The notes under the pieces: generated by a model
Told to the model about the DNA's origin: nothing
Databases searched by the model: none
Seen by the model: the letters and a program-made list of their open reading frames with translations, nothing else
Position numbers and translations under genes: made by a program
Part shown: positions 1 to 64,000 of the stretch, in pieces
How positions within the stretch are numbered: position 1 is the stretch's first letter
Layout of the letters: every line of letters begins with the position of its first letter
NCBI RefSeq assembly: GCF_001708405.1
Contig: NZ_CP012418.1
Span: 1,640,501 to 1,704,500 of the forward strand
From: Kangiella sediminilitoris
GTDB lineage: Bacteria; Pseudomonadota; Gammaproteobacteria; Enterobacterales; Kangiellaceae
Direction of reading: 5' to 3'
Length of the DNA stretch: 64,000 nucleotides

Positions 1-463
1 GTACCTCCAATTTTATGCAGATAACCTTGCTGTTAGGACCGGCTTGTTTAATGGGCTGGCTGAGTTTTTATCTGAGCTGGAAACCAATAGTATCAGCTGG
101 GGTGTAGTAACCAACAAGCCTGAGTTTTTAACGAAACCTTTACTTAAAGCTTTAAAGCTAGATCATCGTTGCTGCAGCGTTATCAGTGGTGATACCGTAT
201 CACCGTCTAAACCTCACCCACTTCCCTTGTTTACTGCCTGTAGGGAATCAAACCTTCTTCCTTCACAATGCCTTTATATCGGGGACGCCGATCGCGATAT
301 CATTGCTGGTCGCGCAGCGGGTATGAAAACCGTTGCGGCCAATTGGGGCTATATTCGCGAAGAAGACTCCATTGATAGCTGGGGGGCTGATAAAATTATC
401 AAAGATCCAGTGGAGTTACGTGAATACTTCTGGGACTCGTTCTCTACTGTTAACTCTAACTAA
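1..463 (+). CDS. mupP: HAD phosphatase, probable MupP (5' partial)
   Basis: The reading frame is already open at base 2, so the N-terminal DxD nucleophile lies outside the window; the TTG at 44 is not a real start. Visible are the HAD motif II threonine (WGVVTNKP), motif III lysine (SKPHPLP) and motif IV (YIGDADRDI), followed by a WGAD segment. In Pseudomonas, MupP (MurNAc-6-phosphate phosphatase, peptidoglycan recycling) has this C-terminal pattern and sits next to a YciK-type SDR; here yciK lies 6 kb downstream on the same strand. A phosphoglycolate phosphatase (Gph) is the alternative. The stop overlaps the convergent EAL gene by 4 bases. Confidence 0.7.
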   Translation, partial: YLQFYADNLAVRTGLFNGLAEFLSELETNSISWGVVTNKPEFLTKPLLKALKLDHRCCSVISGDTVSPSKPHPLPLFTACRESNLLPSQCLYIGDADRDIIAGRAAGMKTVAANWGYIREEDSIDSWGADKIIKDPVELREYFWDSFSTVNSN

Positions 464-3400
464 CTTCTAGCCTCACGCTTTTCCAGTTCAGGCATAAGTT
501 TTCCACTGGATACAAGCGCGGGAACGTCGGCAGCAGGCACAGGGTGGCTGAAAAGGTAGCCTTGGGCTAAATCACAGCTAAAGTCTTTTAGTATGTCCAA
601 TTGTTCCTGAGTTTCGACACCTTCAACAATCGAAGTTAGTTTAAAGCTCCGTGCCAGACGAATGATATTTTTGATAATCTGTCGGTTACCCTGTGTTCCC
701 TCTTGCTTTGAGGGATTAACTTGCTGAATGAATGACTGATCAATTTTAACCTGATCAACTGGTAAAGAGGTTAAGTGGCTGATAGAGGAGTAACCGGTAC
801 CAAAGTCATCGAGACTAATCGTTACCCCCATACTTTTTAACTCTTGTAAGATGCTGACTGAACGCTCCATATCCGCCAGTGCGGCACTTTCTGTAACCTC
901 GACATCCAGCAGACTTGGAGACACATTAAACTGTTTTAATGTATCGGCAATGTTGTCCTTCAATTCTTCTCTGAGCAAATCTTTGACTGAAAGGTTAACT
1001 GAAACTTTGATCTCCATACCCTCGAAAGCCCATAAGCTAATTTGCTCAATCGCTTGAGTGATAACCCAGTTAGTTAGCCTGTATATCAGACTACTCTCTT
1101 CGGCAATACTGATTATTAACTGAGGAGAAATAAAACCTTTAACTGGGTGCTCCCATCTCAGTAATGCTTCAAGAGAGTCAATCTCACCGGTCTTAAGACA
1201 AACTTTTGGTTGGTAATAAAGCATTAGCTGATCTTGGTTTATAGCATTGACAATTTCTTTTTCCAGCATCAGCTTATCTTTAGCTAACTCTGTTACCTCA
1301 GGTTGATAGAAGGAGAACTGCTCAGGCATATCTTTTACTCGACGAGCAGTGATTTCGGCTTTATTTAATAACTCTTCCGCCTCTGAGCCATCATCCGGGA
1401 AACGAACAACTCCTGCACGCAACGATACTTTAACTTCAGAGCCTCCGATAGTAACCAAAGTGTCGAACTCTGAGAGTATCTTCTCCACAACTTTGCCTGC
1501 TTCAAATGCGTCCTTTTGATTTAAAACAATAACAAATTCGTCATCCCCGGCTCTGGCAATAAAGTCAAACTCTTCTGTATGACGGCCCAGAGTAGTTACC
1601 ACATACTGCAGCACTTTGTCGCCCATCCATGGCCCAAGAGCACTGTTAATTACATTAAGCTGAATAACATCAAAGTAAATTAATGTGACTTTGTGACGAT
1701 AACTGTGAGCCTGAGAAATATAACGCTGTAGTTGTTGTTTTAAAAAGAACCTGTTTGGTAACTCTGTTAACGAGTCATAATTAGAAATTTTATATAACGA
1801 CTGTTCGGAAATTTTCTTATAACTGATATCTCTGAAGTTACTGATTATTCCTTTAACGTTCGAGTCATGCAATAAATTAATAAATGTATTTTCAACCCAA
1901 ACTGCCTCTCCTGATTTTTTGAGAATACGGTATTCAGGTATACGGTAGACTTTTCCCGGGTGGTTCAAAACCCACTTCCAGGCTTTGGTCGCCATCTCAA
2001 TATCATCGGCATGGACAAAGTCAATTGCCTTGAGGCCTTTAACATCATTGACTTCATAACCCAGTAGTTTGAGGGCACTGCTGGAGGAAAACATAATATT
2101 GCCCTCGACATCATATAAAGCGATACCGTCAAAGGCGTTTTCAACTAAAGCTCTATAATAATTTTCACGTTGCTCCAGTTCCTGCTCTAACCGATCCTCT
2201 TCAGTAATGTCTCGAATAGAACCGAGCTCAAGGACTGGCTTGCCAAAATCATCCCGCTTAAGAATTAGACAGTGATTTTGTAGTAAGCGATATTCGCCTT
2301 TAGCATTTTTTATTCTCGCTTTGGCTACAATCGTTTCGCTTGGAGCAGACTCTTCCAGCCTTTTCGCTCTACTCTTCATCGCATCGAGGTCATCCGGATG
2401 GGTCAAATTTAAAGCATCGTCCCAAGAGCTTAGTCTTTCTCCTGTGTAACCCAGCAATTTTGCTAAACGCTTTCCTCCCATGACTAGCTTATGACTCACC
2501 AGGTCGTAGGTATACATAACATCAGGAGACATTTTAATCAGCTCCTGTAAAAAAGCTCGGCTACTCTCTAGCTTATCTGTTACTTCTCGACGCTTTGAAA
2601 TGTCTCTTGCTACAGCTACGACATTACCATCATTCAGCTGAGCAAACTTAACTTCTACATAAAAACTAGAGCCGTCTTTACGAGTATGGACCCCCTCGGC
2701 AACCAAGGTCTCATCATGTTTCAATAGCTTATAGAGCTGGGTTGGTGTTTTTGATTTTAATAACCGCTCTACTCTTTGTATGCGCTGGCCTACCAGCTCA
2801 TTTTTGGCATAACCAAGCGACAAAATAGCACTTTGGTTAAGATCGATAATTTTACCTGATGGACTGAGAATAAAAACTGGATCACCCAATTGCTCAAGCA
2901 GCATAGAAAAATAGGATTCTTTTGACTTACTGGATCGCTCTGAGTAATCCATTTGCTCAAGTTTAAAGTGGCTATCTTCATGCTTGAGCTGATTATATAA
3001 AAAAGTAGAAATCAGACTTGCAACATCTTGAACCAGTTGCTCAGTAGAGTCTTCGAAATATCCCTCATGGTCATCTTCCAGATCGATGACAGCAAGCAAT
3101 TTCCCCTGATATATCACCGGTACCGTTAACTCAGCCACATTACCTTCAACATACTCAAGCCAAAAATCACAGTCATTACTGTTAGCTATGTTCATCGTTC
3201 GCTTCTCTTCAGCGGCGTGACCAACTACTCCAGCACCTAACGGTATAGGCTTAAGTTTGTAAGACGCTAATTCAGGAGAATTACGACAGGTATAAGAAAC
3301 GCAGATAAGCTGATTGTGAGCCTGTTCAAAACGAAAAAAAGCACAGTCATAACTTTTTATATAGTTTTGTAGGGCCTGCACAACAATATCAGCAGTCTGC

Positions 3401-3474
3401 TGAACCGTTTCACTGGCCAGTAAGGACTGCGATAGATCAAATAAAAATTGGTTATCGGTAGTGAGATTGCTCAT
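460..3474 (-). CDS. GAF-PAS-PAS-PAS-GGDEF-EAL cyclic-di-GMP protein
   Basis: A 1004-residue protein without evident membrane segments, so probably cytoplasmic. Domain order by eye: GAF (about 15-165), three PAS domains (about 187-295, 305-430, 435-555), GGDEF (about 560-715) and EAL (about 735-995). The GGDEF site is degenerate (RAGDDEF, 641-647, second glycine replaced). The EAL domain keeps its key motifs: EAL 769-771, NLS near 827, VEVTES 858-863, DDFGTG from 889, KIDQSF near 910 and VEGVET 950-955. I infer an active c-di-GMP phosphodiesterase with a probably inactive or regulatory GGDEF domain. The gene follows the histidine kinase by 31 bases on the same strand and is probably co-transcribed with it. 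Confidence 0.9.
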   Translation of the reverse strand: MSNLTTDNQFLFDLSQSLLASETVQQTADIVVQALQNYIKSYDCAFFRFEQAHNQLICVSYTCRNSPELASYKLKPIPLGAGVVGHAAEEKRTMNIANSNDCDFWLEYVEGNVAELTVPVIYQGKLLAVIDLEDDHEGYFEDSTEQLVQDVASLISTFLYNQLKHEDSHFKLEQMDYSERSSKSKESYFSMLLEQLGDPVFILSPSGKIIDLNQSAILSLGYAKNELVGQRIQRVERLLKSKTPTQLYKLLKHDETLVAEGVHTRKDGSSFYVEVKFAQLNDGNVVAVARDISKRREVTDKLESSRAFLQELIKMSPDVMYTYDLVSHKLVMGGKRLAKLLGYTGERLSSWDDALNLTHPDDLDAMKSRAKRLEESAPSETIVAKARIKNAKGEYRLLQNHCLILKRDDFGKPVLELGSIRDITEEDRLEQELEQRENYYRALVENAFDGIALYDVEGNIMFSSSSALKLLGYEVNDVKGLKAIDFVHADDIEMATKAWKWVLNHPGKVYRIPEYRILKKSGEAVWVENTFINLLHDSNVKGIISNFRDISYKKISEQSLYKISNYDSLTELPNRFFLKQQLQRYISQAHSYRHKVTLIYFDVIQLNVINSALGPWMGDKVLQYVVTTLGRHTEEFDFIARAGDDEFVIVLNQKDAFEAGKVVEKILSEFDTLVTIGGSEVKVSLRAGVVRFPDDGSEAEELLNKAEITARRVKDMPEQFSFYQPEVTELAKDKLMLEKEIVNAINQDQLMLYYQPKVCLKTGEIDSLEALLRWEHPVKGFISPQLIISIAEESSLIYRLTNWVITQAIEQISLWAFEGMEIKVSVNLSVKDLLREELKDNIADTLKQFNVSPSLLDVEVTESAALADMERSVSILQELKSMGVTISLDDFGTGYSSISHLTSLPVDQVKIDQSFIQQVNPSKQEGTQGNRQIIKNIIRLARSFKLTSIVEGVETQEQLDILKDFSCDLAQGYLFSHPVPAADVPALVSSGKLMPELEKREARS

Positions 3475-3505
3475 TAAATATCCTTCACTACATCATAATT
3501 CAGAA

Positions 3506-5509
3506 TCATTGATGCGTAAAATATTTATTCTTCCAGCTGACGATGATGCTGACACCACCATTATCCGGGTGGTTCTTTGCCACTATATGTCCATTATGGA
3601 AGTTTGCTATAAGTTTTGCCAAATATAATCCAAGTCCTAAATGTCCATCTGAATTTTTACGACTGGAGTGCATCAAACTAAACACCGATTTTAAAGCTTT
3701 CCTCTCAATCAGCGCCCCTCTATTGCTCACCTCAAATATCAATTGAGAATCCTCTTCACGTAAAGACAAGCGTATTGGAGAAGACAGGTCATCGAAATCC
3801 ACAGCATTCGTTATCAACTTATCAACCATCTGAACAAATAAATCCTTCGAACCCTTTAGAGCAACGTCAGATGCTGATGACTGATATTCAAAACGATGGT
3901 CTGGCCAGTTCGTCGCATACGCCTGAGAAAGGCCTTTAAGGACATCATTGACGTTAAAAGTATATTTTTCAGCACTCTTGATTGCCTGCTCCAGTCGAGT
4001 GGCCTCACTCAGTCTACTGAGTGTTTGACTCATTCTGCTCGCACCAGATTGGGCTGAATGCAGCATTTGTGCATCAAGTTCAGATAAATTATCAGTACTC
4101 AGGTTATCCAAGGAGCTTCGAATAATGGCAATCGGTGTCCTTAGCTCATGATTGAGGCGAGCAACCAGCTTTTCCTGATAATCATGGTGCTGTTTTAACC
4201 TTGTGGTTAACTGAGAAAAAGTATTGGTCAGGTCGGCAACCTCGTCATCATAATACTCTTCCCGTTCTATGACATGACGAATTTGGCCCTGCTCAGAAAC
4301 TGCTTCTTCCGTGATATCCCGAAGCTCTACTATTCGACGGCTGTAATCTTTACTTGAGCGATAGAGCCACCAAACCATTAACACCCAGAAAAGCAGCATC
4401 AACAGAAGCATACGTAACCAAAAGTCTCTTAGATACAACTTCTCATTAATCGCAGAAGACTCTACAATAAGAGCCCCCACTACATTTCCTTCGTCATACA
4501 AGGGCTCTAAGATTCGTGAGTAGGCAGTCAGGTTTCCTGGGTTAATGAGTTGCTCCTGAGCTTTACCCATTAAGGTCTTATCTAATTCTTCGCTGGAAAG
4601 GCTCACTTTCGTACCGCGCGTTTCGATAGGGCTTAAATCACTAAGCCACAGACGATTACGCCAATGCCCTTTAATGTTTTGATGTGGCTGACCATAACCA
4701 TAGACTATGTCTCCTTGGAGGTTTGTCACCATGACACGGTAATCGTCAGCTTTTAGCCGACTTAAAGCCCCAACACTGAGCATACTGTTAAGGACGGCCT
4801 GTTCAAAGTTCGTAAATGAATAAAGGCCTTGTAATTCAGGTGAATTAGCTCTCTGGTCAACGTCGTGAACCTCTGCACTGAAGGTGCTTCCGACCAGGTC
4901 TCTTGGAACCCTCACTTCAAGCTGGTAGCCTGCTGAAGATTCCTGCCATACGGCATAAATAGAAGTGACATCCCTGTAGCCACTGCTTGTCTGTCTAAGA
5001 GCCGCTACACGACCCGGGGCTATAGGAGCGAACTGCAATCGATAGCTATCTAGCTGAATCTCTACCTTGTCATAAAGTCCACTCATATCAAGGTTTTTAC
5101 GGTATACAAGCTCGTCATCTTCAACCCTAAAAAGTAAGAAGAAGTGCTGCTGGTCTTCGACCAGATTTAGCTCAGCTGTCTGACCAAAGTTTTCTATACG
5201 GTTTCCAAAACCATGGTAGGGGTACCACTCATCATAAAAACCATCTACCAGTATGCCGGTTTCTCTTAAAGCAACGTGTAAGGACAGTTTAGAATTATCC
5301 GTGCTCAATTTATTACGGAAGTTATTATCATGCTGAATCAGCTGCTCAAAAAAACTTCTCAGGTTGTTAGCCTGTTGCACCGCCTGTTGGAAATTATCAC
5401 GTTCCAGATCACTTTCAAACTTCCTGTCAATTAACCAGCTGGCCAGAGGGATCAGCAGGAAAACACAACTGATTAGCATGATGCGCCATTTAAGCGATAA
5501 GGACTTCAT
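3506..5509 (-). CDS. sensor histidine kinase, dedicated-sortase-system (PdsS) type
   Basis: A 667-residue inner-membrane kinase. Transmembrane segments at about 9-27 and 364-383 bracket a long periplasmic region whose 85-210 part looks like a carbohydrate-binding (CBM9-like) domain. HAMP follows, then HisKA with H454 (LNHELRTP), the N box (ITNAVDF) and the G box (GHLGLGLYLAK). Together with its response regulator it resembles the kinase of the proteobacterial dedicated sortase system; this assignment rests on recalled family features. No sortase or LPXTG target gene is seen nearby. It lies between its regulator (87 bases upstream) and the EAL gene. Confidence 0.7.
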   Translation of the reverse strand: MKSLSLKWRIMLISCVFLLIPLASWLIDRKFESDLERDNFQQAVQQANNLRSFFEQLIQHDNNFRNKLSTDNSKLSLHVALRETGILVDGFYDEWYPYHGFGNRIENFGQTAELNLVEDQQHFFLLFRVEDDELVYRKNLDMSGLYDKVEIQLDSYRLQFAPIAPGRVAALRQTSSGYRDVTSIYAVWQESSAGYQLEVRVPRDLVGSTFSAEVHDVDQRANSPELQGLYSFTNFEQAVLNSMLSVGALSRLKADDYRVMVTNLQGDIVYGYGQPHQNIKGHWRNRLWLSDLSPIETRGTKVSLSSEELDKTLMGKAQEQLINPGNLTAYSRILEPLYDEGNVVGALIVESSAINEKLYLRDFWLRMLLLMLLFWVLMVWWLYRSSKDYSRRIVELRDITEEAVSEQGQIRHVIEREEYYDDEVADLTNTFSQLTTRLKQHHDYQEKLVARLNHELRTPIAIIRSSLDNLSTDNLSELDAQMLHSAQSGASRMSQTLSRLSEATRLEQAIKSAEKYTFNVNDVLKGLSQAYATNWPDHRFEYQSSASDVALKGSKDLFVQMVDKLITNAVDFDDLSSPIRLSLREEDSQLIFEVSNRGALIERKALKSVFSLMHSSRKNSDGHLGLGLYLAKLIANFHNGHIVAKNHPDNGGVSIIVSWKNKYFTHQ

Positions 5510-5596
5510 CGTGTTAGCAACCTTTATTAATCTGCGACTGCTCAGAAACAGTTGCCAATTGAAGCTGTAGTTTATAGCGCGATTGAGTCTTCAAGG

Positions 5597-6289
5597 TTAA
5601 GCCTGATTCCAGCGATAGCCCATACCATAAACGGTTTCAATTGAATCAAAAGTGGGGTCAATTCGCTGAAACTTTTGTCGAATGCGTTTGATATGAGACG
5701 TGATAGTACTATCGTCAACTACTGCTTTAACTGCCTGCATTAACTGTTCTCTATTTTTTACATGCCCCGGGCGAGATACCAGTGCGTTGACAATCCAAAA
5801 CTCACTGACAGTCAAATCAACCAGGGTCCCGCTCCATTTGACACTCAGCCTCTCGTTGTCGATCTCAAGCGAACCAACCTGATGAATTGCGTTGGCATTC
5901 GGAGCCTCCTGCAGTGACTCTAACCTTCTGAATAAAGCAGAAATTCTGGCAAGTAGGTGCGGCAGGCTTATGTCCTTAGTTAAGTAGTCATCTGCTCCAA
6001 GGCGCAATCCAGAAATAATATCCAAATCACTATCCAGTGCTGTGAGGAAGATAATAGGTAGCTGTGTTGACTGCTGTCTCAACCCCCTGCATATCTCAAA
6101 CCCTGCTTCCTGCTCGTTTCCAAGGCCAATATCAAGTAACACTAGATCAGGAAGGCGGTTAGCAAAAGCATGTTCGGCTTCACTCTTTGTCTCATAAACA
6201 ACTACTTCATAACCGGCTTTTTTTAAGGCCATACTATAATTTTGTTGTAATAATGGCTCGTCTTCAACAACTGCTATACGCTTTCCCAT
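5597..6289 (-). CDS. OmpR-family response regulator, dedicated-sortase-system (PdsR) type
   Basis: A 230-residue protein with a receiver domain (acidic pocket VEDE at 8-11, phospho-acceptor D53 in LLDIGLG) and a C-terminal winged helix from about 125, ending in the usual VYGMGYRW. The segments ISGLRLGADDYLTKDISLPH and DDSTITSHIKRIRQKF closely match what I recall of the PdsR family. It is the first gene of the regulator-kinase-EAL unit and presumably acts as a DNA-binding output for the adjacent kinase. Its promoter should lie in 6290-6518, which holds no other gene. Confidence 0.8.
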   Translation of the reverse strand: MGKRIAVVEDEPLLQQNYSMALKKAGYEVVVYETKSEAEHAFANRLPDLVLLDIGLGNEQEAGFEICRGLRQQSTQLPIIFLTALDSDLDIISGLRLGADDYLTKDISLPHLLARISALFRRLESLQEAPNANAIHQVGSLEIDNERLSVKWSGTLVDLTVSEFWIVNALVSRPGHVKNREQLMQAVKAVVDDSTITSHIKRIRQKFQRIDPTFDSIETVYGMGYRWNQA

Positions 6290-6518
6290 AGATTTTCCTG
6301 ATGTAATTTTGCTATTGATTGTCTGTGGTAATGTGGCTTCAAAGCTTGATTAATCTTATCAGAGGCATGCTTCCCAATAAAAATAGTAGCTTCAGAAAGC
6401 CTCAACTTTGATAAAACTCAAACAAACGACAATAAAGTGGTCCAAAAAGCTCAACAGACCCTGGCTAAATAAGGTAAAATAAGTTGAATCAATAATCCAA
6501 CCATTTTAAGACTTTTTC

Positions 6519-7274
6519 ATGCAAAACTACCAATCTGCAGCAGATTCTCTAAAAGATAAGGTTATTCTAGTCACTGGGGCCACCGATGGTATCGGCAAAG
6601 TAGCCGCGTTGGAATACGCTAAACATGGCGCCACAGTAATTTTACTATCTCGTGACACTCGTAAACTTGAAAAAGTTTATGATGAAATTGAGGAACAGGG
6701 TTACCCAAAACCAGCATATCTTCCTGTGAACCTTCAGGATAATAATCCTGAGACCTACCAAAAAGTTGCTCAGGTAATCGATGAAGAATTTGGCAGGCTG
6801 GATGGGTTATTACATAATGCAGGGGATCTAGGCCTTCTCAGCCCCATTGAACATTTTGATGACGAAACCTGGTTCAGAGTCATGCAAATAAACGTCAATG
6901 CAGAGTTCCTACTCACAAAATACTGTATACCTTTACTGAAAAAATCTCCCAACGCATCTCTAGTATTTACCTCGTCGGGCGTTGGTCGCCAAGGTCGCGC
7001 TTACTGGGGTGCGTATGCAGTTTCAAAGTTTGCCAATGAAGGTATGATGCAAGTACTAGCGGATGAACTCGAAAATACCTCTATACGAGTAAACAGTATT
7101 AATCCTGGTGCTACCCGTACAAAAATGAGAGCGAATGCGTATCCCGGAGAAAACCCTGAGACTCTGCCAACACCGAAAGATATTATGCCTGCATACCTGT
7201 GGTTGATGGATGACATCTCCTCTGAAGCAAATGGGCAAGCTATCGATGCCAGAGACTACATTCAGGAAAATTAA
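6519..7274 (+). CDS. yciK: YciK-family short-chain dehydrogenase/reductase
   Basis: A 251-residue SDR with the cofactor motif TGATDGIG near the N terminus, NAG (LHNAGDLG), the catalytic serine segment (FTSSGVG) and YxxxK (YAVSK), followed by the NPGATRT loop. All catalytic elements are present. The YciK branch is recognised from its length, the PAYLWLMDD C-terminal segment and linkage to mupP; its physiological substrate is unknown. The start ATG at 6519 fits the Rossmann N terminus with an 18-residue lead. The ppx gene follows after 9 bases, so the two are probably co-transcribed. Confidence 0.85.
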   Translation: MQNYQSAADSLKDKVILVTGATDGIGKVAALEYAKHGATVILLSRDTRKLEKVYDEIEEQGYPKPAYLPVNLQDNNPETYQKVAQVIDEEFGRLDGLLHNAGDLGLLSPIEHFDDETWFRVMQINVNAEFLLTKYCIPLLKKSPNASLVFTSSGVGRQGRAYWGAYAVSKFANEGMMQVLADELENTSIRVNSINPGATRTKMRANAYPGENPETLPTPKDIMPAYLWLMDDISSEANGQAIDARDYIQEN

Positions 7275-7283
7275 GGAAGATAT

Positions 7284-8831
7284 TTGAAAGACACCATGCC
7301 CAGCAAACAAAGTGCTGTCGCAGCCAAAACTCCGGTTGGCAGTTCTGCTGTGACGCAGTTTGCTGCTATTGATCTTGGTTCCAATAGTTTTCATCTTGCT
7401 ATTGCTGAGTTTGATGGTCATAGCCTCAGGGTTATCGGGAGAATAAAACAAAAAGTTCAGCTTGCAGCAGGACTTGATGCCAATGACTTCCTTTCAGAAG
7501 AGTCCATCCAGCGAGGTCTTGATTGCTTAACCTTATTTGCTGAGCGGATTCGTGACATTGACCGAAAGTACGTTACCGTTGTCGGCACCTATACACTACG
7601 CAAGGCCAAAAACGCTTCCTCTTTCGTCAAGCCAGCGGAGCAGTTACTGAACCACAGTCTAGATATTTTGCCTGGACGAGAAGAAGCCCGACTCATTTAT
7701 GACGGAGTCTCCCATAATCATCCTGATCTCGGCAGAGCTCTGGTCATTGATATTGGTGGCGGTAGTACAGAAATTATATTAGGCGAACAGTTCGAACCTG
7801 AGTTCATGGACAGCTTATCCATAGGCTGCGTTACCAGTAAAAAGTTTTTCCCTGACGAAAGAATTACCGAAGAAAATTTTACCAATGCAGTGATAAACGC
7901 CACTATTCAAATTTCAGACGTAAAAAAGTTTTACGGAAAGCTTAGTTGGGAGAACTGTCTGGGTGCATCAGGAAGCATCGAGGCAATATACAAGGTACTT
8001 TATGAACTCGGGCTTGCACAAGGTTTTATAACTTTTGAAAACCTAAAAACTCTACGACACAAACTCATCGAAATTGGTGACTTCAATAAAATTGCTTTCT
8101 CCGGTTTAACAGACAGTCGTAAAAGTACATTTCCCTGCGGAGTTGCAATCCTTTATGGCTTATTTGAGACTTTGGATATCGACAAGATGCATATCGCTGA
8201 TGCGTCTTTACGTGAGGGTATATTACTCGAGCTTGCTGAAGAGCTGAAGGGTAATGATATACGCCACCAAACGGTATACAGCCTGATGAATAGATTTAAT
8301 ATTGATCAGGAACACGCTCTTCAGGTGAAACAAAGTGCTCAGTTTATCTTTGATCAAATAGCTGACTTATGGAGTATTTACGATCCTATTTACAAGAATT
8401 ATCTAGACTGGGCATGTGATTTACACGAAATAGGATTGTCTATCAGCTTTTCCAAACTACGCATGCACAGCTCTTATATTATTCAGTACGGCGATATGCC
8501 GGGCTTTAGTCAACAAACTAAAGACTCATTGGCGGCAATCGTCGCCAACCAAAAGAAAAAGCTGTTTATTGATTACCTTGATGAAAAATATGATCCACAA
8601 CCGGCTCTCCTCGCCATCGTCAGGATCCTTAGACTGGCAATCCTATTTAACGTTAAACGGGATCATCACAATATCCATAACCTCAAGTTCATTCCTCAAG
8701 GTAAGGATAGTCTATTAATACAGATACCAAAAGACTGGGCAGATGAGCACCAGTTAGTCATTGCAGAACTAAAACGCGAAACTGATTATCTAAAATTTCA
8801 CCAGCTTTCCCTAAATATCGAACTGGTTTAA
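7284..8831 (+). CDS. ppx: exopolyphosphatase (Ppx/GppA family)
   Basis: A 515-residue Ppx/GppA phosphatase that releases phosphate from polyphosphate chains or pppGpp. The sugar-kinase-type fold shows as IDLGSNSFHLAIAE near residue 30, the VGTYTLRKAKN segment, and VIDIGGGSTEIILG. The C-terminal half is the HD-like helical region (DWACDLHEIG). The start is TTG at 7284: AAGGAAGA at 7273-7280 is well placed for it and too far from the next ATG at 7296. It converges on ppk with 5 bases between the stops, so polyphosphate synthesis and breakdown genes lie tail to tail. Confidence 0.92.
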   Translation: MKDTMPSKQSAVAAKTPVGSSAVTQFAAIDLGSNSFHLAIAEFDGHSLRVIGRIKQKVQLAAGLDANDFLSEESIQRGLDCLTLFAERIRDIDRKYVTVVGTYTLRKAKNASSFVKPAEQLLNHSLDILPGREEARLIYDGVSHNHPDLGRALVIDIGGGSTEIILGEQFEPEFMDSLSIGCVTSKKFFPDERITEENFTNAVINATIQISDVKKFYGKLSWENCLGASGSIEAIYKVLYELGLAQGFITFENLKTLRHKLIEIGDFNKIAFSGLTDSRKSTFPCGVAILYGLFETLDIDKMHIADASLREGILLELAEELKGNDIRHQTVYSLMNRFNIDQEHALQVKQSAQFIFDQIADLWSIYDPIYKNYLDWACDLHEIGLSISFSKLRMHSSYIIQYGDMPGFSQQTKDSLAAIVANQKKKLFIDYLDEKYDPQPALLAIVRILRLAILFNVKRDHHNIHNLKFIPQGKDSLLIQIPKDWADEHQLVIAELKRETDYLKFHQLSLNIELV

Positions 8832-8836
8832 AGGAT

Positions 8837-10996
8837 TTAGTCCGCCAAACGCTCTAATAAAATTTGCTGAACCTTTGTATCAGCATCGGCATTGGGATCA
8901 GCCAACCTATATTCACCGTCCGACTGCAACACCCAGCTTTGCCGCTTATCCTTCAACATCAATTTTAGCTCATTTATCATTCGAGTCTTCTGATCTGCCT
9001 GCAATATAGGAAAACAGGTTTCAACACGGTGATATAGGTTACGCTCCATCCAATCAGCAGAAGCAGCATAAAGATTTTCCTTGCCATTATTAAAGAAGTA
9101 ATACACACGGGAATGTTCAAGGAAGCGACCAATAATAGAGCGTACTTTTATATTTTCAGAAACCCCTTCAATGCCTGGTGCCAAGCAACAAATACCCCGA
9201 ATAATCAGTTCTATTTGTACACCAGCAATCGAAGCTCGGTATAAAGCCTCAATTAATGACTGGTCGGTAAGAGAGTTAAGCTTGATGATCATCATCGCTT
9301 TTTTTCCAGCTAATGCATGCTTTGCTTCCCGATTTACCGCAGCTAATAAATTTTTATGTAAAGTGAAAGGAGCATGCCATAACTGGTGTAGTTCATACAC
9401 TTTCCCCATTCCGGTCAGTTGCTGGAAAACTTTATGGACATCTTCACACGTTTCTGGGTTGCTGGTTAATAAGCTGTAGTCCGTATAAATACGAGCATTT
9501 CCCGCATGGTAGTTACCGGTACCTAAATGAGCATATCGAGTCAGCTTTTTACTCTTACCTTCTTGACGCACGACCAGTGACATTTTTGCGTGAGTTTTAT
9601 AACCCACAACACCATACACTACGAGCACACCTGCTTCTTGTAGCCTTTGTGCTAATTCAATATTATCCGCCTCATCAAACCGTGCTCTAAGTTCAACTAC
9701 CGCCGTGACTTCCTTTCCGGCATGTGCGGCGTCGATAAGCGCTTCAACAATTGGAGAGTGACTACCTGTTCGGTATAAGGTCTGCTTGATAGCAAGCACA
9801 TCAGGATCTGAGGCAGCTTGACGTACCAGATCTACCACAGGCTGGAAACTTTGATACGGGTGATGCAATAGTATATCCCGTTCACCCAGGACCTCATAAA
9901 CGCCACGACGAGCAACGTCATGAGGAACCTTGGGAGTAAATCCCGAAAACTTTAGATCAGGCCTATCAACTAACTCTGGCAATGACATCAAACGATTTAG
10001 ATTGACAGGTCCATCTACTCGATAGAGTTCATCTGCCGTTAGACTACACTTTTGAAGTAAAAAGTTTACAATTTTATTAGGGCATGATTTCCCAACTTCT
10101 AAACGGACTGCAGCACCAAAATTTCTGGACTGCAACTCTCTCTTTAGAGCTGTAGCTAAATCCTCAATAGCATTTTCTTCCAGCAATAAATCACTATCAC
10201 GAGTCAGACGGAATTGGTGGCAGCCGTGAATTTCCATTCCTGGAAAAAGGTCTTCGGCAAACTCTGAAATAACCGAGGATAAATAAACAAAATTATGAGC
10301 CTTATTACCGCCCACCTTTGCAGGTAATTCTATAATACGTGGCAGGGAGCGAGGCATGTGAAGAACCGCATATTCAAGATCACGACCAAATGCATCATTA
10401 CCCTGCAGATGCAATAAAAAGTGCAAGCTCTTGTTAACTAGCCTAGGAAAGGGATGAGCCAGGTCGAGACTAATAGGACTGATTACTGGCATGACCTGAT
10501 GTTTAAAATACTTCTTTAGCCACTTATATTGCTCATCATTCCACTCACTTGATGGTAAAAACTGAATCGATTCCTCTGCTAACTTTGGTAACAGCTCTTC
10601 ATTGAATATGCGATACTGTTCATCGACCAACTCGTGTGCCCGAACATTAATGTCCTTCAATACTTCTTCGGTTGATGCACCATTAAGACTTGGCTTGGTA
10701 TCACCACGCGCAAGGTCGTGCCTGAGACCGGCCACACGAACTTCGAAAAACTCATCAAGGTTATTACTACAGATAAAAATAAAGCGGATTCTTTCGAGCA
10801 AAGGGATGCTGGGATCCAGGGCTTGTTGCAATACTCTCCAATTAAAAGCCAAGAGACTTAGCTCTCTATTTAAATAGTATTTAGCATCCGATAGATTCAT
10901 CTCCATGAGTTTATCAATACCTGCTTCAGCAGTCTCCGTTGATGGGGCGTTTTGAGAAGGAGCAAATAAAGGAGTCTTTTCCATGTGGGCTACCAA
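8837..10996 (-). CDS. ppk1: polyphosphate kinase
   Basis: A 719-residue PPK1 that polymerises the ATP gamma-phosphate into polyphosphate. The N-terminal domain (YYLNRELSLLAFNWRVLQQA), the IKQTLYRTG segment, GYKTHAKM containing a catalytic-type histidine, and ARYAHLGTGNYH-like text (TRYAHLGTGNYH) identify the family. Start choice: TTG at 10996 has AGGAG ten bases upstream; ATG at 10984 (MEKTPLF) lacks a well-placed ribosome site, so the TTG is preferred. Its polymer would be a substrate of the converging ppx. Confidence 0.93.
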   Translation of the reverse strand: MVAHMEKTPLFAPSQNAPSTETAEAGIDKLMEMNLSDAKYYLNRELSLLAFNWRVLQQALDPSIPLLERIRFIFICSNNLDEFFEVRVAGLRHDLARGDTKPSLNGASTEEVLKDINVRAHELVDEQYRIFNEELLPKLAEESIQFLPSSEWNDEQYKWLKKYFKHQVMPVISPISLDLAHPFPRLVNKSLHFLLHLQGNDAFGRDLEYAVLHMPRSLPRIIELPAKVGGNKAHNFVYLSSVISEFAEDLFPGMEIHGCHQFRLTRDSDLLLEENAIEDLATALKRELQSRNFGAAVRLEVGKSCPNKIVNFLLQKCSLTADELYRVDGPVNLNRLMSLPELVDRPDLKFSGFTPKVPHDVARRGVYEVLGERDILLHHPYQSFQPVVDLVRQAASDPDVLAIKQTLYRTGSHSPIVEALIDAAHAGKEVTAVVELRARFDEADNIELAQRLQEAGVLVVYGVVGYKTHAKMSLVVRQEGKSKKLTRYAHLGTGNYHAGNARIYTDYSLLTSNPETCEDVHKVFQQLTGMGKVYELHQLWHAPFTLHKNLLAAVNREAKHALAGKKAMMIIKLNSLTDQSLIEALYRASIAGVQIELIIRGICCLAPGIEGVSENIKVRSIIGRFLEHSRVYYFFNNGKENLYAASADWMERNLYHRVETCFPILQADQKTRMINELKLMLKDKRQSWVLQSDGEYRLADPNADADTKVQQILLERLAD

Positions 10997-11073
10997 TTCA
11001 AAATGACTCCTAAAATATACCAGATTTGCAACAATGCCACACTTGCATTGTGTGACACTTTAATGACCCAAAC

Positions 11074-11895
11074 TCAGTTAATGGTTTTTTTCCAGATATT
11101 CTTGTTCTTTGTACTGCGTTTTTTAGGCTGAGATTTACGGGCCTGTACTTCTAAATCTACTAAGTCTGCAACTTGCTTGATTTGCTCTTCACTCAAGTCC
11201 ATCCAGCGCCCCCGGCTTAATGCCTTTGGAAGTTCAATAGGGCCGTATTGGACACGTATTAACCTGGACACATCCACCCCTTGGGACATCCAGAGCTTTC
11301 TAACCTCTCGGTTTTTTCCTTCTGATAAGCCAACTTCATACCACTGGTTTGAACCTTCGCCGCCTCCCGGCTGTATGTAGTTGAAGTTACACATATCACC
11401 ATCGATTAAAACACCAGACTTAAGGTTATCAAGCATTTCGTCAGTGACCTGACCATGTATACGCACGGCGTATTTACGCTCAACTTGGTATGACGGATGC
11501 ATCAGTCGATGAGCTAGTTCACCATTATTAGTAAACAATAATAAACCCGTTGTATTAATATCTAGACGACCAATACTAATCCACCGACCAAATTTGGTGT
11601 TAGGCAACTTATCAAAAACGGTTGGACGACCTTCTGGATCCTTCTGTGTAGAGACCTCATCTAAAGGTTTATGATAGGCAATGATTCGAGTATAGACTTC
11701 GTCAGATGGTTTAATCTTTATAACACGACCATCAACGCGGATGGTATCCTTGTCTGTAGCCCGCTCTCCCAGTTCAGCAATAGAGCCATTAACGCTCACT
11801 CGCCCCGCGGCAATCCACTTTTCTATTTCACGCCTAGACCCTAAACCTGCATTGGCCAGGATCTTCTGAAGCTTTTCGGACTTATTTTTTGACAT
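11074..11895 (-). CDS. rluB: 23S rRNA pseudouridine(2605) synthase RluB
   Basis: A 273-residue RsuA/RluB-family enzyme. An S4 RNA-binding domain is at the N terminus (KILANAGLGSRREIEKWI). The catalytic aspartate is in GRLDINTTGLLLFT, followed by the KYAV and GKNREVRKLW segments and a basic tail (KSQPKKRSTKNKN). RluB modifies U2605 of 23S rRNA in E. coli. It is at the end of the conserved trpS-scpA-scpB-rluB order, here interrupted by a CheY-like gene. RluE or RluF are less likely given the context. Confidence 0.9.
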   Translation of the reverse strand: MSKNKSEKLQKILANAGLGSRREIEKWIAAGRVSVNGSIAELGERATDKDTIRVDGRVIKIKPSDEVYTRIIAYHKPLDEVSTQKDPEGRPTVFDKLPNTKFGRWISIGRLDINTTGLLLFTNNGELAHRLMHPSYQVERKYAVRIHGQVTDEMLDNLKSGVLIDGDMCNFNYIQPGGGEGSNQWYEVGLSEGKNREVRKLWMSQGVDVSRLIRVQYGPIELPKALSRGRWMDLSEEQIKQVADLVDLEVQARKSQPKKRSTKNKNIWKKTIN

Positions 11896-11981
11896 AGTGA
11901 TGAACTTAACTTGAATATTAGGCTAATTTTAGGGGTTTAGCTTCTAACAGTCGAGCAAGAACTCACTATTTAAGGGAAATA

Positions 11982-12491
11982 TTAAGATGCCATCCGTGTC
12001 AGTCGACGATGATTATTAATAAATGTTTCCATACGATGGAAAACATCCGCCCTTGTAAAAGGCTTTTTCATAAAATCGTCAGCCCCAATACGTTCTGCAT
12101 AGTACTTCTCAGTTGCCTGAGCGTTACCACTAATCATGATAACGGGGATATTCTTTGTCATAGGGCTTTTGCGTAATGCCCTCAACACCTGAAAGCCATT
12201 GATGCCCGGAAGAACGATATCAAGGAAAATGAGCTCTGGAAGTTGCTCCTTTATCATTCTAAGGCCAGTTTCACCATTATAGGCGACGGCAACATCATAT
12301 TGGTTTTGTCTTAGCATTCTACCCAACATGCTACAAACCGTTTTGGAGTCATCAATGATAAGGACTCGTGAGCCCGCCAAAGCATTTAGGCGTTTTCTAC
12401 GACGTCTATCGACAAAGTCGTCATGTGGATGGCCACTCAGGTCAGCTTTATGAGTGGTTAACGTGGTACGAATTTTACTTAAAAGACTCAA
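11982..12491 (-). CDS. PilG/PilH-like single-domain response regulator
   Basis: A 169-residue protein: a basic N-terminal extension of about 40 residues (DRRRRKRLNALAG) and then a receiver domain. The acidic pair is in VLIIDDS, the phospho-acceptor in LIFLDIVLPG and the lysine in DDFMKKPF. There is no output domain, so it is probably a diffusible CheY-type signal carrier. Its sequence style is closest to twitching-motility regulators, but no pil genes are in the window. It sits between scpB and rluB, where most relatives have no such gene. Confidence 0.8.
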   Translation of the reverse strand: MSLLSKIRTTLTTHKADLSGHPHDDFVDRRRRKRLNALAGSRVLIIDDSKTVCSMLGRMLRQNQYDVAVAYNGETGLRMIKEQLPELIFLDIVLPGINGFQVLRALRKSPMTKNIPVIMISGNAQATEKYYAERIGADDFMKKPFTRADVFHRMETFINNHRRLTRMAS

Positions 12492-12605
12492 AGGAACCTC
12501 ACCGCAAGCTCATTTTTTATACAACGGTAAAGTGATTATAGATAATATTAATTAGTAAAACTTAGTAATACTTATCAGTTTGATAAAATACAGCTATGAA
12601 ATAAG

Positions 12606-13475
12606 TCAATTTTGCAGTTCTTTCGACTGTTCTTCGGTATCGTCAGCCTCATCTTCAGCCTCAAATGACTCTTTACTGCTCTCTTGCTCAGCATTCTCAG
12701 CAGGTGTAAAGCTGTCAGTTTCCTCAAAACCATCAGGCTTTTCTTCCGCAGTGCCTTCATCCAGGCTCTGATGAACCTCCTCTGACCCTTCTTCTACGCT
12801 TGTTTCAGACATAGTTTCATCATCAGAGTCATCTTCATTTTCAGCTTGACTATGCGTGCCAGCATTTCCCAAACCTACTTCGTCACCATCATCTACTTTT
12901 TCTTCTGTATCGCCATCAAACTTCAACTCAGGGTTTAAATTATCTAAGTCTTTAATCTCGGCCAAAGATGGTAGTTCATCTAGGCTTTTAAGCCCGAAAT
13001 AATCTAGGAACTGCTTGGTAGTAGCGTAAAGCGCTGGCTTACCAGGGACATCACGGTGGCCAACTACTCGAATCCACTCACGTTCGAGTAGAGTTTTAAC
13101 AATTGAGCTACTGACTCCGACACCACGAACTTGCTCAATATCACTACGGGTTGTTGGCTGGCGATAAGCAATTAAAGCAAGGGTCTCCAGAAGTGCTCTT
13201 GAGTATCTTGAAGGACGCTCTTCCCATAGTTTTGCTATCCATTCTGCATAATCCTGTCTTGCTTGATAACGATAGCCTGTAGCAACCTCTATAAGCTCAA
13301 CACCTCGACCCTCTGTCTCTTTTTGCAGCAATTCGAGTGCTTTTGTGACATCGGCGGTCTGAACTTTTTCTTCTTCAGAGAAGAGTTGCACCATACGCTC
13401 TTTAGACAGTGAGCTGCCAGCCGCCATTAGCGCAGCTTCAATAACGCATTTTATTTTTTCTATATTCATACTCAT
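12606..13475 (-). CDS. scpB: segregation and condensation protein B
   Basis: A 289-residue ScpB, the winged-helix partner of SMC-ScpA in chromosome condensation. The conserved core (about 5-185) includes LLETLALIAYRQPTTRSDIE, RGVGVSSSIVKTLLER and YATTKQFLDYFGL. The last 90 or so residues form a highly acidic, low-complexity tail (runs of E, D and S), probably disordered. The ATG overlaps the scpA stop in an ATGA, indicating translational coupling. Confidence 0.93.
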   Translation of the reverse strand: MSMNIEKIKCVIEAALMAAGSSLSKERMVQLFSEEEKVQTADVTKALELLQKETEGRGVELIEVATGYRYQARQDYAEWIAKLWEERPSRYSRALLETLALIAYRQPTTRSDIEQVRGVGVSSSIVKTLLEREWIRVVGHRDVPGKPALYATTKQFLDYFGLKSLDELPSLAEIKDLDNLNPELKFDGDTEEKVDDGDEVGLGNAGTHSQAENEDDSDDETMSETSVEEGSEEVHQSLDEGTAEEKPDGFEETDSFTPAENAEQESSKESFEAEDEADDTEEQSKELQN

Positions 13476-14398
13476 GCTTGATCGCTTGTGGTCTCTACTT
13501 CAGCCAATACTTCATCAATATCTTCTTCACCTTCCAGACTACCATCAGTCTTAGCTCTGACATGAATCGGTCCATAGTTATCAGCCTGAATAATTTCTAA
13601 CAACGACTCTTTACTCAGCTCCATGATGGCAAGGAAAGTTACTACAACTCCTGCGCGGCCCTCACTTGGGTCGAATAACTTAGCAAAATCCGTAAAGCTT
13701 TTTGCTGATACCCGTTCTAAAACCTTACCCATTCGCTCACGAACTGATAAAGCCTCAAACTTCACCTGATGGCTGGAAAACATTTCAGCCCGTTTTAATA
13801 CATCCCTCAACGCCACCATCAGCTCTTTCATATCAACTTCAGGTTCAGGCTTGATGATATTCATATCTGGCTTTTTGACACTAACAGAATAAACATCACG
13901 CCCCATCCGAGGAAGCTCATCAATATCCTCAGCAGCTTGTTTAAACTGCTCATACTCCTGCAAACGTCGAATAAGATCCGCACGAGGGTCGTCCTCATCA
14001 TCTTCCTCGACTTCAGGCCTTGGAAGAAGGACTCTACTCTTGATCTCGGCCAGCATCGCAGCCATAACAAGATACTCAGCTGCTAACTCAAGCTGTAGTG
14101 ACTTCATTAATTCGACATACTCCATATATTGCTCAGTAATATGAGCAATAGGAATATTTAGAATATCGAGGTTTTGGCGCTTAATTAAATAGAGTAATAG
14201 ATCGAGTGGACCTTCAAAGGCTTCTAGAAACACTTCCAAAGCATCAGGCGGGATATACAGATCTTGAGGAAACTCCTCAACTTGCTCCCCATCAACCAAA
14301 GCGAATGGCATCTCTTCCTGCATATGATCAGGGTTTGGATGTTTTTGCTCTACAGTATCATTCTGCTCTTGGTTGGATTCGCCTGTCGACTCTGTCAT
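13472..14398 (-). CDS. scpA: segregation and condensation protein A (kleisin)
   Basis: A 308-residue kleisin that bridges SMC heads. It has an acidic N-terminal lead of about 55 residues, the SMC-neck-binding region (FEGPLDLLLYLIKRQNLDIL), helices with EYLVMAAMLAEIKSR and a C-terminal winged helix (VVTFLAIMELSKESLLEI). It starts 14 bases after trpS ends and overlaps scpB by 4 bases, so the three are probably one transcript. Confidence 0.93.
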   Translation of the reverse strand: MTESTGESNQEQNDTVEQKHPNPDHMQEEMPFALVDGEQVEEFPQDLYIPPDALEVFLEAFEGPLDLLLYLIKRQNLDILNIPIAHITEQYMEYVELMKSLQLELAAEYLVMAAMLAEIKSRVLLPRPEVEEDDEDDPRADLIRRLQEYEQFKQAAEDIDELPRMGRDVYSVSVKKPDMNIIKPEPEVDMKELMVALRDVLKRAEMFSSHQVKFEALSVRERMGKVLERVSAKSFTDFAKLFDPSEGRAGVVVTFLAIMELSKESLLEIIQADNYGPIHVRAKTDGSLEGEEDIDEVLAEVETTSDQA

Positions 14399-14412
14399 CT
14401 ATTCAGTCTCAT

Positions 14413-15630
14413 TTATTTATAGGAAAGTCCCATCGCTTGACGTACATCATCCATAGTTTCTTTGGCAGCGTCTCTCGCTCGGTCGCACCCCTCTGAAACA
14501 ATATTACGCACTATTTCAGGACTATCAACATACTCTTGGGCACGTTCAACAAACTGTTGCTGCTCAGCGCACACGCCATCAATAACGGGTTGCTTACATT
14601 CTACACAGCCAATACCAGCGGTTGTACAGCCTTTTTTGACCCAGTCTTTGACTTCATCCGGTGAATATATTTTATGGAACTCCCACACTGGGCAGTTTTC
14701 TGGATCACCCGGATCATCTCGACGTACCCGAGCTGGATCCGTAGGCATCTTTCTGATTTTCTGCTCTACCGATTCACGTGGCTCTCTCATGGAAATAGCA
14801 TTGCCATAAGACTTTGACATTTTCTGACCATCGAGGCCGGGCATCTTTGATACCGGCGTCAGTAAAGCCTTAGGCTCGGGTAAAATAACCTTGCCTGCAC
14901 CGTCAAGATAACCGTAGAGACGCTCGCGGTCGTTTAGAGAAATATTAGCCTGAGATTCAACCAGCGCCTGTGCGGTTTCCAACGCTGAGTGGTCTCCCTC
15001 TTCCTGGAATTTTTTACGTAAGCTTTTGTATAATTTGGCGTTTTTCTTGCCCATTTTTTTAATTGCTTGCGTAACCTTTTCCTCAAAACCTGGTTCTTTA
15101 CCGTAAAAGTGGTTAAATCGACGTGCCGCTTCCCTTGTCATCTCTACATGCGGAACCTGATCAGCACCCACAGGCACATTGCCCGCTCGATACACCAGAA
15201 TATCAGCAGCCTGAAGTAGCGGATAACCTAAAAAACCATAGGTGGACAAGTCTTTGTTTTGCAGTTTTTCCTGCTGTTCTTTATAGGTCGGAACCCGCTC
15301 TAACCATCCAAGTGGCGTCGTCATTGACATCAGCAGATGTAGTTCTGCATGCTCTGGAACACGCGACTGTACAAAGATTGTCGAAGCGCTAGGGTTTATC
15401 CCAGCAGCTAACCAGTCAATCACAGTATCCCAGACGTATCCTTCTATTTGCGACGTGTCATCATAATTCGTAGTTAAAGCATGCCAGTCAGCAACCATGA
15501 AAAAGCACTCATACTCATGCTGCATCTGTGCCCAATTTTTTAAAACCCCGTGGTAATGCCCCAAATGTAAAGGTCCCGTAGGACGCATGCCTGAAAGAAC
15601 GCGCTGCTGGCCAACTGATATAGAACTCAA
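14413..15630 (-). CDS. trpS: tryptophanyl-tRNA synthetase
   Basis: A 405-residue class I synthetase that charges tRNA-Trp. HIGH-type signature PTGPLHLGHYHG near residue 20, the GADQVPHVEMTREAARRFN segment and KMSKS (GQKMSKSYGNAI). It is longer than the 334-residue E. coli enzyme, with extra sequence before KMSKS and a cysteine-containing stretch (GIGCVECKQPV) towards the C terminus, as in several other proteobacteria. It heads the trpS-scpA-scpB transcript; 15631-15808 separates it from a divergent lipoprotein gene, and no tryptophan-rich leader is seen there. Confidence 0.95.
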   Translation of the reverse strand: MSSISVGQQRVLSGMRPTGPLHLGHYHGVLKNWAQMQHEYECFFMVADWHALTTNYDDTSQIEGYVWDTVIDWLAAGINPSASTIFVQSRVPEHAELHLLMSMTTPLGWLERVPTYKEQQEKLQNKDLSTYGFLGYPLLQAADILVYRAGNVPVGADQVPHVEMTREAARRFNHFYGKEPGFEEKVTQAIKKMGKKNAKLYKSLRKKFQEEGDHSALETAQALVESQANISLNDRERLYGYLDGAGKVILPEPKALLTPVSKMPGLDGQKMSKSYGNAISMREPRESVEQKIRKMPTDPARVRRDDPGDPENCPVWEFHKIYSPDEVKDWVKKGCTTAGIGCVECKQPVIDGVCAEQQQFVERAQEYVDSPEIVRNIVSEGCDRARDAAKETMDDVRQAMGLSYK

Positions 15631-15808
15631 TGGATTTCCTTTGAAAATTTTTATAGAAAATACTTAAGACTGCCCATTATAACTATATAGCGCAAAAACG
15701 CTACGCCTGAATAGCCCCAAAAAATGGTCAAGAACTAAACATTTTAAATCACTTCGGATATACTGATTATGTCAATATTATAAAAAACACAAACAATAGG
15801 AAATAATA

Positions 15809-16360
15809 ATGAAGCGAATAATCGCTCTTGCTATGGTGATAGCCATAGCCTTTTTAAGCGGCTGCACAACAAAACTACAAAACTTCTCTAATAACCAAAA
15901 GCTTGAACCAGACAACTCTAACGGTATTGTCGTTATTGCCTATGAGTCGGATACCGCTATTTATAGCCTGACGTTTTCAGGACCGGGCAACTACGAACTT
16001 GAGCATACACTTTATGATGACAATCATAACTTCGTTGTTACCAGCATACCCGCAGGTACTTATGATATCACCAAGGTCAAAATCATAAGTAAATACCAAT
16101 ACATCCCTTTGGGTACCAATGAAAAAGCTAATTGGAAGGTTAATATTGAGCCGAATAAGATCAATTATATAGGGCACTTCAATATTGAGAATGTTGGCAG
16201 AGGCTTCATAGTTCAAATAAAGAACAGCTCAACGATAGCAATGGAGTTTTTACAAAAGAATTTTCCCGATCTACTAGCGCGCTATCAGCTCACCTATTCC
16301 AAAGATGGCCCGGAGGATGCGTTCTTTGACTATATCAACAAACTGCAAGGGGGTAAGTAA
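15809..16360 (+). CDS. putative lipoprotein
   Basis: A 183-residue protein with a lipoprotein signal: basic start, hydrophobic core and lipobox LSGC near residue 19. The rest is mainly beta-type sequence around a central IPAGTYDI element, and I do not recognise a family with confidence. TAGG at 15797-15800 upstream of ATG 15809 serves as ribosome site, and TATACT at 15759-15764 could be a -10 box. Its TAA overlaps the ATG of the S9 peptidase by one base, so the two are co-expressed and may act together in the envelope. Confidence 0.75.
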   Translation: MKRIIALAMVIAIAFLSGCTTKLQNFSNNQKLEPDNSNGIVVIAYESDTAIYSLTFSGPGNYELEHTLYDDNHNFVVTSIPAGTYDITKVKIISKYQYIPLGTNEKANWKVNIEPNKINYIGHFNIENVGRGFIVQIKNSSTIAMEFLQKNFPDLLARYQLTYSKDGPEDAFFDYINKLQGGK

Positions 16361-18519
16361 TGATAGTTCGGAATCTTATCCTGGGACTGGTCTTAGTTCT
16401 GTGCTCTTTGACAGCGAACTCAAGCCTCATTAAATCTAACGAAATATTTCACTCTGTCCAGTACAGAAATTTTGTTATTTCACCAGATGGTAATATTATT
16501 TTAGGTAACGCCTTTACTGATGGTAATCACCAATTATTCGCCTTTAACGCTGGCTCCAGCGATGGGTTAGAAATATTTAAACTCTCAAACTCAGGCAACA
16601 AGCACATTATAGACTTTGCCTGGATAGACAGCGATACGGCTTACATCAGCTATGTCGGCACCCTTGATAAAATATACACGCGTTTTATTGATTTCACTTT
16701 CAAGAACGATACTTTCGAAATTGATCACTTTACCGTTGAGGCTCATGGCCAGGTGATTAATACGATGTATGGACAAAAAGACAGGTTGCTGTTCTCTAAG
16801 CTTGATAGAGGTAACCGTAGGTATGAGCTTATTGAAATAGATTTAGCCCAGCTTAGAGGTTTGAAAAAACATAGTAAAAGAAATCATGTAAAGGTTTTTC
16901 GAACCTTCAAAAGCTTGAGCTATTTTCTAGATAACACTACATCTTTTTATGTTTCCGACGAAGACTATTCGTTAGAGATGATTGGTCAAACCTATGAAAA
17001 CTATAACTCTTACTCAATATACGATAAAGCAAAGGATGAATGGCGAGAATTCTATCGCTCAACCGACAATTCTGGCTCGGACAGTCAGTCCAGACTGGAC
17101 ATTTTTAAGCCAGTAGCAAAACTTAATGAGCGGTATATTATAGCTTTGTCCAACCTAGGCAGAGATAAAGTGTCTGTTGTGAAATATGACACTATATTGA
17201 AAAAAGATATAGAGGTTTTGTATAGCTCAGAAAATTATGACTTAAAGAGCGCTACTTATAACCATAAAATGAACAAACTCACCGCGGTTTCATACGTTGA
17301 ACGCGGGGTCACTAAACAGAAGTTTCTAGATAAGGTTGACCAGAAGCTTCAACAAAAACTAAACAACGAAATAGGTTTAGATTCAGTTTTTGTCATCAAC
17401 CGTTCAAAAGATAATACCGATTTGGTCATCTATGCAAATGATGCTTCACATCCTGGCAAGTTTTACCATTACAGCGTAGAAAAAGATAAATTAAGATTTT
17501 TACAAAACGCAATGCCGGATCTTCATCCCTATAGTTTTGTTAAAGCACAACTACTGACTGTTGAAAATGAACTTAAAAGGACGGTTGAAGGGTTTTTATA
17601 CCTTCCTGACAGCACAAAAAATAATCCTCTCGTCGTTATGCCCCATGGCGGGCCTATAGGGGTTCAGGATCGTAATGAATTTGATCGTGATATCCAGTTC
17701 TTGATTAATAGGGGCTATGCAGTTTTAACAGTAAATTTCCGAGGAAGCTCTGGATACGGGAAATCATACATGAATGCTGGTAGAGAGCAGTTTGGTCAAG
17801 GTATTGAAGCTGATATCCACTTGATGACCCAAAAAGCTTTTGAGTCGCCAGCAATCGACTCGAATAAAGCTTGTATCTATGGAAGCAGTTATGGTGGGTA
17901 CTCCGCAGTAACTTCCACTATGCTCTACCCAAAGACCTACAAATGTGCCATTTCAGCATTTGGTGTTTTTGACTTACCTCTTCTTTATACCTCAACGAAC
18001 CTGAATCATTCAGAAAAAGCGAAAGATGCTATCGGGTTTGTTGTTGGTGATATTGATACGGATTATGAACAGCTAAAAGCTAACTCTCCTTTGTATAAGG
18101 CTGAGAAGATTAAAGTGCCCATTCTTTTGTTCGCTGGATTAGAAGATGAAATAGCGACTGCTGAGCACAGCCGACGACTTGATTATGTCCTTAACAAACT
18201 AGACAAGACCGAGGTTACTTATCATGAGTATCCCAGATCTGGGCATGGACACTCAAACTGGCTTGGTGACATACACCAAAACCTTACTCTGGTAAATTTT
18301 CTTGATAAATATATTTCCCCTAAGAGGAATTATGATGATTCAGACAAGAAAGTCCTGGCGGGTGATAACTACAACCTCGCTATGATTTACTACAGTGGTT
18401 ATTTCGTAAAAAAAGATAATGATAGAGCAATCAAGTATTTCCGTATTGCTCATGACTATGGTGATGAACGAGCAGCTAAATACTTAAGGCAATTGAACGT
18501 CTATGAAGATGTAAACTAA
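16360..18519 (+). CDS. exported S9-family prolyl oligopeptidase-like peptidase with C-terminal Sel1-like repeat
   Basis: A 719-residue serine peptidase. It has an N-terminal signal sequence (about 1-22), a beta-propeller-like region (about 30-400) and an alpha/beta-hydrolase domain (about 405-650). The oxyanion segment is MPHGGP and the likely triad is S510 (GSSYGGY), D596 (GLEDEI) and H629 (SGHGHSN). After the catalytic domain a single Sel1-like helix pair (about 668-708: NLAMIYYSGYFVKKDNDRA) is appended, which is unusual for S9 enzymes. It probably cleaves short peptides in the periplasm. It overlaps the lipoprotein gene by one base. Confidence 0.88.
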   Translation: MIVRNLILGLVLVLCSLTANSSLIKSNEIFHSVQYRNFVISPDGNIILGNAFTDGNHQLFAFNAGSSDGLEIFKLSNSGNKHIIDFAWIDSDTAYISYVGTLDKIYTRFIDFTFKNDTFEIDHFTVEAHGQVINTMYGQKDRLLFSKLDRGNRRYELIEIDLAQLRGLKKHSKRNHVKVFRTFKSLSYFLDNTTSFYVSDEDYSLEMIGQTYENYNSYSIYDKAKDEWREFYRSTDNSGSDSQSRLDIFKPVAKLNERYIIALSNLGRDKVSVVKYDTILKKDIEVLYSSENYDLKSATYNHKMNKLTAVSYVERGVTKQKFLDKVDQKLQQKLNNEIGLDSVFVINRSKDNTDLVIYANDASHPGKFYHYSVEKDKLRFLQNAMPDLHPYSFVKAQLLTVENELKRTVEGFLYLPDSTKNNPLVVMPHGGPIGVQDRNEFDRDIQFLINRGYAVLTVNFRGSSGYGKSYMNAGREQFGQGIEADIHLMTQKAFESPAIDSNKACIYGSSYGGYSAVTSTMLYPKTYKCAISAFGVFDLPLLYTSTNLNHSEKAKDAIGFVVGDIDTDYEQLKANSPLYKAEKIKVPILLFAGLEDEIATAEHSRRLDYVLNKLDKTEVTYHEYPRSGHGHSNWLGDIHQNLTLVNFLDKYISPKRNYDDSDKKVLAGDNYNLAMIYYSGYFVKKDNDRAIKYFRIAHDYGDERAAKYLRQLNVYEDVN

Positions 18520-18534
18520 AAATTTACAATCAGC

Positions 18535-18575
18535 CCACAAAGATAAAAGCTTTAACTACCCTTTTATCTTTGTGG
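18535..18575. terminator. bidirectional intrinsic terminator between S9 peptidase and yciO
   Basis: Perfect 15-bp inverted repeat: arms 18535-18549 (CCACAAAGATAAAAG) and 18561-18575 with an 11-base loop. It is placed between the convergent stops at 18519 and 18589. The arms are AT-rich and carry A and T tracts within the stem, so it can serve both genes. Confidence 0.8.
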
Positions 18576-18588
18576 AACTATGTATTCA

Positions 18589-19212
18589 TTATTCAAAAGA
18601 TACTGTATCTCCGGCACCATGTCGCATAACTTCAGGATATCCTGAAGTTAAGTCAATAACGGTCGTAGGCTCATGCCCACAGTAGCCCCCATCAATAACG
18701 ACATCAACGCGTCCATTTAATAGTTCATATATCTCAAATGGCTCCAGAACCTGCCCTTCTTCCTGCTGTGGCAGGATCAGACTGGTACTCATAAGCGGCT
18801 CGCCTAAGTCTTCCAGCAGAGCCTGCGTAATTGGCGTTTCTGGTACTCGGATACCAATAGTTTTCTTTTTAGGATGCTTTAGCCGGTTCGGCACTTCACC
18901 GGTGGCTCTTAGAATGAAGGTATAAGGGCCGGGTGTATTATTTTTAATTAATCGAAATGCCGCATTATCTACACGGGCGTAGGTTGCGAGTTCGGACAGG
19001 TCTTTACAGACCAGTGTAAAATTATGTTTTTTATCTAAATCACGTATGCGTCGAATTCGATCCAGCGCCGACTTATCACCAATATGACAGCCCAGTGCAT
19101 AACCAGAGTCTGTAGGATATGCCACTAGAGCTCCCTGTCGTATCATTGCTACCACCTGACTAATTAGTCGAGGCTGCGGATTTTCATTATGTATTTCTAT
19201 TAATTGGGTCAT
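18589..19212 (-). CDS. yciO: YciO, Sua5/YrdC-family protein
   Basis: A 207-residue YrdC/Sua5-type protein (YPTDSGYALGC near residue 35, then KKHNFTLVCKDLSEL, NTPGPYTFILRAT and the KTIGIRVPETPI segment). The family binds ATP and L-threonine for threonylcarbamoyl-adenylate formation in tRNA t6A synthesis; YciO itself is a paralogue whose role is less certain. The frame stays open to 19440, but that extension runs through rnm and has no family match. ATG at 19212 (MTQLIEIH) is the family start. It follows rnm by 22 bases on the same strand. Confidence 0.88.
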   Translation of the reverse strand: MTQLIEIHNENPQPRLISQVVAMIRQGALVAYPTDSGYALGCHIGDKSALDRIRRIRDLDKKHNFTLVCKDLSELATYARVDNAAFRLIKNNTPGPYTFILRATGEVPNRLKHPKKKTIGIRVPETPITQALLEDLGEPLMSTSLILPQQEEGQVLEPFEIYELLNGRVDVVIDGGYCGHEPTTVIDLTSGYPEVMRHGAGDTVSFE

Positions 19213-19234
19213 CACGACAACTCTATTTATTAAC

Positions 19235-20080
19235 TCAAGACCAATCCGGAGACTGCCAGACAGGCGTAACGCTCTCAGGTAATGGCGCAAATTTTCCAAA
19301 TAAAGCCCACGGCTTATCGGGAGAATGAAAGTCAGAGCCCTGAGAGGCATACAGCTCAAACTTACGGCACCAGTCAGCCAATAAGTTTTTTTGTCCAGGG
19401 TGAAGATTAGGGTAACAAACCTCAATACCCTTACCACCAATACTTTTAAAATGCTCTACTATCTGCTTCAATTTATTAGAGCCCATACCATAACGAGTAG
19501 GATGCGCCAGGACAGGAATACCTCCGGCTTGAATAATCATGGCGACAACATCCTCTATATCGAACCACTGATCTTTAACATAGGCTTTACCGCCCTGCGC
19601 CAGATACTGCTTAAAGGCATTGCCAAAGGTTTTAACTTCTCCCCTGTCCAGTAGGTATTGGGCTAAATGAGTTCGACAAACCATAGGCTGGCTGTCCAGC
19701 ATGTATTCTATATCGGGGAGTGCGCCTCTTATTCCGCTTTTTTCCAACTTATGCGCCATCTCTAATGCACGCTGATGTCTTTTATTCTGAATATCTCTCA
19801 AAAACGAGGTTAAACCGGCATGCTGATAATCCACCTGCAGTCCAACGATGTGTAAAGTATCTTTTTTTCTACCTGCAGTTGCTGAAATTTCAACACCGGG
19901 GACCAGGTTTATGTCGAACCCTTCGGCCAGGCTCATACTCTCAGCAAGGCAATCGATTGAGTCATGATCGGTGATCGCCAGCTCATCGACGCCTCTTTCA
20001 GAGGCAAGCTTCAATAGCTCTGAAACGGTTAAGTCGCCGTCAGACGCTACTGTGTGGCAATGGAGATCTCTAAGCATCAT
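19235..20080 (-). CDS. rnm: PHP-domain phosphoesterase, RNase AM type (YciV/TrpH)
   Basis: A 281-residue PHP-domain enzyme. Metal-binding motifs are DLHCHTVASDGDLT at the N terminus, ITDHDS, the PGVEISA glutamate, VLAHPTRYG and QGSDFHSP. The family acts as a 5'-3' exoribonuclease and 3',5'-nucleoside bisphosphate phosphatase and matures rRNA 5' ends in E. coli. Two adjacent methionines can serve as start (20080 or 20077). It is the first gene of a probable rnm-yciO operon, with only 83 bases to the divergent yciB start. Confidence 0.88.
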   Translation of the reverse strand: MMLRDLHCHTVASDGDLTVSELLKLASERGVDELAITDHDSIDCLAESMSLAEGFDINLVPGVEISATAGRKKDTLHIVGLQVDYQHAGLTSFLRDIQNKRHQRALEMAHKLEKSGIRGALPDIEYMLDSQPMVCRTHLAQYLLDRGEVKTFGNAFKQYLAQGGKAYVKDQWFDIEDVVAMIIQAGGIPVLAHPTRYGMGSNKLKQIVEHFKSIGGKGIEVCYPNLHPGQKNLLADWCRKFELYASQGSDFHSPDKPWALFGKFAPLPESVTPVWQSPDWS

Positions 20081-20163
20081 AAATGTTTTAAATAATCGTT
20101 ACCGTTAGTTTGCCTACCTTTTGCGATAAGGTAAACTTAGCAGGCAAAATAACAGGTAATTTT

Positions 20164-20730
20164 ATGACATTTATTAAAGAAAACTATCCCATTGTTGGTT
20201 TTATTGCGGCGTATCTATTAACTAAGAACCTTATTCTAGCGGCGGCCATTTGGAGTGGCTTGACCTTGATACAGATGATTGCCCACTATTTCACCAAAAA
20301 AGAGCTTAAAACGAGCCATGTAGCCTTATTCTTTGTGGGCCTGGCTCTGGTTGCTCTGGCGTACTATTTTAATGATGATGATTTCATCAAGTGGAAAACC
20401 AGTATTGCCGTCTGGGCCGGTGCATTATTTATATTAATCAGGCAGTTAGCCTCTAAAAAATATGTCATTAAGGATTTGACCAAGTCGAGTGGCCTGATAA
20501 AAGACTCAGCGCCTGAGTCTTTGTTAGCCAAAACCAATTGGCTGTGGATTATAACGTTAGCCTCCTACGGTGGCCTTAACCTCTATATTGCTTTTAATTT
20601 CAGTACAGACTTTTGGTTTTACTTTAAACTCATCAGTATGTTTGTGTTACTCTTTGGCCTTCTGATCATCAGCATGATAATGCTCAAAGACCACTTGCAT
20701 ATTGAAGAAGAACAAAACCATCAGAAATAG
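20164..20730 (+). CDS. yciB: inner-membrane septation protein A family (YciB/IspZ)
   Basis: A 188-residue integral membrane protein with about five hydrophobic helices. The conserved segment DDDFIKWKTSIAVWAGAL and the LYIAFNFSTDFWFYFKL region match YciB, an inner-membrane protein linked to envelope synthesis and septation. The frame is open from 20110, but ATG 20164 (MTFIKENYPIVG) gives the family N terminus; the upstream extension is hydrophilic and lacks a ribosome site. It is the first of a tight yciB-yciI-bolA run. Confidence 0.87.
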   Translation: MTFIKENYPIVGFIAAYLLTKNLILAAAIWSGLTLIQMIAHYFTKKELKTSHVALFFVGLALVALAYYFNDDDFIKWKTSIAVWAGALFILIRQLASKKYVIKDLTKSSGLIKDSAPESLLAKTNWLWIITLASYGGLNLYIAFNFSTDFWFYFKLISMFVLLFGLLIISMIMLKDHLHIEEEQNHQK

Positions 20731-20739
20731 GAAGTTCGC

Positions 20740-21039
20740 ATGCTATATATGATTTACTCTGAAGATGTTGATAACTCTTTATCTTTGCGTGCAAAGGCTC
20801 GCCCTGATCACATACAGAGACTTGAAACTTTGAAAAATGAAGGGCGTTTGATTATGGCAGGTCCTTTGCCAGCTATAGACAGTAATGAACCTGGGGAGGC
20901 TGGCTTTACCGGGAGCCTGGTGGTCGCGGAATTCGAATCCCTTGAGTCTGCCCGAGATTGGGCTGATGCGGATCCCTATATCAAAGCAGGTGTCTATAAA
21001 AATGTCACCGTTAAACCTTACAAAAAAGTATTACCTTAA
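20740..21039 (+). CDS. yciI: YciI-like protein
   Basis: A 99-residue YCII-domain protein ([38 protein letters not shown]). It has the conserved histidine and aspartate pair that forms the putative active site of this dimeric alpha/beta fold; its biochemical activity is not firmly established. It starts 9 bases after yciB, preceded by AGGAAG, matching the yciB-yciI linkage of many gammaproteobacteria. Confidence 0.9.
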
Positions 21040-21059
21040 CCCGACAGGTTGATTTCACT

Positions 21060-21338
21060 ATGACACAACAAGCTCCTGACAATACAGTCCGTATTCAAAA
21101 GATGCACCAACGAATCTCTGAAGCGTTACAGCCAGAGCAGCTGGATATCATCGACGACAGCCACAAACACATCGGTCATGCTGGCGCCAAAGGTGGGCTT
21201 GGACATTTTACGGTAATTATCAAAAGCGACTTATTAGAAGGCAAAAGAATGATACAGCAACACCGCCTAATATATGATGCCTTAGGCGATATGATGCAAA
21301 CAGATATTCATGCGCTAGCGATCAAAGTTATAAAGTAA
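21060..21338 (+). CDS. bolA: BolA-family protein
   Basis: A 92-residue BolA-fold protein with the family core: DDSHKHIGHAGAKGGLGHFT, then the FxxxxxxxxHRLIYDALGDMM helix containing the conserved HRxxY, and HALAIKVI at the end. BolA proteins partner with monothiol glutaredoxins in Fe-S cluster handling and can act as transcription factors. The gene follows yciI by 20 bases. It could equally be called an IbaG-like paralogue, but the yciI linkage favours BolA. Confidence 0.88.
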   Translation: MTQQAPDNTVRIQKMHQRISEALQPEQLDIIDDSHKHIGHAGAKGGLGHFTVIIKSDLLEGKRMIQQHRLIYDALGDMMQTDIHALAIKVIK

Positions 21339-21350
21339 GCAAGCAACCTT

Positions 21351-21758
21351 ATGTCACTAAAAAAAGTTGCTGCTTTTGAACTGCCATGGCAGGCACACCT
21401 TTTTAAAGGCTTTCTTGAGTCAGAGGGTGTGCAGGCATATGTGGTTAACGAAGAGCATATTCGCCTTTATTGGCCTATCAGCAATGCCTTAGGCGGGGTT
21501 CGAGTGATGGTACATGCAGAAGACTTAGAACACGCCAAAAGCATATACCAGCAATATTTAGAAACCAGTTTTGAAGATAACCTTCAGCAAGAGTTCCCTG
21601 ACTATGAAGTCACCAAGTGTGACTACTGCGGGTCAGAAGAATTAGAGCCGCTTTATAGTGGCACCAAGACACTCCTTTTTTTCCTGGCGATTGGCCCTGC
21701 TCCCGGCAAACTTATTGGCTATCGTTGTCTGGACTGCAATGCTAAGAATTCTTTATAA
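21351..21758 (+). CDS. DUF2007-type protein with zinc-ribbon tail
   Basis: A 135-residue protein. The N-terminal 75 residues resemble DUF2007 (AFELPWQAHLFKGFLESEGV and GVRVMVHAEDLEHAKSI), a small PII-like or signal-transducing domain of unknown role. The C-terminal half has two cysteine pairs, CDYCGS and YRCLDC, that would form a zinc ribbon on either side of a short hydrophobic stretch. It starts 12 bases after bolA, so it probably belongs to that transcript. The function is unknown. Confidence 0.75.
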   Translation: MSLKKVAAFELPWQAHLFKGFLESEGVQAYVVNEEHIRLYWPISNALGGVRVMVHAEDLEHAKSIYQQYLETSFEDNLQQEFPDYEVTKCDYCGSEELEPLYSGTKTLLFFLAIGPAPGKLIGYRCLDCNAKNSL

Positions 21759-21794
21759 ACACTACTGACTATCTGTAAATAAGAAAACATCATC

Positions 21795-22614
21795 ATGTCC
21801 CTATATCTAAGCATTACAAAAGCTTTAGTTGGCTTTATAATCCTTTGCAGTAATATCGCCATGACTGCTACACAAACAACCGAGATTGCAGGCTATACCA
21901 TTGAATATGAGCTGGCTGGAAAGGGCGACACCATTATTTTATTAGAAGCAGGCGGTTCAGCGGGGCTGGATGACTGGGATCCGGTTTATGACCAGCTAAC
22001 CAAGCATGCCAAAGTTCTCCGTTACTCAAGAATTGGCAACGGTAACTCCAGTCCCTTAATAAAGAATTACAGCTCAGAAGAATATGCAGCAGAAGCAAAA
22101 CTACTTTTAGAAGCACTCAATATTGATAGCCCTGTAGTTTATATCGCTCACTCCTATGGCGCTTACATTGCTCGAACCTTTGCCGCCACTTACCCTGAGA
22201 AAATTTCAGGTCTAATGCTAATAGAACCAGCTTCAGAGCATGATGTCGATATCATGCGAGAAATTGATCTTGCAAAAGCTGAAAAAGAAATCGCTCAGGT
22301 CAAACTCGACGACATGAAAAATGCTATGTCCAACCTTTTGGTCTAAACGTCCTTTACCAGACTACCCTGAGATTCCAGATATCCCCGTTACCGTTATAGC
22401 CTCCGTAAAAATCTATGAAGAGCCCCCTCTACTCTTTTTTACCGATAAAGCTCGAGAGATGTGGGGAGAGCTACACAAAGAATGGGCCGAATCCTTTCCT
22501 CAGGGTAAGGCCGTACTCACTGAGAATAGCTACCATTTCCCAAAGAATGATGAGCCTGAGATGGTGATTAAAGAAGTTGTGCTATTACTCAACCGAATTC
22601 ATAATGAGTTATAA
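21795..22614 (+). pseudogene. alpha/beta hydrolase with a frameshift
   Basis: The two halves of one exported alpha/beta hydrolase lie in different frames. Frame 1 (21795-22346, 183 codons) has a signal sequence, the LLEAGGSAGLDDW segment and the nucleophile elbow AHSYGA. Frame 2 (from 22321 to 22614) has FWSKRPLPDYPEIPDIPVTV and the catalytic histidine region ENSYHFPKN. Frame 1 ends in MSNLLV-stop exactly where frame 2 enters with FWSKRPLP. One extra base in the CCTTTT run at 22334-22339 would explain the shift. It could be a pseudogene, a sequencing error or, less likely, programmed frameshifting. Confidence 0.75.
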
Positions 22615-22633
22615 GTTTTGTTAAGGATACGAG

Positions 22634-23323
22634 ATGAAGAGTTCAACGCTACAATTGCTATGCGCTTCTTTGATAGCTTTAGTTGTTGTAATCTTTACGT
22701 ATATTTTTAAACTCCCGGCTAAAAAACCACAAGCTCCAGAAAACACCACAACATTATTCATTGGCTCTAAAAGCAGTCAAAACTTCTATAGTAAGCACCC
22801 TGAATACTTACAGGGCCATAAAAACCGTTATCAGAATTCTTTCAGACTATCTCAATACCAAGGTCCGTCTTCACGGTTAGACTTTGTTAAAAAATCAAAC
22901 AGTTGTGGTATACAACAAAGTACCTTCGTTAACCAGGAACATCTGCAAGGGTATCAACTTCCTCAATATGATACTTTTACTATTTCTAGTGAGTGGTGTA
23001 CCCCAAGGTTTAATGCAGGCAAGGCTTTAATATTTTTATCGAAGGAAGAAGACTCATGGGCCATAGAGGGATACTATCCTCTAGCTCAGGACTCAATGGG
23101 CGAGCTATTCTTGGAAAGCCTCTATCTCGGAGAAATAAATGGCTTACAACTAAATTCGTTCAAGTCATTCCTTTTAGAGCCACATAACTACGGTAGCCCT
23201 TCAAGGTTTAATGAAAATAAAATTCAGAAGGAATTAATAGAAAATAATATAGCGGTAGCTAACGATACCCTTTTCTTAAAAAAAGGGGTTTATCTCAAAG
23301 ATCTAAAAGCAGCCTTAAAGTGA
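22634..23323 (+). CDS. unknown membrane-anchored protein
   Basis: A 229-residue protein that I cannot assign. The N terminus is a single hydrophobic segment (about 7-26) ending in YIFKLPAKK, which would act as an uncleaved anchor or signal. The remainder is soluble and probably extracytoplasmic, with two cysteines (in SCGIQQ and EWCTPR) that could form a disulphide. A good start context (TTAAGGATACGAG before ATG 22634) and a full-length frame support a real gene. It converges with nlpD with 7 bases between the stops. Confidence 0.65.
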   Translation: MKSSTLQLLCASLIALVVVIFTYIFKLPAKKPQAPENTTTLFIGSKSSQNFYSKHPEYLQGHKNRYQNSFRLSQYQGPSSRLDFVKKSNSCGIQQSTFVNQEHLQGYQLPQYDTFTISSEWCTPRFNAGKALIFLSKEEDSWAIEGYYPLAQDSMGELFLESLYLGEINGLQLNSFKSFLLEPHNYGSPSRFNENKIQKELIENNIAVANDTLFLKKGVYLKDLKAALK

Positions 23324-23330
23324 TGAAAAA

Positions 23331-24356
23331 TTAACGCTTAGGCAAATACCTTAAAGGATCAACAGGCTTACCTTTGTAGCGAATTTCAAAATGAAGCTTT
23401 GGAATGTCAGAATCAGTATTACCAACTTCGGCTATTTTTTGCCCAGCTTTAATGATTTCATTTTCTTTAACCAGCAGGCGCTTGTTATGCGCATAAGCAC
23501 TGATGAATTCGCTGTTATGCTTAACAATAATTAAATTACCGTACCCCCTTAATCCTCTGCCAGCATAGACCACGAGTCCTGGAGCTGCAGCTCTAACTGG
23601 CTCTCCGATATTACCGGCAATATCTATACCACGAGAATTGGTGGCGCTAGAAAAGCGCTTAATGATGCGCCCCATATTTGGCCACATCCAGTACTTGACG
23701 CTCTTATTAACAAAAGTTTGAGTTTGGGCTGGTTTCGGACGTTGCTTCCTGACTGGCTGTGCTTTTTCTTTACGCTTCGGCTTGTCTACCGAGGTTTTCT
23801 TTGCAACCTGCGACTTGGGTTTTGTTTCTTTTTCCTGCTGGCTAGTAGCTCGTTCAGCCTCAGGCTCTTTTGCTACGATTTTTGTTGGAGCAGTTCGAGA
23901 AATTTCCTGTACCTGACTTCTTCTGGCAATGACTTTACTGCCGCCTACGGCTTTTTTTGCCTCCGTATTGGTGGCAACAGTAGATGTATTTGTAATACTG
24001 GAGTTTTCAGCTAGACGTGCTTTTTCCAGATCCAATTTTTGTCCAGGGTATATGGTGTAGGCTGCGTCAATATTATTCACATCAGCTAACGTTTTATAAT
24101 CCAGTCCATACCGAAATGCGATTGAATACAGAGTATCCGCGGGCTGGACAAAATAAAACTGCTGACTGTTATCAACCTCTGTAGGCGGATAAAAACTATG
24201 GAGCTCCGCGCCGTTTCCTGTAGCGTCCCTCTCTTCGATGGGTGCCAGACGAGGGTTGCCACAGCCTTGCAATAGATATACCAATAGGACAAGAGCAACA
24301 ATCCACAAAGAGCGAATGGCCGAACGTTTTAAAATGTCTTTGGTTTGTTTTTGCAT
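23331..24356 (-). CDS. nlpD: murein hydrolase activator NlpD
   Basis: A 341-residue outer-membrane lipoprotein: hydrophobic lead with lipobox LLQGC near residue 31, a LysM domain (about 68-110: YFVQPADTLYSIAFRYGL), a long basic, K-, Q- and T-rich linker and an M23/LytM domain (about 235-335). The LytM site is degenerate (GIDIAG instead of HxxxD), as expected for an activator of amidase AmiC rather than an active peptidase. It lies in the surE-pcm-nlpD order. The usual next gene, rpoS, is not present downstream. Confidence 0.9.
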   Translation of the reverse strand: MQKQTKDILKRSAIRSLWIVALVLLVYLLQGCGNPRLAPIEERDATGNGAELHSFYPPTEVDNSQQFYFVQPADTLYSIAFRYGLDYKTLADVNNIDAAYTIYPGQKLDLEKARLAENSSITNTSTVATNTEAKKAVGGSKVIARRSQVQEISRTAPTKIVAKEPEAERATSQQEKETKPKSQVAKKTSVDKPKRKEKAQPVRKQRPKPAQTQTFVNKSVKYWMWPNMGRIIKRFSSATNSRGIDIAGNIGEPVRAAAPGLVVYAGRGLRGYGNLIIVKHNSEFISAYAHNKRLLVKENEIIKAGQKIAEVGNTDSDIPKLHFEIRYKGKPVDPLRYLPKR

Positions 24357-24408
24357 CAGCCTGCATCCCTACCGCAGTAAGCTTTTGTAAATTAAGACCA
24401 TTGAGCCA

Positions 24409-24996
24409 CTAATGAGTGACGTTGTAAATAATATAGGCCAAAACTCCTAAAATCAAAACGCCCCAGCCTATCCAGTCTACATATTGACGTAATTTATGCT
24501 GCATTTGTTCCCCGCCCCATTTAATTAATCCACTAATCAAGAAAAACTGGGCGCTCCGAGCAATAATTGAAGCAATAAAAAATGGTACAAAGGCCATACT
24601 GAGAGCCCCTGCAGTTAGAGTGAATATCTTATAGGGCACTGGGGAAAACCCAGCAATTAACACCACCCAGACACCATACTCGGCGAACCAATCCAAAGCT
24701 CTTAAATACGTTTCTGTGTACCCAAGTTCATGAATCCAGGGCAAGACCCAGGACTCAAACGCAAAAGCACCAATAAGGTAACCTGCCACACCACCCAATA
24801 CTGAGGTGACCATAGCTATAAGAGCCAGTCGTAATGCATGATGAGGCTTTGCCAACGCCATCGGCGCAAGCATAGCAGCAGTTGGAATTGGGAAAAAAAT
24901 TGATTCTATGAAGCTAATAAAACCCAAGATGTAAACAGCATAACGATGACGCGCCCAACGCAGGCATGCGTCATATAGTTTGGTGAAGATATTCAT
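24409..24996 (-). CDS. DedA-family membrane protein (YqaA-like)
   Basis: A 195-residue membrane protein with about four or five hydrophobic segments. DedA/VTT-domain signatures are FIESIFFPIPTAAMLAPMAL, a GxxAGYLIGAF segment and AGFSPVPYKIFTLTAGAL, with the conserved arginine or lysine after the proline. The family is implicated in lipid scrambling and membrane homeostasis. The start ATG at 24996 overlaps the pcm stop at 24993 by 4 bases, so the two are coupled. Confidence 0.87.
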   Translation of the reverse strand: MNIFTKLYDACLRWARHRYAVYILGFISFIESIFFPIPTAAMLAPMALAKPHHALRLALIAMVTSVLGGVAGYLIGAFAFESWVLPWIHELGYTETYLRALDWFAEYGVWVVLIAGFSPVPYKIFTLTAGALSMAFVPFFIASIIARSAQFFLISGLIKWGGEQMQHKLRQYVDWIGWGVLILGVLAYIIYNVTH

Positions 24997-25661
24997 CGTT
25001 CGATGCCGCTAACCAAAGGTACAAAGCGCACTTTTTCTATAACGCTCTCTTCAAACTCATCGCCTTTACGCTGAATAAGCATTAAGTCCTGAGCTGTTTC
25101 AGTCGTTCCAACAGGAATAACCATGCGTCCACCATCCGCTAGTTGAGCTAATAATTTTTCAGGAACTTTCGGAGGCGCGGCAGTGACGATAATGGCATCA
25201 TAAGGAGCATACTGTTGCCAGCCGTTGAAGCCATCTGCAAGCAAGTACTGGATATTATGCTGCCCAATAGCAGTAAGAGTCTTTCTTGCCTGCATATGAA
25301 GTGCTCTTATCCTCTCAACTGTGAAGACAGTTTTCGATACCTTTCCCAAAATAGAGGTTTGATAACCGCAACCTGTACCAATTTCAAGAACTTTGTTCAT
25401 GCTCCCCGTTTCCATCAGGGTTTCAGTCATTTTGGCGACTATGTAGGGCTGTGAAATGGTCTGCCCCATACCGATAGGCAAAGCAGTATCTTCATAGGCA
25501 CGGTGTGACAGCCCCTCATCTACAAACAGGTGACGTGGTGTTAACTCAATGATTTTTAAGAGCTCTTCGTTTTTTATACCTTCAGCTCTCAAACGTTCTA
25601 CCAACCGTGTACGAGTCCGCGCTGAGGTCATGCCAATACCCGAAATATGTGTTGCGTTCAT
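24993..25661 (-). CDS. pcm: protein-L-isoaspartate O-methyltransferase
   Basis: A 222-residue PIMT that methylates isoaspartyl residues to start protein repair. Seen are the SAM-binding motif VLEIGTGCGYQTSIL, the substrate segment LPIGMGQTISQPYIVAKMTE and DAIIVTAAPPKVP, typical of Pcm. Its place between surE and nlpD is the conserved stationary-phase survival arrangement. The start at 25661 gives about 15 residues more than the shortest relatives; the internal methionine (MTSART) is an alternative. Confidence 0.95.
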   Translation of the reverse strand: MNATHISGIGMTSARTRTRLVERLRAEGIKNEELLKIIELTPRHLFVDEGLSHRAYEDTALPIGMGQTISQPYIVAKMTETLMETGSMNKVLEIGTGCGYQTSILGKVSKTVFTVERIRALHMQARKTLTAIGQHNIQYLLADGFNGWQQYAPYDAIIVTAAPPKVPEKLLAQLADGGRMVIPVGTTETAQDLMLIQRKGDEFEESVIEKVRFVPLVSGIER

Positions 25662-25678
25662 ATATTTATTATCTATTG

Positions 25679-26431
25679 TTAGCTTTTGATCGTCTCTAAG
25701 AATCCTTCAAGCTCGTCAAAACTATTGTAAGCGGTTAAATCTACGTTAATCGGTGTGACCGATACATAGCCATTCATAACTGCATGAAAATCAGTACCTT
25801 CCCCAATATCCTGACCTTCAGGCAACGGACCTAACCAGTATATAGGTCGCCCTTTTGGATCCTTATCCGGAATAATAGTATCAGCACGGTGGCGATTTCC
25901 CAAGCGAGTTAGCCTAATTCCCTTTAATTCATCATATGGGACATCTGGAACATTGATGTTCAACACTCGGTTTTTTTCCATGGCATGATCCTTCAGCCCC
26001 TTAATAATATCGATAGCCACTTTAGCCGCTGTGACATAATGCTGACAATTATGCCCAACCAAAGAGATGGCAACTGCAGGATAACCAAGGGCTCTACCTT
26101 CCATTGCAGCAGCAACGGTTCCTGAATATAGTGTGTCGTCTCCCAGGTTTGCGCCTGTATTGATACCCGCAACAACCATGTCAGGTGCTTCCGGCATAAT
26201 ATGGTGCGTTCCAAGGTGAACACAATCAGTAGGGGTGCCTGTTACCGAGTAGAAGCCCCTTTCGGTTTCATTGACACGAATAGGCTTATCCAGCGTCAGC
26301 GAGTTACTTGCCCCACTTCTATTACGATCAGGAGCAACAGTTGTTACTTCGGCAATTTTAGATAAGTAGTCGAATAGAGTATTAATCCCTGGTGCAAAAA
26401 AACCATCATCATTACTAAGTAGTATTTTCAT
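25679..26431 (-). CDS. surE: 5'/3'-nucleotidase SurE
   Basis: A 250-residue SurE, a metal-dependent nucleoside monophosphate phosphatase. The N-terminal metal site is ILLSNDDGFFAPGI, with downstream APDRNRSGASNSLTL, the GTPTDCVHLG segment and GINTGANLGDDTLYSGTVAAA. Length and motifs are standard. It lies between truD (7 bases upstream) and pcm (17 bases downstream) on the same strand in the ispF-truD-surE-pcm operon. Confidence 0.96.
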   Translation of the reverse strand: MKILLSNDDGFFAPGINTLFDYLSKIAEVTTVAPDRNRSGASNSLTLDKPIRVNETERGFYSVTGTPTDCVHLGTHHIMPEAPDMVVAGINTGANLGDDTLYSGTVAAAMEGRALGYPAVAISLVGHNCQHYVTAAKVAIDIIKGLKDHAMEKNRVLNINVPDVPYDELKGIRLTRLGNRHRADTIIPDKDPKGRPIYWLGPLPEGQDIGEGTDFHAVMNGYVSVTPINVDLTAYNSFDELEGFLETIKS

Positions 26432-26438
26432 ATAGCCG

Positions 26439-27506
26439 TTATTCTGTTTTGGTATTCATTTGGTTTGTTACTACCAGTTCACGCAATAAACTGGTCGCGA
26501 AACACCCTTTTGGTAAATCAAAAGACAGTGTGACAGTTTCATCATTATGCCATTTGGACGTGACATTTTTAGGAAAACATACAAGAGCCCTACGATCTTC
26601 GTTAAAGCGCTTATTAGCCAATTTCTCAATTAGCACCTGATAATCAGCAAGCGCCTCTGTTTCAAAGGCTTTTGCTTCATGAAGAGGTTGAGATCGAGAG
26701 CCCGGCAAAGGCCCTGTCAGTAAAATATCATGCTCTTTAAACCTAGGTTGCTCAGCATCAAGCTCCTTAACAATAAAGCCTTTTTCCGAGCCACTCAGTT
26801 GCACATAGTCTCCTTCTAGTAAGGTTGAATGAAGGCCTTTTTCAATCCGCTTTGAAAGCACATGATTAAAAAGGAAAGAGCGCACTGAAGAATACAGCAA
26901 CCCCTGCAAATTGCGATTCTTCAGCTTCTTATTAGACATTAATAAGTCAATACCACGCTCCAAGTTTGAAAGCTGGCTTGAGCCTTGGTTACCGAACCGC
27001 TGCTCACCAAAGTAGTTTGGGAATCCGTATTCAGCTACTTGTTGCAGACGCTGTTCAAACTCATCCTTTTTACCCTTAAACTCCCTCAAAGTGATATTAA
27101 AATGATTTGACTTAACCGCACCTATTCTTAATTTTTTATCATGGCGGACAGCCTCCAGAACCGTAACCTCATCATCGTTAAATTCTGGCCAGCTAGTCTC
27201 TTGTAAGAGAGGGAGTTGAACGCTGAACCACTGTCTGGCAACAGCAAACCTATCTTTTTTTCCTGCATAACCAATATCGGTAGGCTTTACATCGGCAAAC
27301 CGTCTTAGCTTATGACATACTATATCCGTATTTACATTGTGCTTTTCAATATAGAGATAATGGTGAGCACCTTCTCCTGAAGGCTCGAAACGCAATGATT
27401 CCTCCACAACAAAGTCTTCTAGCAGGGACTTAAAGAGAGCCTCGCCTAATGGCTTACCATAAAATCTGTGCCAGTCGTAGCAGGCAACTTGTTTATAATC
27501 GTTCAT
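26439..27506 (-). CDS. truD: tRNA pseudouridine(13) synthase
   Basis: A 355-residue TruD that makes pseudouridine 13 in tRNA-Glu. The catalytic aspartate is in [18 protein letters not shown], with NYFGEQRFG and the [13 protein letters not shown] region of the TruD insertion domain. The frame is open to 27527, but ATG 27506 overlaps the ispF stop as ATGA, which is the likely coupled start. Residues before [12 protein letters not shown] have no family counterpart. Confidence 0.94.
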
Positions 27507-27982
27507 TGCGACTTCTGTAACAGGCATACGGCATGAACCGCAATGCCTTCTTCTCGGCCAACGAACCCGAGTTTTTCGGTCGTGGTTGCTTTTAAATTAA
27601 CCTGGGTCAGCTCGGAATTACAGATGGCGGCAATAACCTTTTTCATAGGCTCTATTTTAGAGGCCATCTTGGGCTTCTGGGCGACAATCGTCACATCAAG
27701 ATTTCCAAGCTGATATCCTTCACTGCGAACAAGTGACATGACCGACTTCGTTAAGTCTTGGCTGTCAGCTCCGGCAAATTCATCGCTTGTGTCTGGGAAG
27801 TGGTGGCCAATGTCCCCCTTAGCAACGGCCCCCAGAAGTGCATCACAGACAGCATGTAATACAACATCGCCGTCTGAATGAGCCAGCAGCCCCTGTTCCC
27901 CTTCAAACAGCACGCCTCCCAGTATTAGCGGCTTATCACCACCAAATTTATGAACGTCATAGCCATGACCGATTCTGAACAT
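27503..27982 (-). CDS. ispF: 2-C-methyl-D-erythritol 2,4-cyclodiphosphate synthase
   Basis: A 159-residue IspF of the MEP isoprenoid pathway. Metal ligands D9 and H11 are in IGHGYDVH, and the [29 protein letters not shown] and [10 protein letters not shown] segments are all present. It normally follows ispD directly or is fused to it. Here ispD is almost 10 kb away at 37600-38301, with the his operon and the amtB unit between them, so ispF must depend on its own or his-operon transcription. Confidence 0.96.
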
Positions 27983-28006
27983 AGATAGATCCCAATAACT
28001 TAGTTA

Positions 28007-29227
28007 TCAGGATCTTACCTGCATTGATCGTTTGTGCCAAACCAATTGCTCAGCTTCGGCTATTTTTTCACCAATAGATGATAATTCTTTTCTTCCCTGA
28101 TCATGAATTGACTGAACCGATTGTAATTTCATAAAACTTTGAACGCTTAAACCACTGGAGCGGTTAGCCGTTCCCATGGTTGGCAAGGTATGATTAGGTC
28201 CTGAACAATAATCGCCATAGGCTACTGCACTGTTTTCACCAACAAACAGCGAGCCAAAATTAATCAGTCTTCCCTGGTCAATCCTTGTATCCGCCAGTAG
28301 TAAGTGTTCAGCGGCATATTGATTACTAAAGTTCACCATCTCTTCAATCGATTGTGCCAGTAAAAGTACAATCTGATTTTGCTGCAATAACTCAGTTAGA
28401 GCCTCATCGGTTTCCAGTTGCTCTCTTACCTGATTCAACAACGACTGACTATCACTGACCAGTATGCTTTGCGCCTGAGGATCATGTTCTGCCTGAGCCG
28501 CCATATCGGCTATCAGCCACTCCTGATTTACCTCTTCATCAGCCAGTATCAGTAACTCACTGGGACCCGCAGCAACGTCAATTTGAACCCGGTTACTCAG
28601 TAACTGTTTTGCTATGTTTACATACTGATTACCCGGCCCCACAATCATTTGAACAGGGTTAATCTGCTGGTAACCAAAAGCAAGGGCTGCAATTGCCTGG
28701 GCCCCACCTATTTGAATAAACTGAGTAGCCCCTGCAAAACTAGCTGCCGCCAGAACTGCCGGGTGGTCAGATGGAGAGCAGGCAATTCGCTCTCGGCAAC
28801 CAGCCAGCTTTGCAGGAATCAAAGTCATCAGTGCAGTCGATATCAGAGGAAAACGACCTCCCGGGATATAAGCGCCTATACGTTCAATCGGTTGATACCG
28901 AAAACCAAACTCTCCGCACTCATCCAGGTATGTGCTGTCACGCAACTGTTTACGCTGAAATTCGGCAAAAGCTTCTATCCGTTTTCCTGCAGCGACAATG
29001 GCATTTAATAAACCTGTTTCCAGTCCATACTGATCATAAGGCTTCAGCTCTATAAAGCGTGGCGAAAAACCATCAAACCGCTGACTAAGCTCTTCGATGG
29101 CAGGATCACCTTGCTCCACCACTTTATCAAGAAGCTCCCTGACCTGAGGCTCAATATCCGTAGCACTGTTGCTCAGCTCTCTCTGCCACTGGCTGCATGG
29201 CATAAAATCTAGTTGTTTACCCTGCAT
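28007..29227 (-). CDS. hisD: histidinol dehydrogenase
   Basis: A 406-residue NAD-dependent enzyme for the last two histidine steps (histidinol to histidine). It has YIPGGRFPLISTAL, the VGPGNQYV loop, SQAEHD-type text (AAQAEHDPQAQSILV), the catalytic EH pair in AAEHLLL, YGDYCSGPNHTLPT, and a C-terminal HKRS zinc-site histidine. The frame runs on to 29296, but ATG 29227 lies just inside the end of hisAIE (11-base overlap) and gives a normal N terminus. It is the last gene of the his operon. Its GGRFPL loop differs from the E. coli form (GGSAPL). Confidence 0.93.
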   Translation of the reverse strand: MQGKQLDFMPCSQWQRELSNSATDIEPQVRELLDKVVEQGDPAIEELSQRFDGFSPRFIELKPYDQYGLETGLLNAIVAAGKRIEAFAEFQRKQLRDSTYLDECGEFGFRYQPIERIGAYIPGGRFPLISTALMTLIPAKLAGCRERIACSPSDHPAVLAAASFAGATQFIQIGGAQAIAALAFGYQQINPVQMIVGPGNQYVNIAKQLLSNRVQIDVAAGPSELLILADEEVNQEWLIADMAAQAEHDPQAQSILVSDSQSLLNQVREQLETDEALTELLQQNQIVLLLAQSIEEMVNFSNQYAAEHLLLADTRIDQGRLINFGSLFVGENSAVAYGDYCSGPNHTLPTMGTANRSSGLSVQSFMKLQSVQSIHDQGRKELSSIGEKIAEAEQLVWHKRSMQVRS

Positions 29228-30467
29228 TTCGCGCCCCCAATTCACTAATAATTTCCTGGGCTGATACGCCCTTTGCCTTGGCGTTAACCAGAGCAAAGAA
29301 TATTAAGTCTGCCGCTTCCCAGCGAACCTCGTCTGAGTCACTGGCTTCTATCAACTCCTGACACTCTTCGTTCAATTTTTCAATTTGCAGCTTTTCGCTT
29401 GAAAACAGTTTTTGAGTAAAAGACTGCGGGCTTGTAGTAGATTTCAACTCGTCCAGACGTTGCTCAAATACTCGATTGAGAGTGTTCAAATCAAACCCTC
29501 TATCCTGTGTAGCAAAACAGCTGTAACGCTCAAAGTGACAGGCATTACCCGACTGTCTGACCTTGAATAGTAAGGTATCACCATCACAGTCATAATCAAC
29601 ATTTACCAATTCCTGTGTGTTGCCGCTGGTCAAACCCTTCTCCCATAACTCTTGTCGTGAACGACTATAATAGACTCCAGCTTTTCGCTTAAACGCTTCC
29701 CGTAAGGAGTTTTCGCTGGAGTAAGCCAACATCAGCACCTGACTAGTTTCCGCATCCTGTACCACGGTTGGAATCAGTTCAGACTTATTAAAATCCAGAC
29801 ATTGGAACAAGGCATCTTCCAGACTCAATCTGCCAGTATAAACCGACATGCCGATTTGGCTGTTAGCACCAAGCTTATTAATGAACTCTACATCGTCCAG
29901 GGTTGTGATACCGCCCGCAACGGTCACTGGTATTTTTGAAGTTTTAATAACTTGCTCTATACGCTCGCGATCAACGCCTTTAAGCAGGCCTTCTTTTTGT
30001 ACCTGGGTATATAAAAACTCGGAACAATTACTTTGGATTTCACTTATTAAATCGAGCACCTTGACTGTATCGGTTGACTGCCAGCCATGTGTTACCCAGT
30101 CATCGCCTTTGGCATCAATGGCGAATATCAGCTGGGATGCTGGAAGTTTTTTGACGAACTCAGAGCGGCAAGACGTACCCAGAATGACCTTTTTGGCTCC
30201 TGCTGATAAATATTCTCTAGCAGTATCATAGTCCCGTATGCCACCTCCGACACGACATGGATAGCGTTTGATTAACTGTTTGATTAGATCCTTGTTGCTG
30301 CCTCTTCCTAATGCCGCGTCCAAATCAATGATAGCTACTTCGCCATACAACGAAAACTTTTCCAGTAATCCAAAAACATCGGATTCCTCAACAATCTTTC
30401 GATCAGGGTTCCCCTGCTCAAGCTGTACGGCCTTGCCGTCTAATAAATCAATACTTGGAATTAACAT
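29217..30467 (-). CDS. hisAIE: trifunctional HisA-HisI-HisE fusion
   Basis: A 416-residue polypeptide with three enzymes in series. HisA barrel (about 1-225): catalytic D7 in PSIDLLDGKAV, GGGIRDYDTA, D118 in FAIDAKGDDWVTHGW, and VAGGITTLDD. HisI cyclohydrolase (about 230-318): VVQDAETSQVLMLAY, SRSR 268-271, DYDCDGD from 291, CH 310-311 and C317. HisE pyrophosphohydrolase (about 325-412): EECQELIEA and WEAADLIFFALV. Together they would take phosphoribosyl-ATP through three consecutive steps to the substrate of HisHF. Start ATG 30467 has AGGAG upstream. HisI-HisE fusions are common; I do not recall HisA being part of one in gammaproteobacteria. Confidence 0.93.
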   Translation of the reverse strand: MLIPSIDLLDGKAVQLEQGNPDRKIVEESDVFGLLEKFSLYGEVAIIDLDAALGRGSNKDLIKQLIKRYPCRVGGGIRDYDTAREYLSAGAKKVILGTSCRSEFVKKLPASQLIFAIDAKGDDWVTHGWQSTDTVKVLDLISEIQSNCSEFLYTQVQKEGLLKGVDRERIEQVIKTSKIPVTVAGGITTLDDVEFINKLGANSQIGMSVYTGRLSLEDALFQCLDFNKSELIPTVVQDAETSQVLMLAYSSENSLREAFKRKAGVYYSRSRQELWEKGLTSGNTQELVNVDYDCDGDTLLFKVRQSGNACHFERYSCFATQDRGFDLNTLNRVFEQRLDELKSTTSPQSFTQKLFSSEKLQIEKLNEECQELIEASDSDEVRWEAADLIFFALVNAKAKGVSAQEIISELGARNAG

Positions 30468-30487
30468 AAAAACTCCTAACCCCGCCT

Positions 30488-31264
30488 TTAGCGAGTTAAA
30501 ATATTCTGTGACTTTAAAACTTGTTTAACATCATTAACCGAGTACTCGGCACGATGAAACATGCCTGCAGCCAGTGCTGCATCGCTTCCGGCTATATAGG
30601 TGTCGACAAAATGCTGGGCATTTGAAGCACCTCCTGAAGCAATCACCTGAATTCCTCTTTCAAAAGCTACACGACTCATTAACTCATTATCAAAACCAAT
30701 ACCGGTTCCATCTCTATGCATGGCTGTGAGCAAGATTTCACCAGCCCCTCTTTGCTCAACTTCTTCAAACCAGTCAAAGGCATTAACATCTGTTTTAACA
30801 TGTCCTCCACTAACATAAACGGCATAGTCATCATGCTCATCTTTATTGACGTCAATTGCCACAACCACGCATTGTGAACCAAAACCTTCGGCAATTTCGT
30901 TTATCAAGCTGGGATTCTTTATTGCAGCAGAGTTAAGCGCGACCTTGTCGGCACCAGCCGCAAGGAACTGGGCAACATCAGTGTAACTATTCAAGCCACC
31001 ACCAACGGTAAATGGTATGGATAAATTCTTGGCGACCCGGGTCACCGTATCTAAAGCATTTGCCCTGTTTTCGAGCGTAGCTTTAATATCAAGAAAAACG
31101 ATCTCGTCTGCGCCCTGTTCTTGATATTTCAGAGCAAGATCAACAGGGTCTCCCATATCAACCAGACCTTTAAAATTTACTCCCTTAACCACGCGGCCAT
31201 TAGCTACATCAAGGCAGACAATCACTCTTGGAATTAAGCCTTCATCCCGATTTAGTTCAGACAT
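30488..31264 (-). CDS. hisF: imidazole glycerol phosphate synthase cyclase subunit
   Basis: A 258-residue HisF barrel: [19 protein letters not shown] at the N terminus with the catalytic aspartate, [30 protein letters not shown], and [10 protein letters not shown] near the end. With HisH it converts PRFAR to IGP and AICAR. ATG 31264 lies within the last codons of hisH (13-base overlap) and has GAGGT nine bases upstream. hisAIE follows after 20 bases. Confidence 0.95.
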
Positions 31265-31857
31265 TGCTTCATGACCTCCTCACCAACGGCACCCGACTTT
31301 TCAGGATGAAACTGAAATGCCCATAGATTCCCTTTATTAATCGCAGAAACAAATTCTTCACCATAGGTAACCGTCGCGCTGGTTACCTCAGAGCTTTTTA
31401 CGCCGTAGCTATTCACAAAATAAACCACTTTCTGATCCAGGATGTCATTGCTGGAATCCAGTTTTGCCCAGCCGACCATTGGCTGCTTAGGACTCTCTAA
31501 CCGTCCTACCTTACCCTTAAAAATACTCAGCCCCACTACTCCGGGATCTTCTGCAGAAGATTCGAACAACACCTGCAAACCAACGCAAATACCCACCAGT
31601 GGTTTGTCAGCCTTAATCCAATCCTTAATCACATGACCCAGACCGCTGGCATTTAACTGCTCCATAACCTGACCGAACCGCCCTTGCCCCGGCACCACCA
31701 AAGCATCAACCTCGCTGTCCACATCCTCCGGCTGATCAATCATTAGCGGTTTAAGACCAATTCTTTTTAAGCAGGCAAATAAGCTGAATAAATTGCCGGC
31801 TTTGGTATTGATAACACCAACTCTCTTGCCCTTTATGTCGCTAGCAGTCCCGGTCAT
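31252..31857 (-). CDS. hisH: imidazole glycerol phosphate synthase glutamine amidotransferase subunit
   Basis: A 201-residue class I glutaminase that feeds ammonia to HisF. The nucleophile is in GICVGLQVLFESS, the catalytic histidine and glutamate in FQFHPEKSG. The N terminus (GVINTKAGNLFSLFACLKRIG) matches HisH rather than another amidotransferase. It overlaps hisB by 4 bases and hisF by 13, indicating translational coupling throughout. Confidence 0.94.
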   Translation of the reverse strand: MTGTASDIKGKRVGVINTKAGNLFSLFACLKRIGLKPLMIDQPEDVDSEVDALVVPGQGRFGQVMEQLNASGLGHVIKDWIKADKPLVGICVGLQVLFESSAEDPGVVGLSIFKGKVGRLESPKQPMVGWAKLDSSNDILDQKVVYFVNSYGVKSSEVTSATVTYGEEFVSAINKGNLWAFQFHPEKSGAVGEEVMKQCLN

Positions 31858-32432
31858 AACATCCCCTTAGTACTGTTCTCACGCTCACTCACCTGTAATG
31901 CGTCACGCAAAGCAAAAGCTAAACCTTTAAAACTGGCTTCTACCAGGTGGTGATTGTTATCGAAATACTCTGTTTTAATGTGCAGAGTTATAGCGCTGTT
32001 GATGGCAAAGGTATAAAAGAAGTGTTTCCACATCTCTGTTCCAATTCCACCCAGCATTTCTCGAGTAAACGGTAAGTCTGTAATGGCATAAGCACGGCCG
32101 CATACGTCAACCGCCACCATTAACAAGCTAGCATCCATTGGTAGTAAGCGCTGACCGTAACGTACAATTTTCCCCTGTTGACGCCAAGCCTGATTAAAAG
32201 CTTGCCCGAGGCAAATAGCGACATCCTCAATTAGGTGATGATCATCAACCTCTAAGTCTCCTACCGATCTTAAATTCAAATCCCAGCCCGCATGAGTAGC
32301 CAGTTGATTAAGCATGTGATCAAAGAACGGTAGCCCCGTATCAATCCTCACACCTTGTTTACCATTGATATTCAATGATAATTGAATTGAGGTTTCCTTG
32401 GTTTTACGCTCTAGCTGTATCGTTTCACTCAT
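31854..32432 (-). CDS. hisB: imidazoleglycerol-phosphate dehydratase (monofunctional HisB)
   Basis: A 192-residue dehydratase with the paired manganese motifs DDHHLIEDVAICLGQAF and NNHHLVEASFKGLAFALRDAL and the GLPFFDHML entry segment. It contains only the dehydratase domain: the N-terminal HAD histidinol-phosphatase found in the bifunctional enteric HisB (about 355 residues) is absent. A HAD phosphatase domain instead sits at the C terminus of the preceding HisC. It overlaps hisC and hisH by 4 bases each. Confidence 0.95.
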   Translation of the reverse strand: MSETIQLERKTKETSIQLSLNINGKQGVRIDTGLPFFDHMLNQLATHAGWDLNLRSVGDLEVDDHHLIEDVAICLGQAFNQAWRQQGKIVRYGQRLLPMDASLLMVAVDVCGRAYAITDLPFTREMLGGIGTEMWKHFFYTFAINSAITLHIKTEYFDNNHHLVEASFKGLAFALRDALQVSERENSTKGML

Positions 32433-34135
32433 AGCAAAGACTCCAATTGATTGACATTGTCGAGCACCAGATCAGCACCACCTTCATACAAAGACTCGTC
32501 GCCAATGCCGATAGCGATCACTCCAGCCCTGTTGGCCGCGACCATATCATCGGGCGTATCACCCAGCATCCAGCCGTTTTCTTTGCCGAAATAACGAAGG
32601 GCTTTAATGATTCCTTCAGGTTCCGGTTTTGATACCTCTACATCGTCGTCACTGATCACAAGACAATTATTGGCTCCTATCATTCTGGCACCTTCTACCG
32701 CCTCGTCTTTTGGCCTACCGGTAACAATTGCGGTCTTAATGGTACGCGTATTAGTGACGAATAACTGTGTAGACAGTTGCCGCTCGATGAATGGTTTCTC
32801 TAATTCTTTTAAACCTTTGTTTTTCTCGCTGCCTTGGTAAAAACTCTGAAAAACGTCAATAACAGCATTAAGATCTGTTTCATAACCAGATTGTTGAACC
32901 AACTCTAAACTCAACACCCAGTCATTGTTAAAGCCACCTTTACTTCTTAGCTTTTCAATATCGGATTGCTCGACCGTTTTGCCAGCAATGTGCTCGACTG
33001 TGGCCTTTATCGCCTGATCATAGCTTTGCCTCGTATCAATAAGCACACCATCCATATCAAAACAGATTAGTTCTGGCTTTAAAGCAAGTCCTAGAGCATT
33101 GAGTAGTGGTTTTAAGTAAAACGGTATCGTGATTCGAATAGCATTGATCTTTTTATCTTTAGCACTCAAACCAGCTAGCTCAGTTTTAATAATGATATTG
33201 CGTTTTTCACAGGCAGCCTTTATTAACCGGAGTTTGTTTTCATTGCCCTGAATGAACAGGAAGTTAGCACTGCTATCAACAACCTTTAAGCCTGCAGATT
33301 TTAACAGCACGACAACTTGCTCACGGTTTTGACTAATCGTTCCTGCATAGTTATTAACTTCCAGCCTGGCACTATCGGTAAATGCTTTCTTTGCTACTTC
33401 AATGGTTGGAGCCGGTAGGTTAAACGGCATCGCCAGACGCGCAAATTCGATGACAATTTTGGATTGGCCCAACAGGTATCCACAACGGATTCCAGCCAGT
33501 CCAAAAGCCTTCGACAAGGTTCTTAATACAATGAGATTATCAAACTCTTCCAGTAGCTTTAGGGAATAATCTTCATCTTTGCACGCAAACTCTATGTAAG
33601 CTTCATCCAGAAAAACCTGTGCATTTTTTTCCTTGGCTTGCTGACAAACTCGATATAACTCATCTTCAGATATAAGTTCGCCTGTGGGATTATTTGGGCT
33701 GGTGATAATTAAGATACTCCCTTCCGAGACCTCACTCAGCGCACCTTGCAAATCAATTCGCATATCATCCAGCGGCTCTATAAGAGTCATGTCCGCACTC
33801 CAAGTGACTTTTCCTGCGAGGTACTGGCTAAAGGCCGGTAACGGTAATATGAGTCGACGTTGTTGCAAACAAGCATATTTAAACAGTAACTCAATGGCTT
33901 CATCACCACCATTGGTTAACAGCAATTGCTCCTTATTCAAACCATAATATTGAGCCACCTGATCTTCTAAGCCAGTTTTGTCAGGGTACTTCCACAAACA
34001 CTCTGTAGAGATGGTTTCCGTGGTCAACCATAATGGACGACTGTCAGAGCGCTCATTAAAGTCCAGTTTAAGTACTTTTCTGCTACCAGCCTCCCCCTGA
34101 TATGCCTCAAAGTTATTCTGATATAAAGGTTTCAT
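32429..34135 (-). CDS. hisC: HisC aminotransferase fused to a HAD phosphatase, candidate histidinol-phosphatase
   Basis: A 568-residue fusion. Residues 1-350 are a PLP-dependent histidinol-phosphate aminotransferase (SPNNPTGELIS, FLDEAYIEF, PLP lysine K209 in RTLSKAFGLAGIR). Residues about 354-568 are a complete HAD subfamily IA phosphatase: D360 and D362 in CFDMDGVLID, T472 in VTGRP, K503 in SKPEP, and GDTPDD from 525. All catalytic residues are intact. Because hisB lacks its phosphatase domain, the inference is that this module dephosphorylates histidinol phosphate, the product of the step after HisC's substrate is aminated. It overlaps hisG and hisB by 4 bases each. Confidence 0.9.
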   Translation of the reverse strand: MKPLYQNNFEAYQGEAGSRKVLKLDFNERSDSRPLWLTTETISTECLWKYPDKTGLEDQVAQYYGLNKEQLLLTNGGDEAIELLFKYACLQQRRLILPLPAFSQYLAGKVTWSADMTLIEPLDDMRIDLQGALSEVSEGSILIITSPNNPTGELISEDELYRVCQQAKEKNAQVFLDEAYIEFACKDEDYSLKLLEEFDNLIVLRTLSKAFGLAGIRCGYLLGQSKIVIEFARLAMPFNLPAPTIEVAKKAFTDSARLEVNNYAGTISQNREQVVVLLKSAGLKVVDSSANFLFIQGNENKLRLIKAACEKRNIIIKTELAGLSAKDKKINAIRITIPFYLKPLLNALGLALKPELICFDMDGVLIDTRQSYDQAIKATVEHIAGKTVEQSDIEKLRSKGGFNNDWVLSLELVQQSGYETDLNAVIDVFQSFYQGSEKNKGLKELEKPFIERQLSTQLFVTNTRTIKTAIVTGRPKDEAVEGARMIGANNCLVISDDDVEVSKPEPEGIIKALRYFGKENGWMLGDTPDDMVAANRAGVIAIGIGDESLYEGGADLVLDNVNQLESLL

Positions 34136-34983
34136 AGCGCTTTCCTGATTGGTGTTTCTAAAATATCTGTGGCGCCGGCAGCAATCAGCTGTGGCAATAA
34201 ATCCTTTATAAGTTTACGTTCGATGGCTGCCTTAATGGCAAAACCGTCCGAGTTATAGAGTTCACTAACCGTGGGAGAACGCATTGCAGGTAAAAGATCT
34301 ACTACTTTCTGTACGTTATCCTTATTGCAATTCATTTCAAGTAGAACCCGTTTACGTCCGTTCATGACACCCCGCATCAGCAGTAGCAAGTCGTCAATCT
34401 GCTTTTTCTTTTCAGGGTTCTTTAAAATTTCTTTGTTAGCTATAAACTGTGTTGAGCTTTCGATAACCGTATCAACAATCTTTAAACGGTTTGCTCTTAT
34501 GGTAGATCCGGTGCTGGTATTATCAATAATCATGTCGGCATCTTCCGGAGGGAAGACTTCTGTGGCACCATAAGCACGCAATAACTTAAATGGAACGCCT
34601 AACCGAGTAAGATAATCATTAGCTATCTTTTTATACTCGGATGCTACAATAATGTTTCGTTGCTTAACTTCATCCCAGTCCCATTCCTCAGGGATACAGG
34701 ACACCAGGCGAACCGGGTTAAATCCAAGATCCATCAAAACTTCAACGTCTGCTTCCTGCTCTATAATCCAGTCCATTCCAGCGAAACCTATATCGTGCTG
34801 CCCAAGCGCTACCATCTCAGGAATATTCTGGCTCTTAAGTAATTTTACTTCGATGTCACAGCCATAAAGCGTCGGACGATAATTACGACTGTCACCCACT
34901 AAAGTTAACCCTATCTCAGAGAGAAGGTCTTCAACCTTATTAAATAACTTCCCTTTTGGAACTACCATTTTTAATGTCATCAC
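34132..34983 (-). CDS. hisG: ATP phosphoribosyltransferase (long form)
   Basis: A 283-residue HisG catalysing the first, feedback-controlled step. Catalytic region: VVPKGKLF, DIGFAGMDWI, and the PRPP-binding loop DNTSTGSTIRAN. After about residue 205 there is a C-terminal HisG_C regulatory domain (MRSPTVSELYNSDGFAIKA, ending ILETPIRKAL), which binds histidine in long-form enzymes and removes the need for HisZ. It is the first structural gene after two tandem attenuators and overlaps hisC by 4 bases. Confidence 0.95.
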   Translation of the reverse strand: MMTLKMVVPKGKLFNKVEDLLSEIGLTLVGDSRNYRPTLYGCDIEVKLLKSQNIPEMVALGQHDIGFAGMDWIIEQEADVEVLMDLGFNPVRLVSCIPEEWDWDEVKQRNIIVASEYKKIANDYLTRLGVPFKLLRAYGATEVFPPEDADMIIDNTSTGSTIRANRLKIVDTVIESSTQFIANKEILKNPEKKKQIDDLLLLMRGVMNGRKRVLLEMNCNKDNVQKVVDLLPAMRSPTVSELYNSDGFAIKAAIERKLIKDLLPQLIAAGATDILETPIRKAL

Positions 34984-35018
34984 AGACTCCTAAAATTAAA
35001 TCATTAATACCTGAAAAC

Positions 35019-35052
35019 GAAAAAACCCGTTGACCTTTCGGAGCAACGGGTT
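35019..35052 (-). terminator. his attenuator 2 terminator
   Basis: Nine-base arms 35024-35032 and 35044-35052 (on the minus strand AACCCGTTG and its complement) followed on the minus strand by a run of six U. The minus-strand left arm plus loop (CCGTTGCTC, 35041-35049) is complementary, with one G-U pair, to GAGCGACGG inside the second leader (35097-35105). The RNA can therefore switch between terminator and antiterminator. It lies 36 bases before the hisG start. Confidence 0.9.
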
Positions 35053-35084
35053 TGAAAATCAATCATGAGTATTTTAATTAAGCA

Positions 35085-35153
35085 CTACTCATTCCACCGT
35101 CGCTCGCGCAGTGTATGATGGTGATGATGATGTAATGCTTTACTGAAACTCAT
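35085..35153 (-). CDS. hisL2: his leader peptide 2 with six consecutive histidines
   Basis: A 22-codon ORF starting MSFSKAL, then six histidine codons (CAT CAT CAT CAC CAT CAT), then TLRERRWNE and a TAG stop. It lies just upstream of the second terminator and hisG, on the same strand, as expected for a ribosome-stalling his leader. The segment following the His codons carries the antiterminator strand (35097-35105). AAGG lies about 10 bases before the ATG. It is too short for ordinary gene finding, so it was found by reading the strand. Confidence 0.88.
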   Translation of the reverse strand: MSFSKALHHHHHHTLRERRWNE

Positions 35154-35177
35154 TCTCTAAACCTTTTGTTCAAACAT

Positions 35178-35208
35178 AAAAAAAGCCCCGCTCATTTGGC
35201 GGGGCTTT
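35178..35208 (-). terminator. his attenuator 1 terminator
   Basis: A GC-rich hairpin with perfect 10-base arms 35182-35191 and 35199-35208 (minus strand AAAGCCCCGC and its complement), 7-base loop, followed by a run of seven U. The minus-strand CCGCCAA (35196-35202) is exactly complementary to TTGGCGG within the first leader ORF (35254-35260), which itself can pair with the preceding CCACGCA. This gives the classical 1:2, 2:3 and 3:4 alternatives. Confidence 0.92.
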
Positions 35209-35236
35209 CTATAATTCTTTAATACTACTTACATTA

Positions 35237-35311
35237 TTAAAGACAATAGCTCACCGCCAACGCATTTGCGTGGTAATGATGGTGATGTGTTGCGTTTAAT
35301 AATGTTTTCAT
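35237..35311 (-). CDS. hisL1: his leader peptide 1 (HHHHYH)
   Basis: A 24-codon ORF starting MKTLLNAT, then HHHHYH (CAT CAC CAT CAT TAC CAC), then ANALAVSYCL and a TAA stop. An in-frame stop lies four codons upstream of the ATG, so this is the only sensible start. No Shine-Dalgarno sequence is visible. The best promoter would start transcription about two bases before the ATG, so it may be translated almost leaderless. Its sequence outside the histidines is unlike leader 2. Confidence 0.85.
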   Translation of the reverse strand: MKTLLNATHHHHYHANALAVSYCL

Positions 35312-35319
35312 ATGCTGTG

Positions 35320-35348
35320 ATTAAAACGTATCCAACAAAACCTGTCAA
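35320..35348 (-). promoter_or_regulatory. sigma-70 promoter of the his operon
   Basis: On the minus strand a perfect -35 box TTGACA (35343-35348), a 17-base spacer and -10 box TTTAAT (35320-35325). It is the only strong promoter-like match between the GNAT gene and the first leader. The predicted start near 35313 is two bases from the leader ATG at 35311. Confidence 0.7.
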
Positions 35349-35369
35349 TCCCCTGGGGCAATAAAAACG

Positions 35370-35834
35370 CTAAATGAACTTAGTCATAAACAAACTGTGG
35401 GGATCTTCGCTGTATTCACCGAAAGGGGCAGTCTCCATAAACCCAAACTTGCGGTAAAGGGCAATAGCTGGCTCAAAGGCTTTGTGAGTACCGGTTTCCA
35501 GACTTAACCGCCGATATCCCCTACTCTTAGCTTCCGATAACATGACCTCTAATAAACGGCTTGATACACCTCGCCTGAGAAAGACTTTAGCAGTTCTCAT
35601 CGACTTCACTTCAGCATGAGTCTCTGATAACTCTTTAAGGGCTCCACACCCAGCTATTTGATCTCCCTGCCAGGCACTCCAAAAAGTCAGGGATGGATGC
35701 TTTAGTTCAGCCACATCAAGTGCATGAATGCTCTCTGGCGGCGAGTACTGAAACATTTCTCTGCGATGCTCCTCCAGCAAGCGCATAATACCCTGGTCCT
35801 GTAAATCATCGACTTTTATTAACAGCTCTTTCAC
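35370..35834 (-). CDS. GNAT-family N-acetyltransferase (YsnE-like)
   Basis: A 154-residue acetyltransferase. The acetyl-CoA region reads VKSMRTAKVFLRRGVSSRLLEVM, with LSLETGTHKAFEPAIALYRKFGF downstream, as in the YsnE-like GNAT subgroup; the acceptor substrate is unknown. It starts 21 bases after the PII gene and is probably co-transcribed with amtB and PII. The his promoter lies immediately downstream of its stop. Confidence 0.83.
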   Translation of the reverse strand: MKELLIKVDDLQDQGIMRLLEEHRREMFQYSPPESIHALDVAELKHPSLTFWSAWQGDQIAGCGALKELSETHAEVKSMRTAKVFLRRGVSSRLLEVMLSEAKSRGYRRLSLETGTHKAFEPAIALYRKFGFMETAPFGEYSEDPHSLFMTKFI

Positions 35835-35855
35835 GCAAATACTCCTGATAAACTC

Positions 35856-36206
<351 letters not shown>

Positions 36207-37466
36207 CTAACTTTTAGTAAATTCTGGGTAAGCTTCAAGACCGCACTCTTCCTGGTCGGCTCCCTCATATTCATATTCATCATTAATACGAATACCCAGT
36301 GTCTTTTTAATTACCAGCCATACAGCAAAGCTAGCCAAGAAAGTCCATAATGTAATCACGCCCACTCCAAGTAGCTGGCTTATGAGCTCAGACTTACCAT
36401 TGGTCAGGGGCACTACCAATAATCCTAAAATCCCGCCCACGCCATGGACCGAAATAGCTCCAACTGGATCATCTATTTTTAGACGATCAAAGGTCACGAT
36501 AGAAACCATAATCAAAACACCGGCAATTAAGCCATAAACTAAAGCAATCAACGGTGTGGGTGAGACAGGATCAGCGGTGATAGTAACTAAACCTCCTAAA
36601 ACGCCATTTAAGATCATTGTCAGATCCGCTCGACCGTAACGAATTTTCGAGAATATCAGTGCACCAACACCACCAGCAGCAGCTGCCGTATTGGTATTCA
36701 AAAGAATAAGTGCCACGGTATTGGCTTTATTAACGTTGGACATTTCCAGTAATGAACCACCGTTAAAGCCAAACCACCCCATCCATAGGATCAACGTGCC
36801 CAAGGTTGCCAATGGAATATTCGCTCCGGGAAAGGCTTTTATTACGTTTCCAGGGCCATACTTTCCTTTTCGCGGCCCAAGCAATAATACACCCGCAAAA
36901 GCGGCTACAGCACCACACAAGTGCACCACACCAGAACCTGCAAAATCGTAGAAGCCGGCCGTTTCTAGGAATCCCAAACCCCATTTCCAGTAGCCTTGGA
37001 TTGGATAGATCAAAGCTGTCATGAAGAAGCAGAAAATAAGAAAAGCCCAGAGCTTCATTCTCTCTGCTACAGCGCCCGACACGATTGACATGGCTGTCGC
37101 CACAAAAACCAGCTGGAAAAAGATCCCACCGACCGTCGAGATGCTAGCACCTTCTGTCATAGCTTCTTCTGCCGATAAGTCGGTATAGCTCGGGAAAGAG
37201 AAACCCGGAAACCAGCTATTTACAGCGGCATCGGGATACATTATCTGATAGCCAATCAATAGATAAGATAAACTGGCAATAGAGTACAACGCGATGTTTT
37301 TAGTCAGTATTTCTACCGTATTCTTTGCTCTCACCAGCCCAGCCTCTAGCATAGTAAATCCAGCGGCCATCCACATGACTAAGATTGCGAATGATAAAAC
37401 ATAAAAAGTATTGAGCGCATAGCTCAGTTCAAAAATAGGTAAGTCTGATTGCATGGCTTGTTCCAT
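36207..37466 (-). CDS. amtB: ammonium transporter
   Basis: A 419-residue Amt channel with eleven or so hydrophobic helices. The signatures are MWMAAGFTMLEAGLVRAKN near the N terminus, FAGSGVVHLCGAVAAFAG with the first pore histidine, and GAISVHGVGGILGLL with the second pore histidine. The acidic C-terminal tail (NDEYEYEGADQEECG) follows. GGGGG just upstream of ATG 37466 serves as ribosome site. Two NtrC-like palindromes and a possible -24/-12 promoter lie in the 133-base gap to ispD, suggesting control by nitrogen limitation. Confidence 0.95.
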   Translation of the reverse strand: MEQAMQSDLPIFELSYALNTFYVLSFAILVMWMAAGFTMLEAGLVRAKNTVEILTKNIALYSIASLSYLLIGYQIMYPDAAVNSWFPGFSFPSYTDLSAEEAMTEGASISTVGGIFFQLVFVATAMSIVSGAVAERMKLWAFLIFCFFMTALIYPIQGYWKWGLGFLETAGFYDFAGSGVVHLCGAVAAFAGVLLLGPRKGKYGPGNVIKAFPGANIPLATLGTLILWMGWFGFNGGSLLEMSNVNKANTVALILLNTNTAAAAGGVGALIFSKIRYGRADLTMILNGVLGGLVTITADPVSPTPLIALVYGLIAGVLIMVSIVTFDRLKIDDPVGAISVHGVGGILGLLVVPLTNGKSELISQLLGVGVITLWTFLASFAVWLVIKKTLGIRINDEYEYEGADQEECGLEAYPEFTKS

Positions 37467-37494
37467 AGTTCCCCCGAATTTCCTTATTATTCAT

Positions 37495-37509
37495 ACCATG
37501 GTCATACCA
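37495..37509 (-). promoter_or_regulatory. candidate sigma-54 promoter of amtB
   Basis: On the minus strand TGGTATGACCATGGT, which matches 13 of 15 positions of the -24/-12 consensus TGGYRYRRNNYYGCW. The -12 dinucleotide is GG instead of GC, which weakens the call. The implied start near 37483 would leave a short leader before ATG 37466 and sits at a normal distance from the NtrC-like sites. Confidence 0.45.
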
Positions 37510-37536
37510 GATAACAAAAGACGGCAGAAACAAAAA

Positions 37537-37555
37537 ATGCACCTTGTTGGTGCAT
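37537..37555. promoter_or_regulatory. NtrC-like binding palindrome (amtB-proximal)
   Basis: ATGCACCttgttGGTGCAT is a perfect palindrome with a 5-base centre and matches the enteric NtrC site TGCACC-N5-GGTGCA. It lies about 60 bases upstream of the predicted amtB transcription start. Confidence 0.75.
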
Positions 37556-37576
37556 TTCCTATCATCTTTTTAAAAT

Positions 37577-37595
37577 TAGCACCTATATGGTGCAA
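37577..37595. promoter_or_regulatory. NtrC-like binding palindrome (distal)
   Basis: A second near-perfect site, AGCACCtatatGGTGCA, centred 40 bases from the first, about four helical turns, so both would face the same side of the DNA, as in NtrC enhancers. It lies just after the ispD stop. Confidence 0.72.
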
Positions 37596-37599
37596 GAAG

Positions 37600-38301
37600 T
37601 TATTTTTTGTTATTCAGCCACAAAGATGCAAGAAATAAATCTTCTGGCTCCGTTATTTTTATATTTTTACGAGAGCCAATCACCAATGAAGGATGATAAC
37701 CCGATAACTCCATCGCAGAGGCTTCGTCTGTTATTAACTGCTGCCTGGATAAAGCTAACTCAATGGAACGTATTAATGAATCTACAGGAAACAACTGTGG
37801 GGTCTGCGCTAACCATATAGATTCACGATCGATGGTCCTATCTATTGTCTGTTTATGATTTGCCTGCTTTACGGTATCAGTAACACCAATGGCTAGAATC
37901 GCGCCATCCGGTGACGAATCCCTGGAATGAATCAAATCGTCAATGTGTTCTGATTTAAGGCAAGGTCTTGCAGCATCATGAACCATGACCCAGTCATGAT
38001 GACTTACTTCCTGCTCCTGAATAGCATGCAAACCGGCCAGTACAGAGTCCACTCGCTCTTTACCCCCGATAACAGTAACTACTCGCGAGTTATTCTTAAA
38101 AGGAAGTTCTTGCCAGTGACTATCTTTGGGGTTGAGTACGACTATAACTTTATGGATTTTTGAGTGTTCGAGAAAACGATTAATACTATGTTCGAGAATG
38201 GTTTTATCGTCAATCTCCAGATACTGTTTTGGTGTATCTGAATTCATTCTGGAACCAATCCCTGCGGCAGGAATGACTGCCCAAATACGACCGGAGCTCA
38301 T
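37600..38301 (-). CDS. ispD: 2-C-methyl-D-erythritol 4-phosphate cytidylyltransferase
   Basis: A 233-residue IspD of the MEP pathway. The CTP-binding start is IPAAGIGSRMNSDTPKQYL, with HDAARPCLK, the TDTVKQA segment and the C-terminal ITEPEDLFLA. It follows ftsB by 13 bases in the usual ftsB-ispD order. Its normal partner ispF is separated from it by the amtB and his blocks. Confidence 0.95.
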   Translation of the reverse strand: MSSGRIWAVIPAAGIGSRMNSDTPKQYLEIDDKTILEHSINRFLEHSKIHKVIVVLNPKDSHWQELPFKNNSRVVTVIGGKERVDSVLAGLHAIQEQEVSHHDWVMVHDAARPCLKSEHIDDLIHSRDSSPDGAILAIGVTDTVKQANHKQTIDRTIDRESIWLAQTPQLFPVDSLIRSIELALSRQQLITDEASAMELSGYHPSLVIGSRKNIKITEPEDLFLASLWLNNKK

Positions 38302-38314
38302 ATATTAAGCCTCG

Positions 38315-38590
38315 TTAATGAGAGTCTAAAATTCGAATAAACACTTCACCTTCTTTGATCATTCCCAACTGATAACGGGCACGCTCTTCTATTGCGTCAG
38401 TTCCATTTCTCAGGTCATTGATCTCAGCAACGATCTTTTGGTTTCTTAGTGCTAATTCTTTATTTTCTATTTTGATATTATCTATTTTCTGATGTTGTAA
38501 GTTTATTTCTCGAAAAGAAGATTCTCCGAACCATATTCGGTACTGTAAGGTCATCAAAATAATGACTAATATCAGAGCAATCCACTTCAT
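38315..38590 (-). CDS. ftsB: cell division protein FtsB
   Basis: A 91-residue bitopic membrane protein with one N-terminal transmembrane helix (about 4-20), then a coiled coil rich in N, Q, E and I (about 28-63) and the conserved NGTDAIEERARYQLGMI segment. FtsB forms the FtsQBL divisome complex. It sits between eno and ispD, the standard gammaproteobacterial order. Confidence 0.93.
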   Translation of the reverse strand: MKWIALILVIILMTLQYRIWFGESSFREINLQHQKIDNIKIENKELALRNQKIVAEINDLRNGTDAIEERARYQLGMIKEGEVFIRILDSH

Positions 38591-38627
38591 ATGATAAACA
38601 ATGCCAGAAAAAGAGTCCTAAATAAAG

Positions 38628-38658
38628 TAATTGCTGCGGTTATAAACCGCAGCAATTA
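38628..38658 (-). terminator. hairpin after eno
   Basis: A perfect 14-bp inverted repeat with a 3-base loop (arms 38628-38641 and 38645-38658) lies 7 bases after the eno stop. On the minus strand it is followed by only a broken T run (CTTTATTT), so it may terminate partially or protect the eno transcript end before ftsB. Confidence 0.65.
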
Positions 38659-38664
38659 CAGCCT

Positions 38665-39966
<1,302 letters not shown>

Positions 39967-39992
39967 TCAAAACAAATAATTAAAAAATTAAA

Positions 39993-40853
39993 TTACAGTA
40001 AATCGCCGCTACCAAAATCGCTGATAGAATCTTCAGCAAACCCTGCCTGCTTAACGATATTATCCAGCTCCTTCATGACTTTGAGTGTTTCTTCAATACG
40101 GTACATAGGGAAGGAGTTTGGTCCATCACACTTGGCGATACTTGGATCTGGGTGGCTTTCCATGAAGACTCCAGAAACACCTGCCGCTATAGCAGCACGA
40201 GCCAATACAGGAATAACTTCTCGCAGGCCGCCGGAAGAAGCGCCTTGGCCACCGGGTAATTGTGCAGAATGAGTAGCGTCGTAAACCACCGGACAGCCAG
40301 TGTCACGCATGATGGATAACGCTCTCATATCAGAGACTAAATTGTTATAACCGAACGATACACCTCGCTCGCAAACCATAATGTTGTTATTGCCAGTTTC
40401 ACGGGCTTTTTCGACAACATTTTTCATATCCCAAGGGGATAAGAACTGGCCTTTTTTGATATTAACGGGAATACCCGGCTCACAAACTTTCTGGATAAAG
40501 TTCGTTTGGCGTGACAGGAATGCTGGCGTTTGCATTACATCAACTACATCCGCCACTTCCTGAAACGGCGTATCCTCATGGACATCGGTTAAAACTGGCA
40601 CGCCAACCTGATCTTTAACTTTCTGCAAAATTTCCAGACCCTTTTCCAAACCGGGACCACGGAAACTTTTACTGGAAGAACGGTTTGCTTTATCGAAAGA
40701 TGATTTATAAACAAACGGTATATCAAGACGATCCGTCATTTCTTTCAAGAAACCAGCAGTATCAATCGCTAACTGTTCACTTTCGATAACACAAGGACCA
40801 CAGATCAAAAAGAACGGCTGATCCAGTCCAACTTCCCAATTTAATAACTTCAT
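39993..40853 (-). CDS. kdsA: 3-deoxy-8-phosphooctulonate (KDO-8-P) synthase
   Basis: A 286-residue KdsA that condenses phosphoenolpyruvate and arabinose-5-phosphate for lipopolysaccharide core synthesis. It has [45 protein letters not shown] and the HSDPSIA-type end ([18 protein letters not shown]). The frame is open to 40874, but ATG 40853 (MKLLNWEVG) has AAGG eight bases upstream and fits the family. It lies between pyrG and eno as usual. Confidence 0.95.
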
Positions 40854-40891
40854 AATTCTGCCTTCGGCTTTCACCTGTTTACGCTGCAGAC

Positions 40892-42914
<2,023 letters not shown>

Positions 42915-43364
42915 ATGAAAATTTGGGTCGACGCTGACGCCTGTCCAGTTGTTATCAAGGATATTCTCTTCCGAGCAGCTCAACGCGCTGAGATACCGAC
43001 TTGCCTAATCGCAAACCAATACATCAAGGTACCACCGTCCCCCTTTATCAAATCCTTGCAGGTCGAATCTGGCTTTGATGTCGCCGATAATGAAATCGTT
43101 CGTCGTGCCAGCTCAGGCGACCTGGTTATTACGGCCGATATCCCACTGGCAGACGAGGTCATTGATAAAGGGTGTACCGCGCTTAGTCCCCGTGGAGAAC
43201 TTTTTACTAAAGAAAATATCAAAGGGCGCCTGACGATGAGAGACTTTATGGAAACGATGCGTTCCAGCGGTATCCAGAGCGGTGGGCCACCGCCTTTGAA
43301 TCAGGCCGATCGAATGAAATTCGCTAATCATTTGGACAGAATTATCGCTAAAAGCAGTAAATAA
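42915..43364 (+). CDS. yaiI: UPF0178 protein (YaiI family)
   Basis: A 149-residue YaiI/DUF188 protein of a PIN-like fold and unknown function. It shows [20 protein letters not shown] at the N terminus, the [17 protein letters not shown] segment, and [13 protein letters not shown]. All family landmarks are present. It converges on mazG with no bases between the two stops. Confidence 0.9.
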
Positions 43365-44171
43365 CTAACTACCCCTGCTTTTTGCTTTTTGCCATGCAGA
43401 TTCCAGCTGATCAAGGGTTGCACTATCCACACTTAAATCGGATTCAGCTATGATTAACTCTAAGGCGCGAAAGCGACTTTCAAACTTACGACAGCTCGCC
43501 CTTAAAGCCGCTTCCGGATCGACCTTGAGGTGTCTTGATAGATTAACGCAGCTAAATAGCAGATCGCCCATCTCTTCTTCGATATGCGGTTGGTCATTAC
43601 TCGCTATCGCTTCTTTTAACTCAGCAATTTCTTCTTCCAGCTTTTCAATAACGCCATCTATCTCGGGCCAATCAAAACCATGACGACCAACACGCTTTTG
43701 CATTTTTTGTGCCAACGATAGTGCAGGGAAACTTTTCGGCAGGTCATCCAGTAAACTGGTATTCTCCGAATTTTTAGCCTGCCGCTCCTGCTGTTTTAGC
43801 CGTTCCCAGTTTTTCTTAATGTCAGCATCGGTCTCCAGCTTCTTGTCTGAAAAGACATGCGGATGACGTCGAATCAACTTGTCAGACATGACCTGAGCAA
43901 TCGATTCAAAGTCAAATAACTGCTGTTCCTGACCTAATTGCGCGTAGAACACGACCTGAAACAGTAAATCCCCCAATTCACCTTCAAGTTCCGCCATATC
44001 ACCGCTTTCAATGGCATCGGCAACTTCATAAGCCTCTTCCAGCGTATGCGGCACTATCGTTTCAAAGGTTTGCTTTCTATCCCAGGGACAGCCGTTATCT
44101 GGATCACGTAATGCCTGCATAATGCCAAGCAGGCGCTGCGTGTGCTTTAACGATGTGGGTAACTCAGACAT
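43365..44171 (-). CDS. mazG: nucleoside triphosphate pyrophosphohydrolase
   Basis: A 268-residue MazG with two tandem MazG domains. Each has the ExxE and ExxxD metal motifs: EEAYEVADAI with ELGDLLFQVVF in the first, EEIAELKEAI with EEMGDLLFSCVN in the second. It hydrolyses (d)NTPs to monophosphates and moderates (p)ppGpp levels in E. coli. It starts 3 bases after relA ends, the usual coupling of the ppGpp synthetase with MazG. Confidence 0.95.
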   Translation of the reverse strand: MSELPTSLKHTQRLLGIMQALRDPDNGCPWDRKQTFETIVPHTLEEAYEVADAIESGDMAELEGELGDLLFQVVFYAQLGQEQQLFDFESIAQVMSDKLIRRHPHVFSDKKLETDADIKKNWERLKQQERQAKNSENTSLLDDLPKSFPALSLAQKMQKRVGRHGFDWPEIDGVIEKLEEEIAELKEAIASNDQPHIEEEMGDLLFSCVNLSRHLKVDPEAALRASCRKFESRFRALELIIAESDLSVDSATLDQLESAWQKAKSRGS

Positions 44172-44174
44172 AGA

Positions 44175-46385
44175 TTAATGAGCTCTTCTCTCAACAGTGT
44201 ATATGTTCGGTAATTGCTTTATTAGCGTCATCACTCGATTGAGGTCGTCGACCTGACTCAGCTCTACTTCTATCCATAACTCAACCTGCTCATTATTTTT
44301 ACGGGTTGATAAATCCGTAATACTAGCCTGCTCATTAGCCAAAATAGTGGTGATATCTTTCAAAAGCGACTTACGATCCAGAGCGACAATCCTGATATCC
44401 ACGGCATAAGCATTGGTCGCTTCTTTCTCCCAGGTAACCGGAATCAACCGTTCAGGCTTATCTTTGAGTGCTTTTTTTGCGTGAGTACAATCCTGACGGT
44501 GTATCACAATACCGCGGCCGCGAGTGATATAGCCAACAATCTCTTCACCCGGTACCGGCTTACAGCACTTACCGATCTGGGTCAAAAGATCGCCAACGCC
44601 CGATACCGAAATATCACTCATCGACTTGCGTTTGGATTTCTTGCGCAGTACGGGTTGGATATCCCGCTTTGGCTCATGAGCCTCTTTTTGCTCTTTAGCC
44701 CGATTAAGAACCTGCATAATACCCAAGTCACCGGTGCCCACTTTGACATAAAGCTCCTGCTGACTGGCCAGGTGCAGACGCTGGGCTAACTCTCGATGAT
44801 CGATGTCGGATAACTGGTTTCGACTTAATTCTCTCTCAATAAGAATCCGGCCTTCGTTGGCATTATCTTCCTGATCGAGTTTATTAAAAAACTGATTGAT
44901 TTTGCTTCGGGTACGAGAACTTCCTACATACCCATTATAAGGAATTAACCAGTCGCGACTGGGTAGCTCCTCTTTCTTGGTCATGATTTCTACGACCTCA
45001 CCGGTACTTAGCTTATGAGTCAAAGGAACGATTCGCCCTTTAACCTTTGCACCAATGCAACGGTGTCCAATAGACGTATGAATTCTGTATGCAAAATCTA
45101 TGGGAGTACTTCCTGCTGGTAAATCAATCACCTTTCCTTGCGGCGTAAAGACAAAGATTCGGTCTTCTGCTACCGAGCTCTGAAACTCGTCCAATAAATC
45201 ATCACTGTGGGTATCCGCCAGTTCACTCTGCCATTCAAGTAACTGACGCATCCATGCAATTTTTTCATCCACACCCACCTTGCTCAGGTTCGCCCCCTCT
45301 TTATAGGCCCAGTGCGCAGCAATACCCTTTTCCGCTTCCTCATGCATCTGATGGGTTCGGATTTGTACTTCCAGTACCTTCCCCTCCGGGCCAACTACAG
45401 CAGTATGAATCGAACGATAGCCATTCTCCTTGGGTGTTGCGACATAGTCATCAAACTCCTTGGGAATATGCTGCCAGCTACCATGAACAATGCCAAGAGT
45501 TGCATAACAGTCCTGAACTTTATCCACTAAAATTCGCACTGCTCGTACATCATAAATTTCTTCAAAGCTGACCTTCTTGCGGGTCATTTTCTTCCAGATG
45601 GAGTAAATATGTTTTACTCGCCCGGTAACATCAGCTTTGATGGATTCCGCTTCAAGTTTAGCGTTCAGCAGGCTTATCACGTCATCAATGTATTGCTCTC
45701 GTGCTACCCGCTTTTCACGCAAACTTTTAGCAATAGTTTTGTAGGCATCAGGTTCAAGGTAACGGAAAGCCAGATCCTCCAGCTCCCACTTTAACTGACC
45801 GATGCCAAGGCGGTTGGCCAGCGGTGCGAAAATATCTTTGGTTTCTTTGGCGAAAAGGTATTGCAGATCCGCCTTAGCATCTTTGATATGACGCAATGTC
45901 ACCACACGGTCAGCTAGCTTCAGTAGAACCACACGGGCATCATTCACCATCGCCAGCAGCATTTTCCGCAGACTCTCTACCTGCTGCTCGTCATTTTCGG
46001 CCCCGGAAGACTGCTGCAGTGAACGCATCGCTTCCATTTGACCGGCGCCATTCACCAGCTCGGTAATCCTTGTCCCCAATTGCTTTTTGATGGTTTCCAG
46101 ATCAATGGACTGACTGATGACTCCTGGCAATAGGATAGCCGCGGTCAGGGTCTCATTATCAGCATTAAAATGAGTCAGAACTTCAGCCAGCTCAAGTCCT
46201 GCTGCAAGAGTATTTAATCGAATGATGGGGGTGATTGATACATTCTTTTCGGCTAGAGCTACAGCCTTCTCCATTTTGGCTTTTGCCTTATCCGCCAGTG
46301 ATAATTCATTCAATTCTAACCAGTGGTTAAAATCAAAATGACCCGATTCAACTATGTCAAATATATCGTGCTCTTTCCGCTTCAT
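44175..46385 (-). CDS. relA: GTP pyrophosphokinase RelA
   Basis: A 736-residue ribosome-associated (p)ppGpp synthetase. The N-terminal hydrolase-like domain has lost its HD residues, so it is a RelA rather than a SpoT. The synthetase region shows YDVRAVRILVDK, TPKENGYRSIHTAV and EVQIRTHQMHEEAEKGIAAH. A TGS domain (FVFTPQGKVIDLPAGSTPID), a conserved zinc-finger-type segment (IGKCCKPVPGEEIVGYITRG) and a C-terminal ACT domain follow. The order relA-mazG-(yaiI)-pyrG resembles that in E. coli. Confidence 0.95.
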   Translation of the reverse strand: MKRKEHDIFDIVESGHFDFNHWLELNELSLADKAKAKMEKAVALAEKNVSITPIIRLNTLAAGLELAEVLTHFNADNETLTAAILLPGVISQSIDLETIKKQLGTRITELVNGAGQMEAMRSLQQSSGAENDEQQVESLRKMLLAMVNDARVVLLKLADRVVTLRHIKDAKADLQYLFAKETKDIFAPLANRLGIGQLKWELEDLAFRYLEPDAYKTIAKSLREKRVAREQYIDDVISLLNAKLEAESIKADVTGRVKHIYSIWKKMTRKKVSFEEIYDVRAVRILVDKVQDCYATLGIVHGSWQHIPKEFDDYVATPKENGYRSIHTAVVGPEGKVLEVQIRTHQMHEEAEKGIAAHWAYKEGANLSKVGVDEKIAWMRQLLEWQSELADTHSDDLLDEFQSSVAEDRIFVFTPQGKVIDLPAGSTPIDFAYRIHTSIGHRCIGAKVKGRIVPLTHKLSTGEVVEIMTKKEELPSRDWLIPYNGYVGSSRTRSKINQFFNKLDQEDNANEGRILIERELSRNQLSDIDHRELAQRLHLASQQELYVKVGTGDLGIMQVLNRAKEQKEAHEPKRDIQPVLRKKSKRKSMSDISVSGVGDLLTQIGKCCKPVPGEEIVGYITRGRGIVIHRQDCTHAKKALKDKPERLIPVTWEKEATNAYAVDIRIVALDRKSLLKDITTILANEQASITDLSTRKNNEQVELWIEVELSQVDDLNRVMTLIKQLPNIYTVERRAH

Positions 46386-48917
<2,532 letters not shown>

Positions 48918-48937
48918 TCTGTTTTGTTGTCAGTAAT

Positions 48938-48964
48938 TAATCCCGCGGATTTTCCGCGGGATTA
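48938..48964 (+). terminator. hairpin after katG
   Basis: Perfect 12-bp inverted repeat (TAATCCCGCGGA and its complement, arms 48938-48949 and 48953-48964) with a 3-base loop, 20 bases after the katG stop. It has no following U tract, but its position and strength suggest a transcript end. Confidence 0.6.
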
Positions 48965-49104
48965 TCTAATTAAGTATTATTGTCACTTTTCTTGGGTGCC
49001 GAGAATTAATAGGGTTAGAATAAATTAACTTTTTATTACTTTGGTACGTTTTGATCTTCCCCACATTCACTTAAATGAACTTAATTTCGCCCCTCGGCGA
49101 GTCA

Positions 49105-49154
49105 CTTTCTCTTATACCTAAAGGTATTCCTTCAAGTCACAAGATAAGAGAAAG
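49105..49154. repeat. hairpin of a dispersed AGAGAAAGTAACCAAAG repeat
   Basis: Arms CTTTCTCTTAT (49105-49115) and ATAAGAGAAAG (49144-49154) are perfect complements. They are flanked by GCGAGTCA and by TAACCAAAGAGAAG. This word pattern (CTTTCTCTT...AAGAGAAAGTAACCAAAGA) resembles a repeat I recall being widespread in gammaproteobacterial intergenic regions. It adjoins the cloverleaf-like structure at 49208-49308 and is probably part of the same element. Confidence 0.6.
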
Positions 49155-49207
49155 TAACCAAAGAGAAGTCCACCCCGACATTGAGGTCATTAAATGACTT
49201 CCTTCAT

Positions 49208-49308
49208 AAAGCCCAAGCCACTTAACGCACCGTGAAATACAGTCCTTCCCTGGCCTGAATTTCACTATTTGAATCATCCAAGATTCAAATTGCTATGCCT
49301 TGGGCTTT
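49208..49308. repeat. three-way-junction (cloverleaf-like) structured element
   Basis: Three nested perfect stems. The closing stem is AAAGCCCAAG (49208-49217) with CTTGGGCTTT (49299-49308). Inside it are stem GTGAAAT/ATTTCAC (49232-49238 with 49259-49265) and stem TTTGAATC/GATTCAAA (49268-49275 with 49282-49289). The region has no ORF. It could be the right part of a mobile repeat or a structured RNA; no promoter or tRNA-like signature is visible. Confidence 0.6.
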
Positions 49309-49383
49309 ACTCAGCTCAATGTAAAGGGTTACATGGAGCAAGCCTAGTTTTCATTTGTAATCATTCAACCTTATAATAAAGTA

Positions 49384-49686
49384 ATGAGTATCAAGTTAGC
49401 TAAGAGTATATTAACTGAAAATTCAAAAGTACTTTATGGTATTTTTGGACTTATCGAGTCGTCTGGATTTTTTCCTCCTCGAAATATCTTAAACCAGTTT
49501 CTTGAGCAGGGATATGATCCTTGTGATCAAGATGGGAGAATGGATAACTGGAAGCCATTCACGCTAAATAATGAAGAATACCAAGTAATTGCAAATTGGT
49601 GGCTTAGCCAGCACCCGGTTTCGTCTATTAATGATTTAGGTGTCAGTCACTGGGATGATTGGTCAGTTAAAATAATAGATGCTTAG
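49384..49686 (+). CDS. small hypothetical protein
   Basis: A 100-residue soluble, tryptophan-rich and acidic protein (WKPFTLNNEEY, VIANWWLSQHP, HWDDWSVKI) of no family I recognise. Residue composition is protein-like and the frame is uninterrupted from ATG 49384. The ribosome site is weak (ATAATAAAGTA). It lies alone among repeats between katG and rlmD, so it may be a recently acquired gene; homologues would be needed to confirm it. Confidence 0.5.
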   Translation: MSIKLAKSILTENSKVLYGIFGLIESSGFFPPRNILNQFLEQGYDPCDQDGRMDNWKPFTLNNEEYQVIANWWLSQHPVSSINDLGVSHWDDWSVKIIDA

Positions 49687-49693
49687 CTTCTCA

Positions 49694-49835
49694 GTAAACG
49701 TAGGTTGGGATGAAGAATGAACCCCAACAATAAACAATTAATGACTTGTTAGACTTAGCTGACTCAGTAGCTCTCAAGCCACAGGATGATGAAACTTGCT
49801 GAAAGGGATATAAAATTTCTTTAGCCGAGGCAAAA
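49694..49835. repeat. GTAGGTTGGG intergenic repeat, copy A
   Basis: Begins GTAAACGTAGGTTGGGATGAAG and ends near CCGAGGCAAAA. It contains the imperfect hairpin GTTGGGA...ACCCCAAC and the shared tail GAAAGGGATATAAAAT (from 49801). Copy B follows 167 bases later. The GTAGGTTGGG...CCCAAC hairpin resembles a common proteobacterial intergenic repeat, as I recall it. Confidence 0.7.
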
Positions 49836-49860
49836 CAATGATACCCTCTTCTGACGTCAA

Positions 49861-50032
49861 GTAAACGTAGGTTGGGGTGAAGAGTGAACCCCAACAATAA
49901 GCAATTAATGGCTTGTTGTACCGCGCAGGGTAGCCGCTACTTCGCTGGCTCAGCGCCAGCCTGAAAACTTAAATCACGGAACGATATCACTTCTAAGAAA
50001 GGGATATAAAATTGCTTTAGGCGAGGCAAAAT
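49861..50032. repeat. GTAGGTTGGG intergenic repeat, copy B
   Basis: Second copy of the repeat at 49694. Its hairpin GTTGGGGT (49871-49878) with ACCCCAAC (49888-49895) is perfect. The shared tail starts at 49997, so copy B has about 30 extra bases in its middle (GTACCGCGCAGGGTAGCCGC region). The two copies have diverged at scattered positions, indicating an old tandem duplication. Confidence 0.7.
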
Positions 50033-50034
50033 TC

Positions 50035-50081
50035 AAAATTGGGGCGGGAGTTTACATTAGGTAAATGACCGACCCAATTTT
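50035..50081 (-). terminator. inverted repeat after rlmD
   Basis: Arms AAAATTGGG (50035-50043) and CCCAATTTT (50073-50081) flank a 29-base loop that itself holds TTTAC/GTAAA. It lies 27 bases after the rlmD stop on the minus strand and ends near a T-rich stretch. It is a possible terminator, but the long loop makes this uncertain. Confidence 0.45.
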
Positions 50082-50107
50082 TCATTTTAACAAAGCATAA
50101 AGTGATT

Positions 50108-51454
50108 TTAGGCCCTTTCAAACAAAGCGATGGACTCTGTATGTGCCGTATGAGGAAACATATCCATCACTCCCGCTTTAACCAACTTATACCCTCTTTC
50201 CTTCAGCTCGCCACTATCGCGGGCCAAAGTCGCCGGGTTACAGGAAACATAAACAATGCGCTCTGGATTAAAACGTGCGATATTCTGTACGACGTCTAAC
50301 GCACCGCTTCGTGGCGGATCGATAAGGACTTTGTTGAAGCCTTCCTGTGCCCATTCTTCCTGCGTAAAGTCGGCCTGAAGGTCAGTCGCATAAAACTTTA
50401 CGTTTTCGAGGTTATTATGCTTGGCATTCATACCGCCTCGTTCAACCATTTCTTCGCTGCCTTCTACGCCGACGACGTTTTGTACCTGGGTGGCTAATGG
50501 AATAGTGAAGTTACCCAGACCACAGAACAGGTCGAGGATACGGTCATCTTTGGTTGGCTCCAGCCATTCGATGGCGCGCTTAACCATTTTTTGATTGATG
50601 CTGGCGTTAACCTGAGTAAAGTCCATTGGGTGGAACAATAGCTCTACGCCATAATCATCCAATTTGTAACTCAGCCAGTCTCTATCATCAGGGCCATAAA
50701 TCTTATGAACCGTTTTAGGGCCTTTAGGTTGCAGGTAAATATAAAGTCCATGCTCTTTACCAAACTCAACCCACATCTCGTGGTCTTTTTCGCTTAGAGG
50801 CTCCAGATGACGAACAACCAAAGCTACCTGATCATCGCCCATGGCAACTTCAAGCTGAGCTGTTTTGTTATTGGTATCGAGCTCTGAGATCATATTCTTG
50901 AGCGGAGTAATTAACTGACCTACTCTTGGATCCAGAACGACACAGGAATCAATAGTTGCAAGGAAGCTACTACGTTTTTCGCGGAAACCAACAAGCGCTC
51001 CTCCTTTCTTAGGTACGTATTTCACACCGAGGCGCGCTTTACGACGGTAGCCCAGAACGTCAGCCTGCATCGGCTCGACCAGCTCATAGTCATCTTTGTC
51101 TAGATCATATTGTCCAAAATGCTTCAGCTGCTCCACTAATACCGACTGCTTATGAGCAATCTGGGCTGGGTTACTCATATGCTGCAAGCTACAGCCACCG
51201 CAAATATCAGCATGCACGCAAGGAGGCGTCACTCGGTCTTCTGATGCGACATGAATTTCTTCAGCAACGCCAGCATCAAATTTGCCGCGTTTTTCGGTAT
51301 AAATAAACGATACTTCTTCGCCTAACAATGCGTTATCGACAAAAACGGTTTTGCCATCTACAGAAGCTATGCCCCGCCCTTCATGTGAAAAAGCATGGAT
51401 TTCTGCGCGTACCGGATCTTTCGGTAAAGCTTTTCTACGTCTTCTACGTGCCAT
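50108..51454 (-). CDS. rlmD: 23S rRNA (uracil(1939)-C5)-methyltransferase
   Basis: A 448-residue RlmD (RumA). A basic start (MARRRRRKALPK), a TRAM domain, the 4Fe-4S cysteines (PPCVHADICGGCSL plus the later DSCVVLD), SAM-binding DLFCGLGNFTIPLA and the catalytic cysteine in YVSCNPATLARD. It modifies U1939 of 23S rRNA. In E. coli its gene is next to relA; here katG and repeats intervene. The exonuclease gene lies upstream on the same strand. Confidence 0.95.
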   Translation of the reverse strand: MARRRRRKALPKDPVRAEIHAFSHEGRGIASVDGKTVFVDNALLGEEVSFIYTEKRGKFDAGVAEEIHVASEDRVTPPCVHADICGGCSLQHMSNPAQIAHKQSVLVEQLKHFGQYDLDKDDYELVEPMQADVLGYRRKARLGVKYVPKKGGALVGFREKRSSFLATIDSCVVLDPRVGQLITPLKNMISELDTNNKTAQLEVAMGDDQVALVVRHLEPLSEKDHEMWVEFGKEHGLYIYLQPKGPKTVHKIYGPDDRDWLSYKLDDYGVELLFHPMDFTQVNASINQKMVKRAIEWLEPTKDDRILDLFCGLGNFTIPLATQVQNVVGVEGSEEMVERGGMNAKHNNLENVKFYATDLQADFTQEEWAQEGFNKVLIDPPRSGALDVVQNIARFNPERIVYVSCNPATLARDSGELKERGYKLVKAGVMDMFPHTAHTESIALFERA

Positions 51455-51506
51455 TTACAATCGGTCTCTTTTTAAATTGGCTTTACAATGCTGAATACAG
51501 CAAAAA

Positions 51507-52283
51507 CTAATCTTCGCCCTTCCAGGCGCTTAAAAATTCTTTAAAGTGATCTTGATTCTCGGCTTCAAGATACTGTTTCAGGAATGCTTCCTCTGCTTCC
51601 AACTCTTCGACAGTCATGTTACCTCGCATCACTTCGAAACGAAGGTACACCAGATACGTGTTCAAGACGTCAGTTTCACAGTAATCCCGGATGGCTTTTA
51701 AATTGCCTTCATTGTAGGTTTCCCATACCTTGGCCCCACTCATTCCCATCTTGCCAGGATAACCCAGCATTGATGCGACTTTGTCCAGTGGAGCATTTGC
51801 TCTTGGGTTATACAGCGCTAACAGATCCATCAGATCAATATGACGATTGTGATAGCGACTGATGTAGTTGTTCCACTTAAATTGGTTATCTATTTCACCC
51901 GTGTCCCAGTATTTCTGAGCGACCACATTATTTTTCATCGCTCGGTAATGCAGCACAGGTAGGTCAAAACCCGAGCCATTCCAGGAAACGATAGTGGGAG
52001 CAAAACGCTCAATACCATCAAAGAAGCGTTGTACGATTTCTTTCTCGTCCGCGTCTTCTTCGCCCAACGACCAGACTTTCACTTTATCACCATGACGAAA
52101 TACTGCTGAGATGGCGACGACTTTATGCAAATACAGCGGCTGAAAAGTAGTACCTGACTGCTGTACTCGAAGATGCTCCATAGCGGAAACCACATCTTCG
52201 TCGCTTAATCCCTTAAAATCATTCAATAAACGTCCTGCTTCTACGTCAGGAATTGTCTCAATATCAAATACAAATAGATTCAT
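51507..52283 (-). CDS. DEDD-type 3'-5' exonuclease, PolB exonuclease-like
   Basis: A 258-residue DnaQ-fold exonuclease without a polymerase domain. The DEDD ligands are in LFVFDIETIPD (DxE), SWNGSGFDLPVLHYRA (second D) and IRDYCETDVLNTYLVY (YxxxD type, i.e. DEDDy). The family is usually annotated as predicted PolB-exonuclease-like; a nucleic-acid trimming role is inferred. It precedes rlmD by 52 bases on the same strand. Confidence 0.85.
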   Translation of the reverse strand: MNLFVFDIETIPDVEAGRLLNDFKGLSDEDVVSAMEHLRVQQSGTTFQPLYLHKVVAISAVFRHGDKVKVWSLGEEDADEKEIVQRFFDGIERFAPTIVSWNGSGFDLPVLHYRAMKNNVVAQKYWDTGEIDNQFKWNNYISRYHNRHIDLMDLLALYNPRANAPLDKVASMLGYPGKMGMSGAKVWETYNEGNLKAIRDYCETDVLNTYLVYLRFEVMRGNMTVEELEAEEAFLKQYLEAENQDHFKEFLSAWKGED

Positions 52284-52430
52284 ATACTCTGACCACTTTT
52301 CCCCAAAAACGCGTTAAAATCATAGTCTTAATGAAGCCAACCTTGCCAGCCTGATCGAAGCAAGGTAGATTAGGCTAAAAGACCACGTAGTATAACGATT
52401 TTATAACCAAAAAGCTTGGAGAATTCCGAC

Positions 52431-53438
52431 TTGAGTTCTTTTCGTTCCTCATTACTGTTTATGATTTTCATGTCTCTTGTAGTTCTTGGTAGTAGTCAGC
52501 TTACCAACTCCACAGAAGCAGCTGAACCACTGAAACTAAAAACAGTTAAGGTAAATATTCTCAGTGCCTTTTCGACGCCTCAGGAGCGTGAGCTTTTATA
52601 TTCATTCAAACGGACATTGCTTAATAATTATTCCATTTCTGTTGACGAAAACCTGATTTTTTGGGAACGTCAATCAAACTGGCAACAGCAACTGGAAGGT
52701 AATCAGCCTGATCTGATCATCGTCATTGGCAGTCGCTCCTACCAAAAAGTCGCCTCATTAGAGCTAAACACACCGATGTTGGCTCTCATGTTGAATAAAT
52801 CACAATTTGAGAACCTGAAAGAAAAGCCAAAAGATAATGTGTACGCTATCACTCACTCACAGCCGATAGTACGATTTATTCAACTAGCTAAAAGTCTCAA
52901 TGCCTACCAGGCTCAAGTTGGCAGCTTCATATCCCCTAAGACCAAAAATAATATTCAGCAATTCAGTAAACTGGCCAGCTTTTACAATTTAAGTTACCGG
53001 CCCATTATGGTTGATCCAAAGCTCACGGGCCGAGACGCATTGAAACAGTTAGAAAACTGCTGTTCCGTCATGATAATGGAAAGCGATTGTGTGTTCAGAC
53101 CCGGAAAAGTTAGAAAATCCATTCTTATCAATGCTTATAGACAGCGCATGGTAGTTATTGCTCACTCAGAAAGTGTACTAAAAGAAGGAGCAATGCTAAC
53201 ATTAAGCACCCGACCACATGATATAGGCGAGCAGGCAGCAAAGCTTTACCAGCAATTGCTCAGTGATGAGCTACAGGAGCCCTACCAGTTTCCTGATAGC
53301 TTTGCTATCAGCATTAACCGCAAAGTTGCTCGCTTACTGGGTTATGAAGAACTAACGGTGGGTCGTCTTATGCAAAAAGTCGAAGCATTACAATATATAC
53401 ATCACATGATGATTAACAGGAATAATCAAACACCATGA
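52431..53438 (+). CDS. periplasmic ABC_sub_bind-type protein coupled to BarA
   Basis: A 335-residue exported protein with an N-terminal signal sequence (LLFMIFMSLVVLG). The body resembles the ABC-type substrate-binding fold of the YtfQ/ABC_sub_bind kind (PDLIIVIGSRSYQ, NAYRQRMVVIAHSESVLKEG, SINRKVARLLGYE). No permease or ATPase gene is nearby. Start: TTG 52431 has GGAG nine bases upstream; the in-frame TTG at 52416 lacks one. Its TGA overlaps the ATG of the hybrid kinase (ATGA), so it is likely an accessory sensor for that kinase; this role is inferred. Confidence 0.72.
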   Translation: MSSFRSSLLFMIFMSLVVLGSSQLTNSTEAAEPLKLKTVKVNILSAFSTPQERELLYSFKRTLLNNYSISVDENLIFWERQSNWQQQLEGNQPDLIIVIGSRSYQKVASLELNTPMLALMLNKSQFENLKEKPKDNVYAITHSQPIVRFIQLAKSLNAYQAQVGSFISPKTKNNIQQFSKLASFYNLSYRPIMVDPKLTGRDALKQLENCCSVMIMESDCVFRPGKVRKSILINAYRQRMVVIAHSESVLKEGAMLTLSTRPHDIGEQAAKLYQQLLSDELQEPYQFPDSFAISINRKVARLLGYEELTVGRLMQKVEALQYIHHMMINRNNQTP

Positions 53439-56287
53439 GAAACTGGGGAATCAGTCGCCGTATCCTGACATTGGCTCTTACGCCAACTTTGTTAGTCTGT
53501 TTATTATTGGGTTCATTTTTTATCAATAACCACATACAGGATAGCGAAGACTCCCTGATTTCCCGAGGTAAAACCATTGCCACTCACTTAGCCCTGGCCA
53601 GTGAGTACGGCATCATCACACTAGACAATAAGACCTTGCAAGAAATGGCTCAGGCTGCCAGAGATAACGACAAAGAGTTGCTGGCAGTTGCTATTTTCGA
53701 TCAGAATAATCGTGTCCTGACCTCAGTTGGCGCTGCTGAATATCTCTCTCAGCTTCACATGGATAGTCCCCAGGATTTGGCTCAAATTGGGGTCCAGAGC
53801 AATTTAATGCGTTTTGCTCGTATGGAAGAAAACACCAACGGAATGTTATTCCATGCCCCTATTCTCTCGAAATTTCCAGAAGACCATGAATCCTGGCGTA
53901 CCAATGTCAAAAGCAACACTGAAATTCTGGGATATGTATCCGTATTGATGTCGCAGGACTTTTCAATGCTGAGCCGATACAGCACGATTATCACCACAAT
54001 TATCATAAGCCTAATTGGTCTTATGATCGGTGGCTTCCTCGCACGCCGTATGTCGGCCAGCGTAACGGATCCCATCGTCAGTATGGCTAAAGGGGTTGAT
54101 AAAATTAAAGACGGGAAGCTGGATACTCGCATCAGCTCGGACGCCAGTGCTGAACTGAAAACTCTACAAGATGGCATCAACCTGATGGCTGAAAGCATGG
54201 AACACAATCAGGAAGAAATGCAGCAAGCCGTCGATCAGGCTACAGAAGATTTAAGAGAAACCCTTGAAACCCTCGAAGTTAACAACCTAGAACTTGATAT
54301 TGCCCGTCGGCAGGCAATCGAAGCAAGCCGTATTAAAACCGAATTCCTGGCTAATATGAGTCATGAAATCAGGACCCCGATGAACGGTGTCATAGGTTTC
54401 ACTGATCTGCTGCTAAAGACAGAGCTAAACAACAAGCAGAAAGATTTCCTGTTTGATATCAAACGCTCTGCATCCGGTCTGTTATCAATCATTGACGATA
54501 TTCTGGATTACTCAAAAATTGAAGCCGGTAAAATGTCATTTGAGCGTTATCCTTTCGATTTACGCGAGTGTGTTGATGATGTCTTCAAGATTCTTGGCCC
54601 TAACGCATCAGAAAAGGGTATTGAACTGGTTTCATTAATCTACTCCGATGTACCGAAAGCGTTGCTTGGTGATCCTATTCGTATCAAGCAGATCATCACT
54701 AACCTGCTAAACAATGCGGTGAAGTTCACAAAATCAGGTAGTGTCGAGCTTTACGCTGAAGTTGAATCAGAAGGCAAGAAAGGACTGAAACTCAAAATAC
54801 AGGTTAAAGATTCAGGCATTGGTTTAACCGAAGAGCAGCAAAACAACCTGTTTAAAGCCTTCAGTCAGGCTGATAGCACTACCACCCGTGAGTTTGGTGG
54901 TACAGGCCTTGGGCTCGTTATCTCTAAGTCTCTGGTCGAAAAAATGGGCGGCAATATTGGTGTCGAAAGCTCTGAGGGAGAAGGCTCCACTTTCTGGTTC
55001 ACATTACAGTGTGAACGGGCTGAGTCACTTCCTGAGGATGGCCTGACCGGTGAGTTCCTGGCCTCTAAGTCAGTACTTATATTCGACCCCCACCCAGCAA
55101 CTCGACTCTCCTTAACGCAGATGCTGGAAGACTGGCAAATGCAAGTCCGTAGTTTTGAGAAGATTGATGATCTAATGACTGAGGTCGATCTCTATGCACA
55201 AAGCGGCAAAAATGTTGACTTAATTATTATTGGTGGTCAGCGATTCAGGCGTCGAATTCAGCGTATCGAATATATTTGTAACAAAGTGAATAGTCAGCTT
55301 GGATGCCCTGTGATTACCTTCAGTACGTCTTCTGACGTTGACTTCTTAGAGCGCTTATCGGCACTGGGTGTAGCACGGGCTATGGAAAAACCCATAACCT
55401 ATCGAGCTCTTTATAATTCACTCATTGAACTGTTACGCTCGAATAAAACCACCCGACCCAAAGCAAAAGATGCACCCGTTACCCATTCAAAAGCCAACGA
55501 ATTAAAAGGAAGTTATGTTTTAGCCGTTGATGACAACCCTGCGAATTTACGCCTTGTCAGTACGCTCCTGGAGGATTTGAATATCAAAGTAGATACCGCT
55601 GACAGTGGCATGCAAGCAGTAGCCTTAAGTAAAGACAAAGTCTATGATGCCATATTGATGGATATTCAGATGCCAGAAATGAACGGACTTGAAGCAACAC
55701 GAACAATCCGCGCCAATGCAACTAACCAAAGCACACCAGTTATAGCGTTAACCGCACATGCTATGGTCAACGAACGCGAGAAGCTTCTTGACTCGGGTAT
55801 GGACGATTATATGACAAAACCTGTTTCTGAGCAGGATTTGATTAATGTGCTTTTAAAATGGACTCAGTCAGATAGCACGCTAACAACGACACAAGAACAG
55901 GCAGAACTTGCCAGTGAAGATACAGAAGAAACCCTCGACTGGGACCTGAGTCTGAAACTGGCTAATGATAAAGAAGACTTAGCCAGGGATATGCTGAAGA
56001 TGATGGTTGAATCTAACCATGAAACAGGTCGCGTTATTCATGCATGCTACCAGGCACAAAATTTTGACGAATTATTGCAACATATCCATAAGCTGCATGG
56101 GGCTAGCTGTTATGTTGGAACCCCACGCCTGAAGCGTTTAAGTAATCAGTACGAAAGTAAACTCAAGAAACAGCAGTATAACCTGCTTGAGGATCTCCAT
56201 CAGGAGCTAATTGAAGAGCTGAAGGCTATCAATGAAGCTGCCCAGCCTTACCTAGAAGGCGTCAGCAGCTCCGCTGAAACAGATTAA
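53435..56287 (+). CDS. barA: BarA/GacS-family hybrid histidine kinase
   Basis: A 950-residue tripartite sensor kinase. Two transmembrane segments (about 10-31 and 182-202) flank a periplasmic domain (32-180). HAMP (about 205-255), HisKA with H310 ([12 protein letters not shown]), HATPase (about 410-528), a degenerate receiver (about 545-660, no phospho-aspartate), a complete receiver with D743 ([12 protein letters not shown]) and an HPt domain with H885 ([11 protein letters not shown]) follow. BarA/GacS phosphorylates UvrY/GacA and drives CsrB-type small RNAs in relatives. The convergent mtaB overlaps its end by 4 bases. Confidence 0.93.
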
Positions 56288-57630
56288 AGCTGAGTAATCT
56301 TAATTGAGTTGGGATGGCTGGAAGACGAAGGAATATCTTCAACTATATCGCCCATTAATATTCCTTGCTCTTCATCAACAGAAACCAGCTTTGTTTTAAG
56401 TATGAGACGTTCAGGGCTCAAACCTAATGGTACGTCTACAGCAACCTTGTGGTAATTGGGTGTATAACCATAAAAGCGCTGTGTGTCTTCACTCACCTGT
56501 TGATTAGAGCTTTCCCAAAGTACTTCGACAGTCTGGCCGACCTGGGAAGCGAGCTCTTCTGCTTTTAATATTGCTGCTAACTCATGTAACCGGCGACTAC
56601 GCTCTTTTTTGACTTCTTTAGTAATTTTATTAGGTAAGCGAGCGGCTTTAGTCCCCTCACGATCCGAGTAGGTGAAAATATGGATATGACCAAAACCAAC
56701 CTTCTCGATATATTCCATGGTTTGCTCAAACTCTTCATCAGTTTCACCTGGAAAGCCAACAATCACATCTGTTGTCACATTAAATCCAGGTACCTGAGTT
56801 CTAGCCTCATTGACCAAAGCCTCGAAGTCCTCGGTACGACAACGACGTGACATACGACGAAGTACGCTATCAGCACCGCTCTGTATGGGCAAATGCATAT
56901 GCGCCATCAGTCGAGGGTTGGCAAATAATTCAAAGAAATTATCACCAAGATCCCATGGTTCAACTGAAGCAAATCGGATGCGGGGCATATCCGTTCTGTC
57001 GAGCACATTTTGCACCAGCTCATACAGACTAGAATCTATATCAGAACCATAACCACCGACATGAACACCTGCCAGGACTATTTCTTGTATACCCCCTTCA
57101 TGGAGCTGATTGATCTCCTCAATAAGATTGTCGATGGTACGGCTTTTTTCTTCACCACGGGCAACTGTTACAATGCAATAAGTACATCTATAGCGGCAGC
57201 CATCCTGAATTTTAATAAATGCTCGCTCGCGATTACGGGCAAACAGAGCACTTTCACCAGGTTCTGTAGCAAATTCGGGCATTACCGGCATATCCAGCAC
57301 GTCTTTGACTTTATCCACCAAAACATCTTTGTCGGAATTATCAACAACCAGGTCAACACCCATAATCTGTTCAAGCTTTTCAGGCTCTAGCGAGGCATAA
57401 CACCCCGTTACCACCATACGAGCCTCAGGGTTGCTACGATGAAAACGACGAACTGTCTGACGGGATTTACGCGCAGCTTCTGCGGTTACTGCGCAGGTAT
57501 TAAGCACAATAAGATCTGCCACCTCAGGCGTTGCAGCAAGCGAATAACCAACTTTTTGAAATGATGTTGCCCAGTTTTGCAACTCAGCTTCATTCAAACG
57601 GCAACCTAAAGCACTTAAATGTACTTGCAT
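56284..57630 (-). CDS. mtaB: tRNA t6A37 methylthiotransferase (MtaB type)
   Basis: A 448-residue radical-SAM methylthiotransferase. Three N-terminal cluster cysteines (SALGCRLNEAE, LNTCAVT, VTGCYAS), the radical-SAM motif CRYRCTYC, IVLAGVHVGGYG and VIVGFPGETDEEF, and a C-terminal TRAM domain. The MtaB branch, rather than MiaB or RimO, is chosen from CRLNEAEL and AARKSRQTVRR; MtaB converts t6A37 to ms2t6A37 in tRNA. It is convergent with barA. Confidence 0.85.
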   Translation of the reverse strand: MQVHLSALGCRLNEAELQNWATSFQKVGYSLAATPEVADLIVLNTCAVTAEAARKSRQTVRRFHRSNPEARMVVTGCYASLEPEKLEQIMGVDLVVDNSDKDVLVDKVKDVLDMPVMPEFATEPGESALFARNRERAFIKIQDGCRYRCTYCIVTVARGEEKSRTIDNLIEEINQLHEGGIQEIVLAGVHVGGYGSDIDSSLYELVQNVLDRTDMPRIRFASVEPWDLGDNFFELFANPRLMAHMHLPIQSGADSVLRRMSRRCRTEDFEALVNEARTQVPGFNVTTDVIVGFPGETDEEFEQTMEYIEKVGFGHIHIFTYSDREGTKAARLPNKITKEVKKERSRRLHELAAILKAEELASQVGQTVEVLWESSNQQVSEDTQRFYGYTPNYHKVAVDVPLGLSPERLILKTKLVSVDEEQGILMGDIVEDIPSSSSHPNSIKITQL

Positions 57631-57770
57631 AATACTCTACAGACCTTGGAAATTATCAAAAATTTAGAATCACACTGTGCCCGAAAGCTCAGTAAAAACG
57701 GGCGCCAATTGTACAGATATTAAGCATTAGATTCACCTGTTTTCAATGCAAATTTAGTAGTCAGGTAAGA

Positions 57771-57795
57771 AAAAAGGCGCCCGAAGCGCCTTTTC
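57771..57795 (-). terminator. intrinsic terminator of mscS
   Basis: On the minus strand AAGGCGC and GCGCCTT arms (57774-57780 and 57786-57792) around a 5-base loop, followed by a run of T (TTTTTTC). It is 22 bases after the mscS stop and upstream of the mtaB start. Confidence 0.85.
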
Positions 57796-57814
57796 TGATT
57801 AAACAATGGTCATT

Positions 57815-58687
57815 CTAGGAGGAAGATTCCACTCTATGCAAATGAACATCCGTTTGAGGATATGGGATAGAAATACCATTGGCATCCAAAGCTTTTTTAA
57901 CCGCTTCCAAGTTATCGAAGTAAACGCCCCAGTAGTCCCCGCTATCAACCCATACACGAACGGTAAAGTTGACCGAACTATCAGCTAGTTCTTTAAGAGC
58001 GATAAATGGTTCCGGATCTTTATGGACACGCTCATCGGCGGTAATGATGTCCATGATAACTTTCTTAGCCTGATCGATGTCATCGTCGTATCCAATGCCA
58101 AATAGGAAATCAACACGACGTGTCGCCTCCATGCTGTAGTTAATCATAGAGTCTTTAGAGATTGGCGCATTTGGGATGATAATTATTTTGTTATCCGGAG
58201 TTTTCAAAATGGTGTTAAAGATTTGAATTTCCTTCACGGTACCAGCATGTCCCTGAGCTTCAATGTAATCACCCACCTTATATGGACGGAAGATGAGTAG
58301 CATAACGCCACCAGCAAAGTTTTGTAACGTTCCTGATAAAGCCATACCAACGGCCAAGCCTGCAGCACCAAGTAAGGCAACAAAGGTGGTCATCTGAACA
58401 CCCATGGTACTGATGACGGTTATTAATAATATGATTTTTAATAATATACCCGTAAAGCTCAGTAAGAATTTTTCTAATGTCGTATCAAAATCTCTAGCCT
58501 TAAATATTTTTTTCATGCCACCTAGAAGGACTCTAATCAAGATCCAACCGATTACTAAAATGACAATGGCGACAGCTAATTTTGGCAAATAAATTTTGGC
58601 ATATTCCATCGCTGTAGCAGCCCAGCTAGAAACCTGTTCTGTGCTGATCCCTGCTGACTCAGCTATTTTTGCAGCTGTTGTTGACAT
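57815..58687 (-). CDS. mscS: small-conductance mechanosensitive channel
   Basis: A 290-residue MscS channel. Three hydrophobic helices are visible (about 35-55, 75-100, 103-135); the pore helix reads LGAAGLAVGMALSGTLQNFAGGVML, followed by RPYKVGDYIEAQGHAGTV of the beta domain. It is the short, E. coli-like type. AAGGGG before ATG 58687 is its ribosome site. It presumably releases osmolytes on hypo-osmotic shock. Confidence 0.93.
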   Translation of the reverse strand: MSTTAAKIAESAGISTEQVSSWAATAMEYAKIYLPKLAVAIVILVIGWILIRVLLGGMKKIFKARDFDTTLEKFLLSFTGILLKIILLITVISTMGVQMTTFVALLGAAGLAVGMALSGTLQNFAGGVMLLIFRPYKVGDYIEAQGHAGTVKEIQIFNTILKTPDNKIIIIPNAPISKDSMINYSMEATRRVDFLFGIGYDDDIDQAKKVIMDIITADERVHKDPEPFIALKELADSSVNFTVRVWVDSGDYWGVYFDNLEAVKKALDANGISIPYPQTDVHLHRVESSS

Positions 58688-58870
58688 TATTTGATCCCCT
58701 TATTAATAGAGTTAACTACAAAGGTATTGTAGACACACCTTTGTTGCGTAACAAGTTTAAGTGTGTAACTGCATGTTCTTTTTACAAATTTTAACGACAA
58801 CTTTATGCATTTCTGTTAACTTACCAGAATATTTGAACAAATTTCAGTCAATATCCTTGATGGAGGAAAT

Positions 58871-59284
58871 ATGAATCAACTGAAACGCAGTGTCGTGCTG
58901 GCTTTTGTCGTAACGTTAATGACGGGATGCGCCAGTATTCAGCCAGCGGAGGTTGATACAAAGCTAACGGCCTGGAAAGGAGCTAATATAGACGCTGTAA
59001 TCCAGACTTGGGGCGTGCCTACCGCTGACAGAGAAATAAACGGAAAAAAATATGCCGAGTGGAATACTCGGGAGATAAAAAATCAGCCCTCTTTTAATAT
59101 TGGGGTTGGCGGCTTCGGTGGTAACTTCTTCGGTAGCGTAGGAACAAGACTCTTTGGTGGGAAAAAGGAGCTATATTGCACCGTTCAAGTTGGCTACAAC
59201 CAAGAGGGGATTGTCACACAAACTAATTGGACTGGAGATCCGGGCGCTTGTGATGCAGCCATTCCTGAGCGAACTGATTCTTAG
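58871..59284 (+). CDS. putative lipoprotein
   Basis: A 137-residue protein with a lipoprotein signal (hydrophobic core, lipobox LMTGC near residue 20). The mature part starts with a segment resembling SmpA/OmlA-type small lipoproteins (WKGANIDAVIQTWGVPTADR), followed by a glycine-rich stretch (GVGGFGGNFFGSVG), and ends with a cysteine pair. GGAGG before ATG 58871 is a strong ribosome site. The specific function is unknown. It converges on recJ with 9 bases between the stops. Confidence 0.78.
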   Translation: MNQLKRSVVLAFVVTLMTGCASIQPAEVDTKLTAWKGANIDAVIQTWGVPTADREINGKKYAEWNTREIKNQPSFNIGVGGFGGNFFGSVGTRLFGGKKELYCTVQVGYNQEGIVTQTNWTGDPGACDAAIPERTDS

Positions 59285-59293
59285 TAGAATTGC

Positions 59294-61003
59294 TTAAACT
59301 GCCTCGAGGTGAGAGATAATCAACTGTAGTTCAGGCTGATAATAATCATTAATATCGGGGCGGAAAACTGCTCGAATGGCATCTACCGGTTCTTCCCATT
59401 TTTGTGGCTCAATCCTGAAAGCAATAGCAGAGATTGGTAGAGGGCACCCTTCTTTTCGCAGGGTCAGCTTCAGATGGTTTTCACCTACAATTCGCTTATT
59501 TAATACTTCAAACTCATCATCAAAGGCTGGTTCCACAAAACCCTGACCAAATGGCCCTGACTGAGCTAGTAACTGTGCATGCTCCAGGCTATATTCATCA
59601 ACACTTAGGGCACCATCAGTTTCAATAACATCCTGTAGGGTATTACTCCCCAAAACTGTTCTAACCGCCTCCTCGAAAGCAGCTTTGAACTCGGAGAACT
59701 TTTGTTTTTCGATAGAAAGACCAGCAGCCATGGCATGTCCACCAAACTTTTCAATCAGATTCGGGTTTCTCGCATCTACTAATGCTAAAGCATCTCTTAT
59801 ATGTACCTCCTTAACTGAGCGACCCGAGCCTTTAATAAAAGTATCGTCGGCATTAGCAAAAACAATACATGGCCTATAGCTCCGTTCTTTCAGTCTCGAA
59901 GCAACCAAACCAACGACGCCTTGATGCCAGTGAGGTTCATAAAGACACAACGAAAAACTATCATCTTCGGTAAAGTCCATACTATCTAGTTGAGACAGGG
60001 CTTCATCTTGCATTTCCTGCTCAACCTGCTGACGATCAGAATTTAGGGTATGTAAGACCTGAGCTAGCTCTTTGGCATTTGAAGCTGTCTCTGCCAGCAA
60101 ACACTCAATTCCTAATCCCATATCATCCAGTCGACCTGCCGCGTTTAGCCTAGGACCTACGGCAAAGCCGAGATCGCTTGACTTTATTTTGACCGGGTCT
60201 CGCTTAGCCATTCTTAACAATTCAACGATACCAGGACGGCATTTCATCGCTCGAATAAGCTTTAGACCATGATGGACAAGAATACGGTTATTTTTATCCA
60301 ATGGAACCACGTCAGCTACTGTTCCCAAGGCAACTAAATCCAGATAACGGGCTAGATTAATGAGTTTTCTGCCCTCTTTTTCAAACCATCCCTCATCCCT
60401 CAAAAAAGCCCTAAAGGCAAGTAGCACATAAAATATAACGCCTACGCCAGCCAAGTTCTTACTAGGGAACTCATCTCCAGGTTGATTTGGATTAACTATT
60501 GCGTCAGCTTTTGGCAACTCATCACCGGCCAGGTGATGGTCTGTCACCAGCACTTTGATTCCGGCTTCTTTTGCTGCTCGAACACCAGCAATACTCGAAA
60601 TGCCGTTATCGACCGTAATAATTAAGTCAGGCTTCATCTCTTTAGCCACTTCTACAAGCTCAGGAGATAGCCCATAACCATAATCAAACCGGTTTGGGAC
60701 TAAATAATCGACATCCATTCCAAGCTCGCTTAATACCAGTTTGGCAAGCGCACTACTGGTTGCGCCATCGGCATCGAAGTCACCAACAATCAGTATGGAT
60801 TCATTATTCTTTAGGCTTTGCCACAATAGAGAGACAGCTGTATCAATATCCTTCAGGCTGTGAAAGGACTCCAGCTCTGAAAGCTCGTAAGATAGCTCGT
60901 CCTTAGATGTTACACCTCGGTTTGCATAAATACGGTTTAACAAATCTGAATCGGTTAAAGGTAATACTTCAGGAGCTTCTCTACGACGTATCTTCAATGG
61001 CAT
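59294..61003 (-). CDS. recJ: single-stranded-DNA-specific exonuclease RecJ
   Basis: A 569-residue RecJ, a 5'-3' exonuclease for recombination and mismatch repair. DHH-family motifs are IVGDFDADGATSSALAKL, VTVDNG, VTDHHLAG, and RLNAAGRLDDMGLG; the DHHA1 motif FGGHAMAAGLS lies near 440, and an OB-type C-terminal region follows. The order recJ-(Mth938 gene)-dsbC-xerD is the conserved gammaproteobacterial one. No frameshift is seen. Confidence 0.95.
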   Translation of the reverse strand: MPLKIRRREAPEVLPLTDSDLLNRIYANRGVTSKDELSYELSELESFHSLKDIDTAVSLLWQSLKNNESILIVGDFDADGATSSALAKLVLSELGMDVDYLVPNRFDYGYGLSPELVEVAKEMKPDLIITVDNGISSIAGVRAAKEAGIKVLVTDHHLAGDELPKADAIVNPNQPGDEFPSKNLAGVGVIFYVLLAFRAFLRDEGWFEKEGRKLINLARYLDLVALGTVADVVPLDKNNRILVHHGLKLIRAMKCRPGIVELLRMAKRDPVKIKSSDLGFAVGPRLNAAGRLDDMGLGIECLLAETASNAKELAQVLHTLNSDRQQVEQEMQDEALSQLDSMDFTEDDSFSLCLYEPHWHQGVVGLVASRLKERSYRPCIVFANADDTFIKGSGRSVKEVHIRDALALVDARNPNLIEKFGGHAMAAGLSIEKQKFSEFKAAFEEAVRTVLGSNTLQDVIETDGALSVDEYSLEHAQLLAQSGPFGQGFVEPAFDDEFEVLNKRIVGENHLKLTLRKEGCPLPISAIAFRIEPQKWEEPVDAIRAVFRPDINDYYQPELQLIISHLEAV

Positions 61004-61096
61004 ATAATGATTAATAATTTACACTCAAAGTTGGAGTTCGTTATACTGGAATTTGCTTAAGGCTGCAAAGTCTTCAACCAAACTTTTGAAAAGCTT

Positions 61097-61465
61097 ATGG
61101 ATATTACGCTCGACAAATCTTCAGGTCATTATCAAATAAAATCCTATCACCAAGGTAAAATTACTATCAATGATGAGCAGTATCAGAAGCCTGTCCTGGT
61201 CAGTCTAGACACTCTTTCAGTCGATAAGCTGCCCCAGTCCATAGATAACTTCGACGAAGCCTTATTGAAGCGTCTGGATATAAAACAGTATGAAGCGGTT
61301 TTGGTCGGAACAGGTAAATCTATGCAGATGCTTTCATGGGAAGTGATAGAGGCGGCACAGATGTTAGGTGCACCCCTGGAAGTCATGTCCACAGGTGCTG
61401 CCTGCCGTACCTTCACTGTTTTGGCCAGTGAAGGTCGACAAGTACTGGCTATTCTGTACCCCTGA
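61097..61465 (+). CDS. Mth938-like domain protein (DUF498)
   Basis: A 122-residue single-domain protein of the Mth938/Xcc1710 fold, also found in the mitochondrial complex I assembly factor NDUFAF3. The core reads LLKRLDIKQYEAVLVGTGKSM and TGAACRTFTVLASEGRQVLAILYP. The biochemical role in bacteria is not established. It is divergent from recJ and converges on dsbC with 5 bases between the stops. Confidence 0.8.
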   Translation: MDITLDKSSGHYQIKSYHQGKITINDEQYQKPVLVSLDTLSVDKLPQSIDNFDEALLKRLDIKQYEAVLVGTGKSMQMLSWEVIEAAQMLGAPLEVMSTGAACRTFTVLASEGRQVLAILYP

Positions 61466-61470
61466 GAAGG

Positions 61471-62295
61471 TTATTTAGTTGCAATCTCTTTAGTGTCTGC
61501 TTTGGGTCCAAAGAGCTTGTCGAGACGCTCTCTCAAAATCTCAGCCTGCAGATAACCTCCAATCAAGTCACCATTTTCAAGAATAATACCCGGAGTACCA
61601 TTTAGGCCAAATTTTCTGACCAAAGCCATATGCTCTCTGAAAGGAGTTTTGCAATTGCCTGTACGGTACTTGTGCTGCACTTTTGCTTCCGTCATGGCTG
61701 TTTGTTGATCGGCTGCACACCAGATACCACGCAATTTTTCCGCAGATTTGGAGGTCAAGCCTGCTCTAGGGAATGCCAGATAACGGAGTGTAATGCCTCT
61801 ATCCAGATACTCCTGACGTTCGCGGTGCATTTTCTGACAATAGCCACAGTCAACGTCAGTGAAAATTGTTATGACATGTTTTTCATTAGGAGCTTGATAA
61901 ACCACCATATCTTCTTCGTCCAGAGCATTGATCTCAGCTTTGCGCATAGGTGATTCTAATTTTTGAATTTCTGCAACACGCTCTGAAGTGACATTACGCA
62001 CTTTTGGAGTGGAAATATCCAGCATTTGTCCTTTGATAAGGTACTTACCATTATCAGACACATAATATAAATCGCCCTGAAGCATGAAGGAATACAGGCC
62101 CTCAATATCAGACATGGTTACATGTTGGACTTGCGCCGATGGGAATCTTTCCTGCAAGAGCTGCTGCATCTGCTCTTGGTTTAAAGCAGCTTGTTGCTCA
62201 GACTCATCATTTTTCATTAGGCTTGCGGCTTGAGTTCCAGCCACAAACAATGAGCTTATGACACTTAAAAGTATATATTTAGTCAATGTTTGCAT
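61471..62295 (-). CDS. dsbC: thiol:disulfide interchange protein DsbC
   Basis: A 274-residue periplasmic disulphide isomerase. A signal peptide (about 1-24) ends near GTQA; the N-terminal dimerisation region follows and the thioredoxin-fold domain has the active site CGYC (VDCGYCQKMH) and the cis-proline loop (GTPGIIL). The frame is open to 62319, but the leading MILIKYGA has no signal-peptide logic; ATG 62295 (MQTLTKY) is preferred. Its neighbours xerD and recJ match the usual xerD-dsbC-recJ order. Confidence 0.93.
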   Translation of the reverse strand: MQTLTKYILLSVISSLFVAGTQAASLMKNDESEQQAALNQEQMQQLLQERFPSAQVQHVTMSDIEGLYSFMLQGDLYYVSDNGKYLIKGQMLDISTPKVRNVTSERVAEIQKLESPMRKAEINALDEEDMVVYQAPNEKHVITIFTDVDCGYCQKMHRERQEYLDRGITLRYLAFPRAGLTSKSAEKLRGIWCAADQQTAMTEAKVQHKYRTGNCKTPFREHMALVRKFGLNGTPGIILENGDLIGGYLQAEILRERLDKLFGPKADTKEIATK

Positions 62296-62432
62296 AGCAC
62301 CGTATTTTATCAGAATCATTCATTGAGTTAGCAGTTCCACTAGCGATTAACGAACTGCTTCCATTCCATAACACTTATTCTAGACGCGCAAACTCACAAA
62401 AAGTAAGTTGATTTACAAAGTTTTACAAGCAG

Positions 62433-63320
62433 TCAGCCCCTAGGATGGTGCTCACTATGTAACTGTTTCAGGCGCTCTCTTGCCACATAGGTATAGATTT
62501 GAGTGGTCGATAAATCGCTATGGCCTAAAAGCATCTGTAATGTCCTTAAGTCTGCACCATGGTTCAGTAAATGAGTGGCGAATGCGTGGCGCAAGGTGTG
62601 CGGGGACAAATGTGTGCGGATACCCGCGTTTTTTGCATAATGCTTTATTCGATACCAGAAGGTTTGCCGCGTCATTATGCTTCCTCTGGTACTGAGAAAT
62701 AGCCAGTCGTTTGGTGCGTTTGAAGCAAGCTCTGGACGTCCGTATTTTAAGTAAGCCCGCACAGCAGATAAAGCCTCCTCACCAATTGGAACCAATCGCT
62801 CTTTATTACCCTTGCCTATAACCCTCATCACTCCCTGAATAAAACCAATTTGATTAACTTCCATACTAATTAACTCGGTAATACGTAAACCACTGCTATA
62901 GAGCAGTTCAAGCATTGCCTTATCCCGAAGTCCAATGGGTGTATCCAGCTCAGGTTGAGCAAGGAGTAACTCGACATCTTTCTCACTTAATGTTTTTGGT
63001 ACTGGCGGTTGTACCTTAGGAGTTTCTATCTGTTGTGTTGGATCAATCTTAATCTGGTTGGTTTGAAGGAGATATTGATAAAATTTACGCGCAGATGACA
63101 AAAACCGAGCAGTTGAGCGACTACTGTAGTTTTTTTTGTAACGATAAGCCATATAGCTCTGTAAAGTTGATAAATCACAACTTTCCAGAGAAGAGCTCCC
63201 CTTATCAAGCCACTTTGCAAATAGCTTTAAGTCACTGCGATAACTAGATAAAGTGGCATCAGAGAGTCCCTGCTCCATCCATACATGATCACAAAAACGT
63301 TCGATTAATGCCGAATTCAC
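62433..63320 (-). CDS. xerD: tyrosine recombinase XerD
   Basis: A 295-residue site-specific recombinase that resolves chromosome dimers at dif with XerC. The N-terminal SAM-like domain is intact; catalytic residues are in SSGLRITELIS (Arg), GKGNKERLVPI (Lys), HTLRHAFATHLL (His, Arg), LGHSDLSTTQIYTYV (His, Tyr). The XerD assignment rather than XerC rests on the dsbC-recJ linkage. A dif site was not looked for beyond this window. Confidence 0.93.
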   Translation of the reverse strand: MNSALIERFCDHVWMEQGLSDATLSSYRSDLKLFAKWLDKGSSSLESCDLSTLQSYMAYRYKKNYSSRSTARFLSSARKFYQYLLQTNQIKIDPTQQIETPKVQPPVPKTLSEKDVELLLAQPELDTPIGLRDKAMLELLYSSGLRITELISMEVNQIGFIQGVMRVIGKGNKERLVPIGEEALSAVRAYLKYGRPELASNAPNDWLFLSTRGSIMTRQTFWYRIKHYAKNAGIRTHLSPHTLRHAFATHLLNHGADLRTLQMLLGHSDLSTTQIYTYVARERLKQLHSEHHPRG

Positions 63321-63440
63321 TCAAAACCCCATCTTTTTAAGGTTATTTTTTAAACAGTTCACACCCAGTGCTTATAAAGCATTTTCTATACTGATATTAT
63401 CACAGGTGGATTTTAGGACTGAATTAAAAAGGAGTTTATT

Positions 63441-64000
63441 ATGAAGTTACCTATTATTTCATCTATTGTTTTATTCTCAGTGGCACCAACTGCATTTTCA
63501 GCACCAGGAACCCCGCCAGGCCAACCATTTCAGGGAGTGGTAGAAGAAATCACTGAAGAAATAGAGCAGGTTAAAGATCAAATAAACGATTTAGAGACAG
63601 ATTTGGGCTCTCTTCAGGGTGATGTGGACGATATAGCCAATGATGTTTCGAGTCTAAGCAATACCTTAGAGGTTCAGGTCGTTGTTCATACCGATGCATG
63701 CGCCTCAGTACCAGTGCAATGCGGTGCTGATGCTGCCGATGAGCATACTTATGAAGCTGCCTCTTCATCAAACCACAACCCATTCCCAATACGTATTTTG
63801 GTGAGCAAGAATGGCTCACCGGTATCCGGCTTAAGTGCAAGCCAGTTCGACTATAACAACTCATTTGTTCCAGCTGGGGGAACCTCTTCCAGTAAATGTG
63901 ATGTTGAGTGTGGTCCTAGTTGGTTCCAGGATGCGGGTCATGGTGTTTACAGTGTATACGTGGACCGTTCTTCAAATGATGGTGAGAATTGGGATGCCGG
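63441..64000 (+). CDS. exported protein of unknown function (3' partial)
   Basis: The frame runs off the window after about 186 codons. It has a signal peptide (about 1-20, ending AFSA), a short proline-rich stretch (PGTPPGQPF), then a heptad-like acidic coiled coil (about 33-70: ITEEIEQVKDQINDLETDL). A cysteine-containing globular part with DACASVPVQC follows. AAGGAG before ATG 63441 is an excellent ribosome site. I do not recognise the family; a surface or periplasmic role is inferred from the signal peptide. Confidence 0.7.
   Translation, partial: MKLPIISSIVLFSVAPTAFSAPGTPPGQPFQGVVEEITEEIEQVKDQINDLETDLGSLQGDVDDIANDVSSLSNTLEVQVVVHTDACASVPVQCGADAADEHTYEAASSSNHNPFPIRILVSKNGSPVSGLSASQFDYNNSFVPAGGTSSSKCDVECGPSWFQDAGHGVYSVYVDRSSNDGENWDA

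Follow-up and report, generated by a model that had tools for sequence, protein, structure and literature searches.

The hisG gene in the window (the whole stretch of DNA that was analysed, 64 kb from a marine Kangiella) is preceded on the minus strand by two tandem attenuator units, and each unit combines a leader ORF rich in His codons with an antiterminator strand and an intrinsic terminator. This arrangement had been proposed in an earlier note on the same DNA and was confirmed here. We favour, with a probability of about 0.8, the reading that the units are two ribosome-mediated attenuators in series on one transcript, both sensing charged tRNA-His. The same interpretation had been offered in the earlier note, and it is supported by the conservation of both units in all 19 Kangiella hisG loci.

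Anatomy of the region upstream of hisG

The minus-strand interval from the GNAT acetyltransferase gene to hisG carries, in this order, a promoter, leader ORF 1, terminator 1, leader ORF 2 and terminator 2. The opening codons of each leader also have the potential to pair with RNA just past the stop codon of that leader, a pairing here called the guard helix. The features are as follows.

35320 to 35348, minus strand: sigma70-type promoter (TTGACA at 35348-35343, spacer of 17 nt, TTTAAT at 35325-35320; the -10 element ends 8 nt ahead of ATG 1)
35237 to 35311, minus strand: leader ORF 1, MKTLLNATHHHHYHANALAVSYCL and stop codon, His run at 35287-35270; probably leaderless
35295 to 35305, minus strand: unit 1 guard-helix strand in leader 1, ACATTATTAAA, pairing with TTTAATAATGT at 35241-35231, past the stop codon
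35254 to 35260, minus strand: unit 1 antiterminator strand TTGGCGG, complement CCGCCAA at 35202-35196
35231 to 35241, minus strand: unit 1 guard-helix partner strand, TTTAATAATGT
35180 to 35210, minus strand: intrinsic terminator 1, AGAAAGCCCCGC/CAAATGA/GCGGGGCTTTTT
35085 to 35153, minus strand: leader ORF 2, MSFSKALHHHHHHTLRERRWNE and stop codon, His run at 35132-35115
35097 to 35105, minus strand: unit 2 antiterminator strand GAGCGACGG, pairing with CCGTTGCTC at 35049-35041
35064 to 35089, minus strand: unit 2 post-stop stretch, with pairing potential to the leader 2 start region (about 35154-35131)
35023 to 35053, minus strand: intrinsic terminator 2, AAACCCGTTG/CTCCGAAAGGT/CAACGGGTTT and a T run
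34132 to 34980, minus strand: hisG, first gene of the operon, ATG at 34980

The coordinates and complementary segments given in the earlier note proved correct on the minus strand, TTGGCGG being the exact complement of CCGCCAA and GAGCGACGG pairing with CCGTTGCTC through one G-U pair. Bases of the GAG/AGG ribosome-binding type lie immediately 5' of leader ORF 2 in the window. Note that the window promoter and terminator 2 both escaped the consensus scan, which requires an A as the second base of the -10 element and allows loops of up to 8, whereas the terminator 2 loop has 11; both were recovered by scripts with laxer rules. A pattern of six His/Tyr codons with at most one mismatch gave two matches in the 64-kb window against 0.00 expected from 100 shuffles, and the His-codon runs of the two leaders were the only exact pattern matches in the 2.5-Mb genome, where the reversed control pattern gave 0. 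Chance His runs were thus ruled out by the window shuffles and the genome-wide pattern count. The fold of the leader RNA lay 6.6 sd below 100 dinucleotide shuffles (z = -6.6).

Assignment by Pfam gave the operon order hisG-hisC::HAD-hisB-hisH-hisF-hisA::hisIE-hisD, so that the genes are those for biosynthesis of the same amino acid as the regulatory codons of the leaders. Each unit presents the sequence features of a leader-peptide attenuator: a regulatory codon run, a terminator, an antiterminator strand after the codons and a cognate operon. Two proteins of the operon are fusions, both encoded on the minus strand. In a protein of 568 aa (32429-34135), HisC carries a C-terminal HAD-type hydrolase domain, which is perhaps the source of histidinol-phosphatase, and the HisA, HisI and HisE domains form one protein of 416 aa (29217-30467). 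Elsewhere, the sole Rfam match at gathering level within the 64-kb window was a TwoAYGGAY RNA (RF01731) at 49183-49331 on the minus strand, which scored 47.1 bits where the gathering score is 43. Repeated TGTCCATGGATGGAC-like words were seen between the his terminator and hisG in three other loci (L057, L059 and L061) and resemble, by eye, the AYGGAY words behind that family name.

Conservation in Kangiella and occurrence in a second lineage

The genus sample comprised 20 Kangiella genomes, 19 of them with hisG; the genome without it is 55% complete. Both units, leaders and terminators alike, were present at 19/19 hisG loci, with an intrinsic terminator between each leader ORF and hisG. Absence of one leader from all close relatives, which the earlier note had named as refuting its proposal, was clearly not observed. 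The window HisG is 94% identical to that of K. shandongensis, with K. taiwanensis, K. spongicola and K. aquimarina next in order, and HisG identity inside the genus falls to 71%. A strict leader rule (four His in seven codons) found two leaders in 18 of the 19 loci. The exception was L018, whose leader 2 has three His only (HHHQ) and was recovered by eye and by a looser rule; leader 1 of L021 (HHSNHH) was recovered by the strict rule and missed by the looser one. Both leaders thus hold three to six His codons in 19/19 loci, and the third base of these codons varies (54 CAT and 48 CAC in leader 1; 82 CAT and 19 CAC in leader 2).

The genes 5' of leader 1 differ among the species. An acetyltransferase gene was found in L001 and L002, a P-II gene in L014, and ispD within 38-96 nt of leader 1 in L003-L007 and L015-L018, while none of the five tested genes was found upstream of leader 1 in L021. 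Since the upstream genes change and unit 1 stays, unit 1 belongs with hisG and not with the preceding gene, and terminator 1 was ruled out as the end of an upstream gene. The earlier note had argued that the duplication is not very recent, and this stands, since the paired units are at least as old as the genus. Alignment of unit 1 with unit 2 beat shuffles in 8/8 loci tried, a result that shows neither descent nor non-descent because His codons are common to both units, as are GC stems and T runs.

The terminator stems were paired in 98.4% of alignment cells, with seven cells (one column pair, in terminator 2) changed on both sides, and 0/500 shuffles scored as high. In the antiterminators 95.0% of cells were paired, against 32-56% when the strands were slid, and no column pair had changed on both sides. 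The columns are nearly invariant, which explains the missing covariation, and column covariation speaks neither for nor against antiterminator pairing.

An order control was assembled from 100 hisG upstream regions of about 600 nt each from 99 non-Kangiella genomes. One His leader was present in 94/100 of these, none in 6/100 and two in 0/100, and Pleionea- and Aliikangiella-type loci likewise had one leader (11/11 non-Kangiella loci among L001-L030). Beyond the order, the survey of upstream regions was confined to 80 named-genome loci, with 23 repeated contigs (L031-L049, L052-L054, L086) counted once. HisG was present in 92 of 114 genomes of the class, and in a draw of 369 such genomes the window's own HisG was the only one to pass the set limit. 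Two units were also detected in 13/21 non-Kangiella loci of one HisG clade, namely 11 Marinicella-type loci (L060, L062, L065, L066, L069, L070, L071, L072, L076, L077 and L080), a gammaproteobacterial MAG (L058) and a Lysobacterales MAG (L064). The HisG tree, built without L082, L087 (61% identity, one leader) and L088-L110, placed all 32 tandem loci, including 19/19 from Kangiella, within one 40-row clade (SH-aLRT 99), and the same clade had bootstrap 100 and SH-aLRT 99 when four far rows (L083-L085 and L075) were removed. Two loci (L057 and L068) were scored as having no unit, and the 'single' call for L078 is unsure, with only 225 nt of upstream sequence. The distribution of tandem and single loci requires at least five changes on this tree, against a mean of 19-21 after shuffling, with 0/500 as low. 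One gain and four losses would fit this distribution, and repeated gains would also be compatible with it.

The remaining 8/21 non-Kangiella clade members have one unit only, with a leader like unit 1. The single leader peptides of L056, L063 and L067 are similar to that of unit 1 in the closest tandem relatives, with hisG coming immediately afterwards, which on our reading makes unit 2 look like a module that has been gained and lost. The single-unit members, together with the three-His leader 2 of L018, could also mean that one unit alone works and that the other is the decaying remnant of a duplication. Against this, ORF, His run, antiterminator and terminator are all kept in 19/19 Kangiella loci despite HisG identity as low as 71%, and the terminators change on both sides. 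A relic is consequently considered highly improbable.

Promoter position, pairing and a proposed mechanism

In 30 of the 31 tandem loci examined (L076 has too little upstream sequence), a sigma70-type promoter with 9-11 matches out of 12 was found whose -10 element ends 6-8 nt before ATG 1, the exception being L015 with 7/12. Promoter scores at single loci, covered for 27/32 loci, often fell within the shuffle range, and it is the constant position that is telling. RNA polymerase starts about 6-8 nt past the -10 element, and leader 1 is therefore probably leaderless, as predicted from the spacing between the -10 element and the ATG. In the order control, a 9/12 promoter lay within 100 nt of 25/94 single leaders, at distances of 5-68 nt, and only 3/25 were at 4-10 nt. 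A set of 24 single-leader loci closer to Kangiella included 13 with a 9/12 promoter, and 9/13 of these promoters ended 7 nt before the ATG used. Given the 7-nt spacing in these nine loci, the leaderless first leader probably predates the tandem and is broader than it. The promoter ends 7 nt before the leader ATG in the single-unit family relatives L019, L020, L022, L023, L027 and L028; for L020 the spacing holds for a more upstream in-frame ATG.

A second promoter between the units would generate a second transcript meeting unit 2 alone, so that the two would be used in parallel; a transcript start between the leaders was the other outcome that the earlier note had named as refuting its proposal. 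A promoter-like match of 9/12 between stop 1 and ATG 2 was indeed present in L004, L006, L069 and L071, but these matches are scattered and 27/31 tandem loci have none, and the scans found no conserved internal promoter. Moreover, in 6/19 Kangiella loci terminator 1 and ATG 2 are separated by only 25-29 nt, which is too short for a promoter clear of terminator 1. Parallel use is for these reasons judged decidedly unlikely.

The strength and specificity of the antiterminators were assessed in all 32 tandem loci. The duplex equalled or surpassed 95% of shuffles in strength at 29/32 loci for unit 1 and 30/32 for unit 2, and the mean energies were -15.2 (unit 1) and -18.4 (unit 2) kcal/mol with a unit's own terminator, against -12.4 and -12.0 kcal/mol with that of the other unit. 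When partners were exchanged between 11 hand-made groups, the own pairing of the unit 2 antiterminator beat the swaps in 11/11 groups. The test was weak for the unit 1 antiterminator, the own partner winning in 6/11 groups and 520/870 comparisons. The register of the unit 1 antiterminator shifts together with the terminator in L013-L015 (GGCGGGG) and in L021 (TGGGGCT), each form being matched to another stretch of the terminator arm in its own unit.

The sequence of the guard helix differs by Kangiella subgroup with pairing kept, as GATTATTTT/AAAATAATC in L013-L015 and as ACAGTAA with TTACTGT in L009 and L011, and the subgroups are not aligned in a common register at this helix. Its pairing was position-specific, beating the swaps in 719/870 comparisons for unit 1 (10/11 groups) and 618/870 for unit 2 (9/11 groups). 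Measured against shuffles, it reached the 5% level or better in 14/32 loci for unit 1 and 11/32 for unit 2, and in a number of Marinicella loci, for example L060, L069 and L066 unit 2, it was weak or missing. The guard helix encloses the antiterminator strand, and the two are therefore not easily formed together. A possible role, with support mainly from Kangiella, is that of a default-off guard, under which 'no ribosome' would mean 'terminate'. The likely leaderless start of leader 1, the helices joining leader start and post-stop RNA, and the second lineage in Marinicella had all been missed by the earlier note.

It could be that only one unit responds to charged tRNA-His and that the other answers mainly to a second signal, for instance the state of translation initiation or the Arg and Trp codons of leader 2 (RERRW). 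The start modes do differ: the -10 spacing described above places leader 1 next to its promoter, and leader 2 has GAG/AGG bases 5' of its start in 14/19 Kangiella loci (by reading). Leaderless starts use 70S ribosomes. A precedent for tandem attenuators with different signals exists in the Salmonella mgtCBR leader, as described in PMC3641672. However, both leaders retain their His codons throughout Kangiella, and the Arg codons sit inside the antiterminator strand, where stalling would presumably cover the strand and not free it; this position also explains Arg codon identity by pairing. Two different signals are thus regarded as unlikely.

The preferred reading, two histidine attenuators in series, would operate as follows. 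The transcript would begin no more than about two bases from the ATG of leader 1, and leader 1 would be translated as a leaderless message. With histidine plentiful, the ribosome would reach the stop codon and cover or release the antiterminator strand; the helix between leader start and post-stop RNA would then close, and terminator 1 would end transcription. Were the ribosome instead to stall at the His codons, the strand that follows these codons would pair with the 5' side of the terminator 1 stem, allowing the polymerase to pass. At unit 2 a second ribosome, with its own start site, would have to stall too before hisG was reached. The start site, the alternative folding in the cell and the use of both units in series are what we infer from the sequences.

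If the stages are assumed to be independent, readthrough would be the product of two probabilities, so that leak falls and log-sensitivities add. In an illustrative race model with self-chosen parameters and independence assumed, readthrough at full supply went from 2.2% to 0.047% and the log-sensitivity doubled. The doubling would thus be expected to give low leak and a steeper response to charged tRNA-His. A fuller version would make the region a two-stage AND gate, in which the start codon of a leaderless first stage is locked by the guard helix after one decision and a separately initiated second stage follows, two independent ribosomes having to stall for lack of His-tRNA; it would have arisen once in the Kangiella/Marinicella his lineage, with the second stage later lost in some members. 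We consider the odds on this fuller version to be even.

Relation to known systems

Attenuation is a textbook mechanism, and a theoretical treatment of its sensitivity in single attenuators is given in PMC1183508. A natural doubling of one sensor would make that theory testable, in that leak and sensitivity either do or do not combine as a two-stage product, and single-unit relatives (Pleionea, Aliikangiella and some Marinicella) provide natural controls. Unit 1, if truly leaderless, would exemplify leaderless translation that serves a clear regulatory function in Gammaproteobacteria. The earlier note knew of no described tandem his attenuator, and searches of an open-access library brought up none either; neither same-amino-acid tandem leader-peptide attenuators nor a Kangiella his attenuator were recognised among the papers listed there.

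The classical his attenuator of Escherichia and Salmonella (hisL; RF00514) shares with Kangiella the His-codon leader, the antiterminator, the intrinsic terminator and the position directly before hisG, but it is one unit, has a ribosome-binding site and starts its transcript far 5' of the leader ATG, whereas Kangiella has two units. Matches of the Kangiella units to the Rfam His_leader model RF00514 (28.3 and 24.5 bits) were below its gathering score of 49. Four order controls scored 74.9-114.4 bits with this model, and six Kangiella, Marinicella and family loci were below the cut-off. The best sub-threshold Rfam match of unit 1 was Trp_leader RF00513, at 32.6 against 41.

The tandem attenuators of Salmonella mgtCBR (mgtM and mgtP) respond to ATP and proline, are reported to act independently and additively, and are termed 'a singular example' in the source (PMC3641672). 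They share with Kangiella the presence of two short ORFs in one leader, each within an attenuator. By sequence, however, Kangiella does not belong to this class of different signals, since both of its leaders carry His codon runs. The rimP leader of several Gammaproteobacteria is reported to have a second terminator in tandem (PMC2965389); like Kangiella it combines two terminators in series with antiterminator potential, but as described there it has no leader peptide and its sensor is unknown.

In Corynebacterium glutamicum ilvBNC, the start site is described as one base from the leader start codon, and H1, a hairpin that covers the start region, prevents initiation while sparing the terminator (PMC11857589). 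The role of H1 is like that proposed for the Kangiella guard helix, although ilvBNC has one unit, responds to branched-chain amino acids and belongs to Actinobacteria. Tandem (double) T-boxes of Firmicutes, including those of histidine transporter operons in five Enterococcus species, place two copies of one amino-acid sensor before one operon, as in Kangiella, and it has been suggested that the two copies might cooperate to sharpen the response (PMC9413887). T-boxes bind uncharged tRNA directly, whereas sensing in Kangiella would rely on two translating ribosomes. Taken singly, each Kangiella unit is an ordinary leader-peptide attenuator in kind.
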